Part shown: piece after piece, positions 1 to 36,106 of the stretch
Layout: every line of letters begins with the position of its first letter
Position numbering within the stretch: the first letter of the stretch is position 1
NCBI GenBank assembly: GCA_021835025.1
Contig: JAKBQY010000032.1
Location: 1-36,106 of the forward strand
DNA length: 36,106 nucleotides
Source of the DNA: Thermoplasmata archaeon
GTDB taxonomy: Archaea; Thermoplasmatota; Thermoplasmata; Thermoplasmatales; Thermoplasmataceae
Reading direction: 5' to 3'
Notes under the pieces: generated by a model
The model's input: only the letters and a program-made list of their open reading frames with translations
The model's database searches: none
Told to the model about the DNA's origin: nothing
Position numbers and translations under genes: made by a program

Positions 1-2
1 TA

Positions 3-548
3 TTAATTGGAATAATTCTTGGTTTATCTCTCGCAGGACCACCGGGAGGTGTAAATGCAATCATAGCAAATGAATCTTTAAAATCAAAACTTCATGGGAC
101 AAGTGTTGGTTTGGGTGCAATGAGTGCTGATCTTACACTCTTTATTGTTGTATACTTTTTAAGGTCATATATACCTGGAATATTGCTGAATATAATATAT
201 TTTATCGGTGGAGTTTTAATGCTTTTCATAGCTTATATGGTATTGAATTCAAAAATTCCAAAGCTTTCCAAAAAGGGAAATTATTTTATGGGATTATCAT
301 TGGGCTTAACAAATCCCTTCCAGATTATCTGGTGGTTCACGGTCGGAATTTTTATCTTAAATACATTAAGTACATTATCCGTAATAGGACTATTTATAGG
401 GATACTCATCTGGATTTTTTCATTCCCCTATGCAATAAATAAATTTGGATTAAAATATGAAAAATATATAAAATATGCATCAATGATTATTTTGACAATA
501 TTTGGAATATATATGATATATTCTGGAATAATAAGGATGGGATTATAA
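3..548 (+). CDS. LysE/RhtB-type amino-acid exporter, 5' end missing
   Basis: The reading frame is open from the left edge, so the protein begins upstream of the window. The visible part starts with a hydrophobic segment leading into GPPGGVNAI, which resembles the conserved PGP-type signature near the N terminus of LysE/RhtB exporters. At least four further hydrophobic segments follow, separated by short polar loops (SKIPKLSKKGN, KFGLKYEKY). Proteins of this family are ~200-residue inner-membrane carriers that export amino acids or related small molecules; the substrate cannot be read from sequence. The gene ends convergently with purN and overlaps its 3' end by 6 bases. Family assignment is fairly secure, substrate unknown. 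Confidence 0.7.
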   Translation, partial: LIGIILGLSLAGPPGGVNAIIANESLKSKLHGTSVGLGAMSADLTLFIVVYFLRSYIPGILLNIIYFIGGVLMLFIAYMVLNSKIPKLSKKGNYFMGLSLGLTNPFQIIWWFTVGIFILNTLSTLSVIGLFIGILIWIFSFPYAINKFGLKYEKYIKYASMIILTIFGIYMIYSGIIRMGL

Positions 549-1142
549 TCTCTTAACTCTTTTACCTAATATTTCATAAATTTTATTCAATATAAGATTT
601 ATTGAAAAAATCAACGATTCGTGTTCAACTTTATGTATTTTTTCTTCAAGTGATTCAGGTGTATCATCATCAAGTACGTCAACAACCCTCTGATCTATTA
701 TTGGCCCATTGTCAATATCATTTGTTGCAAAATGCACTGTGCATCCTGAATATCTTGCTCCAGACTTAATAACACTTTCATGAACCCTTTTCCCATAATA
801 GCCTTTTCCACCGAATGCTGGAAGCAAAGAAGGGTGTAAATTTATAATTTTATATGAAAAATCATTTATTATATTTTCAGGCAATATTCTCATATACCCG
901 TCAAGAATGATTAAATCAGGATCTTCTGCTTTTAATATATTGTATAATACTATATCATTATTATCTGAATTTATCAGGATTGATTCAATACCCATGTTTT
1001 TTGCCCTTTGAAGAACGAATGCATTTTTGTTATTGCAGATTAACTTTGAAATTTTTGCATCTATTATTCCTGAATCAACAGCATCAGCAACGGCCTGAAA
1101 ATTGGAACCATTTCCTGATGCAAGTACTACTATATTATTCAT
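543..1142 (-). CDS. purN: Phosphoribosylglycinamide formyltransferase (GART)
   Basis: Catalyses transfer of a formyl group from 10-formyl-THF to GAR, the third step of de novo purine synthesis, in the cytosol. The 199-residue length is normal. Visible signatures are the N-terminal nucleotide-binding stretch VVLASGNGSNFQA (residues 5-17), the active-site block INLHPSLLP carrying Asn101 and His103, and DNGP with Asp144, the three residues equivalent to the catalytic Asn-His-Asp of the E. coli enzyme. It is divergent from rfcS; an AT-rich TATA-like stretch about 1155-1170 lies close to the ATG, consistent with a near-leaderless transcript. The 3' end overlaps the convergent exporter by 6 bases. 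Confidence 0.95.
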   Translation of the reverse strand: MNNIVVLASGNGSNFQAVADAVDSGIIDAKISKLICNNKNAFVLQRAKNMGIESILINSDNNDIVLYNILKAEDPDLIILDGYMRILPENIINDFSYKIINLHPSLLPAFGGKGYYGKRVHESVIKSGARYSGCTVHFATNDIDNGPIIDQRVVDVLDDDTPESLEEKIHKVEHESLIFSINLILNKIYEILGKRVKRL

Positions 1143-1224
1143 ATTTCATTATGATTATTTTATTTATTAAACTTTAGAATGCACAGTGTAAAAATTTAAA
1201 ATTTATTGAAAATTATTTAAGGAA

Positions 1225-1234
1225 TATTTAAATA
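1225..1234 (+). promoter_or_regulatory. TATA box of rfcS
   Basis: TATTTAAATA lies about 30 bases upstream of the ATG at 1259, the normal archaeal distance for a transcript starting a few bases before that codon. This placement argues for the ATG at 1259 rather than the one at 1235, which would fall upstream of the predicted transcription start. Confidence 0.5.
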
Positions 1235-1258
1235 ATGTTTGTAATTGGTAATGATATT

Positions 1259-2215
1259 ATGATTAATATATGGACTGAAAAATACAGACCAGTAAAGCTA
1301 TCGGGAATAATAGGAGAATCAGATAACATAAATAGGTTGGAATCATTTGTAAAGGAAAAAAATATACCCCATTTAATATTTGCTGGACCACCTGGAACAG
1401 GTAAAACTTCAACAGCAATATCTCTGGCAATTGAGCTTTTTGGTGATTTGTGGAAGGATAATTTCCTGGAATTGAATGCTTCAAACGAAAGAGGTATAGA
1501 TATTATAAGGGAAAATATCAAAAATTTTGCCAAAATTAAGCCTTCAAATGATTTGGGATTTAAAATAATATTTCTTGACGAAGCAGACCATTTAACCAGT
1601 GATGCACAAGCTGCTTTAAGGAGGACAATGGAAATGTATTACAATACAACAAGATTCATATTTTCATGCAATTATTCTTCAAAAATAATACCACCTATTC
1701 AGTCCAGATGTGTAATATTGAGATTTTCTCCCGTAAATGAGAATGAAATGGGGGCTAAATTGAAGGCAATATCAAAAAAGGAAGGGTTTGACATTGATAG
1801 CGAATCCTTAAATGCAATATATGAAATCTCCGATGGCGATATGAGAAAGGCAATAAATATACTTCAGGCAATAAAAATAGCAGGAAAAATAGATCCATTG
1901 ACAATATTTAAAATAGCAGGGGAAATAAATAAGAATGAATACAAAAACCTGATAAATATTGCTCTTGAAGGAAATTTCAATCAAGCAAGAGATTTGCTTG
2001 ATAAAATGCTCATAGAATATGGATTATCAGGAATAGATATAATAAAGGGTATGCATTCATCCATAAGAAAGGAACAAATAGCATATAAACAAAAGCTTGA
2101 AATTATTATGGCCCTTGCTGAGGCCGAATTTAGGATAGTTGAAGGTGGAACTGACAACATCCAGATGGATGCATTGATAGCAAAGTTATCATATATCGGC
2201 AGCGAGATCAATTAG
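1259..2215 (+). CDS. rfcS: Replication factor C small subunit
   Basis: Clamp-loader ATPase that, with the large subunit, opens PCNA and places it on primed DNA. The 318-residue product starts MINIWTEKYRP, the usual opening of archaeal RfcS. Walker A is GPPGTGKT (43-50), Walker B IIFLDEAD (103-110), and the SRC motif (arginine finger) is at 149-151; the C-terminal half is the lid and collar region. An in-frame ATG at 1235 would add eight residues (MFVIGNDI), but the TATA box at 1225-1234 makes 1259 the better start. The stop codon TAG shares its G with the first base of tRNA-Ala, so both probably sit on one primary transcript. Confidence 0.95.
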   Translation: MINIWTEKYRPVKLSGIIGESDNINRLESFVKEKNIPHLIFAGPPGTGKTSTAISLAIELFGDLWKDNFLELNASNERGIDIIRENIKNFAKIKPSNDLGFKIIFLDEADHLTSDAQAALRRTMEMYYNTTRFIFSCNYSSKIIPPIQSRCVILRFSPVNENEMGAKLKAISKKEGFDIDSESLNAIYEISDGDMRKAINILQAIKIAGKIDPLTIFKIAGEINKNEYKNLINIALEGNFNQARDLLDKMLIEYGLSGIDIIKGMHSSIRKEQIAYKQKLEIIMALAEAEFRIVEGGTDNIQMDALIAKLSYIGSEIN

Positions 2216-2286
2216 GGCCGGTAGATCAGCGGTAGATCGCTTGCTTCGCAAGCAAGAGGGCCCGGGTCCAAATCCCGGCCGGTCCA
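2215..2286 (+). tRNA. tRNA-Ala (anticodon CGC)
   Basis: A full cloverleaf folds: acceptor 2215-2221 (GGGCCGG) with 2279-2285 (CCGGTCC), D stem GATC/GATC (2224-2227, 2235-2238), anticodon stem CTTGC/GCAAG with loop TTCGCAA giving anticodon CGC, five-base variable region, and T stem CCGGG/CCCGG. The G3:U70 pair, the alanine identity element, is present. Discriminator is A and CCA is not encoded. Two oddities: the gene starts on the last base of the rfcS stop codon, and the T loop reads TCCAAAT, so position 55 is C instead of the near-universal T. No intron is visible. Confidence 0.93.
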
Positions 2287-2325
2287 TTTAAACTATTAAC
2301 CAAATGCTTTTTATTGCGCCATTAG

Positions 2326-2652
2326 TTATCTTCTTCTGACGATGCAGCCGAAGTATCTGGAGTTCCTTGAGGACAATGACGTAAGGAGATAGTTTGATAA
2401 TCTTAGGCCAATTTTTTCAAAAATAATTGCAAAAGGAACAAAAAAGACGGTCTCTATTGCAACATAAATTGTAACTAAAAGGGAAGCGTGAAGGTATGAA
2501 ATACTGAAATAATCTGATATTGCTGGAACTGCAATGAATGTCATTGTTGCTACAAAAGTGAAAATGAACCCTAATAAAGATGCAACTATTATGTATTTAC
2601 TATTTATTATGGATCTTGGTAAATGAGGCTCATTGTAGCTGCCTAATAACAT
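2326..2652 (-). pseudogene. Truncated MFS transporter (N-terminal fragment)
   Basis: The 108-residue frame starts MLLGSYNEPHLPRS and has two clear hydrophobic segments (about residues 22-42 and 53-77), then KIGLRLSNY, which resembles the loop between helices 2 and 3 in MFS carriers. A full MFS protein has ~400 residues and 12 helices; this one stops after about two. The last ~20 codons (2326-2391) are the antisense of the integrase-like fragment, so the gene was cut by a rearrangement whose junction lies near 2391. The start overlaps the end of the upstream SnoaL-like gene by 23 bases, suggesting the two formed an operon. Confidence 0.6.
2342..2392 (+). pseudogene. Integrase-like N-terminal fragment
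   Basis: A 16-codon frame starting at ATG and ending in TAG encodes MQPKYLEFLEDNDVRR. From memory this resembles the N terminus of archaeal tyrosine recombinases, which commonly have a short FL.D.DVRRWY-like start before the SAM-like core-binding domain. Only the start remains; the sequence then runs into the antisense of a truncated MFS gene. The position, 55 bases past tRNA-Ala and reading away from it, is typical for an integrase of an element inserted in a tRNA gene. It is short, so the call is tentative. Confidence 0.4.
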
Positions 2653-3043
2653 CTAACATATTGTAGTATGCTCTTTCCTCTTTTATAAGATTGTCACCGC
2701 TCAAAATCAGTACATCTACACCCTCATATTCAATTTTCTTATTCTCAGTAACCTTGTTGTGCACGTATCGTTGTCCCTGAAATGTGCCTTTTCCAATCCA
2801 TTCCCCAAATCCTATGTTTCCATTCCATACGGTATTCAATAACTTGAACTCGAAATCGGGGATAGAATTCCATAAGCCTTTGAGGTAAAGCTTGAATTGC
2901 TCTTTCCCTCTAACTATTCTTGGTTCTTCTCCTTGATGCTTGTAAACCATGTCGTCAGAATATAATTCCAAAAGGTCAGTTATTCTATGTTTGTTCCATC
3001 CCTCCATAAATTTTCTTTCAAAAGAGACACGATCAAAATCCAT
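2630..3043 (-). CDS. SnoaL-like / NTF2-fold protein
   Basis: The 137-residue protein has the look of the SnoaL/ester-cyclase branch of the NTF2-like fold: FMEGWNKHRITDLLELYSDD at the N terminus, a central GKEQFKLYLKGL, and a curved-sheet region with WIGKGTFQGQ and VDVLILSGDNLIKEERAYY at the end. Members of this group include polyketide cyclases and many uncharacterised small proteins; the substrate cannot be inferred. The transcript appears leaderless, since a strong TATA box (3063-3074) is centred 25 bases before the ATG. The gene is otherwise intact although its downstream MFS partner is truncated. Confidence 0.7.
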   Translation of the reverse strand: MDFDRVSFERKFMEGWNKHRITDLLELYSDDMVYKHQGEEPRIVRGKEQFKLYLKGLWNSIPDFEFKLLNTVWNGNIGFGEWIGKGTFQGQRYVHNKVTENKKIEYEGVDVLILSGDNLIKEERAYYNMLDVIRQLQ

Positions 3044-3062
3044 ATATTTTACAAATAATAAT

Positions 3063-3074
3063 TATATTTAAGGA
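3063..3074 (-). promoter_or_regulatory. BRE/TATA promoter of the SnoaL-like gene
   Basis: On the minus strand the 12 bases read TCCTTAAATATA, identical to the promoter box upstream of the 16S rRNA gene in this window (35801-35812). The centre is ~25 bases from the ATG at 3043, which places the transcription start at or next to the start codon. Confidence 0.6.
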
Positions 3075-3335
3075 TATCTCACTACTATCTGCCAGACATT
3101 GAGTGTTGAAATTGCGATGGAATTTTTTCTCACCGATATTGTGAAATTCCGTATGGATGGACCATAGTTATTGTATCAGATAATTAGCATATGCATAGCA
3201 ATCGATTCATCGTTCATAATTTCACCATATCCATAATAGAAATTGTCTGGAATTTTCAACAGAGAATGCCCTCCATATTCACTACCTTCACAGGAATGTT
3301 ACTTAATTAAATATCTGATTAATTCATTATTTTAT
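3075..3335. other. Gene-free stretch with a possible coding remnant
   Basis: No intact gene is seen. On the minus strand one frame between about 3187 and 3300 reads protein-like (EYGGHSLLKIP ... YYGYGEIMNDES) but has no start codon and has stops on both sides, so it may be debris from a lost gene. The stretch lies within the accessory patch between tRNA-Ala and icd. Confidence 0.3.
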
Positions 3336-3593
3336 CTACAATGCACATTTGTTATACCCTCCCTGACCTAAGTATTTAACAATTATTGCCTTTCGATTTT
3401 CTTCCATGTCCTCAATAACTCTAGAGTCACCAACACGAAGCTTGTTTTCTGTCCTTCCGACAAGTAGAACAAAAAATTTGTGTGGATCTTCCTCCCACTC
3501 CCAAACGTATTAAACTCATTCTTTTTGGTTACGGTACCTACTAACCATCCCCACGGTGTCCTTAATGTATCCAATTTTAGCCGTTCTTTCCAT
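3336..3593 (-). pseudogene. Degenerate 86-codon gene with two in-frame stops
   Basis: From ATG at 3593 one frame reads MERTAKIGYIKDTVGMVSRY and continues to NQKE, then TGA-GTT-TAA, then continues without interruption in the same frame (YVWEWEEDPHKFFVLLVG, VIEDMEENRKAIIVKYLG) to a TAG at 3336. The composition on both sides of the stops looks like one protein, so I read this as a gene broken by point changes or small compensating indels around the A5 run near 3522. I do not recognise the family. A different frame through the same bases (63 codons) is probably a shadow. Confidence 0.45.
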
Positions 3594-3638
3594 TATTGCC
3601 TAAATTGTGGATTTTTGAATTAGATACCAGCAAATAAT

Positions 3639-3806
3639 TTAGTCCTTCTCTATTTCAATAGTGACTTTGATCTCTTGAGGTTCGACAGTAAATAAACTTT
3701 TTTTCACATACAATGTTCCGATTACAGGTTCTTCCGTTGATTCTTCCTGGAATCTGTAGGTGTTTTTTGTGGCCCTTTCAAATTTAAACTTAATTTCCTT
3801 CTTCAT
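3639..3806 (-). CDS. Small conserved-looking protein, 55 aa
   Basis: An intact 55-codon gene starts MKKEIKFKFERATKNTYRFQ and ends TIEIEKD. The pattern (F.RATKNTYRFQEE, then P.IGTLYVKKSLF, then KVTIEIE) reads as an all-beta protein and resembles a family of ~60-residue prokaryotic proteins that I have seen annotated only as hypothetical. It is just upstream, in the same direction, of the broken 86-codon gene, so the two may once have been co-transcribed. An AT-rich stretch (3820-3850) can supply its promoter. Function unknown. Confidence 0.6.
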   Translation of the reverse strand: MKKEIKFKFERATKNTYRFQEESTEEPVIGTLYVKKSLFTVEPQEIKVTIEIEKD

Positions 3807-4064
3807 ATATAACCCACCATTATCATAAGTTAATAATATAAATATATTATGAATATAAAGGGTAATTTCTAAAAACCCGTTAATATTCTTCCTTGATATT
3901 ACTTGGCCTATTTTTTATTTTATGTGCTTAGGTAGGTTTTACACAGTTGTAAAAAACTTTGCTGCCAACATTTATCGAAATAATAATTTAAAATTTACAA
4001 GGGTTGAACCTTTGCATTTATTTTTCCACACTATAATAAAAATTTATATTTTCACGGAGAATAC

Positions 4065-5546
4065 TTATTGTCCTTGTCCCAGTGAAAATCCCAGCTGCCC
4101 ATCAAACGTATAAAGATTCTCTGTTTTTATTGGTGGCAATTCTGCCGAAACAAGGCGTGAAAGAAGAGATATAACCTGTTGATTTGTTACAGAATTATTA
4201 TTTTCAGCCGATTGGAAACGGCATCTCATATGATCCACTATAAATGTTTCAGGAACTCCATTTGGATATACTTTTGTACCTCTATTTGTTATCATGGCCA
4301 ATTGAAACTCTGGGTATGCAATCTTCTCTAGATTTTTCCCAAGATTATCGACATCCCCCTTCCAATCAAGAAAAACATCAACACCCACAAGTTTTTTTAC
4401 AGAGGGCTTCCTATCCTTAAGTTTTATTATTATCGGGTCACCCTTTGGAGGATATGTTACTGCTTTTAGTTTCTCAGGTTTTTTTCCAAGATGTGCAATA
4501 ACAGCATCTGTAAATTCTCTTGTTCCAACTTTTTCCTTTGATATTGATGAGTCATATATATCGTATGTGTGAATGCCTTCTTCTATTGTGCTCAGCCAGG
4601 CATTGTGTACATTTTCAGCGACATTCCCCTGCCCGATATGAACCAACATCTGGACAGCTGCAAGCAGAAGGCCGGATGGATTTGCAAGATTCTGGCCTGC
4701 CCTTCTTGGTGCAGAACCGTGTATGGCCTCAAACATTGCAAAATCACTTCCAATATTGGCGCTTCCAGCAAGTCCAACTGACCCTGCTATTTGGGCTGCA
4801 ACATCAGAAAGTATATCTCCATATAGGTTTGGCATAACAATAACGTCAAAATTCTCCGGAGTATCTGCAAGTTTTGCAGCGCCTATATCAACTATCCAGT
4901 GTTCGCTCTCTATGTCAGGATATTCTACTGCAATTTCATCAAAAACCTTATGGAATAAGCCATCAGTCATTTTCATTATATTGTCCTTGGTGAAGCACGT
5001 GACCTTTTTACGGTTGTATCTTTTTGCATATTCAAATGCATATCTTATAACCTTTTCAGATCCAGGCCTAGTTATAAGTTTCAGGCACTGATAAACCTCA
5101 TCGGTCTGCCTGTGCTCTATTCCACCATAAAGATCTTCCTCATTTTCCCTGACAATTACCACATCCATATTGGGGTGTTTTGTATCAACAAATGGATAAT
5201 ATGATAAACAAGGACGGACATTTGCAAACAACCCAAGTGTTTTGCGTACGGTCACATTGAGGCTTTTGAATCCTCCCCCTTCTGGTGTTGTTATGGGAGC
5301 TTTTAGGAAAACTCTTGTTTTTCTCAGTTTATCCCAGGCAGATGGCTCTATCCCTGAACTTATGCCCTTTTTATACACTGATTCGCCTATCTCAATTGTT
5401 TCAATTTTTATCTTTGCCCCTGCAGCCATTATAATTTTGAGAGTTGCTTCCATTATTTCCGGCCCTATACCGTCACCATAAGCCACTGTTATGGTTTTCA
5501 CACCACCCTCAGAATTTAGATTTTCATTATTTCCACTATACAACAT
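4065..5546 (-). CDS. icd: Isocitrate dehydrogenase, NADP-type, with C-terminal extension
   Basis: Oxidative decarboxylation of isocitrate to 2-oxoglutarate in the TCA cycle. Visible features: AYGDGIGPEIMEAT near the N terminus, the substrate-binding NVTVRKTLGLFANVRP, VIVRENEEDLYGG, the metal-binding NLYGDILSD block, and cofactor-binding GSAPRRAGQNLANP. At 493 residues it is much longer than E. coli Icd (~416): the last ~150 residues form a separate alpha/beta-looking domain (GVDVFLDWKGD ... VDHMRCRFQ) as in the Thermus/Rickettsia type of IDH. A GTG at 5501 preceded by GAGGGT would give MKTITVAYGDG as an alternative start. Isopropylmalate dehydrogenase is excluded by the extension and motif set, though coenzyme preference is inferred. 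Confidence 0.9.
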   Translation of the reverse strand: MLYSGNNENLNSEGGVKTITVAYGDGIGPEIMEATLKIIMAAGAKIKIETIEIGESVYKKGISSGIEPSAWDKLRKTRVFLKAPITTPEGGGFKSLNVTVRKTLGLFANVRPCLSYYPFVDTKHPNMDVVIVRENEEDLYGGIEHRQTDEVYQCLKLITRPGSEKVIRYAFEYAKRYNRKKVTCFTKDNIMKMTDGLFHKVFDEIAVEYPDIESEHWIVDIGAAKLADTPENFDVIVMPNLYGDILSDVAAQIAGSVGLAGSANIGSDFAMFEAIHGSAPRRAGQNLANPSGLLLAAVQMLVHIGQGNVAENVHNAWLSTIEEGIHTYDIYDSSISKEKVGTREFTDAVIAHLGKKPEKLKAVTYPPKGDPIIIKLKDRKPSVKKLVGVDVFLDWKGDVDNLGKNLEKIAYPEFQLAMITNRGTKVYPNGVPETFIVDHMRCRFQSAENNNSVTNQQVISLLSRLVSAELPPIKTENLYTFDGQLGFSLGQGQ

Positions 5547-5665
5547 TTCACCTAAAGAGGAAAATGGTGTAATGCAATATAAAATTATTTTATATTTTTC
5601 TGAAAAAATAACGTTATTGCTATAGCATCATGAGATAAATGAAATAAAAGATTTCTACATGAGTT

Positions 5666-5684
5666 TTCAACATCCAACGTTGAA
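5666..5684. other. Inverted repeat between SDR gene and icd
   Basis: TTCAAC and GTTGAA are perfect 6-base arms around a 7-base loop, about 120 bases upstream of icd and 50 bases past the SDR stop. It could be a regulator site for icd or a terminator-like hairpin for the SDR transcript; nothing in the sequence decides. Confidence 0.3.
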
Positions 5685-5731
5685 TGCAATTATTTAAAAC
5701 GATTTTATGCCCCACATATCAATATAAAAAT

Positions 5732-6493
5732 TCATGGTGAAAATCTGCCCATAATTGATTGTCCTGAATCTATAACCATAGTTTGGCCAGTAATACTTTC
5801 GGACCTGATAAGAAATATTGCAGCTTCGGAAATCTCCTCAGGCATTATTATATTTCCAGTAAGTGTGTATTTTTTACCGTATTCTTCCTCCGTTATATTC
5901 ATAAAATCTATGAGACTTTTGCCCATTTTTGTTTTTACAACAGATGGTGCGATGGAGTTTACCCGTATATGCCGTTGGGACAATTCAATTGCAAGATATT
6001 CGGACATTTTTATTATTGCTGCTTTGGTCATTCCATAAAGAGAGAGCATGGCCATTGGTTTTATCCCTGCAAGTGATGCCATCATAACAATTGAACCATT
6101 GTCTTCCATTATTTTTCCAAATTCCTGTGAACAATAAATGTTTGACATTAAATTTGTTGAAATGATTTTATTTATCAAGCCATCGTCCATATCAAGGAAG
6201 GGCATCCCTATGCCTATTCCAGCATTATTAACGAGAATGTGAACTTTCTGAAACGATTCTTGTGCTTTCCTCACAAGATCACCACATCCTTCCCTTGTGG
6301 AAACATCAGCCTTAACCATTATGCCATCACTGTATTCGTTGACCGCCTTAAGTGTTTCATTCCCATCATCTACACGTTTTTTAACATTAACAACAACGTT
6401 GGCACCCTGTTTTGCAAGTTTAATTGCAATTTCCCTGCCAATGCCCCTTCCTGATCCGGTTACAACTGCGGTTTTGCCTTTTATTTCGTACAT
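5732..6493 (-). CDS. Short-chain dehydrogenase/reductase (SDR)
   Basis: A classical 253-residue NAD(P)-dependent SDR. The Rossmann glycine motif TGSGRGIG is at 12-19, NNAG at 89-92, the helix-4 Asn at 114, catalytic Ser at 140 and the YGMTK pair Tyr153/Lys157. RVNSIAPSVVKT and a C-terminal TGQTMVIDSG are also typical. Closest general types are 3-oxoacyl-ACP reductase-like and glucose-1-dehydrogenase-like SDRs; the sequence does not settle substrate. The gene stands alone, with a separate promoter region from icd downstream and the hypothetical gene upstream. Confidence 0.88.
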   Translation of the reverse strand: MYEIKGKTAVVTGSGRGIGREIAIKLAKQGANVVVNVKKRVDDGNETLKAVNEYSDGIMVKADVSTREGCGDLVRKAQESFQKVHILVNNAGIGIGMPFLDMDDGLINKIISTNLMSNIYCSQEFGKIMEDNGSIVMMASLAGIKPMAMLSLYGMTKAAIIKMSEYLAIELSQRHIRVNSIAPSVVKTKMGKSLIDFMNITEEEYGKKYTLTGNIIMPEEISEAAIFLIRSESITGQTMVIDSGQSIMGRFSP

Positions 6494-6634
6494 GAATTAA
6501 TTAATTTATAGGTATTAATTAATTTTACTAGTGAAAATAAATAATTGCCATTTTTGTGGTGTTGAACTTATCAGGCTGCAGCAAAAATTGTTGATAATTT
6601 TTATTTCCTTAAAATTGATGAAAAAGTATGAAAA

Positions 6635-7246
6635 TCATAATATTGATTTCCATTGTTCATAAACACTTTTCTTTTTTTTCTTCACCATGTAATTCCAGTA
6701 ATTGTCTATGGTAAATTTCGATACCTTTCCATAATAAACTTTTATCTCTGTATTTTTTTTATACAGGCTTTCAATATCATACAGCAAAATTTCCTTGATC
6801 ATTTTTTCCTTCAGAAAATAATATTTTTCATGTTCAATATCAACAAGTATCCATATCAATTTTTTTCTATTTCTTTTGAAATCTATATATCTCAATATTT
6901 CATTTTTTGTTTCCTGTTTCAATTCATTGAAATTTAAAATATCATTGTTGATCCGCTGAAAAAGATTTGTTTCCCCTATCCTTCTTTCATTCATGTCAAG
7001 ATCCATTATATTGAAAGAATTTTCTGATGAAAATATCAATTTAACATATCTATAATCGTTTTTATTGATCTTTATTTTAAAATTTATGTCATGGTCCCAG
7101 TATACTTTTATATATATGATGTCATCAAACATTGCAAATAGTTTTAATGCAACAGAAAAAGTTTCTTTTTTATTAAAATCCATTTTATACAGGTCTTTAT
7201 TTATCTTTTTGACATTTGACCTCTTCAAAACTTCCGCTTTCATCAA
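6635..7246 (-). CDS. Hypothetical protein, 203 aa
   Basis: I do not recognise this protein. It is strongly charged and Lys/Asn/Ile rich, with no signal peptide or membrane segment. It has a beta-rich-looking middle (IIYIKVYWDHDINFKI, YRYVKLIFSS), a helical part around residues 105-150, and a basic C terminus with a run of five lysines. The ATG at 7246 is followed directly by a second ATG (7243); either can serve. It is in the same direction as the PAC2 gene upstream, separated by 37 bases, so it may belong to the ribosomal/aIF2 operon as the last gene. Confidence 0.6.
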   Translation of the reverse strand: MMKAEVLKRSNVKKINKDLYKMDFNKKETFSVALKLFAMFDDIIYIKVYWDHDINFKIKINKNDYRYVKLIFSSENSFNIMDLDMNERRIGETNLFQRINNDILNFNELKQETKNEILRYIDFKRNRKKLIWILVDIEHEKYYFLKEKMIKEILLYDIESLYKKNTEIKVYYGKVSKFTIDNYWNYMVKKKKKSVYEQWKSIL

Positions 7247-7283
7247 TAGGTTAATTATAAGGAAATATTAAAAAGTTGATAAT

Positions 7284-8036
7284 TTATCCAAAGTAATTTA
7301 AATCCTCCTTTGATGTTTTATTTTTTGATTCTTCTTTCATTTTCTCTGTGATTTCTTCAAGCTGTTTTGCCTTTTCGCCAATATCCTTTAAATCTATCTT
7401 TGTTTTAAGTATTTTTGATAAAGCCTCAATAATCTGTTTAGCTCCCTTTGGGTCCGCAAAATATCCCGAGGTTTCACCCATCAAACATGCCCCCTCTATT
7501 GAAAATATTTCTTTTCCAATTCCGAGGATAAGTCCGGCAGATCCCACTATGCCACCACTTGGTTCACCCTTTGGAAAAGAAATTCCAACCTTTTCAAGGG
7601 AGCCCATGAGTTTTTTATCACTTACAGCCCCCAGTACCTTTGGTGTTTCCACGATTTTCCCTATGCTATAACCGCCAAGAGTATAAATTTTTGAAATTTT
7701 ATATTTATGCAGAAATTCCATAATTTTATAGGACAACTCATACTGTCCTTCCTGTGTGGTCCCCTGAAAATCCCCTGCAATAAATATAAGGTCACTCTTT
7801 TTTCCTGTTTTTTTATAATAAATCGAATCTCTTACAAGGTGTATTGTGCTGTTAAAAAGGAAAACCTGTGGTGGCAAATATTCGGAAAAAATATCTGCTA
7901 TCTTTTTCATTTTTAATTTTTCTATAAAATAATCTACTGCTATTTTGCCAACATTTCCAATTCCTGGTAATCCAACTATCAATATTGGTGAATTTAATTC
8001 TGGATCCTCATAATTCTTTATTATTATCTTTTCCAT
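7284..8036 (-). CDS. PAC2-family protein (proteasome-assembly-chaperone-like)
   Basis: COG2047-type PAC2 protein, commonly found in the archaeal eL42-eS27-aIF2alpha-Nop10 gene string. The N terminus has the conserved ILIVGLPGIGNVGKIAVDYF; IAGDFQGTTQEGQY and YTLGGYSIGK follow; the C terminus (after about residue 215) is a charged, helical, coiled-coil-like tail. The family is related to proteasome assembly chaperones, but its role in archaea is not established. Two starts are possible: ATG 8042 (MKMEK) and 8036 (MEKII). GGAAGGT sits too close to the first and at a good distance from the second, so 8036 is preferred. The 5' end overlaps the 3' end of nop10. Confidence 0.85.
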   Translation of the reverse strand: MEKIIIKNYEDPELNSPILIVGLPGIGNVGKIAVDYFIEKLKMKKIADIFSEYLPPQVFLFNSTIHLVRDSIYYKKTGKKSDLIFIAGDFQGTTQEGQYELSYKIMEFLHKYKISKIYTLGGYSIGKIVETPKVLGAVSDKKLMGSLEKVGISFPKGEPSGGIVGSAGLILGIGKEIFSIEGACLMGETSGYFADPKGAKQIIEALSKILKTKIDLKDIGEKAKQLEEITEKMKEESKNKTSKEDLNYFG

Positions 8037-8196
8037 TTTCATTACCTTCCAATAATTTTATTCTATATTTCTGAAATTTGTCCGCAGGTGAATATCTCAT
8101 TGGCAGTGCCATGTTTGTTTCCCTGCTACACCTGGGGCATTTTTCCTCCATGGTATAAATATTACAATATTTGCATTTTCTTATTAATGTTTTCAT
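8008..8196 (-). CDS. nop10: H/ACA RNP protein Nop10
   Basis: Small subunit of the H/ACA pseudouridylation complex (with Cbf5, Gar1, L7Ae). The 62-residue protein starts with the zinc-ribbon part: IRKCKYCNIYT and EEKCPRCS supply the two C-x2-C knuckles, then AL-PMRYSPADKFQKYRIKL matches the conserved linear segment that wraps Cbf5. The start ATG overlaps the aIF2-alpha stop (TAATG), indicating translational coupling. The C-terminal ~10 residues are extended relative to short homologues and overlap the PAC2 start. Confidence 0.92.
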   Translation of the reverse strand: MKTLIRKCKYCNIYTMEEKCPRCSRETNMALPMRYSPADKFQKYRIKLLEGNENGKDNNKEL

Positions 8197-8954
8197 TATT
8201 CCTCTCTTTCAAAGTTAAAATAAATATTATTTTTCTTGCTTTCATTTCCAAGTTTTTCAAGAGTGTTTTTTAATACATCTTCTGCATATTTATAATCTTC
8301 ACCTACTACAGATATTTTATATTTTGGTGCTCCAACATATATTATCTCAATATTGCGATTTTTTACAGATGTAAGTACATTCTTGATAAGGTATATACCA
8401 TTTGATGCAAGAGAATACATTTCAATATAACCACCAATTTTTACCATTGGTATGGTTATATTGTTTTTTGCAATATTTATGAAATTTTCCTTCCATTTAA
8501 CATCATGGTCATTGAAAAAATCTTTATTTGACGCCGCATCGTAAAATGCATCGTATATTGTACCATATTCGGATATAAGCATATCTTCTATGGCAAGTTT
8601 ATCATTATTGCCATCAATATGTGATTCCTCAAAAAGCATATCCAGCAATTTATATGCTTTCTGTTCATTTTTCCATTCCTCTATTTTCTCTCTTTTTTGA
8701 TGGCTATTTACTCTTTTCAACGAAAGGTCAACATGGTTCCTGCTTTTATCAACGTTCAATACCTTGCATACAGTTCTCTGGTTTACCCTTAAATAATCCT
8801 TGATGTGTTTTATCCATCCGGTTGCCACTTCAGTAATATGAACAAACCCGGATATATCTCCATATTCATCCAGATTCACTATGGCACCGTAATTTTTAAC
8901 CTCCTTAACCGTTACAACAACAAGATCCCCCACATCCGGGATGTTTTTAGGCAT
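8196..8954 (-). CDS. eif2a: Translation initiation factor aIF2 alpha subunit
   Basis: Subunit of the aIF2 trimer that brings Met-tRNAi to the ribosome. The N-terminal S1 domain is clear (residues 1-85: VGDLVVVTVKEVKNYGAIV, DISGFVHITEVATGW, VNQRTVCKVLNVD, VDLSLKRV), followed by a helical domain (VNSHQKREKIEEWKNEQKA) and a C-terminal alpha/beta domain that binds the gamma subunit. Length (252) is close to family norms. It lies 9 bases downstream of rps27e and overlaps nop10 by one base, within the conserved archaeal operon. Confidence 0.95.
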   Translation of the reverse strand: MPKNIPDVGDLVVVTVKEVKNYGAIVNLDEYGDISGFVHITEVATGWIKHIKDYLRVNQRTVCKVLNVDKSRNHVDLSLKRVNSHQKREKIEEWKNEQKAYKLLDMLFEESHIDGNNDKLAIEDMLISEYGTIYDAFYDAASNKDFFNDHDVKWKENFINIAKNNITIPMVKIGGYIEMYSLASNGIYLIKNVLTSVKNRNIEIIYVGAPKYKISVVGEDYKYAEDVLKNTLEKLGNESKKNNIYFNFEREE

Positions 8955-8963
8955 TTTAAAACC

Positions 8964-9164
8964 TCATAATTTTACGGTTTCCACAAGTTCGCCCGAGGTT
9001 TCAATTGTGGATCCTGTTGGTTTTGCCAGTGTGGAACCACATATATTGCAAATGACCGGCGATGATATTTTTGAATAAATAATCTGTTCATTTCCACAAT
9101 TTTTGCATTTTATTTTTACAAATGAACTGCCAACATTCTTTAATTTATGAAATTCATCTGCCAT
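8964..9164 (-). CDS. rps27e: Ribosomal protein eS27
   Basis: A 66-residue small-subunit zinc protein. Two C-x2-C knuckles (CKNCGNEQ and CNICGSTLAKPTGS) and the C-terminal GSTIETSGELVETVKL are typical. A strong Shine-Dalgarno sequence GGAGGTG lies five bases before the ATG, and the gene follows rpl44e by 2 bases, so both are translated from one message. Confidence 0.96.
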   Translation of the reverse strand: MADEFHKLKNVGSSFVKIKCKNCGNEQIIYSKISSPVICNICGSTLAKPTGSTIETSGELVETVKL

Positions 9165-9166
9165 TC

Positions 9167-9448
9167 TTACACCTCCACAATTTCAAACTTCTTTGCTCTT
9201 TGTGTTGCTGGTGTAATGGATTTCTTGCATACTGTGCATTTTAATCTTAATGCAATTCTCTTTGTTGGTTTTTCTCTCCCTTCATATCTTGGCCTCGGGA
9301 AACCCCCATATCCGGACGTAACTCTTCTAAACCTTCTCTGGCCAGCCCTTAATTCACTGGCCTTTCTTTTTCTAACTCTTTCCACATCATGAACGGTATG
9401 TTTTTTACAATATGGACAGTAAGTCTTTATTTGTTTTGGCATTTTCAT
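9167..9448 (-). CDS. rpl44e: Ribosomal protein eL42 (L44e)
   Basis: First gene of the eL42-eS27-aIF2alpha-Nop10-PAC2 string. The product has the expected ~93 residues: [18 protein letters not shown] carries the first zinc knuckle, the basic [17 protein letters not shown] loop and LKCTVCKKS the second. Starts possible at TTG 9451, ATG 9448 and ATG 9442; GGTG seven bases before 9448 makes that start the likeliest. Confidence 0.95.
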
Positions 9449-9813
9449 CAATAAGCACCTTTTTACTATATTTTTTACTGATATATAACATTTTATTTAT
9501 ATATATTTCACGGGCATTGTAAAGCAATATGAATAAATTGTTAAATACGGAACCATCATATTTTTGGCAAAAAAACTGTAGCAAAATACGAATTTAAGGT
9601 TATTGTGGTAAAATTACACGTGCAAAAAAATCATGATATTCACAGGAAAAAATAATATAAGGGGGTTATAAAAACATACGAAAGTAAATTAATAAATGAA
9701 AATGCAAATTCATCATATAATATAATAAAAAGGGGGTATGAATCGTTTGAAAATTGAATATGTGATGTTGTGTTTCATCCAGGAAATTTGGGCCTCAATG
9801 GGTTTGTTAATAT
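9449..9813. other. Intergenic region, 365 bases
   Basis: It contains the promoter of the ribosomal operon on the minus side. Two G-runs occur in similar context, ATAAGGGGGTTAT (about 9658) and AAAAAGGGGGTATGAA (about 9729). The second stands directly before an ATG opening a 39-codon plus-strand frame (9737-9856) that runs into the antisense of the next gene; I do not believe it is real. No RNA gene recognised. Confidence 0.3.
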
Positions 9814-10161
9814 TTAGTGAATTCCATGACCTTTGCTGTAATCGTATATTAAATTAATAAGATCTTTCTCCATTTGGCCTGAAATTACACCGTCATACTT
9901 CTTTTTTGCAATAAATTCCTTTGCCTCTTTTGTGCCCTGTTTTGAAATAATTGAATATATGCTTCCCTTTATTGCACCTCTTACACCATCAGGCAGGTCA
10001 TTAACTATATTTCCAAGCATGTGGTTGAATTCATCATTTTTTCTCATATCAAGCTTTTTAATATCTACCTTTTGAGTATTTCTATAATTCCCATTATTTC
10101 GACTATTATTTCTCCTATTATTTTTATTGCCATTTCTTTTTTTAAATTTGCTATTATCCAT
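9814..10161 (-). CDS. Asn-rich N-terminus hypothetical protein, 115 aa
   Basis: Not recognised. Residues 1-32 are a low-complexity Asn/Arg/Lys region (RNGNKNNRRNNSRNN), likely disordered and able to bind nucleic acid. Residues 33-115 look like a compact helical domain (VNDLPDGVRGAIKGSIYSI, AKEFIAKKKYDGVIS, MEKDLINLIYDYSKGHGIH). Codon use is like its neighbours. It stands alone between two AT-rich gaps, with its promoter presumably in 10162-10200. The basic tail plus helical domain suggests an RNA- or DNA-associated protein, but this is inference only. Confidence 0.65.
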   Translation of the reverse strand: MDNSKFKKRNGNKNNRRNNSRNNGNYRNTQKVDIKKLDMRKNDEFNHMLGNIVNDLPDGVRGAIKGSIYSIISKQGTKEAKEFIAKKKYDGVISGQMEKDLINLIYDYSKGHGIH

Positions 10162-10529
10162 CTACATTTAATAATATTAAAACAATATTTAATACTTGCT
10201 TAAACGGAGTTCAATTTACAAATTTTATATAAAATAAATTTAATTACATTAATAACCACGATTATTCTGTATCCTGGAATTTAAATAGCAATAACATTTC
10301 ATTTATACTCGTTATTTAGTGGTGTGATAACCTTTAAAGATGCATGCAATGGCAAATGATGAAAAAAATGCATATTAGAAATATCTGGGAAATCAAAGAA
10401 AATTACATACACAATTGGTGTAAAGTTAATCTATGGGATTTTGGGAAACTATTATCAACAATTAAAAAATAGAATATTATTGACAAATTTTAATCATAAA
10501 TTTTTTTATCTATAACGATATTTGTTCAC
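10162..10529. other. Intergenic region, 368 bases
   Basis: Very AT-rich region between divergent genes, so it holds both promoters. A 37-codon plus-strand frame (10359-10472, MKKMHIRNIWEIKENY...) lies directly before the threonine synthase gene but has no recognisable homology and is weak. Nothing else is seen. Confidence 0.3.
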
Positions 10530-11543
10530 ATGAAATCATTGTGTTTTAATGGGCATTTAAGAAAGGGTGATGAATTGCTATGCAGTGTTTGTGGTTCTCC
10601 ATTTGAAATAATTCCTGATAATAAATTTAGGGATAAAATAACATATAATTTTGAATACATAAAAAAATGGATTACACTCGGTGAGATTCAAACACCAATT
10701 TTAAATTTTAAAAATTTATCATTTAAACTTGATTATTTTTCCCCAACTTTTTCCTATAAAGATAGGGGGTCAAAAAATTTAATTTCATATATCTTATCAA
10801 ACAAAGAAAAATTTAACGATGACCTGAATGAGGATTCTTCCGGAAATGCTGGGGCATCCATATCTGCCTACGGAAAAAATGCCGGATTCAATATAAATAT
10901 TTTTGTCCCGGAATATGCAAACGCATCAAAACTTAATCAGATAAGGGCATATGGTGCAAACATCATAAAGGTTAATGGTTCCAGAGATGACATCCAAATA
11001 GAGGCACAAAAGCATAATGGCATTTATATATCACATGTGTTGAGGCCAGAATTCAGGGATGGCATAAGAACCCTGGCATATGAAATATTCCAGCAGAATG
11101 AAAAAATGCCGGATAATATATTTGTTCCTGTATCGGCTGGCACACTATTGCTTGGCCTGTATTCTGGGATGGAACATCTGTACAATTCTGGGGAAATATC
11201 AAAAATTCCATCAATCATTGCAGTACAGCCTGATAATATTTCCCCATTATGTTCCAGGATAAATAATATTGAATACAATGCAGATAATAATTTAACATCT
11301 ATTGCTGATGCCCTTGTATCCAAAAAACCATTACTTGCAAATAAAATGTATAACGTTATTAAAAACTATGGAAAATGCATAAGTGTTTCGGAAGATGAAA
11401 TAATAAAATCCAGAAATGACCTTGCGTTGATGGGAATTTATACGGAATACAGTTCTGCCACGGTTTATGCAGCATATAAAAAACATAATTTTAATAGTAA
11501 ATCATTATTGGTATTGACTGGAAATGGCTTGAAAAGCCCATAA
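10530..11543 (+). CDS. thrC: Threonine synthase-like PLP enzyme
   Basis: PLP-dependent beta/gamma-replacement enzyme; the likely reaction is O-phosphohomoserine to threonine. The N terminus has a zinc-ribbon-like part (Cys5, Cys18, Cys21, CSVCGSPFE) as in many archaeal threonine synthases. PLP lysine is Lys77 in PTFSYKDRG, followed by SSGNAGASISAYG and the phosphate-binding VPVSAGTLLLG. The C terminus ends in TGNGLK, equivalent to the usual (L)TG(H/N)GLK. At 337 residues it is somewhat shorter than typical (~350-400). Cystathionine beta-synthase or threonine dehydratase are less likely given the zinc-ribbon and ending. A TnpB-type element remnant begins about 13 bases after the stop. Confidence 0.82.
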   Translation: MKSLCFNGHLRKGDELLCSVCGSPFEIIPDNKFRDKITYNFEYIKKWITLGEIQTPILNFKNLSFKLDYFSPTFSYKDRGSKNLISYILSNKEKFNDDLNEDSSGNAGASISAYGKNAGFNINIFVPEYANASKLNQIRAYGANIIKVNGSRDDIQIEAQKHNGIYISHVLRPEFRDGIRTLAYEIFQQNEKMPDNIFVPVSAGTLLLGLYSGMEHLYNSGEISKIPSIIAVQPDNISPLCSRINNIEYNADNNLTSIADALVSKKPLLANKMYNVIKNYGKCISVSEDEIIKSRNDLALMGIYTEYSSATVYAAYKKHNFNSKSLLVLTGNGLKSP

Positions 11544-11556
11544 ATTAACAAAATTG

Positions 11557-11815
11557 AGCGAGAAATCCCCTTCTGAAAGGAGGGGATGAAAGCGAAATCT
11601 TTATTTACTTTTTGCAATAGTACATTGCCAATCAGCAGACATAATGTAAAAAGGTCGGATCACATATAGCTCCATGCGTGCATGTGCCCGTAAAGTCGAA
11701 TGACTTAGCATGGAGGGCAAAGTACCATCGGGCCGAGGGGAATTCAGGCCTGTGGAGGTTCCGCTGGTAACCGTCGAAGCAGGAAGATCCTTTCGAAAGA
11801 TAGGGGAGGAGGTCA
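11557..11815 (+). mobile_element. Decayed IS605/IS1341-type (TnpB) element
   Basis: The left end is a hairpin ATCCCCTT/AAGGAGGGGAT (11565-11587) followed by GATGAAAGCGAA, the same end signature as the miniature element at 21512-21655. After a deletion, one plus-strand frame reads like the C terminus of a TnpB protein (LSMEGKVPSGRGEFRPVEV, then VTVEAGRSFRKIGEEVT), interrupted by a TGA at about 11698. The right end GGGGAGGAGGTCAC resembles the other element's right end. No catalytic part of TnpB remains, so it cannot encode a nuclease; a residual omega-RNA-like transcript from the 3' part is possible. Boundaries are approximate. Confidence 0.6.
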
Positions 11816-13042
11816 CATGTCTCCCTCATTTAAAAGTTCAGGATACATATCCTTTATTTTAGATATGTTCATTTTGAAACTTTTAAGAATTGAAATAACT
11901 GTGAATGAAGTTATTATGGTTATTATTCCAGCTATAGCTATAATATATGGGAAATATAAAAATTTTGATAATATTCCAAAAATGAATGCCATTGCTGGTG
12001 ATGATCCAATTGAAAACATTGCTGTTATTGAGTTGAACTTACCTGTTATGGCACTGGGTATTCCATTAATTAATAGTGTTTCCAGTTCAATATTTATAAA
12101 TGCCAATATAATTCCTATTATAAATGTAAATAATGAGTCCAAAATCGGTACTCTGTTTAATGAGATTAAAATAAGTAAAAAACCAAGAAATAAAACGTAT
12201 ATTACCATATATTTTTCATTTCCATATAATCTAGAATACATTTTTCTTGTCGATATTATTCCACCCAAAAGCATACCGGCGGGATAACCCAGAATCATCA
12301 ATGTATAATATATTGAAGACGCCTTCATTATAATATGTATTAAACCTGCAGAAAAAACATCAAGTGAAATAAATAAACCATTTAAAAGCATCAAAAGTAA
12401 AAGAAAAGGGATTATTCTTTTCATTATTTTAAAACTGTATTTGAATCCATTACTATTATATTTGTATTTATGTATTTTCCTTGCATTTAAATTTAATATA
12501 ATTACCAATGATATTATTGATATTATGACCAAAAAATAATACATAAAGAAATGATTTATAAAAATAAAAAATCCGCCCAGAATTATACCAAAAAACATTG
12601 CAACTCCCCTTGAAGTTTGATCCATTGACTGAGCATTTTTTATGTTTTCTTCAGGTATAATTTCCTTTGTTATTGCTCTGAAATCATCGGATATTACCCA
12701 CATTAAAAGTGATGAAAAAAAGTCAACAGAATAAATGATTAAAAGACTATTTTTTATAAATAATACTGAATAAATTATTATTGAAAATAAGTTCAACAAA
12801 ATAAATACCTTTTTTCTGTTATATTTATCTATTATGTAACCTTCAGGGATTGCAACTATTAAATAACCGAGTAGTGAAAAAGCAGGTATTAAACTAACAA
12901 GAAAAACGGAATAATATTCATTAACGATAATCCACATAAAATAAATATAAAAGATCATGTTTGCAAACGTGGAAATATTTCTTGATATCAAAAAAAGTAT
13001 AAACGGTTTTTTATTATTTTTATATAAATTTTCTTTATACAT
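11813..13042 (-). CDS. MFS transporter
   Basis: Polytopic membrane protein of ~409 residues with roughly twelve hydrophobic segments. The loop between helices 2 and 3 contains GYIIDKYNRKKVF, the MFS motif A (G...D..GRR type). Substrate unknown; drug or metabolite efflux is typical. The frame is open to an ATG at 13126, but those extra 28 codons are a 36-bp tandem repeat overlapping the end of the PIN gene, and a TATA-like ATTTATATATA lies within it, so the ATG at 13042 (MYKENLYKNN) is chosen. The stop codon is at the right end of the TnpB-type remnant, which probably supplies it. Confidence 0.8.
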   Translation of the reverse strand: MYKENLYKNNKKPFILFLISRNISTFANMIFYIYFMWIIVNEYYSVFLVSLIPAFSLLGYLIVAIPEGYIIDKYNRKKVFILLNLFSIIIYSVLFIKNSLLIIYSVDFFSSLLMWVISDDFRAITKEIIPEENIKNAQSMDQTSRGVAMFFGIILGGFFIFINHFFMYYFLVIISIISLVIILNLNARKIHKYKYNSNGFKYSFKIMKRIIPFLLLLMLLNGLFISLDVFSAGLIHIIMKASSIYYTLMILGYPAGMLLGGIISTRKMYSRLYGNEKYMVIYVLFLGFLLILISLNRVPILDSLFTFIIGIILAFINIELETLLINGIPSAITGKFNSITAMFSIGSSPAMAFIFGILSKFLYFPYIIAIAGIITIITSFTVISILKSFKMNISKIKDMYPELLNEGDM

Positions 13043-13112
13043 ATAAATGACACTTATAAGACAATTACGTCTATATATATAAATAACATCTATTAGGCAA
13101 TTACATCTATAT
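13043..13112. repeat. 36-bp imperfect tandem duplication
   Basis: Two copies (13043-13076 and 13079-13112) match at 28 of 34 positions with a 36-base period. The second copy includes the last codons and stop of the PIN-domain gene; the first copy repeats them as non-coding sequence between that gene and the MFS transporter and carries a TATA-like run. It looks like a local duplication that created the spacing and promoter of the MFS gene. Confidence 0.6.
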
Positions 13113-13704
13113 CCATCAGTTTGCATTTTTTGGATAAAGGTTTATCAAAGATAACCAGAGGTACATTTCCTGAATATGCATCTAAAGCAATTATCCAGCT
13201 GTTGAAATTTCTGAAACCGAGATTGTTTTCAACGATGAATACAGATACATCCTCAAGCATCCTTTCAGATATCCATGAAACTGTGAAATAATCATTATGC
13301 AATAATTCGTCAAGTTTTGCGCTAACCCCATCATTTTCTATACCATACCTTGGAAGAACAAAGCCAAGCTTAACAATTGAAAGTGAATTTATCAGCAGAT
13401 CTTCAGACCCATCGATAATATCGCTTGTACGGACATGATGTGGGGAGTTCTCGATAGCATCATAAACCAGAACATTTGTATCGACCAGTGTAGTTATTTG
13501 CTGGTCCCTTCCCAACATTTTCTTATTTCTTTGTCTGCATTCAACAGTGCAAGGTCCCCTGGCCTTGAACACGATTCGTTTGCCTTTTTTGCTAAGGCGC
13601 TGATTAAGGATCTTTGACATATTCTTGGTGCTACCATACTTCTCTATGGGTTCTTTGACTATTTTAGCATGGATATCATCTAGGTTAATTGTAGTTTTGA
13701 CCAT
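13093..13704 (-). CDS. VapB-VapC fusion (RHH antitoxin + PIN domain), catalytic residues altered
   Basis: One 203-residue frame combines two usually separate proteins. Residues 1-45 (MVKTTINLDDIHAKIVKE, then MSKILNQRL) look like a ribbon-helix-helix VapB antitoxin. Residues ~71-203 look like a PIN-domain VapC ribonuclease: TLVDTNVLVYDAIENSPHH opens the fold with Asp75, and LVIFDKPLSKK (Asp187) is the fourth acidic site. The usual Glu is Lys112 (SIVKLGFVL instead of ..VEL..) and the usual third Asp is Asn168 (FNSWIIALD). Two of four metal ligands are thus replaced, so nuclease activity is doubtful. An alternative start at 13734 adds ten residues. GC content is higher than in flanking genes, which suggests transfer. 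Confidence 0.65.
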   Translation of the reverse strand: MVKTTINLDDIHAKIVKEPIEKYGSTKNMSKILNQRLSKKGKRIVFKARGPCTVECRQRNKKMLGRDQQITTLVDTNVLVYDAIENSPHHVRTSDIIDGSEDLLINSLSIVKLGFVLPRYGIENDGVSAKLDELLHNDYFTVSWISERMLEDVSVFIVENNLGFRNFNSWIIALDAYSGNVPLVIFDKPLSKKCKLMDIDVIA

Positions 13705-13804
13705 GAAAGAATGATTATATTGCATTATAAACATTTAACAGTTAAGTGGCATAAAGTGGCGACAATCCAAATATTTTACGTCTCTTATAGATTTGAATTT
13801 TTGG

Positions 13805-13841
13805 ATTCCCTTAAAACATTAAGCAAATCCCGACCGGTCCA
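13805..13841 (+). repeat. Left direct repeat (att-like, tRNA 3'-end derived)
   Basis: 37-bp sequence matching 15769-15805 at 36 of 37 positions. Its last 17 bases, AAATCCCGACCGGTCCA, differ by one base from the 3' end of tRNA-Ala at 2270-2286 and therefore look like the T-stem/acceptor end of a tRNA-Ala gene. No full tRNA is present here. It bounds the AbiE-like cassette on the left. Confidence 0.85.
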
Positions 13842-13864
13842 CTAGTTTTAATTCATTGAATTTC

Positions 13865-13940
13865 TATCACTGATAGGTATTTGAAATATCTCCGTTAACT
13901 GATAGTTATCAGTGATACTTTAATATAGTATCACTGAATA
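13865..13940 (+). promoter_or_regulatory. Operator array and promoter of the AbiE-like pair
   Basis: Three copies of a short palindrome TATCA-N-TGATA occur at 13865-13875, 13907-13917 and (one base longer, imperfect) 13929-13940. A larger inverted repeat CTGATA-GT-TATCAG sits at 13899-13912. The TATA box TTTAATATA (13919-13927) lies between copies two and three, about 28 bases before the ATG at 13952. Repressor bound here would cover the TBP site, consistent with autoregulation by the winged-helix protein, as is known for AbiEi antitoxins. Confidence 0.65.
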
Positions 13941-13951
13941 CAGATACAAAA

Positions 13952-14983
13952 ATGGAAAAAGATATCGAACAAATCAATCAGTTTATACTTGAGAAACTCC
14001 GGATCTCACCCGATGCAAAAATAGAATTGGCGTATCCAATATCTGTTGGAGAAAGGGAATTACTGATAGATTTAGCAATTGAGTCCAGAGACACTATGAC
14101 ACTTGTTGAAATCAAACCTAGAATAAATGAAGACACAATATACAGAATATATGCCCTTTCACACTTAATAAATAAACAAGTGGTGGGTAAGAAAGATATA
14201 AGATTGGTTTGTGCTGGAAAATCACTGAAGTACAGCACTCAAGAACTTGCCACCAAGCTTGGTGTAGAGACTTTGCTTATTCCTCTAAAATTGTATCAGC
14301 ACTTGTCATATAGGACAACTGCATCAGAGGTGAATGTCCCTTTTAAACACTTAAAAGCAAGCCCGTCAAGACTAACGTCCGAAAAGGCATGGAAAATTGT
14401 CTGTTCCTTACTGACTGACAAGCCACCAAACATCCTTGCTGTTTCCAAGAAAACAGATGTTTCATATGGGTGGACAAACAATATAATTCATAAACTTGAA
14501 GACTCTGGAATAATAACTTCAGATTACGGTTTAAGAATCAAAGACCTGGACAAGCTTTTCAATTTGGTCTCGTGGGAAAGAGCCCTTGGAGGCTTGCTCT
14601 TGGAAACAATAAACACTAATTTCAGTACAGCAACCCAATGTATAAGTGAGGTTGCGCTCAATCTAAACAGGCTTGGAATTGATTATGCTTTCACTGCCCA
14701 TTCATCTGCTGTTTCATATGGCTCATCCATAATGAGGGAAGATACCGCATATATCTACCTCCCAAATCCATCCGACAGAGAAGTCCTTATGTCCTTTTCT
14801 GAGAGGGAAGCTGGCGGATGCCGCTTGAAGGTGTATGTACCCGAAAGAGATATCATGAAATCTTCCACCACATTCAATGGCATTCGAATTGTTGACGAGT
14901 GCCAGAACATACTGGATCTTGCAGGATTAGGCATGGATGGGCGAATTGCCGCAAAGGACCTGGTGAATAAGAGTGGTAAATAA
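13952..14983 (+). CDS. AbiEi-like antitoxin/regulator fused to PD-(D/E)XK-like domain
   Basis: A 343-residue protein with three parts. Residues 1-~115 look like a restriction-endonuclease fold: ELLIDLAIESRDTMTLVEIK gives Asp40, Glu53 and Lys55 in the D-x(n)-E-x-K arrangement. Residues ~138-200 form a winged helix (VSKKTDVSYGWTNNIIHKLE). Residues ~205-340 resemble the C-terminal domain of AbiEi-type antitoxins, including AFTAHSSAVSYG and the final CQNILDLAGLGMDGRIAAKDL, close to the family's Q..LDL...G..AA..L ending. The gene overlaps the nucleotidyltransferase gene by 11 bases, as type IV toxin-antitoxin pairs often do. Likely role: DNA-binding repressor and toxin neutraliser, with a possible extra nuclease function. 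Confidence 0.7.
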   Translation: MEKDIEQINQFILEKLRISPDAKIELAYPISVGERELLIDLAIESRDTMTLVEIKPRINEDTIYRIYALSHLINKQVVGKKDIRLVCAGKSLKYSTQELATKLGVETLLIPLKLYQHLSYRTTASEVNVPFKHLKASPSRLTSEKAWKIVCSLLTDKPPNILAVSKKTDVSYGWTNNIIHKLEDSGIITSDYGLRIKDLDKLFNLVSWERALGGLLLETINTNFSTATQCISEVALNLNRLGIDYAFTAHSSAVSYGSSIMREDTAYIYLPNPSDREVLMSFSEREAGGCRLKVYVPERDIMKSSTTFNGIRIVDECQNILDLAGLGMDGRIAAKDLVNKSGK

Positions 14984-15719
14984 AGAAGGTGGAGAGGACA
15001 CTCTGGCCCGGGATTCGTTTGAAGAACTTAGGTACATTTTCAACTGGAGCATCGCTAACAGAAATTATAGGTCTGGTGACATCATTCTCATTGGAGGATG
15101 GGCAGTCCACTCTTTTAATTCTTGGAAATATTCACTGGACATAGATTTGATTGCAACTGATCGTTTCAAAGACTTGTTAAAAGGACACCTATACAAGAGA
15201 AGGGATTATAGCAGAGAAAGGGATTCCACGGGAAACACACTATATTTAAAGAGTCTGGATTCTGGAAAGATTTATCTTGACTTTTTACCAAAAAGAGATC
15301 AATTCCACGGAACGAGCAAATTACTCAATTTGATGGAAATAGAATACGAGACCGTTCCAAAAAATATTTCCTATTCCTATGAGTTTGGGTTTCAAGTCAT
15401 AGTCCCAGAGATCTCAATGCTCCTCTTACTAAAGCTAAAAGCAGCATGGGACAGACACTATGACCTATCGCTTCAAACTACACTGGACAAGGATCACTTA
15501 CGTGAGAAATTCACTAAGGATTGTGGTGACATCATTGCTTTACTTCAGAGTAATGCATTTCAGTTTGCAAGATTTGATTGGTTGTCTTCAATCATATCCG
15601 GATTTGATTTCTTGCGGGACTTTCTAGAGCGTGGAATTATAGCGGAAAATTCAACTTTTGACCGCATTCCTTATAAGGAAGGCAAAGCATTAATCAAAAA
15701 GTTATTGTCTCTTATTTGA
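14973..15719 (+). CDS. AbiEii-like nucleotidyltransferase toxin
   Basis: 248-residue protein of the AbiEii/AbiGii-type minimal nucleotidyltransferase superfamily. The core signature is visible: LIGGWAVHSFNS (Gly41-Gly42) followed by SLDIDLIA with Asp56 and Asp58, and a third acidic residue Asp103 in KIYLDFLP. LLKLKAAWDR and KDCGDIIALL further on match the family's K..A...R...KD..D..LL C-terminal motif. Known members transfer nucleotides to targets such as tRNA ends or proteins and arrest growth. The start is GTG, supported by GGTGA six bases upstream and inside the preceding gene. Function as toxin is inferred from family and pairing. Confidence 0.72.
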   Translation: MVNKEGGEDTLARDSFEELRYIFNWSIANRNYRSGDIILIGGWAVHSFNSWKYSLDIDLIATDRFKDLLKGHLYKRRDYSRERDSTGNTLYLKSLDSGKIYLDFLPKRDQFHGTSKLLNLMEIEYETVPKNISYSYEFGFQVIVPEISMLLLLKLKAAWDRHYDLSLQTTLDKDHLREKFTKDCGDIIALLQSNAFQFARFDWLSSIISGFDFLRDFLERGIIAENSTFDRIPYKEGKALIKKLLSLI

Positions 15720-15768
15720 TGAAGCTCTAAATTGAATTGCCAAAGATTATTGGAGGATATCTAATAGC

Positions 15769-15805
15769 ATTCCCTTAAAACATTAAGCAAATCCCGACCG
15801 GCCCA
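15769..15805 (+). repeat. Right direct repeat (att-like)
   Basis: Second copy of the 37-bp repeat; differs from the left copy only at 15802 (C instead of T). Its last 17 bases again resemble a tRNA-Ala 3' end. It begins 49 bases after the nucleotidyltransferase stop codon. Confidence 0.85.
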
Positions 15806-15890
15806 TTTTGAAGAAGCCCATCGAATCATGGATGGAGCAAATCAGGTAACCAGATGGGTTTTGTATATTTCCGGCTTGAGATCGTGCTAT

Positions 15891-16071
15891 CTAAATTTGA
15901 TCGTAATACTTAACGGAACCTTCAAAGCCACATTTTGGGCAGACTATAATCACCCACAGGCTGACTAATCCTCAGGGCATCTTCATCCAAGCCTTATATT
16001 CTAAAGGTTTCAGCCCCAATCTGGGCATTTTGAATATTTCCCCGCATTCTGCATTTAATATCTTTTTCCAT
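15891..16071 (-). pseudogene. Probable decayed zinc-ribbon protein
   Basis: Across shifted minus-strand frames, pieces such as KCPDWG, AWMKMP and ICPKCG-like VCPKCGFEGSVKYYD appear in the order of a small two-knuckle zinc-ribbon protein, interrupted by frameshifts and a TGA. There is no open frame. It lies just outside the right repeat. The rest of 15720-16123 holds the right repeat and the promoter of the next gene. Confidence 0.35.
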
Positions 16072-16123
16072 GGTTACAATCGCTTTATACATACACTTAT
16101 ATTTTATAAATAACTTAATCTAT

Positions 16124-16699
16124 ATGGTGAATAAATATCAATTATTTTTCAATACATTTAAAAATCCGACCAAATCAAAAATCATATCGTTACTTATGAT
16201 TAATAAAAAAATGACAGTTACCCAGATGTCGAAATACATTGAGACAACAAAATCTAATATTTACCAGAATATTTCAGATCTTGTAATGGGAAATATTGTG
16301 AATGAGCCTGAAATAAAAATTAATAAAAACTATATTGAAAAATTTTATTCAGTTAATAAGGATTTCTTTGATTTTAAAAACGAAATCATGAATAAGGAAA
16401 TTACAAAAATGAATATTAAGGATTTTCGTGAACTGATTAAATCATTTTTCATGGCACAATATTTAAATTTAAAGGTAATCTCGGATTATATTAATGATCT
16501 TTCTGATGAAGAGTTAAGGAAAATCCAGAGGGATGAAAATAAGAATCTGATAACATCATATGGTACATTATCCAATAATTCATCTCATAAATTTTCAGAA
16601 ACTATAAACAGTTTATTAAACAATTGTGATTCAGATGATGAGGAGGATACGAATATGTATTTATTTCTTATATTCCCATTAATTAAAGGATTAATCTGA
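16124..16699 (+). CDS. Winged-helix (ArsR/TrmB-like) regulator
   Basis: 191-residue protein. Residues ~10-70 form a winged helix: NPTKSKIISLLMINKKMTVT, then QMSKYIETTKSNIYQNISDL as the recognition helix. The rest is helical and charged with an acidic stretch (CDSDDEEDTN) before a hydrophobic C terminus (MYLFLIFPLIKGLI). The frame is open to 16070, but a TATA-like TTTATAAAT about 24 bases before the ATG at 16124 favours this start (MVNKYQLFF). The 3' end overlaps the convergent OsmC gene by 9 bases. Target genes unknown. Confidence 0.72.
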   Translation: MVNKYQLFFNTFKNPTKSKIISLLMINKKMTVTQMSKYIETTKSNIYQNISDLVMGNIVNEPEIKINKNYIEKFYSVNKDFFDFKNEIMNKEITKMNIKDFRELIKSFFMAQYLNLKVISDYINDLSDEELRKIQRDENKNLITSYGTLSNNSSHKFSETINSLLNNCDSDDEEDTNMYLFLIFPLIKGLI

Positions 16700-17119
16700 T
16701 GTCATTTCATAGTCCTTCCCATTTATTGTGTAATAATATGATACAGGAACTCCTGCATTCTTTACGGTTAAGGAAACAGAGCAGTATTTGGTCATCGAAA
16801 GATCTATGGCTTTTTTAACATCATCTGGTTTCACATCACCTGTAAAAATGTAATGTATTTTTGCATATTTTAAAATCCTTGGATGTTCATCCCTTTTTTC
16901 ACCCTCCACCTCACATCTGTAGCTATCTATGTTATTTTTCATTTTCATTATTATATTCAGAACATCATCACTGGAGCACGCACCCATCGCCATTAAGAGC
17001 ATCTCAGTTGGGGAATGATACTGGTCGTCATTTACTATGGAGTTCTTAATTTTTATCTGATTTTTCCCATCATCTGATAAAAAGCCGATTTTATCATCAA
17101 ATTTAAATGATACTTTCAT
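16691..17119 (-). CDS. OsmC/Ohr-family protein
   Basis: 142-residue OsmC-fold protein, a family of thiol-dependent peroxidases and related proteins. The two conserved cysteines are visible in MGACSSDDV (about residue 48) and MTKYCSVSLT (about residue 111), and the swapped-dimer central helix (SPTEMLLMAMGACSSDDVL) is typical. The first cysteine motif (GAC.SDD) fits the OsmC/YhfA branch rather than Ohr. It lies 30 bases downstream of the ArsR-type gene in the same direction, so it could be the tail of the hsp20 operon; a stress role fits that context. Confidence 0.85.
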   Translation of the reverse strand: MKVSFKFDDKIGFLSDDGKNQIKIKNSIVNDDQYHSPTEMLLMAMGACSSDDVLNIIMKMKNNIDSYRCEVEGEKRDEHPRILKYAKIHYIFTGDVKPDDVKKAIDLSMTKYCSVSLTVKNAGVPVSYYYTINGKDYEMTSD

Positions 17120-17149
17120 GCAATGGAATTTTAATCGTTTATATAAATA

Positions 17150-17743
17150 TTAGCTGGTTATAAACTTCGAAATAATTTCCCGTATAATATCGGCTGAAAT
17201 TCCGGTCATTTTTGATACATCTTCTACACTCATTGTATCAATAAAAATATCAACTATTTTTTTATCAAAACTATTCAAATTATCTGTAAACATTTTTAAC
17301 TTTTCTATAATCTTATCTTTATATTCAATTAGTTCATTCCTTTTATTCTCCAGGTCTTCAATATCATTATTTATATTTTGCAAATTCAATAAGAGGTCGT
17401 TAACATTTTCTGGCAATTTTGTATCGTTTTCATGGGAAATGTCCATTTTTTTAATTTCCATAAAATTTTTGGAATAATCTATTATTATGGTTGAAAATCC
17501 CTGGGATTTATAGATCTTTCTGGGGGCCCCTATATTTGATTTTACCATCCCATTGGATGATACAAGCCCCCACCTTTCCAGCAATTCAAGTTGCTTATTT
17601 ATCGCCTGATGTGAGACATCCATCATTTTGCTCAATTCTAAGGCATATGAATCATAATTAGCAAGCATTTTCAATAATTCCCTTCTCGTATTATTCTCAA
17701 GAGCAGTTAAAATATACCATAGATCATCTTCCAAAAAAATCAC
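17150..17743 (-). CDS. ArsR-type regulator, probable heat-shock repressor
   Basis: 197-residue protein with an N-terminal winged helix (LENNTRRELLKMLANYD, then ALELSKMMDVSHQAINKQLE as helix-turn-helix) and a wing with SNIGAPRKIY. Residues ~105-150 are a coiled coil (LQNINNDIEDLENKRNEL). The last ~40 residues form another small helical HTH-like part (MSVEDVSKMTGISADIIRE). It starts 19 bases after the hsp20 stop, so it is in the same operon. By analogy with Pyrococcus Phr and Archaeoglobus HSR1, which control hsp20, this protein likely binds the palindrome upstream of hsp20 and represses its own operon. Confidence 0.78.
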   Translation of the reverse strand: MIFLEDDLWYILTALENNTRRELLKMLANYDSYALELSKMMDVSHQAINKQLELLERWGLVSSNGMVKSNIGAPRKIYKSQGFSTIIIDYSKNFMEIKKMDISHENDTKLPENVNDLLLNLQNINNDIEDLENKRNELIEYKDKIIEKLKMFTDNLNSFDKKIVDIFIDTMSVEDVSKMTGISADIIREIISKFITS

Positions 17744-17762
17744 CCTAAAAATAAAAAAATAT

Positions 17763-18302
17763 TTAGTCTATTTTTACTGTTTTACCCGAATTTTTTCCTT
17801 TGACCTTTTCAAGAGTAACGTCAAGTACGCCATTTGTGAATTTGGCCACAGCGCTGTTCACGTTCACAGGATTGTTGAATTCAATGTTTTTATAGTATTT
17901 TCTAGATGCATTTTCCACAGAGAGGTCAATGTTGTTATCGTTTATTGTTAATTTTATGTCAGATTTATCAACTCCTGGCAGTTCATAGGTTATGTAGACA
18001 TTTTTGCTATCTTCATTTATGTCAGTTAATGGTTCTCTGTAACCTTCCTTTACATTTTCCCCAATTCCAAATCTATTTTTTGGTACATTGCCAAATTCCT
18101 GGAATGATGGTTTCCCATCAGGTCCGACCTTATACGTAAAGCCATATACATATGGGCCCATTATTTTGGAGGTATCCGTTCCATTCATTACCGACTCCCA
18201 GAATCTGGCAATTTCATTATTTATTCTTTTCATGTCAAAGCCAAATTCATTGTACAGGTCATCGAAGATATCGTCCCAATCCTCATTTTTTTTGTCTCCC
18301 AT
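17763..18302 (-). CDS. Small heat-shock protein, Hsp20/alpha-crystallin
   Basis: 179-residue ATP-independent chaperone. The alpha-crystallin domain covers about residues 90-172: VYITYELPGVDKSDIKLTIN, then LSVENASRKYY, and the signature FTNGVLDVTLEK. An acidic N-terminal arm (EDWDDIFDDLYNEFGFD) is unusually negatively charged. The C-terminal VKID is a possible short I-x-I-like anchor. SD sequence GAGGTG precedes the ATG by about six bases. First gene of an operon with the ArsR-type regulator. Confidence 0.92.
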   Translation of the reverse strand: MGDKKNEDWDDIFDDLYNEFGFDMKRINNEIARFWESVMNGTDTSKIMGPYVYGFTYKVGPDGKPSFQEFGNVPKNRFGIGENVKEGYREPLTDINEDSKNVYITYELPGVDKSDIKLTINDNNIDLSVENASRKYYKNIEFNNPVNVNSAVAKFTNGVLDVTLEKVKGKNSGKTVKID

Positions 18303-18315
18303 TCATTCCACCTCA

Positions 18316-18347
18316 GTTGACAACCATTAGTTGTCAACTTTTATATC
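18316..18347 (-). promoter_or_regulatory. Palindromic operator and TATA box of hsp20
   Basis: GTTGACAAC (18316-18324) and GTTGTCAAC (18330-18338) are perfect 9-bp inverted arms with a 5-base spacer. They abut the minus-strand TATA box GATATAAAAG (18338-18347). A repressor bound here would block RNA polymerase recruitment just downstream of TBP. The layout matches the HSR1 site in Archaeoglobus (inverted arms with a 5-base spacer), although the bases differ. Confidence 0.75.
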
Positions 18348-18406
18348 ACACAATAATATTTAAAATTTTCTATTATTGCCTCGAAAATAAGAATAATTGG
18401 GTTTTA

Positions 18407-18925
18407 TCAATCTTCTCCAGTTTTATGGATATAAAATGTTCCTATCATGGAGGCTATTTCATCATCTGATATTGTGAATTTTCTAATTTTTATATCACTT
18501 TCCAGAAGCATTAATTTTGCAAGGTCATCAGGATATCCTTCAGCATATATTATTTCATCAATGTGTGCATTCATCAACATTTTGGAGCATACAACACATG
18601 GATGTGTGGTCACATATATCTTGGCATTCTTTATGCTTACACCATTTACTGCTGCCTCTATGATGGCATTCTGCTCGGCATGCAAACCTCTGCAAAGTTC
18701 ATGTCTTTCACCTGATGGAACGTTTAACTCATCCCTTATGCATCCAACTACGTCACAATTCACTGCATGAACCGGCGGGCCATTATAGCCAGTTGCCATA
18801 ACCTGGTTGTCTCTGACTATGACGGCACCAACTTTTCTTCTGGTACAATTTGATCGGGAAGCGGCTAGATATGCCATTCTCATGAAGTATTGATCCCAGG
18901 TTGGCCTTTTATATTCAGCTTCCAT
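18407..18925 (-). CDS. dCMP deaminase
   Basis: Zinc-dependent deaminase of the dCMP/ComEB family, converting dCMP to dUMP for thymidylate synthesis. The active-site HAEQNAI (His82, Glu84) and PCVVC (Cys110, Cys113) are intact. The opening [16 protein letters not shown] and [20 protein letters not shown] are typical. Extra cysteines in the [12 protein letters not shown] insert (residues 57-62) and C78 match the second zinc site of dCMP deaminases. Length 172 is normal. It has its own promoter region and no operon partner. Confidence 0.92.
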
Positions 18926-19056
18926 AGTTCAAAATTCCTTCAATAGATATAAATATTATTTACCAAGATTATTGACAATTTATATAAATAAAAAATATCT
19001 TTTTATATATACCTGGAAAAAGTTAAACACCAACTATATAAATAAACATTTTAAAA

Positions 19057-19701
19057 TTAAATGCTGAACATGTCCTTATTGTATTTCAATAAACCAATTC
19101 TTGCAAGATCGCGCAAAACGGCGTTTAAATCAATGGCCTCAATGTTCACGTTATAATTATCTTTCAAAAAATTGGATATGGAATCCAGTGATTTTGGGCT
19201 GTCCAGAATTTTTTTAGAAAGGTTATAAGTATCTTCATAAACATTCCATGGAAATATAAACCATGCCCAGTTGTCCCTGGTTATTTTCTCGCCATAGTAA
19301 TCGGGAACATAGGAAGAGCTATTTATATAGAGCATGGATGCTGTTTTTACCTCTTCTGGATTGAGGGATTTTACATATTCATAAGCCACCTTCATACTTT
19401 CACCTGTGTCAGTTATATCATCAACCAACAATACCTTTTTGCCCTTCAAATTATAATTTAATTTTTCAGCAAGAATAGCTTTTCCATCCATTGTTGCAGT
19501 TAGGCCCCAGTGTTCCGTTTTGATAGATAAAAGATCCTTGATTAATAAATAATCGGAAACCATTCTTGCCGGTACAAGACCGCCCCTTGCTATACCTATG
19601 ATTATTTCTGGCTTGAAATTGTTCTCCACAAGCATATCCCTGATTTTCAATGTCCATTCTTCAATATTACTCCATGAAACATACGTTGCTTTAAATTCCA
19701 T
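19057..19701 (-). CDS. Purine phosphoribosyltransferase-like protein (COG2236)
   Basis: 214-residue type I phosphoribosyltransferase. The PRPP-binding signature VLLVDDITDTGES and PEIIIGIARGGLVPARM are clear. Family members salvage purines (hypoxanthine/guanine/xanthine) from PRPP; base specificity is not visible. The C-terminal ~50 residues (DSISNFLKDNYNVNIEAI, AVLRDLARIGLLKYN) look like a small winged-helix-like or hairpin addition. The frame is open to 19764, but the ATG at 19701 (MEFKATYVSW) matches the family start. Divergent from pyk with about 130 bases between. Confidence 0.85.
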   Translation of the reverse strand: MEFKATYVSWSNIEEWTLKIRDMLVENNFKPEIIIGIARGGLVPARMVSDYLLIKDLLSIKTEHWGLTATMDGKAILAEKLNYNLKGKKVLLVDDITDTGESMKVAYEYVKSLNPEEVKTASMLYINSSSYVPDYYGEKITRDNWAWFIFPWNVYEDTYNLSKKILDSPKSLDSISNFLKDNYNVNIEAIDLNAVLRDLARIGLLKYNKDMFSI

Positions 19702-19833
19702 TATTATCCATAGGTAAATAAATATAGATATTTTAAAATTTGTTACCTTTTCAAATTTACTCAATGAAGCATATTAAGTTTACAAATCAAATTATAAACT
19801 AAAAATTTAATATTGTTAATATTATCGTATTAT

Positions 19834-21513
19834 ATGCCAAAGATAAAAATAGTTGCAACAATAGGTCCTGCTAGCTTTAATGAAACAATTTTAAAGAATA
19901 TGGCCAGAAAGGGGCTTTCAGTTATCAGGGTAAACACAGCACATACAGAACCAGGTTATATAACCAGTGTATCAAAAATGATCGATAAGATCAATGCAGA
20001 TTGCGGTACAAAGATAGGTTTAATGGTTGATTTAAAAGGCCCTGAATTGAGAACAGGCAATTTTCCCAATGGTAAGTTAACAATCAATTCCGGAAAGAAA
20101 TACATAATCACGGATAATGATAAAATAAAGCATGACATACTGATAAATCACCAGTTTATTGAGTATATTGACGATAATACCATTATAGCAATAAATGATG
20201 GAAAGATGCACTTCAGGGTTACTGATATAAAGGACGGTTATGTAGTTGTTGAGGCACTTGATTCAGGGGAGATACATAATACATCCCGCGTTAACATTCC
20301 TGGAAAATACATAAAACTTGGGACAATGACCGACCGCGATTTGATCTTTTTAAATGAAGGATTATCCATAAATGCCAATTTTTATGCCCTTTCCTTTGTT
20401 CAGAAAAAGGAGAATGTATATGATTTGCAGGACTATATTTATGATAAGCATGGGCGTGGTGAAATCATAAGTAAAATAGAAACGAAAAGCGGTTATGACA
20501 ACATAAAATCCATAGTTAACGCATCCGATTATATTATGGTCGCAAGAGGTGACCTAGGAGTCGAACTTCCGTTAAAAGAGGTGGTAATGGCCCAGAAAAA
20601 TATAATTAAGGAAGCCCATAAAAGGGCAATTCCAACAATAGTAGCAACGCAGATGCTTGAATCCATGGTTTTATCTGATTCACCTACCCGGGCTGAAGTA
20701 TCCGACGTAACAAATGCAATTCTTGACAATGCCGATGCCCTGATGCTTTCTGAGGAAACGGCAATTGGAAAATATCCCTATGAGGCAGTATCGTATTTAA
20801 CAGATATTTCAGATTTTGTTGAATCGGACAAAATTGACCTGATTGAACCTGAAAATTCATTCACGGATAAACTGGCATTTTCAATTTCAAGGGGTTTGAG
20901 GAAGATCACAGAAGGAATTGATATAAAATCATTAATAGCGGTGACGAAATCTGGTTATACTGCAAAAATGATTTCCGCAATGAGGCCTGAACAGGATATA
21001 TACGCTGTTGTAACATCGGAATGGCTTGCGCGTGGTTTAAATTTAATGAGGGGTGTTCAACCCGTTGTACTTTCTGAAAGTTTTCTTAGTTCCAGCAATA
21101 TTTATGATATAGTTGCTGAGCTTGTAAAAAATAAGCTTATAGCAACAGGAGAGAAAACAATAATAGTTTCCGGTTCTCCCTCGCAGGTATTTGGAGGGAC
21201 AAATGATTTAAAAATTGTGAATGTTGGTAAATTCATCGGCAGGGGGTATGCTGTGGGAAAAAATATCAGGGGGAAAATTGACATAAATGGCGGTGGAAAT
21301 GGCAATATCCTGTATCTTGATAACTATGTAAAAGATATGGATTATTCAAAATATGATGCCATATTGATTAAATCATACATCACTGGCAGAATTATCAATT
21401 ATTTTATAGAAAATAAAAAAACACTGTTATATAATGTTGAGTTGGCAAAAAATATAAACAATAATATGGAGATCAGCATTGATTCAGATACTGGCCTAAT
21501 TACGTATATGTGA
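19834..21513 (+). CDS. pyk: Pyruvate kinase with C-terminal swivel-like extension
   Basis: Converts PEP + ADP to pyruvate + ATP. The start MPKIKIVATIGPAS is the usual pyruvate-kinase beginning; VNTAHTEPGY, LMVDLKGPELRTG, IISKIETKSGYDNI, MVARGDLGVELP and MLSEETAIGKYP mark the catalytic barrel. At 559 residues it is ~90 longer than standard. The extension (after about residue 465: GRGYAVGKNIRGKI, then ILIKSYITGRIINYF) resembles the PEP-utiliser swivel domain of some bacterial pyruvate kinases but lacks the T-S-H-A histidine motif. The ATG at 19813 is an alternative. Its stop codon lies at the edge of a miniature TnpB-type element. Confidence 0.93.
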   Translation: MPKIKIVATIGPASFNETILKNMARKGLSVIRVNTAHTEPGYITSVSKMIDKINADCGTKIGLMVDLKGPELRTGNFPNGKLTINSGKKYIITDNDKIKHDILINHQFIEYIDDNTIIAINDGKMHFRVTDIKDGYVVVEALDSGEIHNTSRVNIPGKYIKLGTMTDRDLIFLNEGLSINANFYALSFVQKKENVYDLQDYIYDKHGRGEIISKIETKSGYDNIKSIVNASDYIMVARGDLGVELPLKEVVMAQKNIIKEAHKRAIPTIVATQMLESMVLSDSPTRAEVSDVTNAILDNADALMLSEETAIGKYPYEAVSYLTDISDFVESDKIDLIEPENSFTDKLAFSISRGLRKITEGIDIKSLIAVTKSGYTAKMISAMRPEQDIYAVVTSEWLARGLNLMRGVQPVVLSESFLSSSNIYDIVAELVKNKLIATGEKTIIVSGSPSQVFGGTNDLKIVNVGKFIGRGYAVGKNIRGKIDINGGGNGNILYLDNYVKDMDYSKYDAILIKSYITGRIINYFIENKKTLLYNVELAKNINNNMEISIDSDTGLITYM

Positions 21514-21655
21514 CATCCTCTCACGACTAAAGCCGTGGGCTTCCTGCTTCGCAGATGGGTACAACCTAAACTTATATGCTTTCATTATATCTAACACTTT
21601 AATTCGCTTTCATCCCACCCATAAATGGTGTGGGTTTTCCCGCCCACTGTGATAA
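21496..21655 (-). mobile_element. Miniature IS605-type element (TnpB start fused to right end)
   Basis: Read on the minus strand: left-end hairpin around 21614-21634 (CCCAC/GTGGG-type stem), the shared GGGATGAAAGCGAA, then ATG at 21585 opening MKAYKFRLYPSAKQE, the N terminus of archaeal TnpB. This passes in frame directly into the right-end hairpin GCCCACGGCTTTAGTCGTGAG and GAGGATGTCA. So the whole middle of tnpB is deleted, leaving a 29-codon fusion frame (21496-21585). The element proper is about 21512-21655 and lies between the convergent pyk and aldehyde dehydrogenase genes. It would need TnpA in trans. Confidence 0.75.
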
Positions 21656-21659
21656 ATAA

Positions 21660-23141
21660 TTAAAGATTATCAAATAGGGAATCCCTTACAGTATTTATTA
21701 TTATATTTCCCTTTGAATAATCCGTATATACATTTTTAAGTTTTAGATATTCGTTAATACCATAAATGCTCCCCTCTCCAGCCTGGCCGGTTAATCTGAA
21801 TCCAGTATGGTATCCTTGGGATGCTTCTGGGCCTGGCATGTTTATATACAGTTCCCCAAATCTTATCTTTTCAGAAGCTTCCAGCATTAATTCCGGGTCT
21901 TCAGTAAATAAATATGAGGCAAGCCCGTATTTCGAATCATTGGCCTTATGGTATAATTCCTCCGTCGTTGATATTTTTTCCGTTCCAATTACAGGACCAA
22001 ATATCTCCTCCTGAAATATTGGGGAGGTCTGGTTCACGTTCTCTATTATTGTTGGTTCATAGAAATATCCATTTTTATATGTAGGTTCAAGATCAGGCGT
22101 TTTGCCACCAGCCAGTATTTTGTATCCGTTTTCCCTTGCATCTTCAACAACCTTTTTTACGCCTTCCAGTGCGCCCTTATTTATCATTGGTCCAAGATCT
22201 GAATTCTCGGGGTCTCCCAATTTGATCCTTTTTGTAACTTCCAGGAATTTCTTCATAAAATTATCATATATGTCCTCATGTATGTACAATCTCTCAGCAG
22301 CGATACATGACTGGCCAGCGTTAAGATATTTTGCCCATGTCATACATTTTAATGCTCTTTTAATATCTGCATCCTTCCATACTATAAATGGTGCTTTCCC
22401 ACCAAGTTCTAGAATTAATTTCGCCATATTGTTAGACGCCTTTTGCATTATTCTTTGTCCGGTTGAGGTTGAACCGGTCATTGTAATCAATGAAACCTTT
22501 TTATGCTCTACAATATAATCACCAATTTCAGAACCTCTTCCAGTAACTAGGTTCAGTACACCCTTTGGAATGCCAGCTTCCACAAATTTCTTAACTATCC
22601 ATTCAGCGGTTAATGGTGTATCAGAACTTGGTTTCAACACAACGGTATTGCCGGTTAACAATGCAGGTGCAAGTTTTCTTGCAACCATTGCCGCTGGGAA
22701 ATTCCATGGTGTTATGGCAACAATTATTCCATATGGTACCTTATATTGAAAAATTTTTCTTTTTGAGTTGGAACCTTCAACAATGTTTCCCGTTAGTTTT
22801 CTTTCAAATTCAGCATAATACAGTATTTGATCTATAACGCCATCCACCTCATCATGGGCTTCTGCCTTGATTTTACCACCCTCATTTTTTAAGAGTGTTT
22901 CAAGTTCATTTCTATTTTGTATTATTAAATCAGCGGTTTTATACAATATCTTTGCCCTTTCTGAAGTACCAAGGCTTTCCCATGAATCAAATGATTCCTC
23001 GGCTGCATCCATTGCCTCATCCACATCATTTTTTGTTCCGGCTGGAAAAGTACCCACTATTTCCCCCGTACTCGGATTGTATTTATTCAGAACTTCCTTG
23101 TTCGATGAATCCTTCCACTCACCATTGATATATAATTGCAT
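21660..23141 (-). CDS. Aldehyde dehydrogenase, likely glyceraldehyde dehydrogenase
   Basis: 493-residue member of the NAD(P)-dependent ALDH superfamily. ITPWNFPAAMVARKLAPAL, the cofactor-binding VVLKPSSDTPLTA, the general-base LELGGKAP, the nucleophile in AGQSCIAAERLYI and the final EIFGPV are intact. Thermoplasmatales use an NADP-dependent D-glyceraldehyde dehydrogenase of this type in the non-phosphorylative Entner-Doudoroff route, and the convergent pyruvate kinase gene fits, but substrate cannot be read directly; lactaldehyde or succinate-semialdehyde are alternatives. A TATA-like TTTTATAGTA about 25-30 bases upstream of the ATG suggests a leaderless message. Confidence 0.85.
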   Translation of the reverse strand: MQLYINGEWKDSSNKEVLNKYNPSTGEIVGTFPAGTKNDVDEAMDAAEESFDSWESLGTSERAKILYKTADLIIQNRNELETLLKNEGGKIKAEAHDEVDGVIDQILYYAEFERKLTGNIVEGSNSKRKIFQYKVPYGIIVAITPWNFPAAMVARKLAPALLTGNTVVLKPSSDTPLTAEWIVKKFVEAGIPKGVLNLVTGRGSEIGDYIVEHKKVSLITMTGSTSTGQRIMQKASNNMAKLILELGGKAPFIVWKDADIKRALKCMTWAKYLNAGQSCIAAERLYIHEDIYDNFMKKFLEVTKRIKLGDPENSDLGPMINKGALEGVKKVVEDARENGYKILAGGKTPDLEPTYKNGYFYEPTIIENVNQTSPIFQEEIFGPVIGTEKISTTEELYHKANDSKYGLASYLFTEDPELMLEASEKIRFGELYINMPGPEASQGYHTGFRLTGQAGEGSIYGINEYLKLKNVYTDYSKGNIIINTVRDSLFDNL

Positions 23142-23495
23142 GTTTTTTTTATTACAAAATACTATAAAAACCTTTATAGATAAATTTTTTGTATTTTATA
23201 ATTGGTATAAAATAAATTAATAAAAATGTTATAATTTCTATATTTCTTTACAACCAACCAATACTATGAAAGGAAAGAAATAATGACTATTTTTATGATT
23301 CAGGTGTTAATCCAAGACAAATAATTTTACCGAACATCATTTTTCGGTCGGATAAAACCATCTAAGAATAGGCTAAACCAATCAAAGCACATAATTGATA
23401 TCACAAACCATTAACAGAGATATGAAGGGCTCATAATTTCAATAAATATATATATAAATAATTAATCTCAAACCGTAAATTATTGGTGATTGTTA
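23142..23495. other. Intergenic region, 354 bases, with a hairpin
   Basis: Divergent promoter region for the aldehyde dehydrogenase and FKBP genes. A hairpin with ACCGAA/TTCGGT arms and an 8-base loop is at 23329-23348. A TATA-like AAATATATATATAAAT occurs at about 23442-23457 for the FKBP gene, which has a leader with SD GGTGAT. No further gene recognised. Confidence 0.4.
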
Positions 23496-24266
23496 ATGAA
23501 TGATGGTGATTTCATAGAGCTTAGCTTTGAATTGCGAGCAGGTGCGGACAAAAAATTAATATCAACTAGCAAAGAAGACGTTGCAAAGTCGGAAAATATT
23601 TTTGACGATAAAAAGAAATATAAGGACGTAGTTTTAATAATAGGCAATGAGGACATGTTTAAGGAGATTAATGAATCGTTTAAAAGTGCCGAAATAGGAA
23701 AAGAATACGAAGTTGTTATACCTGCAAAGGATGCATATGGTTTAAGAGATAATAAAAACATTAAAGTTGTTCCAATGAGAGAATTTCAGAGGAACAAAAT
23801 CAATCCAGAAATGGGGAAGGAAGTAAATATAAACAATAAAATTGGTAAAATTATATCCATCACTCCTGGCAGGGTTTTGATTGATTATAACCATGAACTG
23901 GCAGGTAAGGACATTTATTACAAATATGAAATTAAACAATCGATAATGGATGGCAAAGCAAAAGTTCAGGCTATCATTGAAATGTATTATAACTTATCTG
24001 AAAATTTTATACTTTCAATAGAAAATAACGTTATAGATATACAAATCCCTGAGGAGGCAAAATTTGATGTGAACTGGCTGGATGCAAAATACAGAATTGC
24101 CAATGATATCAGAAAATATTTGCCGGACAATGATATTTTAATAAAGGAACTATATGTCAAAGAAGAGAAGAAAGAGGAATCCGTAGGAGAAAAATCGGGC
24201 AAGCAACAGGATGCTGAAAATAAAGAAGAAAAAAACGACGATAAAGTCGACGAAGTTCAGAAATAA
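23496..24266 (+). CDS. FKBP-type peptidyl-prolyl isomerase (SlyD-like, archaeal long type)
   Basis: Folding helper of the archaeal FKBP family with the insert-in-flap arrangement: DFIELSFELRAG opens the FKBP fold, AKSENIFDDKK and VVLIIGNEDMFKEINES follow, VVIPAKDAYGLRDNKNIKVV is the flap, and YNHELAGKDIYYKYEI the closing strands. A C-terminal domain (~150-225) follows, then a highly charged tail (KKEESVGEKSGKQQ). The ATG at 23496 is selected by GGTGAT five bases upstream; an upstream TTG would add two residues. Its stop overlaps the next start (TAATG), coupling it to the methyltransferase. Confidence 0.87.
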   Translation: MNDGDFIELSFELRAGADKKLISTSKEDVAKSENIFDDKKKYKDVVLIIGNEDMFKEINESFKSAEIGKEYEVVIPAKDAYGLRDNKNIKVVPMREFQRNKINPEMGKEVNINNKIGKIISITPGRVLIDYNHELAGKDIYYKYEIKQSIMDGKAKVQAIIEMYYNLSENFILSIENNVIDIQIPEEAKFDVNWLDAKYRIANDIRKYLPDNDILIKELYVKEEKKEESVGEKSGKQQDAENKEEKNDDKVDEVQK

Positions 24267-24973
24267 TGGATCTTAAGGATATTATTTCTGTTGTCCTGGT
24301 TGAGCCAAAATATCAGGGTAATATAGGGGCCGTTGCTAGATCCATGGCAAATAGTGGTATAGTTGATCTCAGGATTGTAAAGACTATGCCTGAAACTGAG
24401 GCCTATTATAGATCAATGCATGGGCGTTACATTCTTGAAAATGCAAAAATTTTTGAAAATTTTGAAGATGCGATAGAAGGTTTTGAAATTGTTGTTGGAA
24501 CATCGGATATTTCAAAATCCGGTGAAAAATTCAGCAGGGTTCCAATATCCCCCGAGGATTTCTGGAACAAATATGGATTAAATGGGCAAAAGGTTGCGCT
24601 TGTGTTTGGGAGAGAGGACAATGGACTACATAACACGGAACTGAAAAAATGCAACTTCTTTATAAAGCTAATTGGCAATCCAGAATATCCCGTGTATAAT
24701 TTATCCCATGCAGTTGCCATAATTCTATATGAAATGGTTAAAATTTATTATTCTTCAAACGTTATAGCAAGAAAGGACCTTATAACAAACAGAAATATGG
24801 AGATATTGATTAAAAGAATAAATCAGATGTTATCAATGATTGACTATAATGATTCAGAAAGATCCACGTTATTAACAATGCTAAATAAAATCATAGGTAG
24901 ATCGGAATTAACAGAATCAGAATTTTATAAGATTATGGGGATACTGAGACAAATTATAAACAGAATAAGTTGA
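24266..24973 (+). CDS. trmJ: TrmJ-like tRNA 2'-O-methyltransferase (SpoU/SPOUT)
   Basis: 235-residue SPOUT methyltransferase. Motif 1 VEPKYQGNIGAVARSMANSG, motif 2 VALVFGREDNGL and motif 3 YPVYNLSHAVAIILYE form the knot that binds SAM. Archaeal TrmJ methylates the ribose of position 32 of the tRNA anticodon loop. The C-terminal ~65 residues are helical, as in the TrmJ dimerisation extension. Co-transcribed with the FKBP gene by a one-base overlap. Distinction from other SpoU members rests on the motif set and length. Confidence 0.85.
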   Translation: MDLKDIISVVLVEPKYQGNIGAVARSMANSGIVDLRIVKTMPETEAYYRSMHGRYILENAKIFENFEDAIEGFEIVVGTSDISKSGEKFSRVPISPEDFWNKYGLNGQKVALVFGREDNGLHNTELKKCNFFIKLIGNPEYPVYNLSHAVAIILYEMVKIYYSSNVIARKDLITNRNMEILIKRINQMLSMIDYNDSERSTLLTMLNKIIGRSELTESEFYKIMGILRQIINRIS

Positions 24974-25109
24974 TTTATATTATATGGAATAATTTCTGTA
25001 AATTGGAATAATATGTCCATGCATAAGTAAAACCGTATGGGTATATATGCTTTTTTTGAATGAATATTGCTTAATAAAAAATTCATATATAATAAAAATA
25101 TGTCCATAT

Positions 25110-26327
25110 ATGGATTATGATGTAGATGTGCTGGTGGCCGGTGGTGGTTTATCTGGTCTTTCGGCAGCCCTGGCCGCTGCCAGAAATGGCTTATCTGTAC
25201 TTGTGGCTGAACGTGGTGAGTATTCCGGTTCTAAAAATGTCAGTGGTGGTAGAATGTATACCCATTCACTGAAAAAGCTTCTTGGAGACAAATTTTCCGA
25301 TGAAAACCTGGAACTACCTGTTTATAAGGATACATATGAGATATATAACAAAGACAGAAAACTATCCTTTTCTTTTGAACAAAAAAACAAAAAAAATAGC
25401 TACACAGTATTGAGATCAAAATTTGACAGATACCTTGCCGGGATTGCAGAGGAATCAGGAGTTGCAGTTTCATATTCAACAATGGTGAATGATATTTCAA
25501 GGGAGGGAGGTATTGTCAATGTTCATACAAGCAGGGGCGATATAAAAACCCCACTTTTAATAGAGGCAGACGGCGTTGGCGCTGACGTTTCGAGATTAAA
25601 CGGCAGAAAACTGACCCCGAAATATCATATGCTTGGAGTGAAGGAGATTATTGACAAAAAACCGGACCATGATGAGGCTGAAACACGCACTATACTTGGA
25701 TTAACTGACAATATTAAGGGCGGTGGATTTATGTATGAAAATAGGGATACAACATCCATAGGATTCACATTGAAGGTTGAATCCATTCAGGATGATGCAA
25801 ATACAAAAACAACACCTGACCTCATTGAAGAATTCAGGGAGAAACTTGGGATTGAAGGGAAAGTTCTGGAATATTCAGCACATTTAATACCCTATTACGG
25901 CTATGATAATTTACCTCCTGTAAATTACGACAATATACTTGTTGCCGGCGACTCCGCAGGCTTCCTTATAAATGATGGCTTTACCATAAGGGGTATGGAC
26001 CTTGCGATAGAATCTGGAATGATAGCGGGCAATGCGGCAAAAAACATAATAGATTCAAAGGACTATGAAAATACTGAAATATACAAAAAAATGCTGGATA
26101 AATCATCTATAATGAACGATTTATTCGTGGCGAGACCAATGTTTAACTTATTGAACCAGGATAATATATTCAAAAAATATCCGGGATTTATCAATGACTT
26201 TCTCTCAAGCATGATGGACATAACGGATGATAATCGAAAGAAACTGATGGATGTGATGTTCGAAAAAGCCCATGAAAATGGCATGAGCGTGGCTTCCCTT
26301 TTAAGGGATGCGACAAAGGTGATCTGA
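25110..26327 (+). CDS. fixC: FixC-like flavoprotein (ETF:quinone oxidoreductase type)
   Basis: 405-residue flavoprotein. DVLVAGGGLSGLSAALAAAR is the N-terminal FAD dinucleotide motif, and NILVAGDSAGFLINDG the C-terminal FAD-binding GD motif. Like FixC it takes electrons from an electron-transfer flavoprotein (FixAB) and passes them to quinone through FixX, which is encoded immediately downstream with a one-base overlap (TGATG). No FixAB genes are in this window. The ATG at 25110 (MDYDVDVLVAGGG) is chosen; the open frame extends to 25047 but adds an unlikely N terminus. Confidence 0.87.
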   Translation: MDYDVDVLVAGGGLSGLSAALAAARNGLSVLVAERGEYSGSKNVSGGRMYTHSLKKLLGDKFSDENLELPVYKDTYEIYNKDRKLSFSFEQKNKKNSYTVLRSKFDRYLAGIAEESGVAVSYSTMVNDISREGGIVNVHTSRGDIKTPLLIEADGVGADVSRLNGRKLTPKYHMLGVKEIIDKKPDHDEAETRTILGLTDNIKGGGFMYENRDTTSIGFTLKVESIQDDANTKTTPDLIEEFREKLGIEGKVLEYSAHLIPYYGYDNLPPVNYDNILVAGDSAGFLINDGFTIRGMDLAIESGMIAGNAAKNIIDSKDYENTEIYKKMLDKSSIMNDLFVARPMFNLLNQDNIFKKYPGFINDFLSSMMDITDDNRKKLMDVMFEKAHENGMSVASLLRDATKVI

Positions 26328-26593
26328 TGGATTTATTGAAAAGACTGGCTTTGAATAAATATGGAACGGGAAATGAGTCGCATATAAATGTTAATACAGA
26401 CATATGCAAAACCTGTAAATATAAACCCTGCACAAAGGTATGCCCTGCAGGCACATATGAACCGGATGAAAAGGAAATTTTAATTGTCCACTATGAAAGA
26501 TGTGTGGAATGCAGTGCTGCACTTATTGCATGCCCGTTTGGAGCAATAACTTTCAAATACCCTGAAAACGGAATAAGCTATACATATGGATAA
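26327..26593 (+). CDS. fixX: FixX-like ferredoxin
   Basis: 88-residue ferredoxin partner of FixC. The first cluster motif is CKTCKYKPCTKVCPAGTYE (Cys27, 30, 35, 39). The second is CVECSAALIACPFGAI: Cys59, Cys62 and Cys69 are present but the third ligand position (residue 65) is Ala in place of the Cys found in the CxxCxxCxxxC pattern of typical FixX (C.ECGTC). One [4Fe-4S] site is therefore short of one ligand or could be a [3Fe-4S] cluster. Start overlaps fixC by one base. It ends 9 bases before the convergent nuclease-like gene. Confidence 0.87.
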   Translation: MDLLKRLALNKYGTGNESHINVNTDICKTCKYKPCTKVCPAGTYEPDEKEILIVHYERCVECSAALIACPFGAITFKYPENGISYTYG

Positions 26594-26601
26594 ATGTCAA
26601 A

Positions 26602-27993
26602 TCATTTTTTCATTATTTCTAACTTGCAACTGCAATGCTTAAAATTACATGAATTTATTACAAATGCAGGGCATAAGTCAAGATTTTCTGGATTGCCATT
26701 TTTAACAGCATTCTTTATGTCGTTTATTTTATTTTTGCATATATCTATAATTCTGCTCAGGTCAAATGTAATATCATAGGATACAACCTCATTATCAAGT
26801 TTTGGATAAATAACTATGATAATGCCTTCCTTTATATTTCTTCTTCCACATATTATAGCCAGCTCAGAGTAATAAGTTTCAGGTATGTTATTTGCATACT
26901 TTGAATTATTAACCTTTAAAATGAATGGAACTATTGAATTTTCATCGTAAATATTTTTAATTATATATTTATCATTGCCATATAAATCCAGCATGCTTGT
27001 TTCATTTTTCCTTGCCCTTTCAGAGCCATCTATTCCAAGTATTGATTTTTCTATGGTATCAAGAATGAAAAATGTTATATTTTTTCTATCGTAATTGAAT
27101 GTTGATATGGTGCCCGCTTCCTCACTGTCCCCCCTCATTCTGTGATAATATTTTCTCGGATAAATAAGGTCAAAATATCTTAAATCCTCCTTATCATTAT
27201 TGTTTTCATAGATTTTCTGCAGATTATCCTTCATTACATTATCTTCATGTACAGATATGGCATTTTTCAGAATTTCTTCATCTTTTTGAGGTAGAGTATC
27301 ACATGTGCATATATTTTTTTTCTGAAATACGCAGCCATAATTGTAATATGAACACCTTGGCAAAATGGAAGGATCATCATTTGACAGGCTCTGTTTAATT
27401 ATAGATATTCGATTTCTAACTGTATTGATTATCGCTTTAGAATCAATAATTTCTATTTTAAATGCATAAAATTTTGATGAAGAGGAATAAAAGATCAAAT
27501 AATTATCCCTATCAGGGTTTTTATTTATTACGGAATAAAAAAGAAGCTGCTCTAAATCCGAACGGTATATATTGAAAAGGTCATCAATATTTATTGATTC
27601 AGAACTTTTAGTTTTGAATTCTATAATGGAATTATTGATCATAAAATCAGCCCTTCCAATAACGTTAAGGTTTAAATGGCTGCCATTCATAATTTCCTCA
27701 AACCCAGAAAAACCTGGCAATTGTTCAAACCATTGCCTAGCCATGAAATGTATTGATTCTCCACCTTTCATGCGTGATAGTATTTCCGGTGGCATTTCTA
27801 TTTCCCCCACCTTCCTGGAATAATATGAGTATGCAGGATTGATAATTTCCGTAACATAGAGGTAATCTGGAATTTCAAAATTCTTATTTGACAATTTTTC
27901 ATATAATATTTTGGAAATATAGCTGTTCCTACTTTCCAGCAATATTGAATTTTTAACGGCTTTTAAAATATCCATATTATTGTTTTTTACCAT
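26602..27993 (-). CDS. RecB/Cas4-like PD-(D/E)XK protein with internal duplication
   Basis: 463-residue protein. The first half carries the RecB-family nuclease motifs: His82 (SIHFMARQW), Asp116 (GRADFMIN), Glu125-x-Lys127 (IEFKTKSS) and Gln149/Tyr153 (LEQLLFYS), followed by four cysteines (C214-x6-C221-x7-C229-x-C231), a likely Fe-S or zinc site. The second half ends in the same way: the residues preceding C441 (IIDICKNKINDIKNAV...) parallel those preceding C214 (IINTVRNRISIIKQSL...), then C441-x7-C449-x4-C454-x-C456. The second copy has no clear E-x-K, so it looks like an inactive duplicate. Role in DNA repair is inferred. No CRISPR array or other cas gene is nearby. Confidence 0.7.
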   Translation of the reverse strand: MVKNNNMDILKAVKNSILLESRNSYISKILYEKLSNKNFEIPDYLYVTEIINPAYSYYSRKVGEIEMPPEILSRMKGGESIHFMARQWFEQLPGFSGFEEIMNGSHLNLNVIGRADFMINNSIIEFKTKSSESINIDDLFNIYRSDLEQLLFYSVINKNPDRDNYLIFYSSSSKFYAFKIEIIDSKAIINTVRNRISIIKQSLSNDDPSILPRCSYYNYGCVFQKKNICTCDTLPQKDEEILKNAISVHEDNVMKDNLQKIYENNNDKEDLRYFDLIYPRKYYHRMRGDSEEAGTISTFNYDRKNITFFILDTIEKSILGIDGSERARKNETSMLDLYGNDKYIIKNIYDENSIVPFILKVNNSKYANNIPETYYSELAIICGRRNIKEGIIIVIYPKLDNEVVSYDITFDLSRIIDICKNKINDIKNAVKNGNPENLDLCPAFVINSCNFKHCSCKLEIMKK

Positions 27994-28086
27994 ATTGCCC
28001 CATAAAAGTCATAATTTTATTAATATTAACCTTTTACATTTATTTTTGTGGTTTTAGTTTAAATATATGCAATTATATTAATAACA

Positions 28087-29739
28087 TTATATTTCATCAA
28101 TTAAATTTATCCCAACAATATTTGAGGAATCTTCCAAGATCTTTTTGAATGTTGTCAGTAGTTTTATTCTTTTATTCATTTCTGGATCATTAATAATTGG
28201 GCAGTTGAGATAAAAATCGTTAAACGTTTTTGATAAAAGCAGCATATAATTTGCCATTATATCTGGCCTTAAAAAATCTACTGCTCCTTTGAGATAATAT
28301 GGATATATATACATTGTTTTTATCAATTTTCTTTCATATTCATTGTAATCTCCGTATGATTCTCCATAATTTTTTGATTTTTTTAGAATACTGCATGCTC
28401 TGGCATAGGAATACATGATATATGGTGCGGAATCACCCTCAAAATTCAATGCTTCAGACCATTTGAATGTTATTGGTTTGTTTGCATTAACCTTTATTAT
28501 ATTAAACCTTATTGAAGATGAAGCAATTGCTTTGCTTATTTTATTTATTTTTTCATCCTCGTATGAGGGCCTTTTAACCCTTATTATTTTTATTGACTCT
28601 TCTATTGTTTTATCATAAAGATCGTTTAACGTTACAATTCTTCCTTTTCTTGTTGACATTTTCCCGGATTCAAGGGAAACAAAACCGTAGAATACATAAT
28701 TGATTTTTGACTCGAAATCAAAATAATTTTTTAGCACAAAGTCAAGATTGCCTGCATGATTTTTATGGTCCTCTCCAAGAATGTCAATTATCCAGTCAAA
28801 ACTTTGGGCCTTGAAAAGATGGTATACAATATCCCTCGCAAAGTAAAGCGATGTCCCATCTGTTCTAGTTAAAAATATCTTTTTATCCCCAATAGCAAGA
28901 TATTTTGCATTGCCCTCTGATTTCAATTCAGTTGATATATCATCAAGCATCCTGTTTACCTCACCATAAAGAATGAAGTTTGATTCCCATACATATGTAG
29001 ATATTTCTATGCCAATTTTTTTTAAGGATGATTTTATAGAATCAAGCACAATGGATGCTACCTCCTGAATTGACGTAATAAGTTCCTTATCCCCATTTTC
29101 ATACCTTTCATCTAGCTGCTTTATTTCCTCATCTATGCTATGATCAATTTCCCTATCACGGTATATTCGTTGGTATCCATCAAGAAGATTTTCAAGGCTA
29201 GGTTTTTCATTCTTATGGTACCTCATATGCCCTAGATAAAGTGATATTACCTGTTTTCCGGAATCGTTGACAAAATATTGGGTGATTGCTCTGTAACCAT
29301 ACCTGTCCAGCAACCGGAATATGGAATCTCCAATAATTGAGTTCCTGATTCTTCCAACATGAATTGGCCCGGTAGGATTTGAGCTTGTATGTTCTATCAA
29401 TACTCTGGATGTGTCCTGAAAAACATTTGGATACATTGAGAATTGCTTTATGGACTCATTCATTGTTCTGAGCATTTCAACTGGTTTTATAAAGAAATTT
29501 ATATAATTATTTTTTAATTCTATTTTTTCTATAAAGTCATCCCTTATTTCGTTTCTGATCTTTATAAGAACTTTTTCTGGGTCTTCTCTTATTTTAAATA
29601 TTTTCAGTGTAAGATCCCCATAATTTTCCCCTATTTCAATATCGTTCGAACTTATATTGCCATATAAATTTTTGAGTTTTTTTAACAGGATATCTTTATA
29701 GTCATTGAATAATAGCATAAGGCATAATATATTAAACAT
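28087..29739 (-). CDS. argS: Arginyl-tRNA synthetase
   Basis: Class I synthetase charging tRNA-Arg. The Add-1-like N-terminal domain is followed by the HIGH box in NPTGPIHVGRIRN, GEDHKNHAG, then FVSLESGKMSTRKG (KMSKS equivalent) and the C-terminal anticodon-binding domain with APYIMYSYARACSIL and the DALR-type FYLNCPI. At 550 residues the length is normal for archaea. The start at 29739 lies two bases after the GH15 stop, indicating an operon; an internal ATG at 29718 (MLLFNDYKD) matches the common family N terminus and is a good alternative. Confidence 0.94.
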   Translation of the reverse strand: MFNILCLMLLFNDYKDILLKKLKNLYGNISSNDIEIGENYGDLTLKIFKIREDPEKVLIKIRNEIRDDFIEKIELKNNYINFFIKPVEMLRTMNESIKQFSMYPNVFQDTSRVLIEHTSSNPTGPIHVGRIRNSIIGDSIFRLLDRYGYRAITQYFVNDSGKQVISLYLGHMRYHKNEKPSLENLLDGYQRIYRDREIDHSIDEEIKQLDERYENGDKELITSIQEVASIVLDSIKSSLKKIGIEISTYVWESNFILYGEVNRMLDDISTELKSEGNAKYLAIGDKKIFLTRTDGTSLYFARDIVYHLFKAQSFDWIIDILGEDHKNHAGNLDFVLKNYFDFESKINYVFYGFVSLESGKMSTRKGRIVTLNDLYDKTIEESIKIIRVKRPSYEDEKINKISKAIASSSIRFNIIKVNANKPITFKWSEALNFEGDSAPYIMYSYARACSILKKSKNYGESYGDYNEYERKLIKTMYIYPYYLKGAVDFLRPDIMANYMLLLSKTFNDFYLNCPIINDPEMNKRIKLLTTFKKILEDSSNIVGINLIDEI

Positions 29740-29741
29740 AG

Positions 29742-31568
29742 TTATATTTTTTTATGGGTTTTATTTTTTAATTGCTCATTTAACTTTATGATGGATCTTA
29801 TAACGCCCAGATGTGTGATTCCCTGAGGAAAATTACCGATCAATTCTTCAGTTTTAATATCCATTTCCTCTGAAAATAATAATAAATGATTTGATTTTCC
29901 CAGTATATTATCCAGTACACTTTGTGCCTCATCAAGGCGGTTCATTAAAACCAAATCCTCAATATACCAGAATGTTAACAATAGAAAAGCATTGTCCCTT
30001 GATTTTAATCCATCATCTTCATTGTATCTCTTAAATAGATAGCCATTGACCATAAGTTCTTTTTCAATTTTTTGTATTGTTCCGGCAACCTTTTTATCGT
30101 CGGGTGGAAGAAAATCCATAAGGGGCAATCTCAATAAAGAGGCGTCAACGGTGTCTGAACCGTAATACTGAACAAACGAATTTATTCTTGGGTTATATCC
30201 ATTTTTTATTATGTCATTTTTTATTTCGTCCTCCATTTTTTTCCATTTTCTGTAAGGGGCAGTATAACCAAGTTTTTTGCCCATGCTTATTGCTCTATGA
30301 AAACCCAACCATGAAATTAATTTTGAATATACATAATGCTTTGGTTCAGTTCTAAATTCCCAGATACTTGAATCTGGCCTTTTCCATATAACCTCAAGTT
30401 TTTCAAGTATTTCAAGAACAAAATCCCAGAGATGTACTGTAATTATTCCCCCTGCCAGGTTAAAATGGTATATGCTATTGATGATGGAACCATATTGATC
30501 GAGCTGAAATTGGGAAGAAGCACCATTTCCTATTCTGACGGGGCGTGAATTCATATAACCTTCATAAGGAACTATTTCCTCATTAAGTGAATTGCCTGAA
30601 TTTATTTCATATATTGTTTTAATTTTCCTGTCTCTTTGAATTTTATGCATCAGATCATATAAAAAATTTGTTGCTGCCTCTTTTAAACCGATTACAGATA
30701 ATGCGTCAATTACGTATGATGTGTCCCTGATCCATGTAAATCGGTAATCCCAGTTTCTATCGCCGCCAATTGCTTCCGGCAAACTTGATGTGGGTGCAGC
30801 TACCATCATGCCGGTTGGTTCATAGAACAACCCCTTTAAAGTTAAGGCTGATCTGATTATGTGGTTATGGTAAATTCCTTCATAATTTATCCCTTTTGTC
30901 CAGTTTTTCCAGTATTTTCTTGTATCCTCTAGCCTTTCATTCGGCCTGAAATCAGTGATTTTATTTAAATGGCTGATACCTGAGGATACAACAATCCATT
31001 CCTGCATTCCCTTTTTTAATGTGATTTTATTGCCGAATACAATTCCCTGATCTTCATGCAATTCCAGGTTTGAGGATATTCCAACATCGTTGTCAATTCC
31101 GTTAAATATATATCCATATTTCTTACGCGTTATCTCTGGCTTTTCCCTTCCATAGTTAAAATTCGGTTTAAACAATATTGATATGTCGACATCTTGATTT
31201 GGTACATCAATACGCCTGTGTATTTCAGGAAAATTAATAGTGGAATATTCTGATATGGGCAAAAAATCTGTTAACTTCATTATTACCTCTGAATTTCTTA
31301 AAAACTCAGTTACAAGAATGTTTGTCAATTCTTCATAATACTGATTATATTCTAAATTTTCATATAATGGTTTTGTGATAAAAAATCCTCCATTTTTTAT
31401 ATCCAATATTGAATCAAACACCGGCTTTGAATCAAAATTTGGGAAACATGCCCAGTCAACAGTTCCATCCTTACCAATAAGGGCTGCTGTTCTATTGTTG
31501 AATATGACCCCATGGTCTGATATTTTTTCAAAATTAATGTTATTTTTAACATTATCAGCCGGAAACAT
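29742..31568 (-). CDS. GH15 glycoside hydrolase (glucoamylase or trehalase)
   Basis: 608-residue inverting glycosidase. The N-terminal part is a beta-sandwich (DHGVIFNNRTAALIGKDG, DWACFPNFDSKPVF); the C-terminal part is an (alpha/alpha)6 barrel with GGDRNWDYRFTWIRD, the acid Glu in WEFRTEPKHY and the base Glu in SEEMD. GH15 enzymes in Thermoplasmatales include both glucoamylases and trehalases, and the motif set does not decide. No signal peptide is visible, so the enzyme is likely intracellular. It is the first gene of an operon with argS and divergent from aroB. Confidence 0.87.
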   Translation of the reverse strand: MFPADNVKNNINFEKISDHGVIFNNRTAALIGKDGTVDWACFPNFDSKPVFDSILDIKNGGFFITKPLYENLEYNQYYEELTNILVTEFLRNSEVIMKLTDFLPISEYSTINFPEIHRRIDVPNQDVDISILFKPNFNYGREKPEITRKKYGYIFNGIDNDVGISSNLELHEDQGIVFGNKITLKKGMQEWIVVSSGISHLNKITDFRPNERLEDTRKYWKNWTKGINYEGIYHNHIIRSALTLKGLFYEPTGMMVAAPTSSLPEAIGGDRNWDYRFTWIRDTSYVIDALSVIGLKEAATNFLYDLMHKIQRDRKIKTIYEINSGNSLNEEIVPYEGYMNSRPVRIGNGASSQFQLDQYGSIINSIYHFNLAGGIITVHLWDFVLEILEKLEVIWKRPDSSIWEFRTEPKHYVYSKLISWLGFHRAISMGKKLGYTAPYRKWKKMEDEIKNDIIKNGYNPRINSFVQYYGSDTVDASLLRLPLMDFLPPDDKKVAGTIQKIEKELMVNGYLFKRYNEDDGLKSRDNAFLLLTFWYIEDLVLMNRLDEAQSVLDNILGKSNHLLLFSEEMDIKTEELIGNFPQGITHLGVIRSIIKLNEQLKNKTHKKI

Positions 31569-31682
31569 TTACGATAAAATGATGAATCTTTATTTTAACA
31601 TTTTGTTAAACACATAATATTATACAATGTTTTTATAAAAATAGTCTGAAAATTAAAATACAGGATAAATATATTACACATT

Positions 31683-32735
31683 ATGCAAATTCTCGATGAA
31701 AATTTAATTGGAAAAAATATCAAGATATATATAGGATCCGGGCTCGATAATTTAATAAACAAGAACATAAGGACAAAGCATGTAAACTTTATTTCAAACA
31801 ATCTCATAACATATAAACGCAAGATAAATAATATTGAGTCGATTAAAATTTTTATGGATGACGGAGAAAAAATCAAGGATATTGAACATTTTGGTTATGT
31901 GTTGAATGAATTAATCTCAAGGGAAATTGAAAGGAACAGTACAATATCCTATATAGGTGGTGGCACACTTGGCGATTTAATCGGATTTTCAGCATCCGTT
32001 TACAAACGGGGGGTAAATCTGTGTGCCATACCAACCACCATGCTATCCCAGGTTGATTCCTCAATTGGTGGAAAAAATGCAATCAATTATGGCAATGTAA
32101 AAAATATTGCGGGCACATTTTACAATCCCGAATATATTTTTGATGATATTGATTTTCTGCTTGGGTCGGATAAGCTGCTACTGAAAGAAGGGTTATCTGA
32201 AATTATTAAGATGGCCTTAATAAAGGATAGCAAATTTTTTGACCTTTTGATGAAGAATGACCTTGATTCGATATTCAATGAAAAAATGCTTGAAGAGATA
32301 ATTTATAGGGGAGCAAAAATTAAATTGGATTTTGTAAGGAAAGATTTCTACGATGTTAAAAAATTAAGGTTTAATTTGAATTTTGGGCATTCAATTGGGC
32401 ATGCCATTGAATCCTATTCTGGAAATTTGATCTCACACGGTATGGCTGTAGCTGGTGGAATGATGCTTGAAAGCTATATAGCGTATAAAATGGGATATTC
32501 CCCGGATTTATATGGTACAATTAAAGATAGTTTAAAAAAATATAAAATTGATATTATCAACATTAAGGAATACAACGTTGATAAATTAATAAATTATATA
32601 AAAAATGATAAAAAAATGGAGGATGGAAAATTAAATATGGTTATGCTTGATGATATTGGAAAATCCCACGTTGAGAAAATCGACATCAATGAAATCAAAA
32701 AATACCTAAAAATGTTTAATGGTGATGTAAAATGA
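31683..32735 (+). CDS. aroB: 3-dehydroquinate synthase
   Basis: Second step of the shikimate pathway, cyclising DAHP to 3-dehydroquinate with NAD and a metal. SYIGGGTLGDLIGFSASVYKRG, IPTTMLSQVDSSIGGKNAIN, EGLSEIIKMALI and LNFGHSIGHAIES (metal ligands) are all present. At 350 residues it is normal. It begins the aroB-aroE-aroK-aroA operon, with the promoter in the 114-base gap shared with GH15. Its last codons overlap aroE by four bases (ATGA). Confidence 0.95.
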   Translation: MQILDENLIGKNIKIYIGSGLDNLINKNIRTKHVNFISNNLITYKRKINNIESIKIFMDDGEKIKDIEHFGYVLNELISREIERNSTISYIGGGTLGDLIGFSASVYKRGVNLCAIPTTMLSQVDSSIGGKNAINYGNVKNIAGTFYNPEYIFDDIDFLLGSDKLLLKEGLSEIIKMALIKDSKFFDLLMKNDLDSIFNEKMLEEIIYRGAKIKLDFVRKDFYDVKKLRFNLNFGHSIGHAIESYSGNLISHGMAVAGGMMLESYIAYKMGYSPDLYGTIKDSLKKYKIDIINIKEYNVDKLINYIKNDKKMEDGKLNMVMLDDIGKSHVEKIDINEIKKYLKMFNGDVK

Positions 32736-33520
32736 TGGCCAGTGCTTTAATTGGAAAACCGGTCACTCATTCCGTTGGGCAGTATATATATAATAAATTG
32801 TTTGATAAATACGCTATCGATTCCCTATATTTATCCATAGACCTTGATCCAGAAAACATTCAAAAGTTTATTGAATACGCAAAAAGAAATTTCCTTGGAT
32901 TCAACATAACTGCCCCCTACAAAGAAAAAATTATGCCATACCTTGATGATGTTGATATTACAGCAAAAAATATAGGGGCTGTTAATCTGGTAAAAAATCT
33001 TTATGGCCGGCTCTACGGATATAATTCTGATTATGAAGGTTTCCTCTTTCTATTGAAAAACAACAATATAAATCCGGATAATAAAAGCATTTTATTGCTT
33101 GGAACTGGGGGAATAGCAAGAACAATAGTATATGCCCTGCATAATTTTAAATGTAGCATAGATGAGGCGTCAAGAAATCCAGATGGAAAAAAATCCGGAA
33201 TGTTGGGCAAGGTCATTCCATATGATTCAATAAAGAATGATTATGATATCATTATAAACTGTACACCTGTGGGCACATATCCGGATGAAAATATCCCAAT
33301 TAAACCCGAATTAATTGGAGAGAACACAACTGGAATAGATGTTGTTTACAATCCTGTAAAAACACCTTTTCTGCACGCCATTGAAAACAAGCACGGCAAA
33401 ATTGTAAGCGGTGTCGATCTTTTTATTGGACAAGGAATTGATACTATGAAGAAAATATATAACCTAGATGTACCCCATGGTGATTTTAAAAAACTCTTTT
33501 ATGAAAAAATAAATAAATGA
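32732..33520 (+). CDS. aroE: Shikimate dehydrogenase
   Basis: Reduces 3-dehydroshikimate to shikimate with NADPH. LIGKPVTHSVGQYIYN is the N-terminal substrate site, FNITAPYKEKI carries the catalytic Lys, LLLGTGGIARTIV the nucleotide site (GTGG instead of GAGG), and the C-terminal SGVDLFIGQG the usual ending. Two ATGs in tandem (32732, 32735) follow the ATGA overlap with aroB, so translation is coupled. Length 262 is typical. Confidence 0.94.
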   Translation: MMASALIGKPVTHSVGQYIYNKLFDKYAIDSLYLSIDLDPENIQKFIEYAKRNFLGFNITAPYKEKIMPYLDDVDITAKNIGAVNLVKNLYGRLYGYNSDYEGFLFLLKNNNINPDNKSILLLGTGGIARTIVYALHNFKCSIDEASRNPDGKKSGMLGKVIPYDSIKNDYDIIINCTPVGTYPDENIPIKPELIGENTTGIDVVYNPVKTPFLHAIENKHGKIVSGVDLFIGQGIDTMKKIYNLDVPHGDFKKLFYEKINK

Positions 33521-33539
33521 AATAATATTATTACAAGCA

Positions 33540-34364
33540 ATGATAATAAAAACTAATGGTGGTTTATCGGTATTATCTGCCTTCGTTGATGGAATAGGAT
33601 CAGCTGTTTCCATAGATATGCCCATGTATACACATATCAATAAATCAGAATATGATATGATGGATAATGAGGTTATACGGAACACGGTCAATATTTTCCG
33701 GTCAAGATTCAATATAAATCACCATTATGAGATAAAAATAGATAGCCGCATTCCTGAAGCAATGGGATTGAAAAGCAGCAGTGCAATGACATTATCTATA
33801 ATCTATGGACTGCTGAAATTGAACTCAATCAATATAGATGATAATGAAATTTTAAAAATTTCTGCTGAGATATCAATGGAAAATAAAACATCCATAACTG
33901 GAGCAATGGATGATCTTTCATCATGTTTTTATGGCGGCCTCGCCATTACTGACAACTCTAATTTTCATTTATTGCACAGGAATAAACTTGAAAAATACAA
34001 TATTATCGTAGCCTATTCAAATGCTTATAAAAAAACATACGATATAAGGAATATCAATTTCAGGGCATATATAAAATATCAAAAAAGGCTGGAATTATTA
34101 TTAAATGGAAACAATATATTTGAAACAATGGTTCTCAATGGGTATTTATTTGCTTCATTATTCAATTACAATATGAATATAATAAATTTCTTCCTCAATT
34201 CAGGAGCTATATTTTCTGGTTTCAGTGGAAAGGGCCCGGCAATTTTTGCAATATTTGATTCAGAGAGAGATATGTTAAGGTCATTCAACAATTTTAAATT
34301 TAAAGATTATAACATTATAAAGAGTAGCATTAATAATGATGGAATAAATATCATTAAATCATGA
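33540..34364 (+). CDS. aroK: Archaeal shikimate kinase (GHMP type)
   Basis: Phosphorylates shikimate; in archaea this is a GHMP-superfamily enzyme unrelated to bacterial AroK. The ATP-binding PEAMGLKSSSAMTLSIIYGL is the P-loop-like GLxSSxA motif, TGAMDDLSSCFYGG holds the catalytic Asp, and GFSGKGPAIFAIF the C-terminal glycine-rich motif. It lies 19 bases after aroE and overlaps aroA by four bases (ATGA). Length 274 is normal. Confidence 0.93.
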   Translation: MIIKTNGGLSVLSAFVDGIGSAVSIDMPMYTHINKSEYDMMDNEVIRNTVNIFRSRFNINHHYEIKIDSRIPEAMGLKSSSAMTLSIIYGLLKLNSINIDDNEILKISAEISMENKTSITGAMDDLSSCFYGGLAITDNSNFHLLHRNKLEKYNIIVAYSNAYKKTYDIRNINFRAYIKYQKRLELLLNGNNIFETMVLNGYLFASLFNYNMNIINFFLNSGAIFSGFSGKGPAIFAIFDSERDMLRSFNNFKFKDYNIIKSSINNDGINIIKS

Positions 34365-35620
34365 ATGTCAGAATGAAATTACCCTCCTTGGATGGCACGA
34401 TCATAGCTCCCTCCTCAAAAAGCTTTACACAGCGATATGTCCTGTATTCTGCCTTTTCGAATAAGAAAATAACACTTAATAATATATCATTCTGCAATGA
34501 TGAAATCGTTTCCATTGATATAGCAAAAAAATGCAATGCAACTGTAAAATATAACAAAAAAAATATTACCATTGAACCCAACTTTATCTGCCCAAATGAT
34601 ATTTATTTCGGAGAATCTGGAACATCCTATCGATTAGGTATTGGATTGATATCTGGCAGAAAATGCAATGTTGAAACCTATGGAGAGGCATCACTGGCCA
34701 GAAGACCTATAGATGATCTGTTGAAATGTTATTCCAAGCTTAACATAAAATTTTCGCAGAATGATAAAAAATTCTATAATATCAATGCTTCACATGCATT
34801 GAACAATTACTGTGTAATTGATGGAAAAATAAGTTCACAATATGTAAGTTCTTTGTTATTTTATTATTCCTTTTTTGATAGAGGTAAATTCAGCGTTACA
34901 AACCCGGTCTCAGAAAATTATATAGATATTACAATAAAATGCCTGGATGACTTTGGAATATCAGTATACCGGCAGAATGATGGGTATATTGTGGAGAACT
35001 TGGGCAAACCAAAAAAAATTATAGATATTGAAGGTGACTATTCTTCAATATCCTATTTTATTGTACTTGCCATTTTTAAGGGGGATATTACCATAAGAAA
35101 TTTAAATAAAAATTCCCTACAGCCCGATTCGTCTATCGTCCATATAATAAACGATGCATGCAATGCTATAGAAATATTCGGCGATTATATAAAAATTCAT
35201 AAGGTAGGGGAGTTGAAAAGTATAACAATCGATGTTGCAAGTGTACCAGATCTTGCACCCATTATTGCAACTCTGGGAATATTTTCCACTAATGGTGTTA
35301 GAATTCTCAATTATCAACGGCTCTCCAAAAAAGAGTCAGATAGATTCCTGAATATACTTGACCTGGTTAAAAAATTTGGAGCCGTAACTGAGGTTAGCGA
35401 TAATTCTATATTAATAAAAAAAGGGCAAATTAAAAAACCAGAATTCATTGAATATGATGATCATAGAATGGTAATGAGCGCCATAGTTGCGGGCCTGATA
35501 GCCGAATCTGACACACTTTACGGAAACATAGAAGCAATAAACAAGTCATACCCGGAATTCCTAAACGATTTGAAAAAAGTTGGTGCAGAAGTAACATTCA
35601 TTCCTTCTCTTTCAAAATAA
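34361..35620 (+). CDS. aroA: EPSP synthase (3-phosphoshikimate 1-carboxyvinyltransferase)
   Basis: Condenses shikimate-3-phosphate with PEP. IIAPSSKSFTQRYVLYSA opens the PEP site, GESGTSYRLGIGL is the glyphosate-loop region (G-x-SGT), ASLARRPIDDLLKC follows, DGKISSQYVSSLL and PDLAPIIATLG complete the first and second domains, and DDHRMVMSAIVAGL is the C-terminal Arg motif. Length 419 is normal. Last gene of the aro operon. The next steps (AroC) and DAHP-forming steps are not in the window. Confidence 0.95.
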   Translation: MNVRMKLPSLDGTIIAPSSKSFTQRYVLYSAFSNKKITLNNISFCNDEIVSIDIAKKCNATVKYNKKNITIEPNFICPNDIYFGESGTSYRLGIGLISGRKCNVETYGEASLARRPIDDLLKCYSKLNIKFSQNDKKFYNINASHALNNYCVIDGKISSQYVSSLLFYYSFFDRGKFSVTNPVSENYIDITIKCLDDFGISVYRQNDGYIVENLGKPKKIIDIEGDYSSISYFIVLAIFKGDITIRNLNKNSLQPDSSIVHIINDACNAIEIFGDYIKIHKVGELKSITIDVASVPDLAPIIATLGIFSTNGVRILNYQRLSKKESDRFLNILDLVKKFGAVTEVSDNSILIKKGQIKKPEFIEYDDHRMVMSAIVAGLIAESDTLYGNIEAINKSYPEFLNDLKKVGAEVTFIPSLSK

Positions 35621-35997
35621 ATGATTTCAAATAATAATTTTCACTACATTTATGATACAATAAAACCACGTTTCCTTACAAAATCATTCATATTTTCCGA
35701 ATAAAATACACTGAAAAAAAGTTATGAAAAATATATTTATAAAAAATTATAAATTTTAAAATAATTTATTAAAATAATATAATATTATAAAAATTGAAAA
35801 TCCTTAAATATAGATAAGTAATTAAGAATAGTAGCACAATACCAATCTGAAACGAATAGATGGATAATATATACAATATGTAAATGAAATCTATGATCCA
35901 GGATTGGAAAAGATGAAGTTCTCATAAATGTATGAGTTCCGATATGTAAGGCAAAGCCGCTAATTTCTTACAATTAATAAAAGTGGAGGTGGGATTA
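35621..35997 (+). other. 16S promoter and leader region, 377 bases
   Basis: After an AT-rich stretch comes the promoter box (35801-35812). The leader contains a long imperfect hairpin (CCAATC/GATTGG and ATAGAT/ATCTAT arms, 35842-35907), a perfect CTCATA-AATG-TATGAG hairpin (35921-35936), a TGTAAG/CTTACA inverted repeat (35945-35972), and GTGGAGGTG directly before the 16S. No protein gene seen. Confidence 0.6.
35801..35812 (+). promoter_or_regulatory. BRE/TATA promoter of 16S rRNA
   Basis: TCCTTAAATATA, the same 12 bases as the SnoaL-gene promoter. By the usual archaeal spacing, transcription would start around 35830-35838, giving a leader of roughly 160 bases. Confidence 0.65.
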
Positions 35998-36106
35998 ACT
36001 CCGGTTGATCCTGCCGGCGGCCACTGCTATCAAGTTCCGACTAAGCCATGCGAGTCAAGGTATCGTAAGATGCCGGCATACTGCTCAGCAACACGTGGAT
36101 AATCTA
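35998..36106 (+). rRNA. 16S ribosomal RNA, 5' end (partial)
   Basis: ACTCCGGTTGATCCTGCCGG is the universal archaeal 16S 5' end, and the following bases (GACTAAGCCATGCGAGTCAA, then TGCTCAGCAACACGTGGATA) are the conserved first helices. The gene continues beyond the window. In Thermoplasmatales the 16S, 23S and 5S genes are known to be unlinked, which fits its standing behind its own promoter. Confidence 0.97.

Follow-up and report, generated by a model that had tools for sequence, protein, structure and literature searches.

The window, the whole stretch of 36,106 nucleotides that was analyzed, carries a gene at 19813–21513 (plus strand), which we take to be pyruvate kinase-like, and a convergent neighbor that is presumably aldehyde dehydrogenase-like. 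Between the two lies a 142-bp element (21510–21651, minus strand), an ends-only IS200/IS605 element recognized by comparison with ends elsewhere in the same genome, by a covariance-model match to 21510–21651, and by empty sites in relatives. Read along the minus strand, the target/cleavage pentamer TTTAT (21652–21656) adjoins the left end without target duplication. It is followed by an intact left-end hairpin, CCCACACC-ATTTAT-GGGTGGG, with GGGAAAA before it (21614–21634); a single ATGAAAG (21579–21585), which is at once the scar of a leader deletion and the start codon and which full elements have in two copies 26 nt apart; tnpB codons 1–11 (MKAYKFRLYPS, 21553–21585); the direct repeat AGCAGGAA, the site of the tnpB deletion (21541–21548); and a right-end hairpin (21520–21539) with one broken stem pair (CGTGAG in place of CGTGGG). 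The left hairpin (21634–21614), the TnpB start, and the right-end hairpin (21539–21520) can be read directly on this strand, as a preliminary description of the locus had reported. From the tnpB start, a 29-codon chance frame (21496–21585, minus strand) runs through the right end into host DNA, outside the C-terminal frame of TnpB. The pyruvate kinase-like frame stops at a TGA codon inside the element, and the protein consequently ends in ...TYM where it would otherwise end in ...TYI, a change that probably has no effect.

The limits of the element were set by comparison with ends in its own genome (65 contigs, 1.68 Mb, 96% complete). A 160-bp query from the window gave 58 matches (40 of 86 candidates scored), and a renewed search of all fetched stretches gave 33 left-end rows, the window copy counted, and 22 right-end rows besides that of the window. 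Right ends agree through ...GGATGTCAC or GGAGGTCAC and diverge after ...GTCAC, and all 22 of the others have GAAG on the 5′ side of the right hairpin. Left ends are preceded by TTTAT (21/30), TTTAA (7/30), or ATTAT (2/30); the rule by which guide and cleavage site pair reportedly comes from work on IS608. Because the right ends diverge after GTCAC and the left ends start after TTTAT or TTTAA, the element spans 21510–21651 and not the 160 bp (21496–21655) first assigned to it; the remainder is target on one side and host DNA on the other, where 21496–21509 is the end of the pyruvate kinase-like gene and 21496 merely the stop of the chance frame. The element has near-terminal imperfect palindromes like those of IS605-type elements and no terminal inverted repeats, makes no target duplication at a fixed short target (TTTAT, TTTAA, or ATTAT at 30/30 left ends), and with 142 bp and a 29-codon frame has a coding capacity too small for a transposase. 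It is a palindrome-associated transposable element (PATE), an ordinary transposase-free miniature of an already known kind, which at best could be mobilized by TnpA in trans.

Both ends are shared with two TnpB elements of the same genome, C2 and C55, and this match bears out the view of the element as a non-autonomous IS605-type derivative. C2 has an unbroken 406-codon TnpB frame between ends of this family, and C34 has an intact tnpA-tnpB pair (Y1_Tnp, 1.3e-35; TNB, 1.9e-26; OrfB_IS605, 1.7e-23). Genome-wide, PF07282 has 12 matches, 10 of them above the cut-off, and PF01797 has two, one carrying a stop, so that a single unbroken Y1 match is left. In the full frames shown, such as those of C2 and C34 (L023 and L039), the TnpB stop codon falls within the right-end hairpin (EAGSPRL* or EAGSPRF*); one stretch thus serves as C terminus, transposase site, and 3′ stem of the omega-RNA. 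C34, the sole element with an intact tnpA, has a left end altered by another insertion sequence. Such insertions lie in the left-end-hairpin loop of TnpB elements at C2:20015–20411 and C52:9044–10208 (L023 and L048) and also in C34; they have ends of the form CAGTAGATC..., the C52 copy carries a DDE_Tnp_1 transposase, and they apparently made a TTTA duplication. PATEs of Haloquadratum are likewise reportedly attacked by other small elements.

Two deletions distinguish the 142-bp element from full copies. Compared with other tnpB starts that have the leader, it is missing 26 bp, flanked by ATGAAAG repeats and immediately upstream of the start codon, a loss that the preliminary description overlooked together with the broken right-stem pair. 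The other deletion removed most of tnpB and joined what was left to the right end at AGCAGGAA. Among 17 tnpB starts compared, including that of the window, 14 others reach codons 11–15; none of these 14 has the GCG AAG CAG GAA found in the window at codons 11–15, and they read TCN GAR CAG GAA (SSEQE). C34 has GCGAAGCAGGAAGCCC in its right end, and, in register, the window matches tnpB through CCATCT and then, from GCGAAGCAGGAAGCCC, the right end in its C34 form. Because GCGAAG occurs in 0/14 tnpB starts and is present in the C34 right end, only 11 codons derive from tnpB, and AKQE, formerly counted among its “first 15 codons,” is right-end sequence. The breakpoint of this internal deletion lies in or after codon 11, inside the direct repeat, and not right after codon 15. 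Nor is the fusion in frame, as had been supposed: the element reads the right-end hairpin as ...KQEAHGFSRERMSHIRN, in a frame different from the EAGSPRL of TnpB.

The tnpB/right-end junction lies in a shared 8-bp repeat, which is more than expected by chance: in C2, 1.6e-4 of the possible tnpB/right-end junctions have 8 bp in common. In both C2 and C55, AGCAGGAA is the sole repeat of at least 7 bp that the right end shares with the 5′ stretch of tnpB. C34 has no repeat of at least 7 bp between its own tnpB start and right end, and because its right end nevertheless fits the junction GCGA best, we leave the exact parent of the 142-bp element unassigned. Another deletion derivative, C17:121862 (366 bp), used the same right-end repeat, joined from a different position in tnpB, and also lost its leader, at ATGAAAGC.

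A second PATE in the window (11549–11816, plus strand) has kept an omega-RNA-like core (11646–11816; 186.8 bits, E 2e-49), this copy being itself one of the 59 rows of the scaffold model that scores it. It belongs to a class of miniatures of ∼204–282 bp in the same genome, with the ends of TnpB elements and an interior that is not tnpB. Alignment A1 holds 59 cores, namely 64 from loci and the window copy at 11646 minus six decayed ones (L100, L140, L141, L143, L144, and L146); L145, truncated, had been left out earlier, and these omissions favor the structure statistics. The consensus structure has 26 pairs, with 94.8% of 1451 cells paired. Its covariation score was 0.419 compared with 0.243 in shuffles (0/500 as high) and 0.065–0.140 in slid versions. 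Double changes occurred at 11 of the 26 pairs, a count reached by 171/500 shuffles, and 110/500 shuffles were as high in further pair types; these two of the five measures are therefore not above shuffles, and kinship among rows inflates the remaining three.

The model, built from the 59 miniatures alone, also matches the 3′ ends borne by tnpB elements (C59, 66.1 bits; C34, 60.2; C2, 53.2; C55, 52.5; C64, 51.7), with 10 TnpB-adjacent places in the genome at 48–66 bits. The parts in common are a hairpin located 5′ of GAAUUCA, a stem formed by CCUGU/GCAGG, and the right-end hairpin, which in full elements is also the 3′ hairpin of the omega-RNA. The miniatures thus have the fold and sequence of tnpB 3′ ends together with compensating base-pair changes; no TnpB source was found for the 5′ half of the core. 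A comparison of the window and of four loci carrying such elements with Rfam gave, at the gathering score, no family other than tRNA and 16S rRNA; the start of an archaeal 16S rRNA gene lies at 35998–36106 (plus strand), at the contig end.

Two coding explanations of the core were considered. Of 42 gap-free rows, 35 have an open tnpB-like frame, as a microprotein might require. Because differences number 8065/7687/6671 on codon positions 1, 2, and 3 and the synonymous fraction is 0.277 compared with an expected 0.255, coding in the core was rejected. We also rejected a full-length protein ending in the core peptide, for which there were matches in 23 of 61 genomes: the longest stop-free frames had 568, 453, 311, and 241 amino acids, and of the two loci inspected for these four (L088 and L092), L088, the only one to pass the filter, reads through a miniature into an unrelated gene that we presume to be oxidoreductase-like. 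Overall, the results indicate that the miniature core is structured, covarying, non-coding, and homologous to the 3′ omega-RNA region of TnpB elements.

These scaffold-bearing miniatures are numerous. At least 67 places in the genome match the scaffold model at E up to 1, and at least 28 copies reach 80 bits (150 of 245 candidates scored in each case); all of these 28 are more than 300 bp from any PF07282 match, and the closest such match is 2,422 bp away. A model match follows within 600 bp downstream in 16 of the 33 left-end rows, and 13 of these retain the scaffold (at least 51 bits). The three that do not (below 25 bits) are C17:121862, C55:76612, and the 142-bp element of the window, each different in structure. 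A form of 204–205 bp with one common internal deletion is found at C46:7711, C58:6981, and C65:22827 (L046, L038, and L052), as if it had spread after that deletion. Within the family, a DNA search with one miniature gave matches, some of them ends-only, in 28 of 61 genomes; across genera the miniature interior is conserved and the end hairpins change. Within the class, the scaffold model has matches in 43 of 250 genomes, 42 of which also match PF07282 (the exception being G114, E 9.9e-4) compared with 154/250 overall, an association that is partly built in because the model also picks up tnpB-borne RNAs. Among the matches listed, 12 genomes have one above 100 bits, and all 12 have PF07282 matches.

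We then consider the insertion site of the 142-bp element in five aligned genomes. The site is empty in three (G002, G011, and G027), and G001, of the same genus, carries at the identical site and in the same orientation a decayed insert of 277 bp that is not the same element (L056:1707–1983, G001:C19). Because this insert occupies exactly the same site, the history of the locus may exceed one insertion and two deletions. The common ancestor of this archaeon (G000) and G001 could already have carried a scaffold-bearing PATE or TnpB element here, of which the present inserts would be separately altered descendants, unless recombination between the ends they share put one in place of the other. 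The shared position and orientation of two IS605-like inserts, each with GAAGCAGGAAGCCC, next to empty sites in the three other genomes, speak for such an older occupancy, as does the weak likeness of the G001 insert to a decayed scaffold-bearing element (14.6 bits, E 0.01 in 69 kb). The inserts are, however, unequal in length (142 and 277 bp) and unlike nearly everywhere outside the right end, and no second copy of the 277-bp insert was found in G001, so that we consider an older occupancy possible but doubtful. It is very unlikely that the element has been retained for its hairpins as a transcription terminator: although its position is precisely between two convergent frames, one of which takes its stop codon from the element, it is absent from three related genomes and its right stem is decaying.

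The preliminary description had also suggested that the element may still yield a guide-like RNA end, which TnpB could use. Against the scaffold model the remnant scores 19.5 bits, compared with 48–66 for the 10 TnpB-adjacent ends and 80–204 for 28 scaffold-bearing miniatures; the deletion has taken away the scaffold 5′ of GAAGCAGG and, as part of it, the CCUGU strand of the long-range stem, together with the stems 5′ of the right-end hairpin by which a functional omega-RNA (reRNA) is recognized. Of the parts shared with TnpB 3′ ends, the remnant retains only GCAGG and the final hairpin, in which one pair is broken, and so it lacks what is conserved in the rest of the family. A guide-like RNA end is extremely unlikely: the terminal 45 nt survive, with the 3′ hairpin and with GTCAC beside the would-be guide, and give the remnant its 19.5 bits under model R1, but the stretch with hairpin 92–95/103–106 and the CCUGU strand is gone, a right-end stem pair is broken, the leader deletion brings the ATG beside what is probably a TATA-like stretch, and no further copy of the remnant's form was found in its own genome (40 of 86 candidates scored) or elsewhere among 61 genomes (at most 10 candidates scored per genome).

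Overall, the results indicate that the 142-bp element is very probably a dead derivative of this archaeon's TnpB-bearing IS200/IS605 element, reduced to an ends-only PATE by two repeat deletions. A full copy or its ancestor would have inserted beside TTTAT between the two convergent genes, without target duplication, as is evident from the empty sites of the relatives, and presumably via Y1-transposase chemistry. Judging from the scars, two deletions between short direct repeats would then have removed 26 bp of the leader and ∼1.1 kb of tnpB and omega-RNA scaffold. What was retained corresponds to the cis requirements of TnpA (the target flank, both hairpins with the AAAA and GAAG stretches on their 5′ sides, and the terminal TCAC), and the genome's single intact TnpA could in principle move the element in trans. 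A peptide or a working guide RNA from the element is unlikely, and we think that it is inert DNA decaying in place. It provides a clean, small example of how an archaeal PATE originates, through two short-repeat deletions, one of which used a repeat 5′ of the right hairpin.

We propose, tentatively and as a reading with somewhat less than an even chance of being right, that the scaffold miniatures, with both ends, a promoter-like leader, an omega-RNA scaffold, and no protein, could be mobile guide-RNA genes, which would depend on borrowed TnpA for movement and on borrowed TnpB for cleavage of the empty site that their flank specifies, leading to retention or copy-back; the ends-only kind would have lost the scaffold and stays single. 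Use of the miniature RNA by TnpB in trans is suggested by homology, structure, and position. If true, a scaffold without a nuclease gene would be under selection in mobile DNA. The ends-only element is of wider value as a natural null against the numerous scaffold-bearing miniatures of the same archaeon. Standalone omega-RNAs are known for IscB. We found no literature on guide-RNA-only IS605 miniatures, a weak negative because subscription papers were mostly outside coverage. TnpB has been described as a retention and drive device (PMC11870625), and the terms non-autonomous, in trans, and MITE are absent from the accessible part of that paper. If the scaffold pays via TnpB in trans, the idea that TnpB aids persistence could be tested with an element one-fifth as long as usual.

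Among known systems, the PATEs of Haloquadratum walsbyi (PMC3119063, accessible part) resemble the present elements in having IS605-related near-terminal palindromes, no inverted repeats, and no target duplication, and some arose by repeat-mediated deletion of the core, as here. H. walsbyi belongs to a different archaeal class, and the accessible part of that paper makes no mention of a covarying RNA core like that of the present miniatures. A PATE-like element of Halanaerobium hydrogeniformans also has IS605 ends without a transposase and, in the portion of the report available, is described as retaining the last 58 nt of tnpB and a 160-nt right end (PMC7290912), unlike the 142-bp element, in which the tnpB start is kept and the scaffold is gone. 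TnpB7 of a Sulfolobus islandicus IS605 element, a tested nuclease, has the TAM TTTAA and a guide directly after UUCAC (PMC11043419, accessible part); the target found here, TTTAT/TTTAA, and the predicted RNA end, GUCAC, run parallel to it, but that system is a full tnpB element, unlike the present miniatures. Finally, the omega-RNA of ISDra2 TnpB derives from the tnpB 3′ end and the right end and forms a multi-stem scaffold, according to the accessible part of PMC10097598; compared with it, the 142-bp element is without the scaffold, and the miniatures have the scaffold without tnpB.
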